Source: Gamsiella multidivaricata
Lineage: Eukaryota > Mortierellomycota > Mortierellomycetes > Mortierellales > Mortierellaceae
DNA: 64,000 nucleotides
Direction: 5' to 3'
NCBI RefSeq assembly: GCF_025024155.1
Contig: NW_026251796.1
Coordinates: 1-64,000, forward strand
Position numbers and translations under genes: made by a program. Of this stretch, positions 1 to 64,000 are shown one piece after another (within the stretch, counting starts at the first letter, position 1; every line of letters starts with the position of its first letter). The notes beneath the pieces are model-generated. The model saw only the letters and a program-made list of their open reading frames with translations. It had not been told where the DNA came from and ran no database searches.

Positions 1-504
1 ATCCTACACATGTTGTTTGTGCCGGCACCCCGAGCGAAGAGGTTTTTTTTTAGCTTGCTCTCTTTGTGAACTTGATATGGAAACGTATGAACCTGTATTG
101 TACATGTGGTATTTTTTGCCATGAAAAGGTGAAGAAGAGCAAATGGATAGGTTCGTTAGCTAGGAAGCGAAGGAGAACGATGGAGCAAGGATGAAAAGAC
201 CATCCTCTGCTCGAGGCGCTGGTTTGTGCTGTGTTGAGCGATTGTCTGGATGGTACACCCAGCCAAAAGACCATCATTAGAGATAGTCGCCACTCATCCA
301 ATGGTACATGTCGCACAATGTTTTGCGCATAACGGCATGACCACAGTCCTCTCCCTAAAAAAACAACACAAAAAAAACACAGCTCTTCTCTTCCGTTCCT
401 TTTCACTGTCTCCTTCTCCCAGTCAGTTGCGGTTGCGTCGGCTCCTGTCCTGCTTGAACGACCTAGGCCATTTCATCCAACATCAGACACGTTAAGCCTG
501 TACA
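1..504. other. Upstream region with no supported gene
   Basis: I see no convincing gene here. Two short open frames lie on opposite strands but have no recognisable motif and no splice continuity. The last part is presumably the promoter and 5' UTR of the kinase gene that starts at 505. A pyrimidine-rich stretch near 380-420 is typical of fungal promoters. Confidence 0.4.
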
Positions 505-3010
505 ATGGATCACGGCGACTATATCACCGATATCGAGAGGTAAGTCAGAAACAGGGTACAGAAAAGTATGCTATCCGCCCCCGCGGATACCAGTCAATGG
601 CGGCGAAAGAAGGAATACTCACCAATCCGCATATTGAATTAGCAGCATCCGAGCTCGCGACGATGTTCTCGCTTCTGCCTTGGCATCGCAACTTGATTCT
701 ACCTTGGAGATATCCTCTCTTTTAGGATCCAGCACATACCAGAAGGACTTGCAGCCGATTCGAGTCCGCACATCTTATGACTCAAAATTAGGACCTGACG
801 GGAATACTCAGGAACCATCTGCAGCAAATGTCCAGCCTCCCTTCACAGGTAATACCCCAGCCCCTTTCCAATTATTTCCAGCACTGTTATGACATCTCTC
901 GGTTACCAGTTAGCTTTGGTCCCGGACTGGAGAGGTATCATCTCAGCCGCTACAAGCTGCTGGGCAAGTAAAAGTGGACACTTCCTTGCCATTAAGCAGC
1001 TGCTGACCGAGAGAAATAACCGGATAACACCATGTAGTTTTACATAGCAGTCAAGATGGGGTTCTACTTATCTGGAAAGATTCTAACAAAGCTTTCACAC
1101 GCTCTGTATGTCTAGAATCTTGCTCCACGGCTACCATCGCCCACCCTTACAACCCCGCCGCCAACTCCACCGACGTCGATATGCTGCCAGATATACATTA
1201 CAAGATGGAGGGTATCATACTAGGAGAGAAGATAGGCCATGGAGGCCAAGCAGAGACCTTCAAGGCTAAGTATGAGATGGATGATGTGTTTGTCAAGAGG
1301 TTCCTGGATCCTAAACACGAGGATTGCAGGCGCGAGGTGGCCATCTTCAAGCAGGTTTTCAACAGACACATCGTTCAGTTCTACCATGTGGAAGGGGACT
1401 TGCTCGTAATGGAATACCTCGAGGGTGGCAGCCTATCTAGAGCTATATCGAACAATGCTGTCTCGGACTGGGAGCACAAGATACTGATTGCGAGGCAGGT
1501 CTCGTCAGGTCTGGCCTATCTCCACAGCCTGGACATCATCCACTGCGACATCAAAAGTGCCAACATCCTCCTCAGTAAGCACGGAGATGCCAAGATATGC
1601 GACTTCAGAAAGGCGCGCACGGTCGACCAGAGCGATGAGGGCGGTGGGGGCGGCACACTTGCATGGATGGCGCCCGAGCTGCTCCAGGACCCGCCCCAGT
1701 ACACATCTAAGTCTGATGTTTATGCTCTAGGGATGGTCATGTGGGAGATGGCCGCCGGATGCACGCAGCCGTACCAAGGACACGATCCAGATAGCATAAC
1801 ACAGTGCATTAGGAACGGCTATACCGAAGATATCCCAGAGGACACACCCGAGGAGTATGCAGCCTGCATCCATGAGTGCTGGAAGCAGGAACCGGAGAAG
1901 AGACCGGCAGCAGAGGATGCGCTACCGGATATGCATGACACACCTCAGGACAACGATGTCGACGTTATTCGGATTCCGGAGGAGGATCAGCACGAGAGTC
2001 TGCGGTATCTGATGAAGGGTGTCAGAGAGGGCTCTCCGAATGCATACTACCAACTGGGATTGATATATTTGTATGGCAAAATTGTGTCCCAAGACGATAC
2101 AAAGGCCGCAAAATACTTTCTGACGGCTGGTGAGCTGGGGAATGAGAAGGCTCAGTGCGATCTCGGCCACATGTACAACGAGGGGCGCGGCGTAAAGCAG
2201 GATTATGCCAAAGCTATGGAGTGGTACCTCAAGGCAAGCAAAGCTGGAGTCGTAGGCGCCAAATATAAGATCGGCCACATGTACCAGTGCGGCCTCGGCG
2301 TGGACAAAGACTATACCAAGGCTATGGAGTGGTATGTAAAGGTAAGCGACGCAGGAGATCTAGACGCCAACTTCAGTATCGGATACATGTACCATCATGG
2401 TCTTGGTGTGAAGCAGGACTTTTGTAAGGCGATGGATTGGTATCTCAAGTCAGGCGGTGGCGGATCGACAGATGCCAAGTTAAACATCGGTTACATGTAC
2501 TATGAGGGTATCGGCATGGAACCGGACTATCCCAAGTCAGCGGAGTGGTTTCTCAAGGCGAAAGAAAGTGGGAGCATCCAGGCCCTATACTGCCTCGGTG
2601 ACATGTACGCCAACGGACTAGGAGTGGAGAAAGACTTACTGATGGCCGTCGAGTGCTATCAGAAGGCATGCCAGGAAGACGAGAGCACCAACGATGTGGG
2701 ACTGGACGACGACGACAAACAAGCTCAACTGAGGGCTATGGAGTGGTTTCAAAAGACATCTGCAGACGGATTTCTCCCAGCATATCATCTACTGGCAGAA
2801 GCATACTTCAATGGATTTGTGGTCAGCAAGGACGGCTCCGAGGCAGAGAAATGGGCCTGCAAAGCGGTCGAGGAAGCAGAGAAATGGGCAAAGACAAAAG
2901 CAGGGAAGGAGTTCCGCGAGACGGGAGGCACCAACGCATTCGAAAGCGCGGTCGAATGCTGCAAGAAGATTCTAAGGGATGTAGACAGGCAAAAAAGGAT
3001 TGAAGAATAG
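505..3010 (+). CDS. Protein kinase with C-terminal Sel1 repeats, atypical DFR motif
   Basis: Modelled as join(505..539, 643..848, 910..967, 1048..3010), 753 aa; all phases close. Residues 1-150 are unrecognised. A tyrosine-kinase-like domain follows at about 155-400, with glycine loop GHGGQA near 163, candidate lysine in VFVKRF at 183, catalytic loop HCDIKSANIL at 265-274 and AKICDFRKA around 285. The catalytic Asp (HCD), the loop Asn and the metal-binding Asp are kept, but HRD reads HCD and DFG reads DFR, so activity may be reduced or regulated differently. From about 430 to 705 there are Sel1 repeats of the G.GV..D..KAMEWY type, which normally form a scaffold for protein contacts. An AATAAA-like signal follows the stop near 3023. 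Kinase-Sel1 fusions are common in glomeromycete and Mortierella genomes; the substrate is unknown. Confidence 0.8.
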
Positions 3011-3087
3011 ATGACCTGAATGAATAAATAAATGCTCAAGCTCCCAAGGAGCAGTGCATGGGGCCATCAAAGATAGAGGGCACGCGC

Positions 3088-3450
3088 TACGCGACCAGCT
3101 CGTCAGTCAGCAAGACGATGGCGGCCCTGATATATCTGTGCACAACACGCTTCCTGTCCACCACATTTATGAAGACCACCGCGTTGACTGCCTTACGCAC
3201 TTTGACGACCTTCCAAAGACAGGCCAGTTCGTCCCAGATGCCTGTTTAGGGACCATTAATGACCACGATAATTCGTCTTCACAAAAATATGACTCGGCAC
3301 GATATCGCTACCACTCTGGCACTATCCATGCGAGTGTGCCGCCCTCACTGCCCTGACCGCTCTGACCGACTATGCGTGCCTTTCTAAAGTCGCATATCTT
3401 GGCATCTCCGCACTGGTCAAGGAGGATGTTGGCGCTTTTGTAAACCTGGG
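3088..3450 (-). pseudogene. Inverted partial copy of a kinase domain
   Basis: Read on the minus strand, 3320-3450 closely matches the catalytic-loop to activation-loop part of the upstream kinase (1551-1675). It has SANILL, then DAKICDFRKAR, then a Gly/Ser-rich stretch and GGTLAW. The copy starts abruptly at the equivalent of the catalytic loop and is lost in stops after the activation segment. Downstream on the same strand a separate open stretch at about 3088-3250 ends in a stop and has no motif I can name. There is no glycine loop, lysine, APE helix or Sel1 part. It is best read as the relic of an inverted duplication that shares the unusual DFR triplet. Confidence 0.7.
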
Positions 3451-3851
3451 GGCCAAGGGAGAAACCCATTAAAAAGGATAAACGTGGTTTTCACAGGATA
3501 CTCCACGACAACACGCCACGAACGCAAAGAGGCGTAACAAGTCCATCATCATCTCCGTCAAATGAAGCAAAGTGCTTTACAGGGTTTATTGAGAAAGAGT
3601 GAACAAACGAACAAAAGGCAAAGACACGTTCCTCTTTCCGCCTCCCTATCACGTACTAAAAAAAGATCACTGAGGAAGAATAGGTACGTAAAAGGTAAAA
3701 AGAAGAAGACCTCGAAGAAAGAGAGAGAAACGAACAAAGTGCGGTGTGCTGAGATGGGGATCTGTAGATTTCTGCTGATTGAATTGCCGACGAGACTCCC
3801 AGCCCCGCTTATTTATTTCATATTCAACAATGACAATCAACATAGTCTATG

Positions 3852-5441
3852 CTATAGCTGCAAAACATGGAATGCTAATGTAACGCGAGCATCAATATTG
3901 CCCTGGTCGGCCGCTCTGCGAAGCAACGTCATGCCCTTTGACTTGTTCGTACGAACACCTCTTCCCTCGAGATACAATTCGCCTAACCGGTATTGCGCAT
4001 CGTGCTTCCCTTGATCGGCGGCCTTGCGAAACCATTTCACTGCCTCAGAGTCGCTCTGAGGGACGCCTTGGCCTTGAAGATAGAGCATACCGAGATCGTA
4101 CTGTGCAGGTGCATAGTCCTGTTCGGCAGCCATCGAAATCCATTTGTGGGCCTCATCATAGTCTCGCTCGACACGGTCACCCGTCACATACATGTCTGCG
4201 AGGAAGCACTGCGCCTCGACATCCCCTCGTTTGGCAGCCTCGAGATACCATTTTATGGCTTCGTCGTTGCTTTGAGAGACGCCGCATCCACAGAGGTACA
4301 TAAAAGCCAAGTGAGTACATGCTTTGGTATCTCCATCGTCAGCTGCCGTTTTAAGTGTCTTTCGGGCGAGGCGGTAATCCTGGGAAACCCCATTGCTACC
4401 GGTAAGAAATAAAAGCCCAAGACAAGTCTGTGCCGGGGCGTATCCTTGATCAGCGGCCTTCCGGTACCATTCTACAGACTTAGTGTAATCCTGTAGGATA
4501 CCATCTCCAGTGCGGTACATCTCTGCCAACTGATACTGGGCCTTTGCGTGTCCCATGTTCGATGCCCTCCGGAAGCGCTCTGCGGCCTCTGCACGATTGC
4601 GCTTGACCCCATTCCCACTGTATTGCCGTAGTCCCTGATCATATTCATCGTCGGCCGATAGGCTATGCGCTGTCTCATCTGCACTATCTCCACCAGCATT
4701 GTTGTGGACTCCAGGGACCTGTAACGTATCCTCGATCTCGTCTGTAGTAGGCCTGTTGTTCGGATCCGCATCGATGCATCGGGTCATAAGCACCGTGTAG
4801 TCCGGAGGTGCGTTCTGATCCAGCATCTCCCTCATCACAATACCGAGCGCAAAGACGTCGGACTTGGCCGAGTATTTTGGGCTGCGACTTATCAGTTCCG
4901 GCGCAATATATCCTGCCGTCCCTTTTCGTCTGTATCTGGAGACAGAAACAGCAGAATCCATGACCTTAGCCATTCCAAAGTCGCATAGCCTGACCTCGTT
5001 GTGCTTCGTCAACAAAATATTGTCTCCCTTGATGTCTCTATGGATGATATCCATGCTATGAAGGTACCCCAGTCCCTGAGCCGCCTCCGCCGCAATCCTT
5101 ATTTTGTTGTCCCAATCCAGTCTTGGTATGGCTTTCGTGAGACTGCCGCCTTCAGCATAGTCCGTTATAATGTAGGCATAGAGGTCATCCAGCTCCACGC
5201 CGTAGCACTGAATGATGTGTCTGTGTGCGAGCCGAGATACAATCTTTGCTTCCGTCTTGATAACGCTGTTGTCCCCGTTTCCTATTCGAAGCCTCTTCAC
5301 GGCCATCATGGTTCCATGCCTGTTCCACTTGTAGACCTCGCCAAATGCGCCGTTTCCAACGAGCGTCTCAGGGCTAGGAGGCGGAACCTCGCCTAATTTG
5401 CCCCACGACTCGGGTAGGCTATTTACGAGAGTCCCTGACAT
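3852..5441 (-). CDS. Protein kinase with Sel1 repeats, canonical active site
   Basis: Single-exon, 529 aa. The kinase domain covers about residues 25-240: glycine loop GNGAFGEV at 29-36, lysine in AVKR at 49, HRDIKGDNIL at 134-143, DFG at 154-156 and IAPEL near 179. All catalytic residues are present, so it is probably an active Ser/Thr or tyrosine-kinase-like enzyme. About seven Sel1 repeats follow from residue 275 to the C-terminus, with the usual A..WY.KAA..G spacing. The start is the first ATG, 28 residues before the glycine loop; a 5' exon like that of the neighbouring kinase was not found. It is convergent with the first kinase, and the two differ enough to be old paralogues. Likely role: signalling scaffold kinase; partners unknown. 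Confidence 0.88.
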   Translation of the reverse strand: MSGTLVNSLPESWGKLGEVPPPSPETLVGNGAFGEVYKWNRHGTMMAVKRLRIGNGDNSVIKTEAKIVSRLAHRHIIQCYGVELDDLYAYIITDYAEGGSLTKAIPRLDWDNKIRIAAEAAQGLGYLHSMDIIHRDIKGDNILLTKHNEVRLCDFGMAKVMDSAVSVSRYRRKGTAGYIAPELISRSPKYSAKSDVFALGIVMREMLDQNAPPDYTVLMTRCIDADPNNRPTTDEIEDTLQVPGVHNNAGGDSADETAHSLSADDEYDQGLRQYSGNGVKRNRAEAAERFRRASNMGHAKAQYQLAEMYRTGDGILQDYTKSVEWYRKAADQGYAPAQTCLGLLFLTGSNGVSQDYRLARKTLKTAADDGDTKACTHLAFMYLCGCGVSQSNDEAIKWYLEAAKRGDVEAQCFLADMYVTGDRVERDYDEAHKWISMAAEQDYAPAQYDLGMLYLQGQGVPQSDSEAVKWFRKAADQGKHDAQYRLGELYLEGRGVRTNKSKGMTLLRRAADQGNIDARVTLAFHVLQL

Positions 5442-6074
5442 TTGTGATAGTCGGTTAAATCGCTCTTTAAGAGGAGATAAATATGTCTGTTGGTACAGTA
5501 CTCAAGAGCATTCATGTATAGTTTCTGAGACGTATTTTGCAAGCATGGAAGAGGGTTCATTGCCGGAACAGGATACACTTACTGTTAGAAAAAACTGGGT
5601 TCACAGGAGCGATGAAAGAGATAGGAGTAAGGTGTGAGGCCCTATATGGCAGCAGACACATAATACATGTTAGGGGCTCCAGTAATAGCTGTCGACGCCG
5701 GGAGCTACTGTTTTTACTTGGTCATCGACTTACCTAGTGAAAGAAGTGTGGGTGACTGCAAGTGCGCTCGATCGCAAGTGTAGGAGCGTATGTCAATGTA
5801 TACGAGCGTGCATGTGCGTTTGGTTATGGGTGTTAGTGGGAGTGGAGTTGGGTGGTGTAGGGGCAGCGTGAGAGAAATTGGGGTAAAAAAAAAGAAATCA
5901 GAAATCATCTTGTATTTAAACATCCCCTGGACCAGAGAGTGGCGAACACGGTACCTGCTCCATGTTTATTAGCCAATACTGACAGGAACAGCATGTGCAT
6001 AAATTGTCGTGTCTATTGTGCCATGGGTATACGTGCATATAAAATCAATAGCCTGAGGTGGACAGAGACTTGCG
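5442..6074. other. Intergenic region
   Basis: No gene can be supported on either strand. The short open frames overlap low-complexity DNA. The region is presumably the promoter of the minus-strand kinase. Confidence 0.4.
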
Positions 6075-6746
6075 CTACTTTCGGCCTTTAGCTGGAGCGT
6101 TTTCTCCAGCTGAAGCAAAAAATGACGCCGATAAGCAGCACTCTGAAAGGGAACGACCGATCTCGACCTTCAAGTTCATCGTGCCCTGATTGGTTCCCTT
6201 GGTCAAAATCTTGACCGAATCTTCACGCTGCAGTAAATCCATCCATTCCTCGCCCTTGTTGTTCTATGATACATCATGAGGGTGACTGAGAATTCTGCGC
6301 CTAAGTCTGTACAAGAGTGCGATGAAGCTGTCCTGAGGCGTTCCGGTTTTAGAAAGAGGAGGATAGTCTGATATATGAGTTTTTTGCACAATCGCAGAAA
6401 TAAGAGAGAAAGCAGGAAAGCATTTTCAATTTGTCTTTCGAGTCAGATCCGCCGATCTTCAGTCGCCAAAAGACAGGTCACATTCCCCGGGCCTACCTTT
6501 AGAGCCTGCCCAACAATTGCCACACCCTATCAATGTGTTAAAAGCTGAAGACTATTTGCTAAAAAAAAGGATATCGTCTCCGTCCCCTTCATGGCTGTCA
6601 ACCGCCTCCCCCTTACAGGCAGTATAGTAGCGTCCGATCTGCAGCATCAAGATCTAGTGCGGGGCCAGGGCAGCATACGTTTGCATGATCGGCGAGTAAC
6701 GCACCACAAAGATAGCGATCAGCGTTGCATTGCGCTGTAGATCCAT
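6075..6746 (-). CDS. Possible small spliced gene, unidentified
   Basis: Tentative. A minus-strand terminal exon at 6075..6263 would encode 62 aa, beginning NNKGEEWMDLLQRED and ending in a Lys/Arg-rich tail before TAG. It is preceded by a good acceptor (ATAG). Upstream on the same strand are a donor-like AAAGGTAGGC after an open stretch ending GVAIVGQALK (near 6500) and a possible start at 6746 (MDLQRNATLIAIFVV). The joins between these pieces are not secure. I do not recognise the family. An 8-bp inverted repeat, AGCTGGAG..CTCCAGCT, lies inside the last exon near 6090-6112. Confidence 0.2.
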
Positions 6747-7890
6747 CTCTTTGTGGCGGAAGATTGAAATGTATTATGCAATAGGAATTCACTTACTACA
6801 AGTTCCTTCCAATATGACTCGAGAGATTAGCTCAAGTTGAATGCGAGTGTGAGAGCAAAAACTGAAGGTAGAGTTGGAGCCGCAACTGGATCATATGTGT
6901 GCCAACGGTTACTGTTCATGGAGTGCGTTGGAGACTATACTATGCGACAATCGACTCGCGCCAAAGATATGCCTGCTGTCGGCGCGCTTCTAGCGGGACG
7001 AGAAAAAACACGAATACTTTCCGCATGTCTCTTTCCTTCTCTCTGATGCAAATCCTGACACCTTAAACAGGGAGTAAAAGACGCGAGCACTCGCCCCTTT
7101 GTACGTTTCTAGGATGTTTACTAATAATAGGGAGAATATGCTGCGTATTAGGGGATGGCATCTAAAAAAATAGCACAGCAGTTGCGGCGGGTTTAAAAAT
7201 ATAATGTTTCAGGTTCGTCAACAAGAACAGGGTCGTCTCCGAAAAAAGATGCTCATTTTTATGTGACTCTCGGTATGGTCGAAGATGATGCCGACCACTG
7301 AGACATTTAAAGCTGCGAGGCCTCAATGGCCCTTGTTGCGCACGGACTCTGGCTGAGAAACATGAGAGAAGCAATGAGAAAGAGAATGCCCGGTTCCATG
7401 CTTCTTGACAAGAAACCGGATGCGGCGTTTTCAGAGAGAAAAGAGGATCGTGCTCCTGTCCTCATTATTCTCATTCTCATACTTGTGGATGGATCTCAAC
7501 AGTTGAAGAAATTTTAAAACACGGGGTGCATTATTTCGTACACCCACGTATTTTACCTTTTCCCTTCCCCCTCCCCCACTCATAGCAACGCATATTAGCG
7601 CATAGTAGCGCGAAGCAACGTATAGCAGCGCGTATGGTACTGCTGTGCTCTGCTTGGCCACTGAGTGTAGAGGCTCACTCCCACGACAACACAGTGTTTT
7701 AGGATGGTTACATAGATTAGCAGTGCTGTGACTCTCCCCTCCCTCCTTCTTACTCCCCCCTTCCCCCTTCCTCGTGCAACCGTTACCGAATTCCAATCTA
7801 CATTCCTCGCCTCCCTCCAGATGGTACCCTATTTTCGCCCTCACTGTTGTAACCAGGGGTTCTTGTACCTACGGTTCGTGCTTTAGCCGA
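6747..7890. other. Intergenic region upstream of the deacetylase-like pair
   Basis: No supported gene. A C-rich pyrimidine stretch at 7555-7800 on the plus strand probably belongs to the promoter of the gene at 8057. The open frames on both strands lack motifs. Confidence 0.4.
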
Positions 7891-7911
7891 TCCTGGCATT
7901 CTGTATAAAAA
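7891..7911 (+). promoter_or_regulatory. TATA box with upstream TCCTGGCA element
   Basis: TATAAAAA lies at 7904-7911, about 145 bp before the ATG at 8057. TCCTGGCA at 7891 precedes it. The same TCCTGGC plus TATAAAAA arrangement occurs before the next gene (10434-10456), so it is probably a shared core promoter. Confidence 0.55.
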
Positions 7912-8056
7912 GGTCCCAGGATCAGCCCTTTTTTTTTTTTTTTATCCTCATCAAACCAACTCATCTTCTCACACTGCCAAAGTACAACACAGTACTCTCC
8001 TCTCTCTCTCTCTCACTCCTCTCACCTTATCACCCACGCAAGCCAACCATACAAAA

Positions 8057-9218
8057 ATGAAGATTTCCGGTCTCTTCCCCAGCGCAGTTCTGCTCTTGGC
8101 CTCTGTCCTCACGGCTAACTCCATTCCAATTGACAAGGACCAATCCCCGGCACCAATCAACAGCACTTCCCCGGCCCCGACCAGCAGTACTTCCCCAGCT
8201 CCAAGCAACAGTACTATCCCGGTCCCAAGCAACAGTGCTATCCCGGCCCCAACCAACAACACTACCACTGTACCAAGGAACAGCACCTACACCATACTGA
8301 AGGCGTGCAAGAAGAAAGGTTATGCCGCTTTGACGTTTGAAAGCGGTCCTGGTAAATATACTGCAGACCTCTTGGAGAAGCTCGACGAGCTTGGAGTCAA
8401 CGCCACGTTCTTTATCCGGTAGGTATTTGTCGCTTTCTTGTTATCCATCTATTTCCTGCTTGATAACCCATACTTACTAAAAATGTCTTTCGATTTCGAA
8501 ATGTAGCGGTGACCAGGTTGCCAATAATTCTGCATTGCTCAGCAACATTACCGAGATGGGCCACCAGCTCGCGATCCACGCTTGGAGCGACGTCGACTTT
8601 GAGCAGTTGAGCGACAGCGATATTAGGTCCCAGATTTCCAACACTTCCGACATCATTTTCCAATACGCAGGTGTACGCCCTCGTTACGTCCGCGCCTCCG
8701 AGAGCCAGTGCGGAGAAGAAAACTGTCTCCCCATCATGCAAGAGCTCGGTCTGATCGCGACGGATGTCAATGTCGACACGAACGATGGAAAGTATAACAA
8801 GAAATCGGCTGACAAGTCAAAGGCAAAGCAAGATATCCTAAACCTTCTCAAGAACAAGAACAAGGGCTGGCCCTCGCTCATTGTCTTGCAGCATGAGTAC
8901 CAGTTCACGATCGAGCAGCTTGTGGATTATGTGTACGAAGCTGCTTCGAAGTACAAGTTCGTGACCTTGGCAGAGTGCATCGGTCAACCCGCCTACCTGG
9001 ATGACTCCACAGCTACGATTACCGCAACGGCGACATATAATTCGACGGCGACTGCCACGGTGCTTGCTTCTCCGACCGGTCTCTCTTCTGCTACCGTCAC
9101 AACGAACGCTGCTGCCCAGTCAACAACAACTCAGAAAGTGAGCGCGGCTGGTGGAGCTGTTCAGGTCGCAGCCTGGACTTTGGCCTTGTCCGCTGTCATC
9201 GCCTTTGCCATGGTCTAA
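8057..9218 (+). CDS. Secreted GPI-anchored chitin-deacetylase-like protein, motifs degenerate
   Basis: join(8057..8418, 8507..9218), 357 aa. It has a signal peptide (residues 1-22), a Pro/Ser/Thr repeat region (about 30-75, PAPxxST units), then a polysaccharide-deacetylase (NodB) fold from about 80 to 310. A Ser/Thr/Ala-rich stalk follows, with a C-terminal hydrophobic tail (AWTLALSAVIAFAMV) that fits a GPI signal. Known NodB enzymes need TFDDGP and HxxxH for metal and catalysis. Here the first motif reads TFESGP (93-98) and the second HAWSD, so the base Asp and one metal His are replaced. The Arg of motif 3 (VRPRY) and a His in the motif 5 region (LQHE) remain. It is probably a wall-bound non-catalytic or weakly active relative, possibly chitin-binding. 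The intron position matches that of its neighbour. Confidence 0.82.
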
Positions 9219-10433
9219 ATGAGCTATTCCCTTCTTTTATGCGTATACATTTCACCTACATTTTTTATGACACCTTCCTTTACCATGCTTGTACAGTAAT
9301 TCATGACACTCATAAGCATTTGATATAATAAATATTATCATCATTCTCTATCCTATATCATTCATTACAAAAAGATGCATGCCTTTGTAGTTGCAAACCT
9401 TGATGAGAACCGAAAAGAAAGAAGTGACTCAGGGTTTTTGCCTCCGCGCGTAGTTTTGTTAGCTCCCAATCTCTTTCTGTCAATCCCCTCCCATCTCTCT
9501 CTGTCTCTCTGACTGCCAAAGTGTAAAAAATATAAAATAAAATATAAAATAAAAAAGGAAAACTGAGACACGACGCGTCTCTCTTGCCTTGGCTACAACC
9601 AATCAAGGCGTGACATGCCTCTCCCCTGCCTTTCTCCCAGAGCGTGCCCTCCCCCTTTTCCTGTTTTGTCCTTTGAACCCAGATGACTATAAGAAGACCA
9701 CGTTGTTCCCTGTCGTCACTAGAATCGGAATGTCATAAAAATAGATGTGATGCATGCCGAGTCAGCGTAAAATACTCGAATGCAGGGGTCGACAAGCGTC
9801 TTAGATCATCAAGCACAGCACCGAAACAGGGAAAAAAAATAGCTGTGTCGGGCCAATCACGTCCCTCCATCCTCACTCTTTCTCACAGACATTCCGCAAT
9901 CTCTCTCTCTCACAGACAAAACAGGGGAGGGGAGGGTATTTTTGTGTCTATCAGAAACATAAACGTCCTGTCGGACTTTTTTCGTCAAGCAACCTCGCCT
10001 CCCGCCACTGCAACGACCCACTCTTTTTTTTTTTTTTAGGATAAAATGTTCCATACTGAGGACTCCTCGTGCAATGTAGTGCAGCATGCAATTAAAAAGA
10101 GACGCAATACTGTCTTCGAGAGTAGGTTTGCAGTGTCGCAGTATGTATGTATGTATGTACATGTCCGCATACATGTACTGTACAAACGTGTTTTAGTTAA
10201 TCGATAGATGTCATATAGTGTAAGCGTGGTACACATATAACAATCTAAACATCAAACCCTGCTTGAACCCCCCTCCTCCCCCTTTGTGCAACCTTCATAT
10301 TAATCCTAATCAAGTCTATATCCTCTCCCGCCTCCGTAAGCGGCGACTCTCTTTTTTTCTCGCTCTCTCACACTCTCTCTAAATCCAGGGGGGAGGAGGA
10401 TCCTGTCCAACAGCAACTGATGTTTCGAGCTGG
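9219..10433. other. Intergenic region between the deacetylase-like genes
   Basis: Contains the 3' UTR of the first gene (AATAAA-like sequence near 9325) and the promoter of the second. An AT-rich TAAAATA repeat lies at 9525-9556 and a GTAT tetranucleotide run at 10142-10158. No gene is supported. Confidence 0.4.
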
Positions 10434-10456
10434 TCCTGGCACTTTTGATATAAAAA
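10434..10456 (+). promoter_or_regulatory. TATA box with upstream TCCTGGC element
   Basis: TCCTGGC at 10434-10440 and TATAAAAA at 10449-10456. This matches the arrangement upstream of 8057, and the ATG follows about 180 bp later. It suggests that the two paralogues are controlled alike. Confidence 0.55.
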
Positions 10457-10636
10457 GATGGCCATCCACCCGTTCGCCAATACTGGCTCCTCACTTTTTT
10501 TTTTGCTTTCTTGTTTTCTCTTAAATCTAGGCAACCTTATCTCTCATTACAACTCTGTACTGTACAGCACTATCCTTATCTCTGGCCATCTTTCTTCTAT
10601 ATCCTTCCTTGTAAATCCTATCCTTGACATCAGAAC

Positions 10637-11841
10637 ATGAAATTCTCTGGAATCTTCTTCTACGCCACATTGGTCCTCGCCTCCGTCGCTACAGCTGCCC
10701 CGGACGCCATCCCAGTGTCATGCACGACAGCTCGCTGGGCTGCCTTGACGTTTGATATCTCTACCGGGAACAGAACCAATGACCTCTTGAACCAACTTGA
10801 CATCAGCGGTACCAAGGCAACTTTCTTTGTTCGGTAAGTAACCCTCCCCTGCTGTGTGTTACCGATACAATTGGCCACTGGGAGGTCATTCCTTTTGACC
10901 ACTTTCGCATGTTGACTGACTTGGAACATGTCCCTCTCTCCATTGATAAATAAATAAAAAGACCTAGTGATCTGACAGCCTCAAGACTCGCCTTGCTCAA
11001 GACTATTTCCGAATCTGGTCACGAACTCGCTATCCAGGTCCAAACTACCGGCATCAATCCATCCCAGCGAACCTCGGACCTCCTACAGGGGGTCCTCTCA
11101 GCCTTCCGTCTCCGTCCTCGTCTCGCGCGCATATCTTCAGGGTCCTGTAATGAGGCCTGTCAAGCGACCGTTCAAGAACTTGGGCTCATTCCTACGGGCT
11201 CAAACCTGGACCAGAACGCCTTCTTGGACATCAACAACATTGACAGTTACTTTACAGAAACCAACTCGCTTATCATCCGTCAACCCCAGGGTCCGAACTG
11301 GGCCCAGCAGTTGAAAACGACCGTTAGTGCGGCCCAGAAGCATGGCTATGCTTTCGTGACCCTCGCAGAGTGTGTTGGTGAGGCACCCTACGATAGCGGC
11401 AATCCTGCGGTGACCCCAACGACGGCGACGGTTACATTTACGACTACGACGACGATGACTACGACAGAGCCACCGGTGGCTACCATTACCTCTACCGTGA
11501 ACGCGACGCCCACGACGATCGAGGTCGTGACAACGACAGAAACGACCACGGTATACATTCCGGTGACGACGGTGACGCTGAACGCGACAGTTTCGACGAC
11601 GGTGCTGAACGCAACCACCTCGACGACATTGACCATGAACCAGACGACGACTGTGCTTAGCCCGACTCCACCTCCGCCCACGACTGTTTCAACGACGGAT
11701 CTTCCCTCGACCGAGGCCACGACGACGGTCAGCGGCGCGGCGGTCCAGGTCACTGTCTCAGTTAACGAGGCTGGTGCGACTGTCCATGCAGCCGCTTGGA
11801 CGATGCTCCTGGCTGTAATCATTGCCTTTGCAATGGCTTAG
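10637..11841 (+). CDS. Second GPI-anchored deacetylase-like protein, catalytic motifs lost
   Basis: join(10637..10833, 10962..11841), 358 aa. It has a signal peptide (1-20), a NodB-like domain (about 30-245), a long Thr-rich stalk (about 250-340, TTT and TTE runs, probably O-mannosylated) and a C-terminal hydrophobic GPI signal ending AVIIAFAMA. TFDDGP is TFDIST (38-43). The metal-binding HxxxH segment is QVQTT, so both His are gone. The motif 3 region (LRPRLARIS) keeps Arg. GHELAI and TLAECVG match the neighbour and identify a tandem duplicate. It lacks the Pro/Ser/Thr N-terminal repeat of the first gene. Decay of the active site has gone further here; the protein is most likely structural or a binding protein. 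The acceptor at 10961 was chosen because it closes the frame and restores homology. Confidence 0.8.
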
Positions 11842-12763
11842 AAACAGAAAAATATAATACTCTCCCTCCCTTTGCGCGCGTCCCGAAATAGTGCTCGGCG
11901 TGTCTAGAAAGACGCAATTTTTATGACCTTTATTCCTTCCTTCCTTCCTTGCTTCGGACATTCACATCATACACATGTACTTCTACCATCGACAGATTAT
12001 ATAATAAAAAAAGCATACGAGCATGTAGACTGAACAGTATACACCAAAAAAAAATAAAAATAAAAAAAATAAAAAAAAGTATCAAAAGTGCCAAGTGAGC
12101 ATGTCTTTCTAGAATAAGTGGCCGTAAACGAACTTTTAACGAATGACCTACACAACACCCTTCTCTTCCTCCTCCGAGATCATCAACGTCCTCACCCTCC
12201 ATCCTCCATGCTGCTTCGCTCACTCAAGCGTATAATTTTTATCATCTACCGCCATCTGGGACACATGCTTCTTGTCCTTATACTCTCAACCTTCACCCGT
12301 TCCTCCCGTTCCTCTACTTCAGCTCTCTTTTTTTCGGTATTCCTTCCCTTGACAAACAAATATGTTCGTCCCTTAGCCAATACAACCGAATACGAAAAGA
12401 ACAAGAGAAATAAAGCTGCTGTCGATCAGGGACCCGTCACACTGCCATGATGAAGAAGTTCGAAGGATAGGGAGGAAGGGTCTCTTCTTCCCCGGCAGTG
12501 AGGAAACTATAAAAGATTGAATTATTAGTTCTCGCCCGATGTGAAGATTCTAGTCATGAAACAGCATCCCGAGAGTATGTATGTTGTGGAAACCTCAACT
12601 GGTGGAGAAGAAACGAAACAAAAAAAAAGGAACAATAGTGTTTTTTAATCACTAAATCTATACTACACAAAAAAAAACAAGAGTGGTTTTCTGCAGAGTC
12701 AGAGAGACTGACCCAAACCCACGGCGCACGTCCTCGAGATTTTTTTTTTCTTCGTTTCATTTC
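11842..12763. other. Intergenic region
   Basis: Convergent 3' ends of the deacetylase-like gene and the dehydrogenase. A CCTT repeat lies near 11933-11951 and A-rich tracts at 12045-12078. I see no supported gene. Confidence 0.4.
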
Positions 12764-14857
12764 TTAACTCATCCAGGACGCGTTCTCCTGAGGCACCCAC
12801 TTGGTGGTGACCTTTCTTCTTGTCGAAAAGAACTCAACCCCGCCGTCTCCAGTGATGTCACAATGGTTTCCGAATCGACTCTTGTTCCACCCGCCGAACG
12901 AGAATGGCTCTCGGGGCACAGCAACGCCGATACTATGAAGCAATGAAAAAAATAAAAATAAAAATAAAAAAATAAAAAAAATATGAGTGCCACGGCATCA
13001 ACATCGAAGCATGCACACACAAATACAACACAGGTCCTTGGCCCGCCCGAGTGTAGCCCAATATAAACTGACTGACTGACTGACTTACTTGACACCGCAC
13101 ATGCCGGCACTGAACCGCTTGATGAAATAATCCGCTGTTGCGCCCGAGTTTGTGTAGATACACGCCGCGTTCCCGTACGGGTTCGCGTTCTCGATCGCCA
13201 ACGCCTCCTCCGCAGCCTCGACCGCCAGGATGGACAGCACCGGCCCAAAGATCTCATCGTGCAACGCCGCGTCCTCCTTGTTCGTATGCAAAATCACCGT
13301 CGGCCCCACCCAGAACCCTTCCTGATGCTCCTTGGTCCAGGGCCGTCCATCGACTAGTATCCTGGCCCCGGCGCTCGATTCGGCCTCGTTGATGTACCGC
13401 GTGATCTTCTCGACCGAGGCCCGGTCAATGACCGGTCCTACCTCTCCAGCGTGGCTGCCTGCACGGAGGGCTTCCGACTTGGCCACGATCTTGTCGATCA
13501 GCTCTTGTTGGTGTCCAATGGTCAGCAGCACCGTGGCAGCCATGCATCTCTGACCGCTGCAGCCACTGTACGAGTTGACGACGTCGGTCGAGGTCATTTC
13601 GATGTTGCAGTCTGGCGCCGAGATCATATGGTTCTATTTTGGAAGGGGGAAGAAGGGAGGGGAGGAGGGGGGACACACACATAAGGTTAAACATCAGATG
13701 TATTTCACCAATTTGCGGTTAACCACGGTTTTTGTAAATACCTTGGCGCCTCCAAGGGCCAAGACGCGCTTGTTCAGCCTATGACAGCGCTGCGAAACCA
13801 TCTCGGCGATATGGGAGGTGCCGACGAATGTCACGGCTTTGACATCAGGGTGGTCAATCAAGGCATTGACAGCTGCATGTGAAGAAAAGCGATATACACA
13901 TAACCATTAGAAAAAAAAAAAAGAAAAAAAAGAAAGGCGCATTATCGTTAAACAATTCCCTGAGTTGTGCCTTACGTTCAGCAGTGCCATTGATAAGGTT
14001 TACTACACCATCCGGCAAGCCTGCCTCCTTAAGAAGCTCCACTATCTTGGTCATTGTAAAGGGCACCTTCTCACTTGGCTTGAGAACCATGGTGTTTCCT
14101 AAAATCGGATCCAAAAAAAAAGGTGTGATTCCATGAGTCACTTTACCCTGGGGGTTGAATTGTACCCAGATCATGCTAAAAAGTATCACAAAAAAACAAC
14201 ATACCCATGGCAATAGCGATCGGCAGGGTCCACATAGGCACCATGACTGGGAAATTGAACGGCACTACCGAGGCAACTACACCAAGCGCTATTAAAAAAG
14301 AAAGAGACGCAGCAGCAATGCAAAATGATTAGGTTTTTCACCAGATATCTATCTCCACGATCCGATCGTTTCTCTTTTCTTTTCTCTACTTCCTGCTCGC
14401 TAATCATTGACTTACGAACGCGAGTATCATAACAGGTAATCCCTCTCGAGACCTCCAACATCTTGCCCTGTGCAACCTGTGGCAACGATAACGCGTACTC
14501 GACCGTTTCCTGTCCCTTAAGGACACTTGCCAGAGCCTCGGCCTTGTTCTTCCCATGCTCTAACACTACCATTTCTGCGAGCTGGTTCGCATGTTTGGTC
14601 AACAAGGAGTGGAACCGAATCAGAATCGCAGCCCGGTCCTTGATCGTGCGGTTGGACCAGGCAGGGAAGGCTGCTTGGGCTGCAGCAACGGCCTGGTTGA
14701 CATCCTCAGCAGTCGAGAGTGGGACGTGGCCAATGACCTTGGCGTTGTAAGGGCTCGTGACTGCCAGATACTGCTGGGTGGTGGCGCCGGTGGCGACGGG
14801 GTCGACGAACTGGCCGTTGATCCAGTTGCGGATACGGGGCTGGTCCTCTGTGAACAT
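12764..14857 (-). CDS. Methylmalonate-semialdehyde dehydrogenase (acylating)
   Basis: Six exons: complement(join(12764..12932, 13089..13633, 13742..13872, 13976..14098, 14205..14288, 14416..14857)), 497 aa; every junction is GT-AG and in phase. It belongs to the aldehyde dehydrogenase superfamily, CoA-acylating MMSDH group (ALDH6), which converts methylmalonate semialdehyde to propionyl-CoA in valine and thymine breakdown. Signs of this are [22 protein letters not shown], the family active-site segment SGQRCMA with catalytic Cys about 290, EIFGPVL, and the C-terminal [12 protein letters not shown]. The length is normal. The N-terminus begins [12 protein letters not shown] with no obvious mitochondrial presequence; either targeting is internal, an upstream exon was missed, or this form is cytosolic. 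Confidence 0.92.
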
Positions 14858-15230
14858 TGTGGAATAAGAGGTAAAAGTGTGTGTGTGTATGTCAGGAATG
14901 GCAAGCAAGTGAAATGAAGGGAGTGTGAAAAAAATGAATGAGGAGCGCGAATGAGAATGAGAAAGAGAGCTGATGGAGTGCACACCCCCTTCCCTCTTGC
15001 CCTCCTTGCCAGGGCAATCAAGGGGCACATGTATGCTGTTCAGTGGTCGAGTGATCTCTCGTTCTAAGCGAAGAAGAGGGGGGGGGGGGGGAAGGATACT
15101 CTGTGTACTGCTTCCTGCGTGTCCCCAGTAAAGGGATCAGTGGTCCTGTTGTGCCCGTGCGAAGGAATCGCTGTACTTGTACGTGCATTGACCTGGTCGT
15201 ACATGTATACATCTAGACCAAGTGAACTCT

Positions 15231-15255
15231 CCGTGTGGTTACAGAGGCCACACGG
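15231..15255. repeat. 8-bp inverted repeat
   Basis: CCGTGTGG at 15231-15238 and CCACACGG at 15248-15255 are perfect reverse complements with a 9-nt spacer. This could be a dimeric transcription-factor site upstream of the dehydrogenase. Confidence 0.5.
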
Positions 15256-15316
15256 AAGTCCTGGAGGGGCAGATGACCCCTTGGGCAGCCAGCCAGTCGG
15301 AGTGGACTCTTGACGA

Positions 15317-15332
15317 ACGCGTCCGGACGCGT
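15317..15332. promoter_or_regulatory. Perfect 16-bp palindrome containing two ACGCGT boxes
   Basis: ACGCGTCCGGACGCGT equals its own reverse complement. ACGCGT is the known MCB site bound by the fungal MBF cell-cycle factor. It lies about 460 bp upstream of the dehydrogenase ATG. Regulation of that gene through it is only a guess. Confidence 0.45.
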
Positions 15333-18275
15333 GGGGAGTATTCTCTCGATCCAATCACAACCAGTGGAGCGGAAATTTTCTACCTTTACATCTCTAGCCT
15401 TTGTAACGGTCTCTTCTGTTTGTCGGACCAAGACATCAGAAACAAAACAATTGAAGCCTTTGAGTTGCTTTTTATAAAAACAATAACCCAGCCCGTAGAC
15501 TGCTATCTCTTTCACACATACACACACATACACACACATACGCATACGCACACACACCCCCAAACAGATGATGTGTACCAGCTAATTTGTAACCTCTTTG
15601 GACCCATCCCTCAATGGCTATATATATACGTGTTTATGTCCAGATGAACTATCGCAAGCTGAAAGAGGAAGGAGCATTTATTATTTTTCATCTATACCAG
15701 GCCAACAGGTAGAAAATGCAGTATATAGAATGGACGGAGAGCACGCAGACAGATGCATGGTTCTATATTCATGTTCTGGTATAGAGAGACTTAACGAAGT
15801 TTGTGTCCAGTATGCATTCTTTCCTTCTCATCCAAGACTGAGAAGGGGGGGGATGGTCCTTCTCCTTCAACCGAACCGCCGTTTTTGATCGCCCAAGGTC
15901 GGTAGAGATGGATAACATCTGATAACAATTAAAAAAAATTCTCCAGGAATCGAGGCGGCATAAAAAAAGAAAAAAACGCGTCTCCTCCGTTAGGTAAGAT
16001 ACCAGCACCATTCGTACCCTTCGCTGGATAGAGCTCGGGCTCCAAGAAAGCATTTTTGGCGTGGGATAATAATAAAAAAAAAAAACGGCCTGGCGGCACC
16101 CGTCCTGAAAGATTAACAACTCCATGTCGGGTACCAGACCAATGGTCCCTGACAGAAGGGCTTTATTGCTACCCAGGTCAAACCACCAATTTCTGTTTAT
16201 ATTCCCTCTCCTCCTCCTCCCCCCCCCCTCCTCTCAGCGGTCTAGGATGCCAATTTTCAGGGAAATTGATCCGCAAATTAAAAAATTGGTAATGAAGCAA
16301 GTCCTCCCCCCCCTCCGAGGGTTCGGGAGCATGGATCGGGGGACTGATGCAGCCGTTCTATGAACTCAATGTATGCACGATTTTCAAATTGACTGGCCAT
16401 GGAGGGAGATGAGAATTGAAGACGTGTTTAGTCATTGAGAGAGTATCATCGGGCAAGAGATGGAAGGAACATAAAAAATAAAGAAAGAGTCGGCTCTCAA
16501 CAACAACAACAACAATAACAAGTTATATAAAAGGTTATTTTCAGCATGGAAATACATTCCTACTCATAGACTACACCACAACAGAACATACGACGCGCGC
16601 ACATGGGAGTCGAGAGTCCATCCGAACCAGGCCAAACCTGGACAACAACAGGCCCGTCCCTGACAAACGGCGCTTCGAATCGCATGTGCCATGCGTATGT
16701 ACCAGAGATATCCTTTGCTATATACGAATGTTCCGGTAAGCGTGTCCATACGGGGATTTTTTTTTGTGTATGTGCCTGTGTGTTTTTCTGTTTACAGGGC
16801 ATATATAGCGTGAGGACAATTGACCAGGTAGGTTAAGGAGAGTTGAGGGAACGACATTGCTGGAGGAGGAAGAGTAGAGAATCGGGGTTGCTTCCCCAGA
16901 CACTTCCCCCGCTGTTCCAAATGACTACTGTCAGTCCTTTGATGACGACTCCACGCGAAACAAGGGGTGTTGCGAATGAAAAACATACGCGTTGAATTGG
17001 ATGAATAATATGAAAGAGATATAGACATCTGTATATGATCGGACATGGTAATCGTGCGTTGGAGGGAAAGATGATCCGTGGGTAGTGTATATAGCAAAGC
17101 GATAATCATTAAATAGAAAGCCCAAGGGCTACCTGCATCAGCAAAAAAGGATTAGCTACTACGAGATGAGCACACACCAGTCGAAACACTACGAGCGAGG
17201 GGGAAAGGAGCCCTGCGATCGTCGATCGCCTTTGTAGAGTATTAAATTCTTCCCCCTAGGAATGAAGATGAACAGGAGGGGTCGTTGATGCTCTGCGTTT
17301 GCGTTTGCTGTAAGCAAACACACAAACACGCCCCCATTCTTTCGATAATTTGTCGATGCTGCTGTTGCTGCTGCTGTTGATTTCGTTGCTGTTGTTGGGA
17401 GGGGGCATGGGGATGGCGTTGTTATCTCGCATTTTTAATATAAAAATCCAGCCCTTGCTCCTCCACCCCTCAATTCCATCTTTTTTTTTGTCCACCCCTC
17501 GAAAGAAGAGCAAAGAAACACCTGTCCAAGGATATCCGTTATTACTTTTTTAATATATACACAGGCGCACACACGGGTCTAGCCTGCCCTTTCTTCCCTT
17601 CCTCGGCGCCTATTTGCCAATCCGTACTCCGGACTCTTTTGCTCCTCCTTCTTTTCTCCAAATCCCCAATCCCTCATCCACATACCAATTGACATATAAT
17701 CTTTTTTTTTTATTATTTCGCAGAAAACGGTACCTTTTCTTTCTTTCATTCAGGAACTCATATCGTTATTTTTAGGGAGTCATTACAGACTGCGACTGTT
17801 GCAACGGATATTTCTCAGCAAATAACAACTCTGCTCATCAGATCTCTTGTCATCAAACTCCATCTTTTCTTATTTCATTTTATTGGCGCAACCCCCTCCC
17901 CCCATCATCATCTCCATCTTTCTCATCTCTCTTTTCCTTCTGGTGTTCGTTTTTTACTTTATTTTATTTATAATTCTCTCTGTCGTTCTCATTTATTTCA
18001 CACCCCCACTCATCCCAATAACCCGGTATTACCAAGCATCTCGCACTGCACACCATTGGCAGTAGCAGTAGCAGTAGCAACAGCAGCAGCTTCAACAACA
18101 TTCCAACAAAGCTGTGTCTGTAGGAGACAGCGGGAAAGCATTGTGCACCGGAAGCCCACCACACCCTTCCCCCCTCTCACTCTCACTCTCACTCACGCTC
18201 GCATTCACACATCTCTCATTCTCTCACCCTCTCACATTCACACCCACACACACATAAAAAAAAAAAGTCTGCGGC

Positions 18276-21200
18276 ATGGCCAACGAGCGGACCAACAATG
18301 ACCGGACGCAGAGCGCACAGATCAAGAAAAACTCCCGTGCGGAGGAGTGGCTCAAGAATGCGGTCAAAGACAAACATGTGCGGATGATTCCCTTTTCAGA
18401 GATCAGCAAAGTCAAGTACAACGTTGCCAAGGGTGGCTCAGGGACGATCCATCTCGGGGCCTGGCGCAACATGCACATCGCCATCAAGGAACAACATAAT
18501 ACGAATGATCTCATCAAGGAGGTAAGGCTGCGGGTTCCAAAACCATCCATCACCTTGTAAATGCTTATGTAGCTTCTTCATCTCTTTTGTATGTGTGTGT
18601 GAGCACGCACACTCTTTCCTCGTTCCTGTTCTGATGAATCCCCCGTCCTCCTGGGACAAACGAGACGAGGCATTATTGGATATGTCTCCTGTCTATTTCC
18701 CCGAGACAGAAGCACAGGAACAAAGAGGCGAATAGTGGCTGTTCATTTTGTTTAACCGTAATAAGCATTAGCCGTTCAACATCTTGGGCACAGTGACAGC
18801 GAGTGGGGGGATGAAAGGGGGGACATTCATGAGAACGTGGAGAAGAAGAGGAGAGTCGAAGAGAGGAGAGGATCAAGGGAGGAGAGGGCAAGGGGTCTGC
18901 CATCCATCCTTCTACAGAAGAAGATCCGTCATCTTTTCTCCTTGGGCAGTTTGCTCCGAGACACCCCTCTCAGCATTGGAACCCTCAGTTCGACTCGAGA
19001 TTAGGATCCGAGTCGACAATAGACCCTGGGTTCATCGCGTCCCCTATACTTTCCTCCCTTCCTAAGCATCCGCTGCCATTACTGTCCCCTAACCGACTCT
19101 GCTCTACTCTGTTTGGCTCTGCTGCCTTCCTCACACTAGCTCAAGATGCACAAGCAGGTCCACGACTCGAATTACATCGTCAAGTTCTTCGGCATCACGA
19201 AACATCCCCTGACCCACGACACCTGCATCGTGATGCAGTTCGCAGAAAACGGCTGTCTTCAGGACTATCTCGAGACCCAGAACATCGCCATCTCCTGGCT
19301 GACAAAGTACCGGCTCGCCTGGGAGGTCTCGAGCGGACTCGACTTTATCCACCGCGAAAACATCTTCCACACCGACCTGCACTCCCGCAACATCCTCATC
19401 GACACCCACGGAAAGGCGCTGATCACGGACTTTGGTCTTAGCAAATCCGTCAACAAAACGATCTACACGACCAAAGCTGGACTCTTTGGGGTTGTGCCCT
19501 ATGTCGCTCCGGAGCGGATGCAGAACCCGACCTACACCTACAACGCCAAATGCGACATCTACAGTCTCGGCGTCATCTTCTGGGAACTCTCGAGCTGTGT
19601 CATACCCTTTGAACGACAGCTGCAGGATGTGATGCTGGCCGTCAACATCATCGCAGGAGTCCGCGAAAAGACTGTGCCCGGGACAGCGGTGGAGTATGAG
19701 ATGCTCTTCAGGCGATGCTGGGATGGGTTACCCCAGAATAGACCCAGCATGGACATCGTCCTCTCTGAGCTTGTCGAGCTCTTGGCCGCTGAGCAGCTCA
19801 ACCCCCGACCCGCCGCACCGAGACCTATCTCCCTTCAACCGCCTAGACCCCTCTCTAGCGAGTCCATGGTCGCCCCTAGTACCATCTGCCCTTACGACAA
19901 CGACACAACCCTCCAGTCCTCGCCGGAAAATACCACGCCCATGCGGCCAGCCTCACCGCCTTCTCAGCGACCGGGAGCACACCAATCCTTTGCCCAGGGA
20001 CTGGGACCGGGCGGTCAGGGAGTCCCTTCGGTACCCCCCGTCCGTCAGGATCGCACAGGAGCCCGGGTCTCGTTCGTTGGAGATCAACCACTCAAGGACA
20101 CGAGGGCGAACGCCAACGACGCTAAGGCAAATAATAATCCCGCCAATCAAAAATTCAACAATAACCATATCAACAACGCACAGGCGATACTCAATGGACG
20201 TGCGGGACCAACTCCTGCGGATGCGCAAAGGATGGGCGGAGACGCATCCGTAGACCAGAGCAAGATCCCGTCGACCCCACAGCTCCTGCCACCGCTGCCC
20301 GCCTTCAAGGCGCTTGCCTTGACGACCCCGCCCAACGACATAAGCATCCAGACACCACCCACCAACGCCAAGAACTCGGGCTTGCCTGAAACCGCTTCAT
20401 TGGCCCTCGCCAACGGTATCTCCATGGTGTCCGTGGTGAACAAGCTGAACCTGGGCTCCTTGAAGACCATCTCGACCATCTCCCCTCCCCCGCCTGGAGC
20501 CCCACCACCACCCCCCGCTAGCTCCGGAACGAACACCCCACGGGTGATCTCGCCCCCTGTAGGTCGTCCAAAGGTCATCTCGCCTCCCCAGATGCGAAAC
20601 AACCAGGTGGTACCTCCCCCTCATCCTCATCCCCATCCTTCATCTGGCCATACCTCCAGGACTATTTCACCCCCTGTCGGTGCTCAGGGCAGACTGGTAC
20701 CGCCGCCTCCACCTCCAGGAACCCCTCCTCCAGGAACGCCGCCGATCAAACCCAGTCCGTCGCCATCGCCGTCGTTGAACCCGACTCTTAAACCACCGAC
20801 GGGACCACCACCACCATCGCCCTCCCTTACAGGAGCACCTGCGCCGCCCGCTCCGGCTTCAGCCCCAGGATCTTTTAAGCCTCCGACGGACTCGCCCCGG
20901 AACCCAGCCTCGCCTATCCATTATGTCCCCACGACAACCTACAGCCCCTCCGCATCCAAAGGAAAGACTATCCAGGACAAGAAGGCGAGCGGGAGTGAGA
21001 CGAGGAAGGAGATGGAACGGAGCTCTTCCCCTTCGCCTGAGCCCCGACCGATGGTGACTCCTCCTCATCGTCAGGTCCCGATGGGATTCCCAGTGGTGAC
21101 GCCTTTGGACCCGCATATGTTCCCGAAACGGAGCCCGGCTCTGGACCAACAGAGCCCCTCGATGTTGCCCTCGCCTCCACCCTCGATCGGGTCCGCAGCC

Positions 21201-23168
21201 GGGTCGGGCATGGGTATTTCGAACTCGGGCCAGAAGACGTCGCGCCCGATCGAGGTGAAGAATATTCAGCATCGGGCCAACAGTCCGGATCTGTCAAGGA
21301 AGGAGAATCACGATCTGGGGAACAGTCGATCGATCGAGTTGAGTAAGCCTGGGACAGAGAACGGCGCCATTATGAATAACAACGGAAACGGCAACAACGG
21401 AAACAGCAACAACGGCAACAACCGTGTAATGAATGGCAGCAGCCCTTCGCTCTCGCCTTCGGGACCACATGCATCTCCGCGCGTGGTCGCGCAGGGGTTC
21501 TTTCCTGTGGTCGATACCGTCCGTGCAGGTCTCTCAGCGACAACGACAACGGCAACAACGACAACGACAGCAGCAGCAGCAGCAGCAGCAGCGACAACGA
21601 CAGCGACAGCAATAAAGCCCCGTTTCCAGTTCGACAACTTTTACAGTCTCTCGGATCCATACAAGGACATGAACGTGGATGTCTCGGCCGAGTTCTTCAC
21701 CGCGATCACCCAGGGCGACACAGAAGCGATCGAGAGGATCCTGAAGGCCCAACCGTTCCTGATCCATGAGTCGATCGGGTTCTGGCCCCATCCGACCCCG
21801 ATCCTTGTCGCGGCCCGGTCCAGACACGCGCTCGAGGCGATGAGGGTCCTCATCAAGAACGGCGCCGCCCTCGACCGGGGCGACCATAACGGGACCACGG
21901 TCCTGCACTTTGTGTGCGAACAGTACCCGAACCCGACCGAGGCCGTCATCTTCTTGACCAAGGCCGGCGCAGACTGTAACAGTCGGGACGGTAAGAAGCG
22001 CACGCCGTTGATGGTCCTGCTCCAGAACTCTCATCTGGTCTCGACCAAGGTCCTGATCGAGACCGCGAGGGTGCTCTTCAAATTCGGGGCCCAGACCAAG
22101 GTCGCGGACCATCAGCATCAGCGGACACCGTTGCACTATGCGATCCAGCACTGCAAGGAGCCCGCACCCGTGATCGAGCTGTTGTTAAAGAAGGGGGCGG
22201 ACGCGAACGCGATGGACTCTAGAAAGTCGACGCCGCTGCACATGGTCCTGGAGCGGATGGACAACGAGGAGATTGTGCAGATGTTGTTGCTGTTCGGGGC
22301 GGATCCGGGCCTGAAGAACGGCAACAAGCGGAATGCGCTGTGTGTCGCGGCCGAGTACCTGAGGGTGATGAGCGCCTGGTTCCTGTTGGAGAACGACTTG
22401 ATGTCGTCCGCGCCAGAGACCATCAAGAAGGCGAACGAACTGTGTTCCAAGGCGGACGGGCCCGATAAGAACTCGAAGCCGTTGTTCAAGAACCTGTTGT
22501 CGGATTGGCAGGGCAAGGAGGGCAAGGTGAGGAGGATCCAGTTGGCACAGGATTGTATCCTCAGGGTTCAGAGGACCCCGGATATGAAGACGATCGATCA
22601 GACACCTGTGGCGCTCGAGTTCTTGGAGAGCGCCGGCGTCCCGATCTATATGAATAATGATCAGGACATGAACTCGACCCTCAGCAACAACAACAACAAC
22701 AACAACAACAACAGCAGCAGTAACAACAATAACAACAATAACAATAACACTAATAGTAATAATAATAATAACGGCGGCAGCAACAACAACAACAGCGGCA
22801 ACAACAACAGCGTCAATGGCGGCAATACCAATACCAACAACAATAACAACAACGGTGCTACGGCCGTCAACGGGCCCTATGTCTCGCCGGTGGCCGGTGG
22901 TGCAGGTGGGACGCCAGGGATCCTGAAAAACGGACTCTTTATGGCGAACGACTCGACGGTGAAGAACAGCGGGATGGGGAACGGGAACGGGAATGGCTAC
23001 CATCCGAACGGACATGTGCAGGTCAAGGAACTGAGGCTGGCGGAGGGGGTCGAGCCCTTGAAGCAGACGATGTTACCTGTCAAGTCGGTGCAGCAGCTGG
23101 AGAAGGAGCGGGAGGCGATCCGCAACCAGCTGTTATACACGAACAAGAACAACGCATTTGGACACTGA
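18276..23168 (+). CDS. Kinase-ankyrin repeat protein with long disordered linker
   Basis: join(18276..18521, 19140..23168), 1424 aa; one 618-bp intron falls between the glycine loop/lysine and the rest of the kinase domain. Kinase domain about 40-315: GGSGTIHLG 53-61, AIK lysine 71, HTDLHSRNIL at 159-168, DFG 179-181, VAPERM 204-209. It is tyrosine-kinase-like in style; HRD is HTD, with the catalytic Asp present. A proline-rich disordered region (about 530-690, polyP and PPPPP motifs suitable for SH3 or profilin contact) is followed by an Ala/Thr tract (about 882-907). Ankyrin repeats cover about 935-1170 (DNNGTTVLHF-like, RTPLHYAI and STPLHMVL units). An Asn-rich low-complexity region (about 1265-1321) comes before the C-terminus. 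Likely a signalling scaffold kinase; substrate unknown. Confidence 0.87.
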
Positions 23169-23853
23169 GGTCCTCATCTCTCCATCCACCCATCCTTTTT
23201 GATGAAATCGAACGAACGAACGAACGAACGAGCGAACGAACGAACGAGCGAACGAGCGAACAAGAAAAGAAAAAAGAAAAGAAAAGAAAGCCTCCCTCTC
23301 CTCTTCCTCTTCCTCGCTAATGTACATAATACCAATAAAATAAAATATGTATGAAAAGAAGAAGAAAAAACTTTTCCCATTTCTTTGTTTGTTTCCTTAA
23401 CACACGCTGTACACTATGATTGCCGCATGACGGATAGGAGCATCGGTCGGGGTGGTATTTTTTATTATTATTATTATTATTAAAAGGCGTTCTCCTCGAG
23501 GAAGTGAGTGTTGTCGAAGGAGGACGAGTATCGGGTGGGAGTGTGTGCGTGTTGAGTTGAGGTGATAAAGAGTTATCGAGGGTGCCAGGACCCTTCTTAT
23601 ACCCATGGTTTTGGTTCCATATGATTCAGCCAACACACCACGCACAAGAAGCCAGACGGCTAGATCAACGACAACAGACTCTAGAGTGATCCTCCTCTTC
23701 TTTTTTTTTGTCGTCCCAGTTAGCCGGGGACACTGCCAAAGGCTGTTTAAACCATCAAGTGGAGAAGGCATATCTGTTGCTTGCGAGAACAGGGGACATT
23801 GCTTTTATTCGTCCACTCGAAGTAAAACAAAGGACATCATAAAGACTCTTCTT
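23169..23853. other. Intergenic region with CGAA tandem repeat
   Basis: Convergent 3' ends of the kinase-ankyrin gene and the monooxygenase. CGAA/CGAG tetranucleotide repeats occupy 23208-23262 and a TTA run lies at 23461-23481. A TTCTTATACCCATGG segment near 23594 starts no supported frame. Confidence 0.5.
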
Positions 23854-25977
23854 TCAATGCAAAGATAGATCATTATGCCCTGTAAAGAACTCGTCCACCC
23901 GAGCATGGTCCGACACATACTCTGCCCTCGCCTGATCTTCCTCCACCACCCCCTTCTTCGCCGCCACATGTGGCCGAGCAGGCGCACTCCCTCTGTCGGC
24001 CACCGGCGGTAGAAAGCTAGCCTGGATCCGATTGTAATGCGACTTGTCCAACGCAGCCCGACCCCAGGCTGTCGTGGCAAGCCCAAAGACCATCCTCCGC
24101 ATCAGCTCCCCAGACCAGCCGTCCCGGATGAGCAAAGACCCGAACTGGCTGGAGATATCGACGGCCTGTTTGGCGCCGGCTGCCCTCAATTGGTAGTAGG
24201 TCCGAAAGACCTCGTGGATGTTGTCAAGGTTGGTGAAGGACGGCACGTCATAGAGGAGCGAGGCTAAGACGACGGCATCAAGCATGCATTCGCTTGCCCC
24301 CTTGCCGGTGAATGGTACAAACTATTTAAGAGACAAAAATAGGGTTAGCATTCATGTCGAGCTTATGTTCTTTAGAGTTATTGGTCCGTGATACGCAACA
24401 CACACACACCTTATGACATGCTGTGGGGAGGAGAGATGGGGTGTGGATGGTCATGGATGGTCAGTTGAGGATCATCTACACATTACGCACTAGGAAGAAA
24501 AGGATATCAGCTCTTACCGTCTCCGATGAGCACCGTCCTGCCTCCGTACCAGGTCCTGAATATCCGCTCCTCCAGCATGACCTTCGAGATCAGCTGCCGC
24601 TCGCTGTTGTCGATCAGGTCCCCTACCGTGCCCCCATCGGGCCCTTGCAGATGGCGTACGGCCTTGCTCATTTCGTCTGTCGCGGAGAAGGAGCCAGAGA
24701 TCAGAAGCCGTTTTCGTCCATCAGATTCATATACGCCGTTGAAATGGTCCACACACATCCAAGAAGAAAGAAAACAATCGATCCAGCTGTATCCCCTTAC
24801 CTGTCGCATCAGGCCCCCAGTCTACACACTCCGAGTTGTTGCTAGTGATCGTCACCGGTACCTCCAATGTCTTTGTAACGAGCCAGCTGTACCTCTGTCC
24901 AGGAATGGGCATGAACCAGCACTGTGTGTGGGCACAAATAAAAACGTTAATTTCATCAATAGATTAGCATGAATCTCAACCCTTTACATCAATCAATCTA
25001 CTTTTGTCGCCAACCAAAAGAAAAAAAAAAAAAAAAAAAAAAAAGCCGAGACCCCTTTTGGGTCCGACAAAAAAACCTGATTCCAGTTCCGTTTTTGACT
25101 TTTACCATGTACGGAGAGTTCTTGCCCAGGACCACCTTAAAGTGCGAGGAGCTCTTGCCCAGGTCCGGATGCTTCTTCGGACTCAACGGGTTTGTCACCC
25201 CCAGCAACGAGACCTGCCGATACTGTTGCTCCTCCTGATCGACCTTCGGTAACGTCCCCTCCTCCTTCAGTTGCCGGAACAGACTCTGCCGCACCGCACT
25301 GGACGACCCATCCGCCCCCACGAGGATGTCCGCATGGTAATACGTCCCGTCCGAACACCTGACCTTGACCTGATCCGCCCCCGTCTCGCTGTTGTGGACG
25401 TGTTGCAAGTTCACAAACCGTTTCCCAAGTTTCAGACGGTCTTTTGGAATCCGGGATAGCAGGATGTTGTATAGGTCTGGTCGTGAGATACATTGGTCGT
25501 AATATCCGAACCTATTCACCGCACGCACACACAACAAACAAACAAAACAGTCTTTTTCATAAGTGCCAGCAGTTGATGTTGAGGGGAAGGGGGGGGTTGT
25601 GTGTGCTCACCAAGCCCATGTCGATAATTATCTGTTTTGCTTTGTCTGCTTCCCTTTCCCCTGTCTTACCGTTGTTTATAGTCGATGACCCTGTCGCTGC
25701 AGTGGAGCCTGCCGACGACAGAGAGGTCGCTGCGATGGACCGTGATGTCTGCCAGAGGTATCGCCAGCCGCTCGATCTCCTCTAGGATGCCCAGCTGTTC
25801 CATCAGGGGGAGGACCATGGAACTGAGGACGATGATGCTGCCGATAGGTCGGATGAGCACACTCTGTTCGAGGATCAGATAATCGATCCCTGCGCGCTGG
25901 AGCAAAATCCCGAGGACGAGTCCTCCCAGTCCGCCTCCTATGATCAGAATTTGGGTTCTAGATTTCGCCATGGGCAT
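23854..25977 (-). CDS. FAD-dependent monooxygenase (aromatic hydroxylase type)
   Basis: Six exons: complement(join(23854..24321, 24410..24420, 24518..24676, 24801..24921, 25106..25511, 25670..25977)), 490 aa with the start at 25977 (an ATG at 25971 is equally possible). Group A flavoprotein hydroxylases use FAD and NAD(P)H to hydroxylate aromatic or polyketide-like substrates. Family marks are the N-terminal Rossmann motif IIGGGLGGL, DILVGADGSSSAVR and GDACHK followed by FTGKGASECMLDAV. The GD motif is assembled across an 11-nt microexon (24410-24420) that supplies ACHK; without it the frame shifts. The substrate cannot be read from sequence. No biosynthetic cluster surrounds it. Confidence 0.87.
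25021..25044. repeat. Poly-A tract in an intron
   Basis: A run of about 24 A (plus strand) inside the third intron of the monooxygenase (between 24922 and 25105). It is probably a slippage-prone homopolymer, also liable to assembly error. Confidence 0.7.
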
Positions 25978-27361
25978 AATGTATTATTTATATTTCCTTT
26001 TGTAAAAGCTGTCGTTGGCTGTTCTTTTTGTATGTGTGTGCAGTGAGAGGTGAAGGAAGTGGAGGAAACAGGAAGTGAGAAGATAGAGTTGCCGGGCTTT
26101 TTTTTTTTTTTTTTTTTTTTTTTCAAAGAGTCCAAATTGCAGCTTATGCAGATGTTTCTGCTTCTATGTTCTTTGGTGGAAAGAGAGAGTGAGAGTGAGA
26201 GAGGAAAGAGGTCTAGCGCAGGGAGCGATGAGATGGGCAATTGCAACAAAAGAGAGATGAGACGAGACGAGAATGAATGAATGTGAATGTGAATGTGAAA
26301 AAAGAACACATGCGGACAAGCGTCTGCGGACAATTGTTTAACAGCACGCCGCACGCGCATCGCATGGGACGAAATGCATGCAGACTGAACCATGCACACA
26401 GACTACACCTTGCTTTCCTTATTCGTTTTTTTTAGTTTGGGCGTTCAAATGTCGGCTGAACACCGACCATCCATCCCGCATTGGAGTGCTGCTGCTCTTC
26501 ATTTTATTTTTTGATCTGTTTTGAAGGGGCCCTTTGTTTTTGCCAATGAACGATAATAAGATAAAAAGAGGAAACCAGTGAGCGACTACCAGAGGTAGTA
26601 ACAAAGCAAAGCATCTGAACCAAGGAGAGATACCCTTCCTTCCTTCCCTTCCTTCCCTTCCCCCCCTGTGCTTACTGATCTTGGCTCTCAGAAAGAGCCA
26701 AGTTCAGTAAAGCAAAGTTGGAGCAAGCACTGTCTCTCAATCGCCATAGGCTTTTGCCCATGTAAGTAATCACATAATCAGAGGGGCCGGCTTGGCTAAG
26801 GCCAGGGTCAGGGCCCTCAGACCAAGGAACCTGAGCAAAAAAAAAAAAACGCTCAGACATGGCTCAAGAGGGATACATACCTCTCTCTACATGAGTACCG
26901 GACACATCGTCTCCTTCGAACCAATCCGGTTTTTTTTTGTTTTGCTCTATTTCAAAGCAAATAACACTCCGCATGAGGTTGTTGACTTGAGAACCAAAGT
27001 TCTACCCTGCCTGGGCATAGTCCCACACACACACGCGCGCGCGCGCGAGAGAGAGAGAGCGACCCCGCGTGTTTTCTCTCGACCCTTTTTTTCTTTTTCT
27101 TTTTCGCTGCGGACAGCACATCAGAACCTTTGAACAAAATGACAGATGGGGGAGGGGAAAGGGGGAAGTGTTATGCCTTGAAGAAAGACAGCTTCCAAAA
27201 AAACATCTCAACCATTTTGCATAGCCTCTTTTTTGGCTCATATATATTCATACATTCAGATACTATGGCTCAGAATCGAATGGGGGATAAACGTAGCAGT
27301 TTGTTGCTGTCGTTGTCATTCTTTCTCCCCCCCCCCCCTCCCTCTTTTTTTTTCCTTCGCT
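25978..27361. other. Intergenic region
   Basis: Promoter side of the monooxygenase and 3' side of the transporter. It holds a poly-T tract (26099-26123), a TTCC repeat (26634-26660) and a CGCG/AGAG purine run (27036-27060). No gene is supported. Confidence 0.4.
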
Positions 27362-30300
27362 CTACACTTCTATGCTTGTACGCCGCGTGGGAGTGGGGGC
27401 AGGATCCCTCGGTCTCGGGGCTATGCTCCGCTGGGCCATAAGGACGACCCAGGCCGTCGCAAAAATCGCGGACAGCGCGAACATGCCTCCGGCGGACATG
27501 ATCACCGGCAAGAAGTTGACCTCGGTCTTGGTCATCTCTAGGAGGTTTCCGCTGATGAACGATCCTCCGAGCAGCGCCGGACTCGAGGCCGTATAGACGA
27601 TCCCGAGCACCCTGGCCACCTGTGCATGACCTAGGATCGCCAATAAAATAAAATAAAATAAAAAAGATATCCAAAGAAAAAGACGTATCGTCCAACGAAT
27701 GAATGAATGAATGAATGAATGAATGAATGAATGAATAAACGAACAAACGAACAAACGGCCTGAAGCACCGGAGCACAGACGCGTTTCTAGAAGGATGTAT
27801 GTACGTGCATATATATACGTGTGTGTATGCGTATGCGCGAAGAGAATTATACAAGATAGGGAAGGCCCCCACCATGATTATAATGTCTTTTTTTTTACCA
27901 TAGTAATCCGCAATAATGACTGGCGTCACCGTGGACACTCCAGAGAACGCGGCCCCGTAGAGGACAGCGAAGAGAAGGAAGAGCAGGAAGGTCTTTGCAA
28001 AGGTCCAGAGGATGAGCACGGCAAACACGATGACCCAGATACAGCCCATCAGGACCCATTGCGGAGGAACCAGATCCGCAAGTATTCCGGAGGCGATCCT
28101 GGAAACAAAGGATGCAGCGTTGAACCAGGCGTTGATGGCAGCGCCCGCTTGTTTTGAGTTGCCGATGTGGGTGCTGTACACTACATGGAAATACCGATAA
28201 AAAAGAGGAGGGAGGGTTAGGATTTTATATCAGCGTCAACCCGTTTGCTTATTCTGCTCAGGGTGGTTGTACAAAGATGCTGCATCGTTTAGTCGAGGTT
28301 ACGTTACACTCCATAAAGTAGACCGGCGTTAGGTAGGCCAATGAGAGACATAATTGGAAAAGAGCCAGCATCACAAACACCGTGTCTTTTGAATACGCAG
28401 GCATGGTGAAGCTGGACCCTATCTTCTTTGGATGTGCATTCTTCAGATCCTTCATTAACAACTTTTGTCTGCGTTCGGGCTTTTCGCGTTCGAAGAGCAA
28501 TACACTTGCGATGCCACTAATTTATTTTTTTTAAGAAAAAATATCATTATTATCATCACCAACATGGAATACCAAACCCAACCAAAGCCATATATTTGAA
28601 AGGGGAAAGACGGCCTTACCAGACAACCAAACTATACATGGCGAGGACGCGTAAGGTCCAATGGATGCCAACATGGCCGGCCAAATACTGGGTCAACGGC
28701 GCCAGATAGAATCCGCCCAGACCTGCTCCGGAGGCGCCGATCCCCAGGGCCAGTCCACGCTTCTTCTTGAACCAATATGTGGGTGCGGCAATGGCCGAGA
28801 AATAGACGAGCGAGGCCCCGGTGCCAAATAATATCCCTTGTGATAGATAGAGATGCCAGATCTTTCATATGAACAATATAAAAAAAAATGAAGTTAGTAT
28901 TTTACATGTAAAAAGAGAAAAGAGAGAGAGAGGAAAAGAGAGTGAGAGTGAGAGTGAGAGTGAGAGAGATAGTCTGTGTAGTACGTTGATCTTTTTTTTT
29001 TGATGCCGGCCAAGTGTTCTCTCTTTCTCTCTCTTTCATTCCCACTTCCTTAAGTCCCCCTCTTGTTACCTGTGTAGCGAAGGATGCCAGGATTAAAGCT
29101 ACCGTCATAACCAAGGTCCCCACGAACGCAGTGGCCCGATATCCCCACCGCCCAGCCAGGGTGCCCGCCACCATCCCCATCAGATAGGTCACACAGGTCC
29201 CGGTCGTGCCAATCAACGCCACCGCGGATGGGCTCGCCTTCGGGAACGACTCCAAGTACTCCTGGACGAACACCCCAAAGATGAACTCTGTCGGCGCAAA
29301 CGCGAACGTCTGGATCAGGACCGATCCCAGTACCACCGACCAGGCTTTCCACCCTCCGTCGGGAGCTTCTAAAGTCCCGTCGCCCTCGTCACATTCGCCT
29401 TGAGCGCTGTTGATGTAGTTATAGTTGTTGCTGTTGTGGTTGTTGCTGTTGTCGTTGCTGCTATTGTTATTATTATTATTATTGTTGCTGTTGTTGTTGT
29501 TGTTGTCGAATGGGCTGGGTCCATCGACCGGGCTGGGTTTCTTTGAACTGACCGGGCTCGCGGAGGAGAGTAATTCGGGACTGGGGCTTTTAGAAGAATG
29601 AACTGTGTGGAGGTCTGCGGGGTCAGGATTAACAAGGGTCGTAGTACTGATGTTAGCATGGATACTGCCGTTGTGGGAACCAGAGGCGGTGCTGAAAAGA
29701 TAACCTTGGCCAGAGGGATCAAAGGGTGAATCGTGTGGGAGTGAAATCGTGGACGGAGGAGCTCCTCCACAGGAAGTGGTGCAACTTGTATCGGACAGCG
29801 TGTCGAGAGAGACGAGGGAGGATGTGTCCATCTCTACTGACAGATAGTTATTCGGCGGTTGAAGGAGATGATGATGATGATACGCGGCGCTACTTGTCTC
29901 CGTCTCAAGCGTTGGCATATGTACTTTAGCATCGGAGCTTTCTTCCTCTCCCGTTCTTGCTTTTACTCTTACTCTTACTCCTGCTCCTTCACTTGCGCTT
30001 ACGCTTGCCCCTCTACCGGATCCACCGCATTCCCTGATCCCAGATACAGCGATCCGTTGAAAATCAGATTCGCACCCCTCCGCCGAACCTGCGATTTCCG
30101 CGACATTGTCGGTTTTATTCCGGCACTGCCTGTTATCGGTGACCGTGGAGCCCGCGGAGCCTGTGGAGCTGAGGTGGTCGTCATTCCCGCGACAATTTTC
30201 AAAATCCGTCGTCGTCGTCCCCTCTATCAAGTCCCGCGCTCTGCCCTTAAAACAGAGTCGCGCTTGATTTCGAATCCTCTCCCCTCCGGAGCTCTGGACT

Positions 30301-30521
30301 CTATCGCAACCCGAAGGGGCCTCGCGAATACGACGGGAGGTTTCAGGCCTGGTTCCTGTAGAGGCAGAGGCAGAGGTAGGAATAAAAGCATCTGCGGTTG
30401 CAGCGGGTTCAACATTTCTGATGTGCGCAACGGCGGCGATTGCCTTGACCTCCTTTGACTCCTCCTGCACATCTGTAAAGGGAAATTCTCCACCCTCCTT
30501 GCTATTATTTTGAATGCTCAT
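27362..30521 (-). CDS. MFS monocarboxylate-type transporter with long N-terminal tail
   Basis: Five exons: complement(join(27362..27630, 27899..28173, 28310..28516, 28620..28861, 29070..30521)), 814 aa. The transporter core is of the monocarboxylate-porter (SLC16-like) group: APDGGWKAW.VVLGSV at the first helix, FAPTEFIFGVF, then helices through LYLSQGILFGTGASLVY and GLALGIGASGAGLGG. Such proteins carry monocarboxylates or related solutes across the plasma or organelle membrane. The first about 380 residues form a cytosolic tail rich in Ser/Thr and Asn (poly-Asn near 345-365), far longer than usual. The exon 3 to 4 junction (28310/28173) was chosen by phase and is the least certain. Another transporter of the group lies directly upstream in the same orientation. 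Confidence 0.83.
27699..27743. repeat. GAAT tetranucleotide repeat
   Basis: About ten GAAT units inside the last intron of the transporter gene. A simple microsatellite. Confidence 0.8.
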
Positions 30522-30645
30522 GAGCGTGTGCGCGATTGTGTGGATGAAATGAACGAGAATTGAGTAGTTGTTCTATTTAAAACGGGAAGAGGGGGAGGAA
30601 GGCGATTTAGAGAAACGGAGAACATGCACAGCAGGATTCTCGGCG

Positions 30646-30653
30646 CTTTATAT
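30646..30653 (-). promoter_or_regulatory. TATA box of the MFS gene
   Basis: ATATAAAG on the minus strand, 125 bp upstream of the ATG at 30521. Confidence 0.5.
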
Positions 30654-31283
30654 GGAGCCAGCCTTTTTTTTTTTTTTTTTTCTAGTAGAAGAGGTTATCT
30701 AGATGTCCATGTATCCAGGTGTTCAGGGCGGTAAGAAAGTAGTACGGTAATAAATACAATCCGGGTTGGCCCCCGAAAGAAGGGCGCACACTGGTTGCGA
30801 TGGGATCAAAGCGTCTAACGTCTGTCAGCAATGTTGCGTCAATGATGCTGGTGCAGTAATAAAAAAAAAAAGGGAAGAGAGCCGACCATTTTCGACCCTT
30901 CCTAGGAAAAAAGATGAATTCTATTACTTGCGGGAACCTATCGTTTCGTCATTACATTAACGCGATAGTTTCCACACAGCCTATTCTGTAGTCTCTGGCC
31001 ACCGAAAGGAATATAAACGCAGTTACGAATGCACTGTCAGCAGTTTCTCTTTTTAATGGTGTCATACCGGAATGAATCTAAAATACAATGTGCTATGGAC
31101 AGGTGGAAAATGGGAGATGCAAGTGGTTTCATGATGAGGATGCTGTTTCTATATGAAGGGAGGGAGGGTGGAGGTATATGTGTCAAACGTGAACTGTACA
31201 GGCGGTGGAAAGAAGGGAGAGAGCAAGAAGGAGGGAGGGGGGGAATTCTCTCGGTCGATCAAAAACAACAGCTATCTGTTGAT
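30654..31283. other. Intergenic region between the two transporters
   Basis: Holds the upstream promoter region of the first transporter and the 3' UTR of the second. No gene is supported on either strand. Confidence 0.4.
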
Positions 31284-33073
31284 CTATAGATCTGCGACGA
31301 CCGATCCCGCAGAGGAAGCAACCCCGATCCGCTTAGACTTCTTGTCCAACCTTCTGAAGAAAACCCAGGCAGAGACGCAGATCGCTCCCATAAGCAGAGT
31401 GCCACCTGCAGTCATGATCACCGGCAGATACGAGAGATTGGGCTTCGTGCCATCCAAAATCATTCCCGCAACAGGAGCACCGGCCAACATGCCGACTCCG
31501 CTGGCCGCGTACATGAACCCGATCACGGTCGAGAGCTGGTGCGCTCCAAAGGTCTCGGAGAGGACAAGGGGTACCAGAGACACGTAACCGCCGGCGAAGA
31601 AGCCGTAGAGGATCGCAAACAGGAGGTAGACCCCAAAAGACTTGGAAAATGTCCAGATGATCAAGACCGAACCCGCCGTCATCCAAGCACAGCAGCTAAC
31701 GACCACGGTCTTGGGGAGACGGTCTGCAGCGTAACCGAGGACGATCCTGCCGAGGCAGGAGGCACCACTGGAAAGACCAGCGATCAAGGCACCGTCCTGG
31801 GCGGTCAACCCAATGAACAGACTGTAGGCTACAAATGAACCAGATGCAAATGCAAATAGCAAGAAAGGTCAGAACATCGGATCTGAGATGCTTGAAATAA
31901 ATCAAGCGCACTCGCATTATCCATATGGAGAAAAAAAGGCTTACTCTGGAAGTAGTACATGGGAATGAGGAACCCAATCGAGGCCGTGAGTTCTGCAAAG
32001 GTCAAGGACAGGAACTGGGGGTTCTTGAACACCTTGAGCTCCGCAAAGAAGCCGGCCACGCCAGTAGGCTTCATTTTCTCAGGAGACAACTTCTCGTTGA
32101 TCTGACCAATCTCCACGTCGGTCATCGCAGGTGAGGGTTCAGGGACCTTCTTACCATTCTCTCGCTCGGCGATCAAGAAACTGGCGCCGCCGCTATTGCC
32201 AAAGCAAAACAGTAAATGAGTAAAAAAAAAAAAAAAAAAAATCAAGTGGATAGTGTTAGTCTTTGCAGCAGTAACATATTATGATGAAAGAGGCGAGCGA
32301 CATGGAGCATGGACTAACTGACTGATTACATACCAGACAATGACGCAGAAAAGCGCGAGGGCACGAAGTGTCCAGCCGACGCCGAGGGCATCAATCAATC
32401 CCTGGGTAGCAGGCGCAAGGCCCAGTCCACCGAGTCCGGTGCCGCTGACAGCCAGGCCGAGGGCGAGGCCACGCTTGGCGTCGAACCAGTGTGAGGGTGC
32501 ACCGATCGCAGGGTAGTAGACCAGGGAGGCACCGATTCCAAAAAGCACACCCTGGGAAAGGTATAGTTGCCAGACCTGGGTCGCGAACGACGCCAGGAGC
32601 AACGCAACGGCCATCACAGCAGTGCCCAGAAGAGCGGTGAAGCGGTACCCAAATTTGTCGGCCGAGGCCCCGCTCACGAAGCCGGCAAAGTAAGTTGTGC
32701 TTGAGCCCAATGTCCCGATGAATGCAATGGAACCGTGGCTTGATGATGGGTAGAGTTCCAGGTAATGATTCTCGAACATGCTAAAGATGTACTCGGTAGG
32801 TGCGAAACAGAAACAGTGGATCAGGAAGCTCCCGAGGACGACAAGCCATGCACGGAGACCACCATCAGGCGCACGGTCCGAGATGTCGACCAGGGTGGGC
32901 GACTGACTGATCCCGATGAAGGAGGGTGCTGTGGACTTGACACATTTCTCGGCCGAGGACGATGGGGGGAGGAGTGTGTTGGTACGGGTGGTATAGATTG
33001 CGTGGGCAGGGGCGATCTCGCAGGACGTGCGAGGGGTCTCATCGACGTCGCGGCATGTCTTTGTGGTTGCCAT
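31284..33073 (-). CDS. MFS monocarboxylate-type transporter
   Basis: Three exons: complement(join(31284..31828, 31945..32192, 32334..33073)), 510 aa. It belongs to the same family as the neighbour: APDGGLRAWLVVLGSFLIH, FAPTEYIFSMF, LYLSQGVLFGIGASLVYYP and GLALGLAVSGTGLGGLG, with twelve likely membrane spans split by a central loop rich in Lys and Glu (MTDVEIGQINEKL). The short N-terminal tail makes it of ordinary length. Its second intron lies at a position equivalent to that of the 814-aa paralogue, so the pair is a tandem duplication followed by gain of a tail in one copy. The transported solute is not evident. A TATAAAAA sits on the minus strand at 33268-33275, about 195 bp upstream. Confidence 0.88.
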
Positions 33074-33267
33074 TTTCGTGTGATTTAATTCCTTGAGGTA
33101 TTACAACAGGTAGCGCATGCAGCTTTGTTGACAGAAATGGCTGTGCGTGTATGTACAAAAACAGATGGGATGCAACCGGATGAGGCCAAGGGAGAGAGGA
33201 AATGTATGAAGATCGAATGAAAAAAAAAGAAGAAAGGAATCTTCCTCCTTGGCGAGTGCGGGCTACC

Positions 33268-33275
33268 TTTTTATA
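33268..33275 (-). promoter_or_regulatory. TATA box of the MFS gene
   Basis: TATAAAAA on the minus strand about 195 bp upstream of the ATG at 33073. Confidence 0.45.
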
Positions 33276-33346
33276 CTTTTTTTTTTCTTCCCCCGAGTTC
33301 CTAGGGCTTCCTTCTCTCGCGGCAGACATCACTCGAGACCCACCGG

Positions 33347-33443
33347 CTGGGCCTCAGACCGTGAAATGATCGAATGCCACAGAAAGAGTCAGAGACATGT
33401 GTGTGTTCTGAATAATCGTAATGAAACGCGGTCTGAGGCCCAG
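33347..33443. repeat. 15-bp perfect inverted repeat with 67-nt loop
   Basis: CTGGGCCTCAGACCG at 33347-33361 and its exact reverse complement at 33429-33443. It may be the ends of a small non-autonomous element or a cruciform-forming regulatory site. No clear target-site duplication was seen. Confidence 0.6.
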
Positions 33444-35027
33444 ACGGGCTGAGCTGGCCTTGAATGTAGTTTCTATTCATACCGTGTGTGTGTGTATGTA
33501 CCCGACTGATTGCCGTTAAGTGGGTGCATCCACTGCTGCCGCCAGAGATGCTTGCCCAAAAAGGAAGGTGCATTGTTTTGTCCCACGCATGGACAGCCCC
33601 TCCTCCCGGCACAGATTTATTTTTCAACCGCAGCCAGGAAGAGGATGCACTTCGGAGCGTGAACTCTCTTTCTTCGCTCGCTCGCTCGTTGCTGTCTCAG
33701 CCTGGTCTTGCCCGGGGTCATCAATCGACCCATCTCTATATTTCAACTGCAGCCGAATGAGGACCCTATTCTACCAATAGCCTTTATCCTTCGAGGACAT
33801 GGTCCACTCTCACCGAAAAAAAACAAAAGAAAAAGGCCATGCAGATAGACTCCAAATGAGCATGGAACTTTGGCCACGTTGAAAGAAATCTGGGTCAGTA
33901 GGCTATTGGTGAGCAAAGCACCCTTCTTCTTACACCCACAAGTGCATGCATTGCCCAGGTTAGACTATCATGTGTTTTGAATAGCCGCCTGAAATAAATG
34001 CGTCGTCTAAAGTCCACTTTAAACCTCGCATCATAACTGGTTCATTTTGCATGCAAAGGGAACCAAAGCGAACCCAACTAGGTATATGTCCCAGAAAGCT
34101 GTAAACGTTGGGGTGACACTGTAAATGATAGGCCTCAAGTCGCTGCGACATCTAGCACCCAGATGGCGAAAATTCGGAAATCATTTCATCTTCTCGTAAA
34201 GTCCATATTCATTTGCGTTTGCAGATCGATTGCACAAAATGCAGTGTGTTCAACGCCCGTGCAGCGGGAACCCCCCGACGAGGTTTACATTGACAGGTGC
34301 AGATACACCGTCCTTGCTATGATAGAGTCAAAATCAGCAAACAATGGTACGGTGATCAATGAGTGATCCGACGACCGCGAGATAAGCACACTGCTGAGGA
34401 GGATAGCCAGGCTCTCTTACTGCTCTTGCAGACAACGGAATATGAATGTATACTTGAACAGCTGCTCCTGGCTCACGCCCAGACTGAGGATCTCGACGTG
34501 GAGAGAAAGATGCAGAGAGGGAAGCGTGGGCAGGAATGGAGTGGTTGCCCTTGCGGCGGTGTTCTCTTGACAACCACCTTTCTCCATTCTCACTCATCGT
34601 CCCCCTCAAGCTCGCAAAAACCCTACAACCTCAAAATGTGGTGTCGAAGACCGTAGACCCTTAATGTACCTCGAATGTAGAACCTTGTCTATTTTACAAT
34701 CGACACAGTGTTTCTTGTACGCGATTCTTGTATACACCGAGTTACAAAGGGACAATTACTACAGTTTCAATAGCTATCGCGTTTCTTTTTTTTTTATTGG
34801 ATCTTCCAACCATTTCGAGCTCTGGAATTTCTATCGAAATTCAGACTGGAAGTCCACTCCTCCTCCTGATGAATCCTTATCGGACCCAGAGTACAGAACA
34901 ATTCAGGCTCAAATACGTCATAGAACGAACGCATCCTCGCAAGAAAGCATCTGAACTGTAGTGTGCTTGCTGACACACATTTATCTACATAGTCTATAGT
35001 CGCTTGGCGCCAGGATTTCCATCCCTT
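33444..35027. other. Intergenic region
   Basis: No supported gene, tRNA or intact element. Short open frames have no motif. It separates the transporter pair from the decayed mobile-element region. Confidence 0.4.
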
Positions 35028-35358
35028 CTATGGGTGAGGCTGCTCGCTTGCGTCCTCCAGCTCGTCCTTGCCCTTGCCCTTGTCCCACGACGCTACTGCG
35101 CTACTGCTGTTGCTGCTACAGTCCCTGGCTTCTGTTTGTGGTCTTGCATCTCGCATCCAAGGGCAGTGCCCGTCCTTATCTGCTGGTTGAAGACAGAGCG
35201 GTCGCTGTTGATAGGGTAAATGGCTGCGAATGACGTTGCAAATGTTATGCCTTGCCATAATATCGCGGTGTATGAAAGTGTCGCAGATTGAACAGTATAG
35301 CCTACGGATCTTGACCTGTCCGAAACTACTCATTCGCCCCAACTACGATGTAGCCTAG
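35028..35358 (-). pseudogene. C-terminal piece of a TnpB/Fanzor-like nuclease (zinc ribbon and RuvC-III)
   Basis: On the minus strand the piece opens with LGYIVVGANE, then hits a stop. In another frame it continues GQVKIRRLYCSICDTF, HRDIMARHNICNVI and a tail of about 60 residues. The CxxC knuckle followed by a basic His-Arg-Asp and an Asn six residues later is the pattern of the TnpB/Fanzor zinc ribbon leading into RuvC-III. The preceding NE matches the position where Fanzor proteins carry an alternative catalytic Glu. The first CxxC knuckle is lost in the frame break. The missing upstream portion (RuvC-I and II) lies on the same strand at 37740-40362, about 2.4 kb away. Confidence 0.65.
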
Positions 35359-35390
35359 GGGCCTGGATATAATTCATACTTCTCATATAG

Positions 35391-35756
35391 CTAACCTTCT
35401 ACCCGGAGGTCAATCTCGCTGGTAAGCAAGTCTACTGCTCCTGCTCGCACTGCTTCTGGAACTTTGCTTGTAATTACGCGGTGGTACTTTTCCTTACAGG
35501 TGGCGATGAATTCGCCAGTGTTTTGCAGTCTCAAAGCCTCGGCATCATTCTGTTTCCGGCAGCCATGAACGTGGTTCATATAGCAGAGAAAGATCGAGCG
35601 AAAATCCTAGTGCATGTAAAGATCCTGTAAAACATATTCAGAGAAGTCCAACATTTGGAATAGACTTGTGTTGCGGTTGACTCCGACGCTGCTTCTATTA
35701 CGATTGTGAAAATTGAAAGCCGGGTTGAAGGACTCTCTGACGAATACGTTAGATGG
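35391..35756 (-). pseudogene. Unidentified coding remnant
   Basis: A minus-strand frame of about 120 codons with one internal stop (near 35610). It contains VFVRESFNPAF, FLCYMNHVHGCRKQ and EAVRAGAVDLLTSEIDL. Its composition looks protein-coding, not random, and it lies just before the Fanzor-like zinc-ribbon piece. I cannot name the family. It may be part of the inserted DNA or the 5' part of another mobile-element protein. Confidence 0.4.
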
Positions 35757-35815
35757 CTAGATTATCAGAGGAATCTGTCAAGTCTCTTCCCATCACCAAA
35801 AAGGTCTACAAAGAT

Positions 35816-35939
35816 CAATTGAGGCATAAGGCGGCAATGTTCCCCCGTCCTCCAAGAGGGTCGACCATTCAACTTGAAGGTTCATGTGGGCTCGACCGCT
35901 TTTAGAACTGCCACATTTGTGGTCAACGTTCACCATCAA
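35816..35939. repeat. 124-bp direct repeat, copy 1
   Basis: Begins CAATTGAGGCATAAGGCGGC and ends TTCACCATCAA. By eye about 11 of 124 positions differ from copy 2 and no gap is needed. Flanked on both sides by ATCAATTGA-like sequence. No coding sense is seen. Confidence 0.8.
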
Positions 35940-35994
35940 TTGACCCAAGGCAAAAAAATAACAAACAATCAAACAAAAAGAGATCGACATTGAC

Positions 35995-36118
35995 CAATTG
36001 AGGCATAAGGCGGCAATGTTCCCCCGTCCTCCAGGAAGACAGACCATTCAACTTGGAGGTTCATGTGGGACCGACCGCTTTTAGAACTACCACATCTGTG
36101 GTCAACATTCACCATCAA
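35995..36118. repeat. 124-bp direct repeat, copy 2
   Basis: Second copy, offset by 179 bp from copy 1 in the same orientation. Both keep TTCATGTGGG and CCGCTTTTAGAACT, and both can form a short ATGTGG/CCACAT stem. It may be the end repeats of an insertion or a tandemly duplicated non-coding element. Confidence 0.8.
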
Positions 36119-36279
36119 CCAATCCAATGAGTGAATAACATAAGGGGAAGCACAAATTACACAACCAAGCGGGCAACCTCCTACCTTTGTCGCTGTGAAA
36201 AGAGATTTTGGATTAACGCGGTGCTGTATGGCTTTAAATATGAGCCAACTGGTTGCACTTCTAAGGAGATTCGCGTGGT

Positions 36280-36305
36280 GTGTGTGTGCGTGTGTGTGTG
36301 TGTGT
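36280..36305. repeat. GT microsatellite
   Basis: A (GT)n run upstream of the Crinkler-like pseudogene. An alternating CG run lies nearby at 36437-36451; both can adopt Z-DNA. Confidence 0.7.
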
Positions 36306-36579
36306 GAAGGAGAAAACAGAGAGAAGACAAACAAGGGACAATGAATGATGATGGGGGCGTGAGAGCGGTGGCAATGGTAATTAATAAGGTCAAAGGAGTG
36401 TGATGCCAGAGGCGAGAAAAGCGAAGGCGCAGTCACTGCGCGCGCGCGCGTACGACGTCGCGATATTTATTTCCCGGTCGACAAGAAATAAAGAGATATG
36501 ACTGTGCCTTTATTTTGCGCCGACCCTTTTTTGCCATCGTTTTGCATTTTCTTCTTCACCTTTGCCGCGATACCCCTTC

Positions 36580-36621
36580 CCTCGGCTTAATTCTTTCATC
36601 CCTCGGCTTAATTCTTTCATC
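36580..36621. repeat. 21-bp tandem duplication
   Basis: Two adjacent copies of a unit containing CGGCTTAATTCTTTCAT, followed by a decayed third. It lies in the leader of the Crinkler-like pseudogene. Confidence 0.7.
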
Positions 36622-36724
36622 CCTCGCCTTTTTCTTTCCATCCTTCGTCTCTTTTATCCCTCGCCTTCTGACTTCTTCCTTTTTTCTCGCCACATTTAAT
36701 TCTCTTTTGATGCTTCACAACACT

Positions 36725-37640
36725 ATGACCGACAACGACTTGACTCTATTCTGCATTGAGAATGGAGACTCTACGCCATTCTCTGTCGACATCGACCCAT
36801 CAAAGACTGTTGATCATCTCAAGGATGCATAGAAAACCCCTCGATTTGATGATGTTGCCGCCGATGAGCTCACCCTCTGGCGCGTTTCGATTCCTCTTGC
36901 TCCACTTAAGGAGCGCAAGCCGATTGTCCTGAACAATATTGATTCCGCGACAGAACTCGACCCAACAGATGACCTCTCTGATGTCTTTACCCACAAACCA
37001 CCAAAGAAAACAATTCAAATCATCGTCCAGCGACCACCACCAGGTAATGCCGCATTCTTTCCTCTCCACTGCACCATGCGCGTAAGCTTGTTATTGTACT
37101 AACCTAAATTCTCACGCTTAATTATCCAACACAGTCCATGCACCCGTCCCTGTTCGATTTCTTACCCCTGTTCCAGCCACTCCCTCGGATACTTCTCGTC
37201 CTAGAACGCCTTTGTCTGGTGAGTTCGGTCGTCAACTCTGTTTTTACGCCCATTTCTAATTGATTTATCTTTTCTCTCAACAGGGGACCTCAGAACCGAC
37301 ATCAAAAAGATCGCCTACCGATTCTTTGCAACCGGATCTCCAGCCTCTATCTTTCTGGACGCGTATGTGCGAGGAGAATTCAAGTTGCCAGTCACTACCG
37401 CCGGGATCAAGGGGCTACCCAAAGTACTGCTGCGAGGCGTTGTCGAAAGTCAGGATTCAGGACCAAGTCTTCTTTTTTTTGGATTTACCGAATCCTCCGT
37501 TAAAGGCTGGTGATCCTGTTCCTGAGAGGTTTCGGTCGAACGTTTTTTAAACTGGAAGGCATGCAGGCACAAGACCTCCCTGTATTTGGTGTCAGGTGCG
37601 CTCCTATCCTCAATGCATGACTTTGAAAGACTTGCTATGT
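36725..37640 (+). pseudogene. Crinkler (CRN)-like gene, broken
   Basis: The N-terminal part has the Crinkler ubiquitin-like/header layout: a short hydrophobic start, then FDDVAADELTLWRV, then DDLSDVF and PPKKTIQIIVQRP. An intron begins at a GTAATG donor near 37042, and further exons follow near 37136-37216 and from 37285. The third exon has the conserved SPASIFLDAYVRGEF and GLPKVLLRGV block that precedes an ATPase-like domain. Three breaks are visible: a TAG at 36830-36832 inside the header, a frameshift at a T-run near 37470, and loss of the frame soon after a PVFGV segment (about 37580) where a P-loop would follow. The C-terminal effector part is absent. Crinklers are known as host-directed or self-directed proteins in oomycetes and several fungi; this copy cannot make the full product. 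Confidence 0.7.
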
Positions 37641-37739
37641 TTACTCTGCTACTTCATGGACTAATGCGGAATATTTATGTCTATGACAAAGTCAATAAAA
37701 ACATAAAACAATTTTACATAACTTCGATTCTCAAGTGAA

Positions 37740-39723
37740 GTGCTCTTATCTTCGGAACAAAGTGCGACTGAAAGGACTCGTGCAAAGAGGAAAGTTCCAT
37801 CTTGGTCGAAAACTTACCACCCAGACCAACCCCATCACAACCTTGTTAGCTTCCTCTCTCTTTCTGCCGATCGATCCTCCGATCAACTTGAGTAGGTGAT
37901 CCGTTATGAGCCTGTGCTCCGCATCCCTGGCCCATCTCGTGTCCCACCTATGCTTCCTGAACCGGCTGTAAAATTCATTCAGCTGTCCCTCTACTCTCTC
38001 CAGTTCCGTAACATAGCTCGCAAAGCTAGCTCCCTCACTGTGCAGTGGTGGCTGCTTAGTCTCGATGTTACTGATGGATTCTATTCCATCATCTGGAACG
38101 ATGATTTTCTGCTTTTCCATTTATCTTCTGTGCTTGAACGTAGGCTGGTACACAGCCTTCTGCTTCACTGCGAGATTGTAATAGGTACGAGAACCAAAAG
38201 TAGGGGTTGTATCCTCGAAAGAACTGCTCATGTCGTCATCATCGTCCTTTCTTCCAGGTCCCGTTGTCGTACTGGCAGGATCATCGATCTCTGGTAGCAA
38301 TGCGCTAATTCCAACTACACGGATTTGGCTGAGATCGAGACCCAGGACCTTGATTTGATCTGGCCCACATCTGCAAAGATCGATGACATCCTGCTGGGTC
38401 TTCACAATGTTTCGGACCTCGGTCAACTAATAGTCCACTCCGCCGACTGTGGATGTGATTCGAAGGGCAAGATATTCTGCGAGAATCGCCTGCATCTGAA
38501 TGACTGTAATTCTTTTAACTTGAAGGTCGACAGATGGAGGCGGAAACCGTCTGTCCAAATGGGGCCTCGACGAACATAGCCGTGTCCCTCGTAGGTCATA
38601 GGATCGAATTTGGCCTGCCGAATGAGTTGAATGTGTTCTCGCATCATACTCAGGGCCATCACGAACGTCGATTCTTGCAATCTCTCGACCTTTTGCGTGG
38701 CTCACGCCTGTTGACGTTCGAAGGCATCTTCGTGATAAGGAACCCAGGAGCCTTCTGCCCAAGTCAATCGGTTAGGTTACCCTAGGTGGGAGCGCTGTTC
38801 TTGTTCTCAAAGTCCACCAGTATTAGTTCCTGAAGTTTTTTTCTTCAGCGCAGCGTTTTACCTAAACACGATACCAAACTCTTACTCAGAGAACGACATT
38901 AATGGCTGCTCTATGCCCATTAATGGGGTTGTCTGACGATAACTCTTGCTGGACTAGCTCAAAAGCATGAAATCTTCGATCGCTGGGATGTCTTGGTCTA
39001 TCTCTGTACGTGATCCATCTAATATGAGACCCTTCGTCTTCAAAGTCCTTGGCTATTATAGACAGATCGCCAATGTTAGTATTGTCGTTCTTACAGTATG
39101 CTCCTTGAGTCGAGTGCAAGGTTTGACGCGGGGGTTTGGTAAGAGACTGGGCAGGGTTCACCTCACTTGCAGCCCCTGCCTGATGTGGAGCAGGGTGGCC
39201 GGTCGTGCGATATCTGTTGAAAGTCTGCGAAGACTTGTGCCGCCGAGCCTTAGTACCGGTTGACTCGTTGTCAAAGCCATTAAAGTTGATAGCGATCTCA
39301 ATAAGCTAGTTAATTTTATGCATACCTTCATGCAGGTGGGGATTCTTACAAATCAAGGCAGTGTTTGACATTGCATACCTTCTCTCCGCCTCGCGTGCCT
39401 CTCGCACCTCCTTCTGCATTTGGGAGTACCGCTGAGAAAGACAGTCGAGCTGCTTCCAAAGGCTGTCATAGGTCATGGCAGCTTGAGCTGAGGACGAAAG
39501 GGGTGGGCCAATCTGCACAGGGTCCTCAAAGATCCACAAACGTCTCCTGGGTAGTATCCTTGCGCATGGCTTGATTGTTGCCAAGTAATGCTTCGTCATC
39601 GTCGCAGCCAAGGCGTTAGATTCTGCTATATGATGATCTGATTGATCTATTTACCTTCTCTATCCAGCCCTTCGATGATTTGTAATTAGTTGCACTTCCG
39701 AGAGAGAGGACGTTGCGGCTGTC

Positions 39724-39755
<32 letters not shown>

Positions 39756-40362
39756 ATGTGACGCTAAGTACTGTAAACTGGTCGCATAGACGCTTGGAAT
39801 GTTGTACACGAGGAGTTTCCTTTTAAGGTGGGTCGTTAAATGGTCTCGATGCTCTTGTACATGAGCATGTCGTCAGGCTTGCATTCAAGGCCTATCGTGA
39901 GATCTGCCTCGGTCGAGCATTCGACAATCGTCCACTGCTTCGTGTACATGTATACGGCAAAGGCGCTTTGAGCGTCTAGGGAGCAATAGAAGGCCGAGCC
40001 CAAGTGTTTTCTGATGTCGATGAACTGGTGTTTTCGCATGCGAAGCTTTTTATCCACGCGAACTTCGAGCATGCAGACATTTGTCGGCGCGCTCAACAGC
40101 TTCCTTGTGAAAGGTTCTCTCGGTACAGTTGAGTGGGTCCTTTTCCCTCCAAAGGAAGGCCATCCAGGTAAAGAATCAAGTTCGTCTGGGTCCCAAGCTT
40201 CAGTATCTCTCTCTCAACAATGCGGCGAGCATCGTCCGTAGGGTGCGAGGAATAGGCGCAGCGAACGGTGACATAAACAGACCCAAGGATATCGACTCGA
40301 CTCACCGAATTGTGATCAATGGAGCTGGGATGTTGGATAAGTGGGCGGTTGATTGCTCCCAT
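37740..40362 (-). pseudogene. XPG/PIN plus TnpB/Fanzor-like nuclease pseudogene, main part
   Basis: Minus-strand pieces in collinear order over 2.6 kb, starting MGAINRPLIQ at 40362. The N-terminal third resembles an XPG/FEN1-type PIN nuclease: RVDILGS, LILYLDG, then STEADLTIGLECKPDD, with a frame break near 40120. A linker with coiled-coil character (39.3-39.6 kb) and a poly-A (minus) run at 39726-39754 follow. The last third has TYEGHGYVRRGPIWTDGFRL and LKELQS, then DQIKVLGLDLSQIRVVG with a RuvC-I-type Asp at 38334-38336. NLAVKQKAVYQPTFKHRR is followed by a stop, and then comes KVVMGL where RuvC-II is expected. It carries at least four frameshifts or stops and probably a large internal deletion near 38.8 kb. 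The fusion assignment rests on collinearity and on memory of long Mortierella proteins of this build. Confidence 0.6.
39726..39754. repeat. Poly-T/poly-A homopolymer of about 28 nt
   Basis: Interrupts the XPG-Fanzor-like pseudogene on the minus strand between two segments that would otherwise read on. It could be slippage expansion or the tail of a retroposed insertion. Confidence 0.7.
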
Positions 40363-40511
40363 TGTGACGTCACTATTCTGAACTTCGAGTGGTGCAAGCA
40401 GTCTATACCTCGAAGTTCTCTTCGTATTTTTCACCTCCTTACACCTCCCCTCGGTTATCAAAGCAAAGCATTCTTTCTACACAGAGGCAGCCCACACTAC
40501 TGCTCTATTCG

Positions 40512-43262
40512 ATGGACAACCCTACACAGGCCCCCACCACCTTCAGCGCTCCACCCAATACGACTGTCACGGCTCGACAAAGGCTTTTGGCAGCATGTCC
40601 GTGCCTCAACGTCAAGCTGCACCTCGCTGCACAACCTGAGCAGGGCGTATCGATCGCAGGAAAAGAACTAAAGCTTGGACTGGCCGGTGTGTCTGTGGTA
40701 AGCTGCGTTCGGAGGCCGTGATCCCTGACCGCAGACGAGCATCCGTTGGCGGTTGTGGGGAGAGGCAGCTTTCGGGACTGATCCTAAACCCATTTCTATC
40801 GTCCTCGCTCGCTTTTCTCTTGTTCAGGAACAAAAAATCCTCTGCGGTCTCTCAATATCAAAGGATCTGGCCACGGCGCGGTGTATGAATTGCGATCAGG
40901 ACGTTTATATCTTCAAGCCAAGTTCCACCTCGGTCAACTTGGAGACTACCTCCTTGGCCTTTTTGGCCAACTCCGTCTTGTTCTCACCCTCGAACGGCAT
41001 TGTCGTGCCATCAGAAGCCGTCGTCACAGGGGAACGGATTGATGCGCTTGTCAATGATCCAAATTACTCCAAAGCCTTCCGACTCATCCTCGCACCAAAA
41101 CCTGCTTCCATCGGATCAGGCGACCACCCGACTTCTTCATCAGCCACGCCTGCAGCACCCCAGCCAAACGATATCCCATACCGACCCTATCTAGACAGGG
41201 TGCGCTCGATTTTGGACAAGGAACTCGAGTTGAATCTGAACGCACAGCAACAGCGAACAGAGGCCAGGATTGAAGCGTACAAGTCGCAACAATTGCTGGC
41301 ATTGCAAAAGTCGATGGAGAGCACGAGGCATGAAAAGGATCTTCTCTGGATCAAGATTCAGGAACGGGTCACGTCGCCGCCGCCTCCGGCACCCTCAACA
41401 CCCAGCATTGGAGAGTCAGGAAGTGCAGGCGCTCAAGGGAGCGGATCCGCTGACGCCAATGGCGGACAGTATGCCTTCGACGTGCCTGGCACTTTGCCCA
41501 TCCGACTCACAAGCGCCTCTCGGGTGGATGGGCCTCATGGCGCATTTCTGGACAGGAGAAAGGCATCGGAAACGGACGCGGCCATGTCGCTCCAGTTCAG
41601 AGAATTTGATCAGCAAATGGCCTCGAACAGTATGAGGCGACAGAGCCTTGTGCCTGTTGTGGTCCCGACACACGACGGGACGGACGATATCGCTGACATG
41701 ACCTTGTCCAACACAGCGACGAATGCGACCACCTCTACGGCTCTTGACCAGCCTGCCTCGAGCTCCTCGAATTCGGGAACGTCGACCCCAACATCAAAAT
41801 CGAAAAAGAAGGTGACCATCAGCGACGCAATTAAGAAGGTCTCAATCGTCGAGCCTGACGCAGGCAACTATGTGGATGGCAATGGTATATCTTTCAGTGC
41901 GATGGGTACTGGTTGTCCAGGACTTTATTGTGGTCAAAAATGGAAGAACTAACGCAGCTTTTGGATTATATAGATCAGAACAGTGATGAGGAGGATGGTG
42001 GAGACGAGGATGAAGGGGTGGTCTTTGATATGGACGAAGAGCTAGGATTCGACGGGGAAGGAGGAGAGGACGTCGAAGGAAACGAGGAAGGCAGCGAACA
42101 GGAAGACGGTATGGGTAGTGATGAAGACGATTATTCTACGCCCAGCAATAGCATCGCCATCAGCAACTCAGCCGGTCGTTCCTTGCCCAAATCCGGCATG
42201 GTCGTGGGCTCGCTCCGCGCAAACTATCTACGCCGTCAGAAGGGGCTTCAGCAACACAAGAGGTCACTCAACGAGGAAGAGCTTGATTTTGACGACGACG
42301 ACGAGGATGATGATGATGATGATGATGATGACAACGCCCCTGCGCCACCCGCAGCAGCATTCCTCGGCACGTCCTTGCCGATCCAAATCCAACCACGCCC
42401 CGCCAATCCCCTACCCCCTCCTCCAGCACGTACTTCGGCCCTTGCCAGCTCCTTGGCGATGCCTCCAGGATCATCCCCAGCAGCCGCCATGCTCCAGCGG
42501 AGATTGTCTCGTGCATACGGACCGGATCTCTTGCCTGACAGCAGCAGCCAGGGCAATAACAATACCAACATCGCGCGCTCATCGACCTTGGCATTCGCAG
42601 GATCTTACACCGACGGATCATCCCTTGCGCCTCCAGCTCCTGGGGGCATCGCTGGATCTCTGATAATTGATCCACTTATGCTGCTTGAGGAAGAGCACGA
42701 CAACGATGACCGTGAGGATCGTCTTCGAAAGCACCGACAGCCTTTCTCGTCCATCAACCACCGTCGCGATCTAGAGAGGAGTCAGCAGAGCCATAAGGAG
42801 CAGGACCCTACACCGGCACAGTTCAGGAACAATGGCGGTGCGATATCTTCGGTGTCGCAGCAGACGGATTTTGAGCCCCCACATCTGTATTCGGCAAGGA
42901 CCTATGTCGGCTCGACCCCATGGGAGATGCCGACAAGGATCACAGTCAAGACTGGAGGCATACAGCGTGAGGGCACGAACCTGGACAAGCAGATCGCGCT
43001 AGAGATGGCGAAGGAGCTGGAGCAGGAACGACTCGAGAAGGAGAAGGAGGCACATGAAGCTGCGCTTTTGGACAGGAGTAGTGCAGTGCAACGTGGCGTC
43101 CATAAGATCGACGAGGAGGAGGAAGAGGAAGAGGAAGAGGAAGAAGAGGAGGAAGAGATACTAGGACGGAGGCGTCAGGGTCAGCGGCAGCAGGAGGCGG
43201 ATGAATTACCGCCGCTGCATCCTCTCTCGACTGCAACAGCAAACGACATCGGTGATAGTTAG
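40512..43262 (+). CDS. PRAS40-like acidic/proline-rich protein (tentative)
   Basis: join(40512..40697, 40828..41884, 41947..43262), 852 aa; the second intron (62 bp) was chosen because it alone closes the frame. The N-terminus has CPCLNVKLHL and later ARCMNCDQDVYIF, possibly a metal-binding pair. A charged helix (about 190-260) follows, then Ser/Thr-rich linkers, an acidic segment with VVFDMDEEL (42021-42047), LRANYLRRQKG, a poly-Asp tract, AFLGTSLPIQI, and a C-terminal coiled coil ending in poly-Glu. FDMDE fits the TOS consensus that binds Raptor in TORC1 substrates. The FLGTSLPIQI and DPLMLLEEEHDND segments resemble proteins annotated as proline-rich AKT1 substrate 1 domain in Mucoromycota, as I recall them. 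If right, it is a TORC1 regulator; otherwise an uncharacterised conserved protein. Confidence 0.6.
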
Positions 43263-43470
43263 TTTCTGGAAGGCCTTCTTGGTCTGAAAGAAAAAAGTAA
43301 AATAAAATAACACACACTGCAAACAAAGCGTAATGAGTAACGATTGGATGGTTTTGGCCTGTGATATCCCGCCTTTTTTTTTCTTTCTTTTTTATTGTTC
43401 TACGAGGCTTAGTACTGTACATGTAAAGGGGAAGCACAAAAAAAAGAAAAAGAAAAAAAAAGTTGACCTT
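43263..43470. other. Short convergent intergenic spacer
   Basis: Shared 3' region of the PRAS40-like gene and RBBP5, with AATAAA-like and A-rich sequence around 43297-43310. No gene. Confidence 0.5.
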
Positions 43471-46082
43471 TCACCGCTGTCTCTTGACATGTCGTGGGGA
43501 CGATTGGTGATCATCCAGTTTCCTCCGTGGGCTGCTGTGCTCTCGGTCATATCCATGGCCATTCGTGCTTCCGTTCTCGTACCCGTGGCCATGGCTATGT
43601 CCTCCATCCGTCTCGAAAGCCTCCTCATCAGGCCGATGCTTATGCTCCTTCTCTCCACGGTCATGCTCCCGATCTCGATCATGATCTCCGTCTCGATCTC
43701 CGTCGTGGTACCTGTCTCGTCCTCTGTCGTAGTCCTGGTCTCTATCGTCTCGTTTCCGGTCCTCGGCTACATGGTCAAGAGTCATCTCGTCCTTGTGATG
43801 GATATGCGATGTATCCTGCTTCACATCTACATGGGCGTGCGCAGAGCTGTTGTTTATGTCTTGATGTCCATGGCCATGGCCATGGCCGTGGCCGTGGCGA
43901 TGGTGACGATGGCCTTGATGGTGATGATTATGGTGATGACGACGATGGCGATGGGGGTGCTTGTAATGCTGTGGTTCCTCAGGTTGTTGGTCGCTGGGCA
44001 GAAGCGGGAGGTAAAACGTTTCCTCCCCACCGTCCTCGCTATCCGAGTCGTTGAACGGGTTGATTTTTTCGATCGTCGTCACGTCAATGAGCACATCTTC
44101 GTCGTCGTGTTTTCGTTTGGACGCCTCTTCCTCAGGAACCTAGAGTGTGAGAAACATGGCGATAATCAGAATACTGTCGTTATAGTCACCACCTTGCTTT
44201 TCGAGGTCATTCTCTCACGATTTTGGCTTACAATGTCGAATTCGTCCTCGCGCTCTTCGTAGTCGATGTTCTCTTCCAGCTCTTTAAAATCAGGGGCGAA
44301 TGCGCTCCAGTTCTCCTGGTAATTTGTCGCCCAGATATGAATCTTTCCGTAGCTTGACACTGATGCCACAATGGGTCTGATCGGATGCCACTAAAACGCC
44401 AGAGTATATAATATATGTATATAGTGTTAAAGACGTCCCTTTCACGTCTGTTGTTCGTACTGTTTGCCTCAGCCAGCACAACTTTCTCATTGATCGTAAA
44501 AGACTTACAGCCAGATCCTCCAATGGCTCTTTGGGACCTTCGAGAAACTTGACGAGGTTCCCTCCAATTTTATCCCAGATGTAGATATTGTGTTCAGCCT
44601 GATGTCCAGATCCTCCGATGACATAGTCAGCGTCGCTCGAAAAACAGCACTGATTCCATTGGATCCTGTTAACCAGATCCTGGAATTTGTGCAGTTGTTC
44701 CGGTGGACCGTCTTCCCTGACTGCAAAGAGTCGGATGATCCTGTCGTTTGCATTGACCAAAATCTCCCTGCAGAAGTCATGAGCGAATGGTGTCCTGATT
44801 AGTATCGCTGCTTTCGAAGAGAACAAAGGGTCCGAGGAAAATGTAACCCATGGAACTGGCAGAGACTTACTTTCCTCTCCTACTGAACTTTATACTTTTG
44901 ATGGCGCTAGTTGTCGGTCGAATTTCATAGAGTAGCTAAGCGTGTTCAGGTTACGAGCAGGCAAAGAAATCGTCAGAGACTCTATTGTGTCGCAAACGTG
45001 AGCTCTACCACCGGAAAAAGAAAAAAAAAAACCGTCTATCCATGATGTTCCTTCCTTGTTCAGGCGTCGACGCAACTTACAGATCGCGTTTCCGTGTTGA
45101 TGATACTGATCTGGCCACGATTCGATCCTGCATAAATCCTTTTCCCTTGCCTGTCGAATGTAACGACCAGCGTCCATTGTGTTTGTCCAGCGGCTACTGT
45201 TGTTGCTGGTGTTGGTGTCGAGTTTGAATTCTGTTCGGATGACCCCTCATCTTTAGGATCCATCAAAATAGGTGATCGTTTGATGCCGTTTGAAAAATCA
45301 ACTAGCACAGGTTTCTCTTGATGTAGCGCAGCAATAAACAGCGAACTAATGGAACAAAACAGAAGGACAGTGAGTGGGTAAACGTCGCCAGTTGGTGGGG
45401 ACGCGTATAGAGTAGCACGGATGAAAATAATGATCGATGAGAATGGCTGCGTACTTGTTTTTGGGATGGAACTGAGCGTTCAAGACAGGCGTATCAAAGC
45501 GGATGGTATGTTGCTTCGTTCCTGTCAGAAGATCCCATACAATACAACTCCAGTCCCTGGATGATGACAAAAGATATCGACCATTCCGTGACCAGCTAGC
45601 AATTGAATATAATGTTCAGGAGTTCAAGGGTAGAGGTCAGTAAAGAGGCGACTGTACAAGTCCATCCTATGCCTCCATTCTTGCTTTCCATATGTATCTG
45701 CACCACTGCAGTTTTACACGCCATATTAGCATGTTGACATACCTCAGGCTAGTTACTATTTTGACGTGCCCGATCAAAGAACGCGAGACGCCTCGTGTAT
45801 CAAAGTCCCAGACGACAATAGTCCCGTCCGAGCATCCTGCAGCCAGAAGCGTACCCCGACGGTTAAACCTGACCGTAACAGCCAGTCCGCCCTCGAGTGT
45901 GTCCTCGATGACCTCTGGAAAATCTTGCTCAAATGGGTCTGTATCAAAGCGACAAAGAGAATGGCGATGGTTGGCAATCAGCTCAAAAAACTTTGTTCAT
46001 GGAAAGAGTTGATCTGGACATCGCGAGATTCCTGACAACCCTTAGATTGGTTAGTGTGCGCACCTAGTAGTTCCAGATTCAT
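43471..46082 (-). CDS. RBBP5: COMPASS WD40 subunit RBBP5/Swd1
   Basis: Eight exons: complement(join(43471..44139, 44232..44390, 44509..44767, 44871..44935, 45081..45345, 45455..45595, 45743..45938, 46064..46082)), 590 aa; all junctions are in phase. It begins MNLELLDPFEQDFPE, like animal RBBP5, and continues with WD40 blades (GCSDGTIVVWDF, SRDWSCIVWDLL, SAIKSIKFSRRGKEIL, DLVNRIQWNQCCFS, EDLAWHPIRPIVASV). The hallmark ENWSAFAPDFKELEENIDYEERE, followed by acidic EEEDEFD-type sequence, is what binds the Ash2 partner. This protein is a core part of the COMPASS histone H3 Lys4 methyltransferase in the nucleus. The C-terminus (about 390-590) is unusual: a His-rich stretch followed by Asp-Arg/His repeats, where animal proteins have a different tail. 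The first exon codes only six residues. Confidence 0.93.
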
Positions 46083-46192
46083 CGTGTTTCAGAACGTCCA
46101 ATGTGCTTCCCGCTGTTATTTCCGTGCTTTCTAAGGTTGTGGGGTCGCGTCCTATCTCGTTACAGCTGTGTGAAGGAGTGGGGTATACATGT

Positions 46193-46226
46193 GCAGACAA
46201 GACAAGACAAGACAAGACAAGACAGG
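46193..46226. repeat. AGACA pentanucleotide repeat
   Basis: About six AAGAC units between RBBP5 and the tRNA gene. A simple microsatellite. Confidence 0.75.
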
Positions 46227-46383
46227 ACGGACGAACAAAACGAAGCGTTTTTTGAAACTGGTTCTGGGTAAACAGGGACCTTGCAATTATAGAAAAATTG
46301 CACTTGTGGAGCGGATTTATTGCTAAACCTTATTTTGTCATTAGAAATATATTAGCCTAAAAATCCCGATTTTCAAGCATCCA

Positions 46384-46456
46384 GCCCGGCTAGCTCAATC
46401 GGTAGAGCGTCAGACTCTTAATCTGAAGGCTGTGGGTTCGACCCCCACGTTGGGCG
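46384..46456 (+). tRNA. tRNA-Lys (CTT)
   Basis: A 73-nt cloverleaf. The acceptor arm GCCCGGC pairs with GTTGGGC, with two G-T pairs. The A box is TAGCTCAATCGG, the anticodon loop is ACTCTTAAT with anticodon CTT, and the B box is GGTTCGACC. No intron. Short T-runs follow, with a longer one at about 46519-46528, which would end RNA polymerase III transcription. Confidence 0.95.
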
Positions 46457-46858
46457 CTTTCCTTTTGCTTCCCGGTGTTTTGCAGTGGCGGGTGCCATTG
46501 CTTACGGTACGCAGGGCTCTTTTTTTTTTGGCCACTTCTACGGTAATTAGATGACATACAGCAGTGGCGGTAATCGTCGCGTAAAATGACGATGGCTGTG
46601 GTTTTTTTTTTTCCTTTTTGACGCGTCGTTCCTCGGACAAAAGATGAAGTGTGTGGGGTAAAAATAGGTCAACATGCGTGTATTACACGTGGAGTCTATC
46701 TTTGAGAGGGTTGTTTCAAAGCCCAAGGCTCAGGACCTTATTTCTCGCTGCCTGTGCGCCCTGTCCTTTCTACCGCCATCGCCTCCAGTGCCTCATTTCA
46801 CATCTTTCATTCCCTCTCACCCATCCCCTCTTCATCATCTCCCATCAGTCCATCAAAG

Positions 46859-49800
46859 ATGCAAGAGATGAAGGTTGGCCCTTCGACGGCAAAGGAACAC
46901 TTGCTCCGCCCACAGAGTGGACAAAAGATGAAGCTGAAGGAAAAGTTTGTCCAGATATATGACATGTTCCTAAGAGTAAGCAGACCTTAAGGAGGCATTT
47001 CGCCCATCAACAAGAAGCATTCCATATCGTCGCGCGCAGCGCTGTTGTTTCTCGTCCTAGCGATTTCTCACACTCGCCCCTTTATTTTTTTCTAACGCGT
47101 TATTTAACTAGGGTCAGGACCCCGCTCAAGGAAGGGACCCAGACGTCTTTTGGGATGAACTGTTCTTGATCAAGGTACAGATTCAGCCTTGTACGGTTGG
47201 ATGCAACGAATCAAAGGTATGGGAGATATTAATAGAAGAGTCATTTGTCCCTAGGTCAACGAAGAATACCTTTCTTCGAGTCTTGCACAGACCAGCGAAG
47301 ACCAATTGCTTGCCATCAAAGATGGCATCAATGGTATCTTTTTACATGCAGTCCAAGCCATCAGGGATCCGTTGCCTCAGAGGCGCCTTCATGCCATGCA
47401 GGTAATGAGGTTTTCGTACGGGTTTAGGCTCGGATCAAATTTAGCTGCGCCATGATCTGGATTTGGCTGTGGACTTACTCACAAGACATCCAATCCATGT
47501 CCACATCCACATAGACGTTAACAATCGTTCTTGGAGAGATTTTTCGTAAAAAGTTTCATAACTGGAGCTTTGATGTCATTCATCTACTGGTATGCGGAAG
47601 ACTCTTCCTTGGCCGTTGACAAGATGATCATTTCCCCAAGGCGTGCTTCTCATTATTCGTTTTTACCAACGGGAACGATAGACAGGGCTATCACATGCCG
47701 ATCTTGTCTTCCGGACGCTGATTCAAGGCCTGAGCACCATCTTGGGAAGCGATGAACCATGTATGTTGATAGGCATGTGTTTCCAGGAGGATCACTTGGA
47801 TGTTTACGAGAAAGATTGCCATTCCGACGGCCTTTCCTTTTTCTCTTTTAACATTGCAATACCTTTATAGTGAAGTTACAAGTGGTTGCTCTGCGACTCG
47901 CAATTGCTTTGGCGTGTGGCAACGATAATGTGAACAAGAACACTCTGAACGAGTACTTTATGCAAAAGGACATTTTCCCGTCCCTGATCAAGGTATTTTT
48001 CGTTCCTCGGCGCCGGTCATCCTCCTTGGTGGATAGCAAGGATGAATGATGTCCAATTAATCTTTCTCTGTTTGAAATACCTATAGTTCTTTGTCATGGT
48101 GGATTCCGTCGATCTGGCATTTGAAGCGATGGCCCTATTGGGTTTACTGGCGAACTACAACAAATATGAGATCCAGAACCCCTACCTGGCCAGCTTGGCG
48201 GCATTGAAGGATGAGGCTGTACTTCAAAAGATGTCTATGGTCATCGTCCAAGTATTCGACGGGATGCGGAAGTAAGTCAAAAAAAACGCCTCCAGTACCA
48301 TTCACAGTTTATAGTTTGTATGGACACTAACGCGAAGCAACAATCCATAACTGGACATAGAGGATACACGGGAGTGATGGACGACGACGAGCTGTCAGCA
48401 GTATCGAAGCTCACCAGTGCTCTATCATACGTGACAGGCATGCTCTGGAACCCGAATGCACAGGATATCTCTGTCACGGATGCCTCATTCGCCTTGCTGT
48501 AAGCGCATCTTGTCTCAGCGTCATGCTCGGTTTCATCAAAGGATACCCACTAATGCTGTGTCATTTCGATTGTGCATTTAGTCCGGACGGCAGAGTTACG
48601 GTGCTTTTGATATTTTACGACCTCATTTATACCAACAAGCGATTCCAGCAAGTCTTTTTGAGCTACTCTACAACAGCTGCTAATTCACAGGACAAACAAG
48701 CGGAGCACCTCAACCTGGAGACTAGCGAAACAGGACTTGGGTCGTTCCTGTCATTCTCATCTTATCTCCTGCAACATAACCGCACACAGCGCTCAACACC
48801 GTATACCCATCTCTGTCTGATCATCATGTTGGTCCTGGTCGAGGATCCGACCACGTATCCACATCTGTGCAGCATCCCCCAATCACAGGATCCACCCTCT
48901 CTTCTTGTAACGCCTGCGGGCAACACTGTAAACTCAATGGTAACTGTTCGACTGTGTCGTCAACGACAGCCCGTCCTGCCCAAGGTCAAGCAGGCGAGAC
49001 CCATGGCTGCGGTGCTTCTGGATGTCATATTGGGATTCTTGAAACACAATATGAAGAAAAAGATGCAAATTGACTGCTTCCGGTAAGCTCCCACGTGCGA
49101 CGCTTCAAGTGGATCGAAGTGCCGAGAGACGCGAGCAGTGTTACTAACTTGGTTTAATCGCGTACTTTTTTTTTAGTATCGCGATCGCCATCATTTTTTC
49201 GCTCACAAGCCGGTTCAAAGCCCTTCGTGTTAGACTTCGTAAGTCGCTGCTTCCTTGGAGGTATTTAATATGGCACGGCAGTTATTTACTCAACACTAAA
49301 ATACATGTCGTTGTCTTCTTCCTATAGCCTACCATTGGGTAGAGATGTGGAATACATTGCAGGGAGTCGTCAAATTCCTGCAATCAAACGGCAAAATCTT
49401 GCAGAACCATCCAGATGCTAGAGACTTGGTTGCAGAGGTATGGTCAACAGGATGGCACCCAATGTTGCTGTGGACTTTGAAACCGATACCACCCACACTC
49501 TATACTGATACGCTCCTTTCACTATTCTTTCGATAGACGATTGATCTTGTGAATTACTGTGTAACATTCGGGGATCTTATCATGCCGGATCCAGCAAGTC
49601 TTTACGCTCTCTACTATGAGATTGTGCGCTCAGGAATTGATCCCTACACGGATCTCACCAAACAATGTAAACCTCCCTTTCCCCCACCTCCCAATCGCTT
49701 CAGATCTGATCAAAGTCCATTCCCTAGCACTAACAATTAATCATTTGGAACCTAGTTTTCATTTCGGTTCAACCGCCGTTGCCGCCCCCACTGCCACACC

Positions 49801-50408
49801 ACGATCTGACATCGCGCAACCGCCTCAACCTGGCTACTCCAGTCACCACGCCTCCTGAGTCAGCCCTGTCATCGCCATCGCCAGCATCGGCCTCAATCAT
49901 GGGCTCCCCGCCACCTTCGCCGTTTCAATCCTATCGATCCGGATCTCCCCTCAACGCTGTTGGTGCTGTCTCCGCTCACCAGCGCCTGATTATCATCGAT
50001 CTCTCGAATATTAACCAGGTCTACACCTTCTTCTTCACTCACCTCCTGACTTGGCGCGACGCAAACCCAACACGGAGTCTCGGTCCCGATCTGGTCTCGA
50101 CTATCATTAAGAACCATTATCAGGACCTGACCCTGATCCCAATCCCCCTGGACTCGTTTTTAAGTCAGCGACAGAGCAATGTACCGCTTGGACTGAAAGG
50201 GTACAGTGGAAACAACGGAAGGGCGTCTCCTGCTCCTGCTGGCACCTCAAGCCCACACCCGGCCTGGGACGGGTACTCGGAAGTGCCAGCCAAGGTCCAT
50301 TTCTTCCGACAGCTGACAAGGTGGGTCGTCGCAGACCTGCGGGCCATCTCGAAACAGAATGCTGCAGTTGCATCTGGAGCTGCACAGCCTACATCTACTA
50401 CACCATGA
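46859..50408 (+). CDS. ARMH3 (C10orf76)-like armadillo protein of the Golgi
   Basis: Thirteen exons: join(46859..46975, 47112..47174, 47255..47401, 47515..47589, 47682..47760, 47871..47992, 48087..48271, 48361..48498, 48582..49082, 49177..49238, 49328..49437, 49537..49666, 49756..50408), 793 aa; phases close throughout. It matches animal ARMH3 along its length: LKEKFVQIYDMF, DVFWDELFLIKVNEEYL, NTLNEYFMQKDIFPSLIK, ALLGLLANYNKYEIQNPYL, RPMAAVLLDVILGFL and YHWVEMWNTLQGVVKFLQ. The fold is all-helical (armadillo-like). ARMH3 is known to work at the Golgi with phosphatidylinositol 4-kinase beta and the Arf exchange factor GBF1. A Pro/Ser-rich insert (49.8-49.95 kb) is specific to this version. The start gives an N-terminal length comparable with the animal protein. 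Convergent with the cyclophilin gene 97 bp away. Confidence 0.88.
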
Positions 50409-50505
50409 ACAAATAAAAACTATTATACGCGCACCCGTGTACGTTGTCGCTCTTTTTGTGCTTCCACCACCGCAATGTAAGGATACGTCTAGTTTATTAC
50501 AAAGA

Positions 50506-52868
50506 CTACCATGAACTGAAGTCTCCGAACCCTTTTGCGACCGTCTTCTTTTTCTTTGGCACTGAAGGGATGTCATTCAAATCCTCCACCTTTTCAGTCT
50601 CTCCTGCACTCTTCTTCGCAGTTGCAGCCGCCAAGTATTTGCCAACACCACCACCAACAGTGCCACCTCCCTCGACATCCCTCTTGATCGTTGGACCAAA
50701 CCAGGTAGAGTGATCCAAGGGGTTCTCCTTCTTGACCGTCGTCCTTGCTTCTTCCTCGTACTTGCGTTTCCTCTCCAGTCGTTCTGTGAACGTCTGATAG
50801 GGATCCACAAAAACAGTTACGTCCTGCATGACAATTCCTGGTGGTGAAATCGGAATATCTGTGTCCTCGTCCGTGGGGACCAACTCCAGTTTGTCCAGCA
50901 CATCCATGCCTCCGACAACCTTTCCAAATACTGTATGCTTGCCATCCAGATGCGTGCAGGGCTTAAAAGTAATGAAGCTATAAATTGGTTAAAGTGGTGC
51001 TCAAATGGTCAGTACTCTTCCGCCCCAGATACCAAAAATACAAGCCTTGGCAGTCAGGCAGCGACACCACGCCGCATTAAAGAAAACTTACAACTGCGAG
51101 GAATTTGTTCCGGGTCCTTTGTTGGCCATACTAAGGATCCCCCGTGCATTATGAGACAGCTTGGACTTGATCTCGTCCTTAAAATTCTCTTTCCAGTATG
51201 ATTCACCACCGCGTCCAGTTCCTGTAGGATCGCCTCCCTGCAGCATAAAGTTCTTGATCTTGCGATGGAATTTGACATCCTTGTAGTATCCAGTCTTTGC
51301 AAGCATAATGAAATTGTAGCATGTCCGCGGTGTCTACAAAGAAGGGGAATGAAAAATCCATGTCAGTCGTTTTCCATAACAACAGTAACGACGCACTCAT
51401 GAGTAATAAAAGACTGGTGTACCTGGTCGCAAAACAGCTCGATGTTGATTTTGCCAAAATTAGTGTTGATGCTTGCATATCCCTTGGCCTTGATCAACGG
51501 GAACATGTACTCTTCATGGCTCATCAAAGCGCGGTCGTCTGTCGTGGTCACACTGACGGCTGTCGAGGTCAGGGATGCACTGGTCTTTCCTGTTGTATAC
51601 GCCGCTGCGTTATATGCGAGTCCCGGCTTGTTGGACATGGCTTCCATGGCCTTGTTGGTGGTCCTCCCTTGGGCCATAGCCACAACCTCCTTCTGTTTCT
51701 TCTCGACCGCTGCCTTTTCAATCTTCTCCATGTTCATCTGCGACAGAATCTTGCCCGTTGATCCTTGCTTGTTAATATTGTTGAGAGGGTCGCGCTTTTT
51801 CCTTTCAGCAGCTATTTAAAGCGATCGGGCGAATGAATTATAGAAAGGCCAGGATATTTGATAAATATTGATAATTTGATTTTTTTGGTAGCCAGAAAGA
51901 TGCCTCGGTCAAATGTATCTAACCTTCATCAACTGCAGAGAGTTCATTCTTGACATAGTGAAATTCACTTAAATTCTTGTTCTTCAGGTTGTGGGGGTCC
52001 TAAGGTGAGAATCGACATGGACAGTATTAACATATATACCTATAATGGCCCTGCATAGCAATGGTTATAGATTGGGCCGATGCTGACCTGGATGGTGATA
52101 ATTTCTTTGCGTGTGAATGGTTCGTCTGTCATGAGGTCCTTCCAGAACTTGGCCTTGATGTTGAGCCGTTCCACCGCCTCGTATGCAAATACATTTCCTG
52201 AAGGCTTGATCGCAACAATATGTGTGTTTTCATTGAAGACCCTCAGAGTGATCGGGCAATGGTATTCATCTATCCAAATGGCCGTGTATTTTGTTAGCTT
52301 CCATGCTTTGCAAAGTGCCCCTTTGGAGCCGGAAAGAGACGAAGGCCGATCATATAGGTACCATTGGCATTCTTGAAAAAATTCAACTTGATCAGGGATT
52401 TTGGGTCCAATTTCTCGCCTGTCACAGGATTCGCACCGTACTTTTTCAGATACGGCACGATGTTTCTATCAAAAGAGCAATGAGGAGAGTAAAGGTAGAG
52501 TTCGAAATAAGTATTTACGCCTTTCATAGTCCTTAACCATGATATCCACAAAAGAAAAAAGACCAAGGACTTACACGAGGTCAAAGACGATGCCATCCTC
52601 GGTGCAGACTGGATGCTGAAATGGCTGTAACGAGAGTGCACAGCAGTCGAAGGGCAATCGACGGAAGATCTGGGTATTTCTGCGTCCTCCTGCTCCTCCA
52701 AAGGTCATGCCTCCTTCCGAGAACTCATTACTCCACTCGGAGTGGGTAATATACATTTTGTCTACAAAAAACGAAGAGTAAGGCTGGTGAGACTTTACTG
52801 TATCCGTTCATATGTCCTGTTAGAGACCTGATGTCCAGTATTTGCCCCGCACCTGTTCCTTTCCCCAT
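50506..52868 (-). CDS. PPIL2: U-box cyclophilin PPIL2 (Cyp60)-type peptidyl-prolyl isomerase
   Basis: Eight exons: complement(join(50506..50977, 51092..51333, 51423..51811, 51924..51999, 52088..52269, 52362..52465, 52575..52761, 52853..52868)), 555 aa. The first exon (16 nt, MGKGT) was added because it restores the conserved MGK..DKMYIT start. The U-box region (about 25-110) has [37 protein letters not shown] and [16 protein letters not shown]. The cyclophilin domain (about 265-440) has [50 protein letters not shown] and [15 protein letters not shown]. It ends KGFGDFSSW, identical to animal PPIL2. This group acts in the nucleus with the spliceosome and may have ubiquitin-ligase activity through the U-box. 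Confidence 0.94.
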
Positions 52869-53412
52869 GGCGATGTGCTTGCAGATCGAATGGATGAGTG
52901 AAACGGCGGTGGTGGGGATGGTAGTGGTGGCGATGGTAGTGGTAATGGGAATGGCGCTTCAGCATCCACAACAGAGAACAATAACGGGCGTGACTGAGGA
53001 AGGGGATCTGAACTCAAAACGAAATGAATTATCCAAAGGATATTAGGAGCGCTGGTCTGTCCTCTTTCGCTTCTTCCTTCCCTCTTTCCGCTCCATTCCT
53101 TTTTTTTTACGCCCTCGCCCTCGTCCATCCCTCTGATCATCCCGAAGACCGACTCTTTTATTCTCTTTGGATGCGAGGATAGCGTGCTCGGAGACACTGC
53201 GCTCAACAAGACGACATACACCTCGTTCTCTCGCTCTTGCCCTACTCGGGCAGTCGTATTATCAAACAACCCTCAACCCTGCCTCAGAAACACTCAGCTC
53301 GGACCTAATGGAACAGCCCTCGAGCCTACCGGTAACAACTCGGCAGTGCCTCGCTATCACTTGTGCCACTTCTGTGGACCGACTGGCTAAATATCTTGAT
53401 CCGCTGTGATAG

Positions 53413-53927
53413 ATGACCAACGTGCTCATGTTGAGCTCGATCCTCTTGGTCTTCTTGTGCTTCCTGGTCCAGCTCTCGTACGAGAACTACGCCAACATGT
53501 TGTACCTGCACCATTCGCAATCACACCATCACCACCACCACCACCATCACCACCACCTTTACAACCGACAGTCACCGCTTCTCGGCCCAATGGATCCAGG
53601 TATGTGGGAAGAAAAGACCTGTGCAATTTGTTTTCAGTAGGCGACGCGTTTTTTTTTCTCGTTACTGCTCTGCGTTAAAGTTCCATACTTTGTGTTCCGA
53701 GCAACTGCGGTGCTTCTGTTTGGACGCGGGAATAGCATGCCGAACATGGGTGTTGTCGCGCGACTCTGTTCTTGACCTTCCCCACCACTTTTTTTTTTTT
53801 TTTTTTTTATTTGGTCTTTGTGTCGATCCGATTCGATTTCGTACGTGTGTTATTCCTGGCACTGATCCTGTATTTGTTGCTTTGTGTGTCTCGCGTAGCC
53901 TTGATAGGGAAACCGAAGAGATCGTGA
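53413..53927 (+). CDS. Small single-span membrane protein with His tract
   Basis: Tentative join(53413..53599, 53899..53927), 71 aa. It has a hydrophobic segment at residues 4-20 (VLMLSSILLVFLCFLVQ), then SYENYANMLYLHHSQ, a run of 11 His, LYNRQSPLLGPMDP, and a basic tail IGKPKRS. Codon choice (AAC, CTC, GAG, TCG, TAC) looks like that of well-expressed genes here. The donor GGTATGTG and acceptor CGCGTAG are good. An in-frame 24-nt upstream exon starting at ATG 53307 and ending at a GTAACA donor could extend it. I do not recognise the family. It is divergent from the cyclophilin gene about 540 bp away, so the two may share a promoter. Confidence 0.42.
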
Positions 53928-55212
53928 AGCAAGGGACTTGACTCCGTGAGGATGTCTCCCCTTGGACAACAAAAAACAGAGAACACAGGCGGCAGTTAGG
54001 CCCTCTCACGGTCTCTCCTTGCCTCCTTCTTTTCGGTTGTAACATATCTTTCTTTTGCATTCAGACGAAAAACTACGTTTTCTCTCCCACCCCTCTCTTT
54101 CTCACTCTTCCCTTTCGTCCAGCTTGTTTTCTAGTCGCACAACAGTGACATCGCTATCTTTTTACACTGCATTCACCCGCCCTTATCACGTTCACTCCCC
54201 CATGTTTCTTGTATTTTTACCACAGCAAATCAAATAAAGAAAAAAATCGAAATCACAAACACTTTCGCGAATGGAAGCTGCGGTAAATACAGGCTACGGA
54301 AACGATTTCGCCATCCTTGGGAAAAAACTTGCGCAAAAGATGCATTGGCCAAAAGATAGTCTCGATGGTTGCAGCCAAAGTGACACAAGGAAACGATCAG
54401 TCCATCTGGTGGGGCGATGCAGGCACAATGGTAAGGGGCGTCTTCTGCGAGAACCCAAAGGAGATGCGTTTAATTCATTGACGCGCTCATGCTTGAGAAG
54501 AAGACATAAAGAAAAGCAAAGTCGCATGGCTCTTGCAAGAACAGGAGCCGGCTCTGATGTATGACGCTCATATGTCCCTTTTTCAGGATACGCCTGGAGA
54601 TACTCCTGAAGATCAGAGCAACCGCAAAGAGGGGCGGAGGACAAGCTGGAATCATTCCCTCTCTGGTTTCTATGCGTGTCTTTCGGCTCCCTACGGATGG
54701 ATGGATGGATGGATGACACAATTCCCTGGCTTCCCTCCCCTTTCAAGAACGATACCCAGAGCGAAAGGGTCTTCTGGAGCAACAAATCTCTATGGCGTCC
54801 CAGCAATAGCAAAAACACAGCTAAAGGTAGAATCTCGAATTCTCATCTCGTTGGCTCCCTGCTGCTACCGATTCGACCTACCATTAAGGGACCATCATAG
54901 TCGAATGGTGCAAACACAACTTTCTCGTTAGCAGCATCCATCAGTCGACACAGGAAAGAAAGTGGCCCTCAATACGCGTTGTTCTTCCACATAAATGTTC
55001 CTCTGCCTCCATGGTATTCGCCTTCTGTCTCCTTCTGTTCTCCCCCTCCTTCATTTCCGCTCTTGTAGTTTAATAACCCACTCTATGTGAACTGCATGGT
55101 CCCTAGGATGCCCTAACAGCAATCGTACTCCCGCCGCATTTTTTTTTTATCAAAGTCTTTCATATCTCAACGCGCATTTGTCTTTCTCCTCCTTGTCCTC
55201 CACAGCGAAAAC
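53928..55212. other. Intergenic region
   Basis: No supported gene. The promoter of the Crh gene must lie at its right end, with a pyrimidine-rich leader at 55160-55205. An ATGG repeat lies at 54698-54715. Confidence 0.4.
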
Positions 55213-56814
55213 ATGATTCCGTGCTCCAGAATACGCATTCTCCGTTTCATTCGCATAGCCATCCTCGCAAATGCCATCGTCCTCATCCTTTTGACTTTGT
55301 CCACAGAGGCCACAGGATGTCAGCGCTACAACGGTGGTTCAAACTGTCCCGCACATGCACCGTGCTGTCAATTCGGATGGTGCTCGAATGCAGCATCCTT
55401 TTGCTCTCTTGCCTTGGGATGCCAACCCGAGAACTCGTTCGATATAAACAGCTGTCTTCCACTCCCTCAGTGTACTTCTTTCTTGGAGGTAAAGAGAAAC
55501 AACAAGAAACGTTACCTGTTTGTTATTTTGTTATTTTGCAGCAAACATCCTTCCTACAAAAAGAAGTCTCAATCGTTCTTTTTGTGCTACGTGTTACTTG
55601 TCCTAGAATTTCGATAACCCGAGCTCCATGATCTCACGCACCAACTTTTCAGGAGACCCCTCGGAGGCGCCATGGACATCGGATTTCTTACCCAGCAACA
55701 CGCGGATCGAGAACGGAAACTTAGTTCTGACGCTCGAGCCAGGAAACACTATCAACAAATTTGGGAACCGAGCTGGATTTGGGGCTACAGTGTCTAGTAC
55801 AAGGTGACACAACCTAAGGAGCTCGTGTAGCAGCAAACAAAAAAAAAAGAAAGAAGGAAAGAAAAGCGACGCGTGCTAACATGAATTCATTCTCCTATTT
55901 TCTAGATGGATGCTCTATGGAACAGTGACAGCGAGGATCAAGTCTGGATCACCTAGTGGCGGAGTTATCTCCTCTTTTATCTACCGAAACGCGATGACTG
56001 GCGACGAAGTCGATTACGAATGGGTTGGCAAGCAGCCAAACGAAGTCCAGAGTAACTTTTACTGGGTATGCATATACAAGACTCAGCACCATTAATACCA
56101 TACACACCCCGTACTGTTTACAATCCGACCCATCGTAACGTATATACCATCCTCTCCCTCTCTCTCTTTGTCTTGCAGCACACTCCGTCAGACATGGACC
56201 CCAAGGACATTGACTACTCCCACTCACATCGCGAGAACGTCGGGGTGGATCTATCACAAGAGTATCAGACCTATACTATTGAATGGCTCCCCGATCGCCT
56301 CACTTGGCTCATCAACAGTCAAGTCGTCCGCACAATCCTCCGCTCTGATGTCAACGGCACCAAATACCCATCGAGCCCCAGTCAAATTCAATTCAGTATC
56401 TGGGACGGGGGGCTCTCAGAACCAGACACGCGCGTCTGGGCAGGCGGACCCACGAACTGGAGTGAAAAGCGTCCCAAGTACGAGATGTATGTGGATTGGG
56501 TTGACATCAAATGTTACACACCCATTGATCCTGCAACGACACCATGGCCACCCAAGGATCAGGGCTTCCAGGAATTCGTGAACCCCTTGTCGCGGGACCC
56601 GACCTCACCATTGGCCAAGGAAGCGATTGTGCTAGGGGAAAACGCACCAAGGTTTTCGACAATGGAGAATGGTGGGTTGCATTGGGGAGAGTTCTATAAC
56701 GAAGGCAGGAATCTTTTTGAAGAGAAGTCTGATAGCGAGAGGATCCGGCCCTGGACGGCCACAGTTATGGCTGTCATCGTGTCCTGTGTCCTTACATTAG
56801 GACTCATAGTATGA
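55213..56814 (+). CDS. Crh-type GH16 cell-wall transglycosylase with CBM18
   Basis: join(55213..55488, 55607..55803, 55906..56065, 56179..56814), 422 aa. There is a hydrophobic N-terminus (signal or anchor, about 8-33), then a cysteine-rich chitin-binding domain (CBM18, about 36-85: GGSNCPAHAPCCQFGWCSN). The GH16 domain covers about 95-350; its catalytic motif GDEVDYEWVG (near residue 190) has the two Glu and the Asp in place. Crh proteins join chitin to beta-1,6 or beta-1,3-glucan in the wall. The C-terminus has a hydrophobic stretch (VMAVIVSCVLTLGLIV) that fits a GPI signal or a membrane anchor. The CBM18 plus GH16 order is like yeast Crh1/Crr1 relatives. Confidence 0.9.
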
Positions 56815-56969
56815 GTAGCAGAAATGGTCTCTCACTCTTGCAAAGGGTCCGGAGAGCATTCACATATGTATATTATATACCCTTCATAGATGGAAAATGT
56901 AATCCACAGGAAAGATGTTTTTATGGGAACAGCTATATTTTCGCGAATGATTGCTTGTATACGTCTGGA

Positions 56970-57160
56970 GCAAAAAAAAAAAAAAAAAGAGAAAGAGAGA
57001 AAGAGAGAAAGAGAGAAAGAGAGAAAGAGAGAAAGAGAGAAAGAGAGAAAGAGAGAAAGAGAGAAAGAGAGAAAGAGAGAAAGAGAGAAAGAGAGAAAGA
57101 GAGAAAGAGAGAAAGATAGAAAGAGAGAAAGAGAGAAAGATAGAAAGAGAGAAAGAGAGA
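56970..57160. repeat. GAAAGAGA tandem repeat
   Basis: About 24 units of an 8-bp purine repeat (with a few GATA changes) lying between two convergent genes. Open frames through it are artefacts. Confidence 0.9.
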
Positions 57161-57222
57161 AAAAATACAAACACGAACAAGAGCAAGAACAACAGAACAG
57201 ATCTTTGTATTTATTCAGATTA

Positions 57223-58889
57223 TTAATCTGACTCAGGCGTTGACTCTCTATCGTGCTGCAAATGATGATCTTCCGTACCCTCGACCTTCAGCGAGTCAAC
57301 CAACCTTGCGGAGGATGGTTGGGGACGCATTTTTGCGCTGCATGCCTTCGAGATCACCTCATTGGCAACAAAGAGCGGCAGCTCTGTGATTAGCGCTGGC
57401 TGGTTGACATCCATGAAATGCACAGTATAGCGGAGCACATGCGAGATATTGAGCCAGCCAAGTCCATGTTCCGTGGGAATCAGTTGGTCGTTGTCAACAC
57501 GGAGATCAAATTCGACCGGGTTAAAGCGACCAAAATCCATGTCACTGTCGTCGTTGGGGACCACGACTAAAGCGGAGACCAATCTTGAGGAGTTGACGGT
57601 GCAATGGGCTCCAGGGACGTTGCTGTTCACGCAGGTCGTAAAAGATAGTGTTCAAAAATGTTAGTGCCTGCGGAGGGAGACATTGGGTGCAGCCCAAATA
57701 TGGTAGATTTGGGTCAGAGGGTGTGTGCAGAAATAAGGGAGGATGAGCTCTGAAGGGGAATGGACCTTGGTGATACATACGAAAGAAAAAGAAAATTGCG
57801 AGCAAACACACTCATCCGCCCAAATGATAAAAAAAAAAAAGAGACGGATGGTCAAGAAAAACGTGCACGGATAGAGTTGATCGATATTTTTGGGGTCTGT
57901 CTCATACAGCATCGTAGACCCAAAGCCCCTGCTCACTCATAGGTAACATGATATCATGCTCTTGCTATGCGTAGGCGTTGGACATGGCTGGGGCTAGCCT
58001 GGGCAGGACGGAAAAACTTTGTTGAATCCAGGGGAGTAGACACGGAATAGGAAAGAAAAAAAAATACAAGCAATCAAAAGGATCGATCCACTTACGCATT
58101 CTCCACAGAAGGGTGTTCTAGCCTCGTCACATAGTCGACTTCCTCGATCTGGACAATCGAACAATCCACCTCCTTGATCATGAACTCCTTGTTCCTCGTC
58201 TCGAGCTCAACCTTCGCCAACAGTCGATCCTGACCCAGCACAAGTCTTCCTGGTGCCGTCAATTTACTCTTGTACTGGCCAGAGCGATCCATCGATGCAG
58301 TCAGCGTGCTTTCACTCGTTGGGGCGATCGGACGACGGAGAATGAGGTCGTGCTTGACCACGCGTGTGGACGAAAAGAAGTAGCTGCGACGCAATGTAGC
58401 ATGGATCTCATATTTCCAGTCGATATAGGGCGTATCCAGCTTGTTGATTAGCGTTGGTGGTAATTCATACGCTCGAGGGATGTCGATTCTAAAGGGAATG
58501 TATTGTTCGCCTGCGTCGATATGGATGATGCCTCGACCGTCCGTATCGTTGGCAGCGACCAAGTCTACGCTGCTGCTGACCAGAGGCTCTCGGACGATTG
58601 CGTGCTCTGGGGTATCGACATTCAGCATGGCTCCGACTATTATCAAGATAAGAAAAGGTGGAGGTGTCAGAAGCTCGTTATTTTTGAGCAATTGAATGAT
58701 CCAGAACGAGGAATATCATTTTCACGTACTGTGGCCGTGGATCGCGATGGTGGCGATTCTGAAGGAATCCGCCCGACCGAGTTTCAAGGCGATGACACCA
58801 CTGATTGTCTGTGCCTTGTGCTCAGCCATGTCCAGCTCCACGATGAAGGGCTGCTCTGTGTCGAGCTCAATATCGAAGGTGTATCCCAT
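57223..58889 (-). CDS. Arrestin-like domain protein (tentative)
   Basis: complement(join(57223..57622, 58096..58636, 58730..58889)), 366 aa; all phases close. It starts MGYTFDIELDTEQPFIV. The sequence is beta-strand rich with QTISGVIALKLGRADSFRI, EQYIPFRIDIPRAYELPPTL, WKYEIHATLRRSYFF, KHDLILRRPIAP, then a second beta-rich half (NPVEFDLRVDNDQLIPTEHGLG). This is the layout of arrestin-fold proteins: an N-domain with a strand like IPF.F.IP, then a C-domain. Alpha-arrestins in fungi link ubiquitin ligases to membrane transporters; no PY motif is visible, so it may have another role. The 473-bp intron between exons 2 and 3 is long for this region. A TATATAAG box lies at 59015-59022 on the minus strand. 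Confidence 0.6.
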
Positions 58890-59014
58890 TGCGTCTATTA
58901 GGAGTGTTGTAGTAAGAAGGAAGAGTACGGGGGGATATTGATTGTTTACTTGATGTTGATGAAGAGAAGGATTAAGGGAGGAAGGAAGAAGAAAGTAAGA
59001 AAAAGATACCCATG

Positions 59015-59022
59015 CTTATATA
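59015..59022 (-). promoter_or_regulatory. TATA box of the arrestin-like gene
   Basis: TATATAAG on the minus strand about 130 bp upstream of the ATG at 58889. Confidence 0.5.
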
Positions 59023-60319
59023 TCCCCCTCCCCTCCTTTCACCGCAGTGGACTTCCCGAGGGCAAACGTTATTGAATATTTTTGTTCTATTGACATGCAT
59101 ACAAAGCGATCACGGAGCTGAAGAACAACCGGGCCTTCACTAAAAATGGGTTTCCTGTCAGGGACTGACCGACATACCTGCATGCTAACGAATTCTTTTC
59201 TTTTCTATTTTGACAAGCGCCAGGGTATGCCGCTAAGCGAGAGCAGCCGTCATTTCCTCAATCTATACTCATGTCGAGAGCCGCGCGGCTCACATTTAAG
59301 AAGACCAGCAACAACCGGAATAGGGAAGACAGACCAAGTGTTCCGTCTCTTTTTTGTTTGTCTGTCTGTTTGAACATTCATGCACTCCTCGCGTGCCCTT
59401 GCACAAGAAGAAAAAAAAAAAAAAAGGCCGATCTGTCCTTCGACTTGGATCCTTGAATACCAAGGGGAGAAGTGGCAGGCATTGTGTCGACTACTGTATC
59501 GGTGTAAACAATGATGGATCAAGGAAGCACCAAGGCGCTAATGAGTGCTGAACCATGCAGCCGATGACGACAATTGGTGTGGTGTGTGTTGTCAGGGGCG
59601 GAACCAATATTGTTCCTGGTCTACTGGATGGATGCGGCCAAGCTGCATAGCCATGGACAACTATCCTCTTCTTCCTTCTGCCTTGGGCAAAGGAAAGATA
59701 GGGTTGTATTTTACGATCATCGGTCCAACTCCTGCATGCACACAAAGCGATACCTCAATTGCTTTATATGTCGATAACGGGGTGCATTGTCTACGACCCA
59801 GCTCTCGGTATAGAAAGCGGCACCATGAAGCTAGGGAGAATATCCCGGGAATTAAACACAGAGATTGCGCTCAGAATCAAAGCGGAATTTAGTTCCGCCT
59901 AGCCCATGCACATGGGCAGCTGGACAAACCATGTTCCTCTTCCCACAAGCGGACTAGAGGACACAGGTCAGGGTACACAACAGATACATTATCGTGTACA
60001 TGTACATGAAATGAGAGAGCACTTTTCGCGCGTGGAAGAAGAGAGGACGCCAATGAGCCAAATTCTTTATATACAGCAGACGCCAGGGCTACCATCTCGC
60101 CACCCGCATGCACCTTTGTGTTCTCATTCTTGACGCTGGAACTGCTTCGTGATTGTAAACGATGCCAGGATAGACGAACAAGGGTGCTGAATTCGCGCAG
60201 CTTCAGGAGAATAAACAAGCGATTTTAATGTATGTGTAGTCTACTACAGGAAGCGCACAAAGGAATGCACCCATACTGCATCACCTCCTAGTCTGTGGCA
60301 AAAGTAGCCAACTGCGCTT
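59023..60319. other. Intergenic region
   Basis: No supported gene. Short open frames on both strands show no motif or splice continuity. A poly-A run lies near 59411-59425. Confidence 0.4.
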
Positions 60320-60720
60320 CAGCTGATACCATTCGAGAAGTATGCGGCCTGCATCCGTGATTGTTGGAAGCAGAAAGCGGAGAAAAGACCAGCAGTAAGG
60401 GATGTATTGCCGAATGTGCATGACATAGCACGGGTCAGCGACGTCGACGACTCCAGAATCTCGCAGGAGAAACAGCACGAAAGTCTGTGGTATTTGATAA
60501 ATGGTACCAGACAGGTCTGGGACTGATGTATTTAGCGACAATATGGCAGCACAGGCCTACTCAAAGGCCGCAGAGCACTTTCTGAAAGCCGGTGAACTGG
60601 GGAATACAGAAGCACATTTCTACGTTAGTGGCATGTACGAGAAGGGTCTCAGCATGGAACAGGATTATATCAAGGCTATGGAGTGGTATCTCAGGGCAAG
60701 CGATCGTGGGTTAGTACCTG
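60320..60720 (+). pseudogene. Dispersed fragment of a kinase-Sel1 gene
   Basis: Reads like residues about 365-500 of the kinase-Sel1 protein at 505-3010: EKYAACIRDCWKQKAEKRPAV, QHESLWYLINGT, then Sel1 units (AAEHFLKAGELGN, MYEKGLSMEQDYIKAMEWYL). It covers the end of the kinase domain through the first Sel1 repeats. It has a stop near 60526 and a frame change, and ends abruptly at about 60715, about 150 bp before the MT-A70 gene. No start, glycine loop or active site is present. It is probably a relic of duplicated or transposed DNA; the closest visible relative is at the other end of the window. Confidence 0.75.
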
Positions 60721-60867
60721 AATATTTAATTAAAGTTTTGACGCGTCTGACTGGGTTGGACTTGTTTACACGAAGAGAAAATAAACACACGTCCCTCCTC
60801 TCTGCACACCCTCCTCATCTGCTTTCACTCCACCCATTGACCCATCCACCCATTCAGCTCAAGCACA

Positions 60868-62814
60868 ATGTCAGGCAGATCTTCACGGCCAAGAAGGAAA
60901 CCCCGCAAGGCGGTGAATATCAAGTGCGTGCACGCACTTATGACCAGCTTACACTTCTATTCCATAACTCAACAGATGCAGGTTTACGAGTAGCCCTGGG
61001 CTAACTTCCTTTCGTCTTCCCTAATACTTGCTTAGTAACGCGCATTATGTCGGATATGTTGAAGAGAACGAGTCCATCGAGGCAATCATGAAAAAGTTCG
61101 AGGAGCTGGCCCGCATGGAAGAAGAATTTGCAAAGTCCAAGGCTGTCGACAGTTCGTCTAGTGCTGGCGACGCAGCATTAGGATCAGGGTCAGGGTCAGG
61201 ATCAGGATCAAGATCAGGAGAGATTGAATTGCCCACGGATACCGATGGCGAACTTCTCCTCGGGGTTGAAAAAGTGCAGAACAAACCAAACGAAGATTCA
61301 GGGTTTACGGATGAGCAGCTTCAGGAGATCTTTCGACGGACCTCGGGCTTCACTGTCCGGTCCATGCTCAGGGATACACCCGAGGATATTTATGAGGAGG
61401 ATCTGTGGCAGGCCAATATTGCGGACGAAGACTATCTCTACGACTTTGAGGAGGAGGAGTAAGTCGTCCTTGTTTAGCGATTTCTTCAAGACCGCCTGCT
61501 GCAACCGATTTGGAGACCAATTCTAACAGCATGTGCTCTGATGTGGTTCTTTTTTATTATTATTATAATTTTAGCGACTACTTGATGGCGATGGACGACC
61601 ACTTTTGGGATGAAGAAATTGGCATTTCGCGGAAGCGGGGTCGCAAGGAGAAGGAGCCACGTCCACCTCGGCCACCTAAGGAGCCCAAAATCAAGGGTGA
61701 ACGGAGACGGGGCATGGCGGCCGATCGGGAGACGATTTTACAGAGATACAAAGTCATGCAGGTTCGTCTGCAGGACCGGAATGGCGTCTTTTATACTGTC
61801 AAGAAAAAGATCTCGACCATAGACCCAAGTCTACCGACCTATGTGCGTATCCCACCCGTACCTATTCCTCGATCGTGGATCCAACCAATGCTCACCTTGG
61901 AAAAGCAGAAGCTGCAAAGGGATATTTCTGGCTCTAGGTAAGACTACTCTGCCAAATTTTGCCTCTATTTCACATCGGGCCTGTCAAACGTCGATCTCAT
62001 TACCGCTCGATGGATCATTAGATATGAGGAGACGACAAATATACTGGATATGGATCTGACGCAATTCGGGACGGACTATCAGGCCATCTATATGGATCCA
62101 CCACTCTTGAGGGAGGGAGAAGAACCAGGACCCAACAAGATCACGATAGAGCAACTAGGAACTATTGACATCAATGCGATCTTACCTAAGGGATTCCTGT
62201 TTGTGTGGCTCGAAAAGAAATTCTTACCAGACATGGTGCAACTGGCAGAAAGGTGGAAGCTGCGCTATGTGGAGAATTTCTGTTGGATCAAGACCAACGT
62301 CAACAATCAGATTGTGTGCGAAAAGTCAGCCTACTTCAACTCTTCCAAGCTGTCATTGTTGATCTTCCGCAAGGTACGTTTTTGCACGCGAAAAAAGCCC
62401 CTCATTACGACGATCCTTTGTTTTGCGGGTCACTGAGACCACTTGAGTTGATTCTGAAAACAATTATTTAGGAAGGTGAAATCGATATCAGGCATCAGAG
62501 GAGTGCAGATTGTGTGTTTGACTTTATCAAACCCGGCAATCCTTCAGAGTTGTCAGAAGAGAAGCCCGCGTTTATGTATGATCTCATTGAGACGCTACTG
62601 CCACAAGCCGTGCATTCTGAAAGCAATCCCAACGGCGACAAAATGATGGAGCTGTAAGTTACAGGTTCATGGGTTCTGCCATGCTATGCTTCAACGCATG
62701 GATCGATGGATTACGGCGACACTAATTTGTTTTGTTGATATTACTTAATATAGGTGGGCCCGGAGAGGCACGCGGCGCAAGGGCTGGACCTCGATCTGTC
62801 AGTTGAAGGCATAG
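60868..62814 (+). CDS. MT-A70 family methyltransferase-like protein with DPPL motif
   Basis: Exons 60868..60923, 61036..61458, 61575..61937, then from 62022 with further introns at about 62373-62471 and 62655-62753, ending 62814. The start is MSGRSSRPRRKPRKAVNI. Acidic and Gly/Ser-repeat sequence precedes YLMAMDDHFWDEE and a basic RGRKEKEPRPPRPP stretch. The MT-A70 fold follows: LQRDISGSR, DYQAIYMDPPLL, GFLFVWLEKKFLPDMVQLAERW, ENFCWIKTN, then EGEIDIRHQRSADCVFDF and the C-terminal RRKGWTSICQLKA. Catalytic MT-A70 enzymes carry DPPW; here it is DPPL, as in METTL14-like non-catalytic partners (EPPL) and similar to MTA9-type subunits of the DNA 6mA complex. It is probably a partner that binds nucleic acid for a catalytic MTA1/METTL3-like subunit encoded elsewhere. 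Confidence 0.82.
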
Positions 62815-62943
62815 CGGTGTTGGAGAACCTTTTTCATACTTTACTAATAAAAACAACACCTCTACACAATAGAGTCATAGAATAGCAATCAAAGGTGTTT
62901 CTTGAGATATGTTCATACAGGCTGTTATGAATTCTTTGTGGCA

Positions 62944-63468
62944 TTACCAAGCACAGATAGCCCACACTTCTGCAGATCCCCATTCGTTTCTCAATCCTCC
63001 ATCGCACTGAATACCCCAGCCATTATCCACTGGCTTTGACGCCAACAGCCAGCTATGTCCACTTGGCTGGCTACATGCGCCTCCTCCACCAACCACGCGC
63101 TCGTGAGGAGCGCACAACACATATGCGGACGGGAAGCGATATGCCTTATGAGAGGCATATCGAGTGATGGTGCTTATTCCAAACGTTTGCCATGACCCTT
63201 CTCGGCACGAAAGGATTCGTCCGTTGATGTCCTGCCCAATCAGCCCTTTTGGAAAGCAATCCTGGGCCTCGTTGGCGATTCCGAGGATTTGAAGGTATTC
63301 ATAGGTTATAATTCGGCCTGTGGCTATCAGGTTGCCATCGATCGATACCTCGCTGCTCAAAATTTCCTGCTTGTCCACAGGCGTGAACTTGAGCTGAACA
63401 GGTGCGCCAGAAACTGTGAACGCGAGTACAAGTACCAATGCGAGGGCTAGCATATGAATTCGTACCAT
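62944..63468 (-). CDS. Small secreted protein with bacterial-like repeats
   Basis: Single exon, 174 aa. The N-terminal signal peptide (1-21, MLALALVLVLAFTVSG) is followed by a mature part of about 150 residues with six or so cysteines. A segment CFPKGLIGQDINGRILSC followed by REGSWQ resembles the G..GRD..G.ILSC..G.W motif seen in bacterial pilus-tip adhesins of the PilV/shufflon type. The C-terminal part (VGGGGACSQPSGHSWLLASKP, NGWGIQCDGG, AEVWAICAW) resembles repeats found in secreted bacterial proteins. I recognise these patterns from bacteria and not from fungi, which suggests acquisition by transfer; no search was possible. No intron, unlike most neighbours. The function is unknown; it may bind a wall or surface ligand. 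Convergent with the MT-A70 gene. Confidence 0.75.
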   Translation of the reverse strand: MVRIHMLALALVLVLAFTVSGAPVQLKFTPVDKQEILSSEVSIDGNLIATGRIITYEYLQILGIANEAQDCFPKGLIGQDINGRILSCREGSWQTFGISTITRYASHKAYRFPSAYVLCAPHERVVGGGGACSQPSGHSWLLASKPVDNGWGIQCDGGLRNEWGSAEVWAICAW

Positions 63469-63902
63469 TTTTACTTCTTTCCTAACAAAAAAAAAAAAGA
63501 AATAAGCTTGAGAGGTTATTTCTTAGCCGTTAAACGAGATAGTCTAGTCGGGCCAGTCATTAAAGACAGATAGACGTATTTGAGAGTGACAGTGTTTGCA
63601 CTTATATTCGACAATTAGCCTTGAAAGTCATATTCCCATTATGCAGGGGCAGTCTATTGGCTAAGCTCGGGACCAGAAGATGCATGTAGCAAGCAAGGTG
63701 AAAGACAAGGACCTCACGAAGCACGATTGCATGATTGAACGTATACTTTTTTCAAGACGAACAGGACACGTGTGGTGCGTTTGCCAAGAATACGGCGAAG
63801 TTGAGGCGCCCTACTCTTTTTGCTTCAAATTTGACCCCGTCCAGGTTCACTGCTGCCTAGTTCGAGCATAGCACGGTATAATGTGTCATTTATTTGTGTT
63901 TG
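63469..63902. other. Intergenic region
   Basis: Promoter side of the small secreted protein. No supported gene. Confidence 0.35.
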
Positions 63903-64000
63903 CTAATGATGAATCGTCGCGCTTTCGAACAGGTAGTACGCTCCGCAGATGGCTAGACTAGCGACAGCGGTGATAATGTTTAATTGAACAATGCAATAGA
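63903..64000 (-). CDS. Possible 3' end of a minus-strand gene (partial)
   Basis: A minus-strand frame entering from the window edge ends at TAG (63903-63905) after a hydrophobic stretch ITAVASLAICGAYYLFES. It could be the C-terminal membrane or GPI-type tail of a gene beyond the window. Too short to identify. Confidence 0.22.
   Translation of the reverse strand, partial: YCIVQLNIITAVASLAICGAYYLFESATIHH

Follow-up and report, generated by a model that had tools for sequence, protein, structure and literature searches.

Within the window, a stretch of 64,000 nucleotides from Gamsiella multidivaricata (contig NW_026251796.1, positions 1 to 64,000), the minus strand between 34889 and 40344 is, judged from its sequence, a decayed and dead copy of one long nuclease-fusion protein, in which an XPG/FEN1/EXO1-type nuclease is followed by a linker and then by WED, a split RuvC and a zinc ribbon, which together make up a Fanzor-like core. 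Sequences and predicted models of its relatives show the fusion, a conserved active site in each half, many copies whose right ends are sharp, and at that end a common motif, in many cases with good folding. Tblastn matches of eight homologous proteins, picked from a set of 47 and searched against window positions 34000–42000, were collinear on the minus strand from 40344 down to 35127, with residues 17–1224 of homologue P0002 matching the remnant in order (best E 1.3e-54). Twenty mononucleotide shuffles of the same region gave no match at E ≤1e-3 and the reversed window sequence gave none, so the proposal of the first-pass annotation that these minus-strand pieces line up as one decayed protein is borne out, and all six motifs it had quoted (RVDILGS, LILYLDG, TEADLTI, LGLDLSQ, CSICDTF and HRDIMARHN) lie on that strand. 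The remnant extends slightly past the span it had given (35028–40362), with a right end inferred near 34889.

The remnant can be followed on the minus strand piece by piece against P0002. The XPG N-region (40114–40344; residues 17–98, 50% identity, E 1.4e-17) retains the aspartates of RVDILGS and LILYLDG and overlaps the I-region piece with TEADLTI (39830–40171; residues 81–201, 46% identity, E 7.9e-20), paralogues of which are found across the genome. Behind the XPG domain lies a portion of the linker (39126–39527; residues 317–412, E 6.5e-15), while nothing in the window corresponds to residues 413–695 at E ≤1e-3. The Fanzor-like half is represented by a REC/WED portion (38462–39049; residues 696–889, E 2.8e-23), by the WED with its WTDG motif together with RuvC-I, LGLDLSQ (37827–38606; residues 844–1111, 44% identity, E 1.3e-54), and by the closing stretch of the RuvC segment that precedes the zinc ribbon (37738–37884; residues 1099–1140, E 9e-5). 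A 2.4-kb stretch outside the protein (35367–37738), apparent as a gap in the tblastn matches, splits the remnant at this point; it holds a plus-strand fragment of a Crinkler N-terminal domain (Pfam PF20147) and two 151-nt direct repeats, and we read it as a later insertion. Beyond it come the LGYIVVGANE stretch, placed by tblastn and by its sequence at the E-alt position (35305–35367; residues 1137–1157), after which the TS motif and the first CxxC are lost, and the second zinc knuckle (CSIC) with the RuvC-III aspartate in HRDIMARHN (35133–35321; residues 1164–1224, 59% identity, E 1.7e-20). When three window pieces were searched alone against Pfam, none exceeded threshold, the zinc-ribbon piece reaching 0.076 for PF07282 and XPG_I giving no match at E ≤0.1.

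By predicted structure, TDG motif and E-alt glutamate, the C-terminal half of the family is Fanzor1-like, and RNA-guided cleavage is predicted for it. The model presents the Fanzor1 fold (REC, WED, RuvC and zinc ribbon). Comparison with known Fanzors was drawn from PMC3627910, PMC10432273, PMC10711439 and PMC11423790. A TDG motif in WED marks Fanzor1 (PMC10711439), and this position is D in 25 of 31 members and N in the other 6, with WTDG in the window ORF. The fingerprint of Yoon et al. includes E-alt, a glutamate placed six positions ahead of the first zinc-binding cysteine, which is present in 22 of the 23 members having a residue there, and a DPG at RuvC-I described as near-exclusive to Fanzors. 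The middle position of the latter is P in 3 of 30 members, L in 23, A in 2 and G and M in 1 each, mostly giving DLG; on this count we term the half Fanzor1-like and not strict Fanzor. The motif of Bao and Jurka reads D-x(125,275)-[TS][TS]xx-C4 zinc finger-x(5,50)-RD; a somewhat looser expression of its TS-C4-RD part was found in 26/47 proteins, with many others partial or altered there, and the distance from the RuvC-I aspartate to E-alt is 149–253 residues in proteins where both were found.

In the same genome, all 11 inspected copies (L009–L013 and L064–L069) are disrupted by one or more stops, frameshifts or insertions. Copies of the A subfamily have a near-identical 3′ part and variable 5′ regions; a left end at TTGACTTC was considered for them and abandoned because the sequence shared by some copies extends further left. 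Among 10 copies tested for target-site duplications, one (C122) has an exact 9-bp duplication, C124 has a match with one mismatch, no better than chance would give (about 0.8 expected), and the 8 others have no duplication directly behind the right end. By eye, the left end of C122/C101 resembles the right end in inverted orientation. Divergent ORFs upstream of A- and C-subfamily copies, recognised by eye in B, are weakly MULE-like with scores under the cut-off (MULE E 0.11 in L012, SWIM E 0.017 in L011), and the eight PF10551 matches in the genome each lie >10 kb from any zinc-ribbon match. For the two-nuclease mobile element first suggested, mobility is argued from copies and ends and not from a proven transposase, and the window copy is dead. 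Many B-subfamily copies are without the XPG half, at least partly because contigs stop short on the upstream side (C33 and C121 some 2 kb from the zinc ribbon).

The right end of the window element, a putative guide-RNA scaffold end (34889–35000, minus strand) assigned from motif and layout similar to those in other subfamilies, lies at about 34889, the exact end being inferred as no near-identical copy fixes it. It presents a hairpin of the GTGTG/CACAC kind and then a terminal stem with the motif TGACGTATTT (34911–34920), which is common to other copies. Of 20 zinc-ribbon loci, 15 carry the motif by a strict scan allowing one mismatch; L046 and L051 lack it, and for the E subfamily it was identified by eye. 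As the alignment of seven ends was too uncertain for covariation pair counts, we relied on fold z-scores and controls. Three of eight right-end segments fold no better than shuffles (z −0.4, −0.95 and −1.2), clear folding is absent from two D copies and from the window copy (z = −1.3 only), and the last 60 nt of C_L054 by themselves give z −0.3. Rfam returned one sub-threshold match (SNORD70, E 0.82) at six loci with element ends other than the window, which falls in L065 within a small insertion of inverted-repeat type, and these loci accordingly hold no known RNA family. The folded right end could instead act as DNA for the transposase.

The reading we favour, and hold to be reasonably probable, is that the window contains a dead copy of a Mortierellaceae DNA transposon whose fusion protein would cut under RNA guidance, trim the 5′ end and so favour copying. 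RNA from the right end would form the guide scaffold and flanking host DNA would supply the guide, such that the Fanzor half would cleave the allele without the element. The fused XPG-type nuclease would then trim the freed 5′ end, whether flap or recessed, exposing 3′ single strands and biasing repair towards copying the element from an intact donor, by which the element may be retained or spread after excision. A more specific version, which we put forward only tentatively, is a self-contained homing machine in which an RNA-guided cutter is coupled to an EXO1-like 5′ nuclease resecting the break in the empty allele; if true, such a cut-and-resect protein would be a natural eukaryotic gene drive with repair-pathway choice built in. 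XPG-family enzymes process 5′ flaps and bubbles, and the fused nuclease might alternatively serve the element's own steps, trimming the non-target strand that the R-loop displaces, maturing the guide RNA or processing transposase flaps at a staggered 9-bp cut. Non-target-strand cutting in an R-loop and staggered insertion would both yield ends of the 5′ flap or bubble type, and the common kind of right end among copies and the 9-bp duplication in one are compatible with this alternative, which we regard as less probable than the favoured reading.

The fusion proposed by the first-pass annotation, which would have fallen had no intact homologue borne the two domains in a single frame, is supported by homologues: of the 31 aligned, 12 retain the full set of ten catalytic residues from the two sites within a single predicted protein. 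In the twelve relatives that are most complete the length is 1,166–1,335 residues, the first ~300 forming an XPG/FEN1/EXO1-type 5′ nuclease and the remainder being Fanzor-like. PF00867, PF12813 and PF07282 are listed on one chain in P0004 (Benniella), and PF00867 and PF07282 on one protein in P0058 (Mortierella alpina). The annotation would also have dropped its reading had profiles matched neither nuclease type; the N-terminus of the family profile matches RAD2/FEN1/XPG/EXO1 (best E 3.3e-13) and its C-terminus weakly matches the TnpB-like nuclease LaTranC (E 0.0037). Its XPG/PIN plus TnpB/Fanzor assignment holds in refined form, as XPG/FEN1/EXO1-type plus Fanzor1-like with mostly DLG, not DPG. 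A single predicted model resembles EXO1/FEN1 and Fanzor structures alike. Single-protein searches were the informative ones, whereas searching the protein database with a profile built from alignment A1 gave only 8 matches, common words presumably having filled the candidate list. Annotation pipelines could have merged neighbouring XPG-like and Fanzor-like transposon genes, as the proteins resemble automatic predictions (hypothetical proteins), partial entries such as P0028 and P0038 (named Rad2 nuclease) stop near RuvC-I and the script did not find the junction in 3/6 loci; but the spliced junction is in frame at L012 and L065, the linker is aligned throughout in proteins from several genera and both halves co-diverge, making such an artefact very improbable.

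By sequence and model, an XPG/FEN1/EXO1-type nuclease makes up the N-terminal half, which is predicted to be catalytic. Its predicted model has the family fold (16–20% identity to EXO1/FEN1 in structural alignments); site assignment used FEN1/EXO1 residue numbers and the seven metal-binding positions of the literature. Five family loci narrowly exceed the XPG_I cut-off in the genome search (25.5–26.6 versus 24.9 bits), and the single exons L064, L065 and L012 fall below it, where unrelated families score similarly. A structural or nucleic-acid-binding, non-catalytic module would suit the weak Pfam scores (XPG_I in 14/31 members at E ≤0.01), which imply strong divergence from host XPG enzymes, but aligned to RAD2, FEN1 and XPG the seven metal-binding carboxylates are near-invariant, for which an inactive module would have no need, and we give this explanation hardly any weight.

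Taxonomy look-up placed the genera Dissophora, Benniella, Haplosporangium, Actinomortierella, Modicella, Gamsiella, Podila, Gryganskiella, Entomortierella and Linnemannia in Mortierellaceae. Among the best 120 of 160 matches, those carrying an organism name, as some metagenome matches do not, belong to Mortierellaceae, and no close relatives without the XPG half were found beyond this family in that set. No description of a flap-nuclease–Fanzor fusion was found among the literature matches listed. Fanzor attracts broad interest as an RNA-guided DNA nuclease of eukaryotes. Its natural fusion to a repair-type 5′ nuclease, in which each half keeps its catalytic residues throughout Mortierellaceae, bears on what Fanzor does for its transposons, suggesting an action that follows cleavage and allowing homing to be tested directly. 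If the favoured reading is true, the family would offer a precedent from nature for uniting a programmable cutter and an end-resecting enzyme within one protein.

Most Fanzor1 proteins have 600–700 residues and a conserved domain organisation, according to PMC11423790. The cited passages on Fanzor1 (SpuFz1, GtFz1 and PpFz1) mention no second nuclease, whereas the protein described here has an XPG-type nuclease ahead of the core and, at RuvC-I, mostly DLG in place of DPG. The MuDR-type Fanzor1 elements ROr-4, PBl-3 and MCi-4 (Rhizopus, Phycomyces and Mucor), described in PMC3627910, are likewise elements of early-diverging fungi; they have 9-bp target-site duplications, of which the copies here show one exact case (C122). 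They do not encode the MuDR transposase and the section on them mentions no XPG domain, in contrast to the weakly MULE-like gene upstream here. MCi-2 Fanzor1 of Mucor circinelloides, in the same section, resembles the A-subfamily copies in its near-identical 3′ part and variable 5′ part, but has 11–12-bp duplications, lacks TIRs and has a partial Crypton transposase, again with no XPG domain mentioned there. Compared with the XPG/FEN1/EXO1/Rad2 5′ structure-specific nucleases, the family described here has such an enzyme fused to a nuclease of RNA-guided type in a transposon.

Every motif quoted in the first-pass annotation was found on the minus strand of the window, which is situated in contig C168 of the 37.5-Mb, 180-contig G. 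multidivaricata genome. The collinear line-up proposed there is real and above chance, because eight homologous proteins matched window 34000–42000 (tblastn) as collinear pieces running from 40344 to 35127, with residues 17–1224 of the database homologue P0002 matched in order (best E 1.3e-54), and neither 20 shuffled windows nor the reversed window gave any match at E ≤ 1e-3. Its description as a decayed protein also held: the coding pieces occupy different frames and are separated by stops, P0002 residues 413–695 have no tblastn counterpart, and a 2.4-kb stretch (35367–37738), which we read as an insertion, separates the RuvC part from the zinc ribbon. This copy is dead. Its TS motif is gone, as is its first zinc knuckle, while the preceding glutamate and the second knuckle persist, and its pieces yielded nothing above threshold when submitted to Pfam by themselves; an end motif resembling that of other copies is still present to the right of the coding remnant (34911–34920). 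The inserted stretch contains two 151-nt direct repeats (35798–36127; 86% identical, 179 nt spacing) and, on the plus strand, opposite to the transposon remnant around it, a Crinkler (CRN) N-terminal-domain fragment (36740–37030; two ORF pieces scanned by Pfam as separate proteins match PF20147 at E 7e-8 and 8e-11). A fragment of an MFS transporter lies at 32282–33100 on the minus strand (PF07690, E 4e-13).

The fusion that the first-pass annotation had suspected is borne out, and comparison at the sequence level shows the XPG-like and Fanzor-like parts to be one gene, not two. The span from the XPG part to the zinc ribbon is covered by twelve database proteins, each 1,166–1,335 residues long, whose source genera are Benniella, Linnemannia, Entomortierella, Mortierella, Dissophora, Podila and Gryganskiella; in genomic copies L012 and L065 the XPG exon joins the linker exon in frame after scripted removal of a GT–AG intron; and divergence in one half tracks that in the other across the 18 proteins that have both (Mantel r 0.73, p 1e-4), the pattern to be expected if the fusion arose once and long ago. 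In L009 these exons also join but meet a stop directly beyond the junction, and no junction was found under the script's patterns in L068, L066 or L010. Of 31 family members, 23 have a zinc-ribbon (PF07282) match and 14 an XPG_I match in Pfam at E ≤ 0.01, and the named protein relatives come from Mortierella and other Mortierellaceae genera.

Searching the genome with the window's XPG-like piece gave 72 matches, which reduce to 60 loci once 12 fragments of the same locus are subtracted, and PF07282 gave 109. At 32 of the 60 XPG-like loci, a zinc ribbon follows on the same strand no more than 6 kb downstream (24 of these at 3.1–3.9 kb), a count that excludes the window locus, where PF07282 has no match; eight pairs within 6 kb have the wrong orientation or side. 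Full-length P0002 (37 of 526 candidates scored) returned N- then C-terminal matches in order, for example on contigs C118, C97, C122, C96, C93, C19 and C111. With XPG_I, five family loci fell narrowly above the cut-off in the genome search and single exons just below it. In each of the 11 copies examined by reading (L009–L013, L064–L069), one or more stops, frameshifts or insertions were seen. A MITE-like inverted-repeat insertion of ~110 bp occurs in L065 (6038–6140), where it breaks the zinc-ribbon exon, and in L012 (3193–3311), the two being 83% identical. Directly upstream of the L065 copy, on C98, a 516-aa open frame (2–1549) with a weak, sub-cut-off DDE_3 transposase match (E 0.0037) is possibly a separate element.

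Similarity among near-identical copies stops at one sharp right end, beyond which flanks differ copy by copy, in five subfamilies: A (L045, L047–L049), B (L052, L058, L060–L063), C (L044, L050, L054), D (L053, L059) and E (L055–L057). TGACGTA or a near variant begins 31–35 nt ahead of this end in each subfamily. Allowing one mismatch, a scan recovered the motif at 15 of 20 zinc-ribbon loci; the scan missed the E-subfamily forms (TGACGTC, TGGCGTC), which visual inspection recognised, and the motif is absent from L046 and L051. Genome-wide, the C-type motif occurs at eight places and its reversed pattern at none; at five of the eight, a zinc ribbon lies 280–540 bp upstream on the same strand. 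Over the terminal 110 nt, five of eight representatives outperform their dinucleotide-shuffled versions in folding (z −2.1 to −4.3), L053 is a less clear case (−1.9), and L059 (−0.3) and the window copy (−1.3) do no better than shuffles, with 14 control segments between −1.1 and +1.8. Several subfamilies share a first hairpin, GTGTG/CACAC or similar, as well as a terminal stem, and an Rfam search of six loci returned no accepted match. The A-subfamily copies L070, L071, L011 and L013 have a 4.6-kb 3' part in common and two alternative 5' flanks.

The TnpB/Fanzor-like reading of the core stands in part: its motifs, the glutamate before the first zinc cysteine, the WED motif TDG and the predicted fold make it Fanzor1-like, whereas by the RuvC-I DPG criterion 27 of 30 proteins fall outside the strict Fanzor definition. 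Each half is of an already known kind, and the fusion exists in automatic annotation, since the single database entries P0004 and P0058 carry both domain labels. We found no description of the joint protein in the openly accessible parts of the Fanzor and Mortierella TnpB literature that were searched.

In Fanzor and TnpB systems, right-end RNA and flank serve as guide, and a site without the element is cut. Our analysis establishes that the gene is fused, that both of its active sites are conserved, that its copies are dispersed and that a right-end motif is common to them. Right-end RNA with flanking DNA would guide the Fanzor-like half to cut a site lacking the element, and the XPG/EXO1-type half would work on the 5' end freed by the cut, or on a displaced strand. 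We prefer the reading that this half resects the break, which would favour copying of the element; its role may instead be the maturation of a cleavage or transposition intermediate. EXO1 and FEN1 are equal structural neighbours of the XPG-type half, so the fold cannot choose between resection and flap removal.

As to transposon type, an exact 9-bp duplication, GCTTGGATG, brackets the 7,740-bp copy on C122 (0.06 exact matches expected by chance), and on visual inspection the left end of this copy looks similar to its right end inverted. A candidate duplication at C124 (8/9 match) was rejected as chance level. Eight further copies gave no duplication directly behind the right end, in several cases for lack of a left end to compare, and the sporadic one-mismatch matches that start a base or two beyond it are likewise at chance level. 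An upstream gene in the opposite direction gives weak MULE (E 0.11, C subfamily) and SWIM (E 0.017, A subfamily) signals, and the B-subfamily copy L068 has an upstream ORF with a similar start by eye. Given the C122 duplication and ends, this upstream gene and the MuDR-type Fanzor elements known from Mucor, Rhizopus and Phycomyces (PMC3627910), our best guess by analogy is that the family is a Mutator-like element. Those elements have 9-bp duplications, like the exact one in C122, and the variable 5' regions of MCi-2 of Mucor can be likened to the alternative 5' flanks of the A-subfamily copies here.
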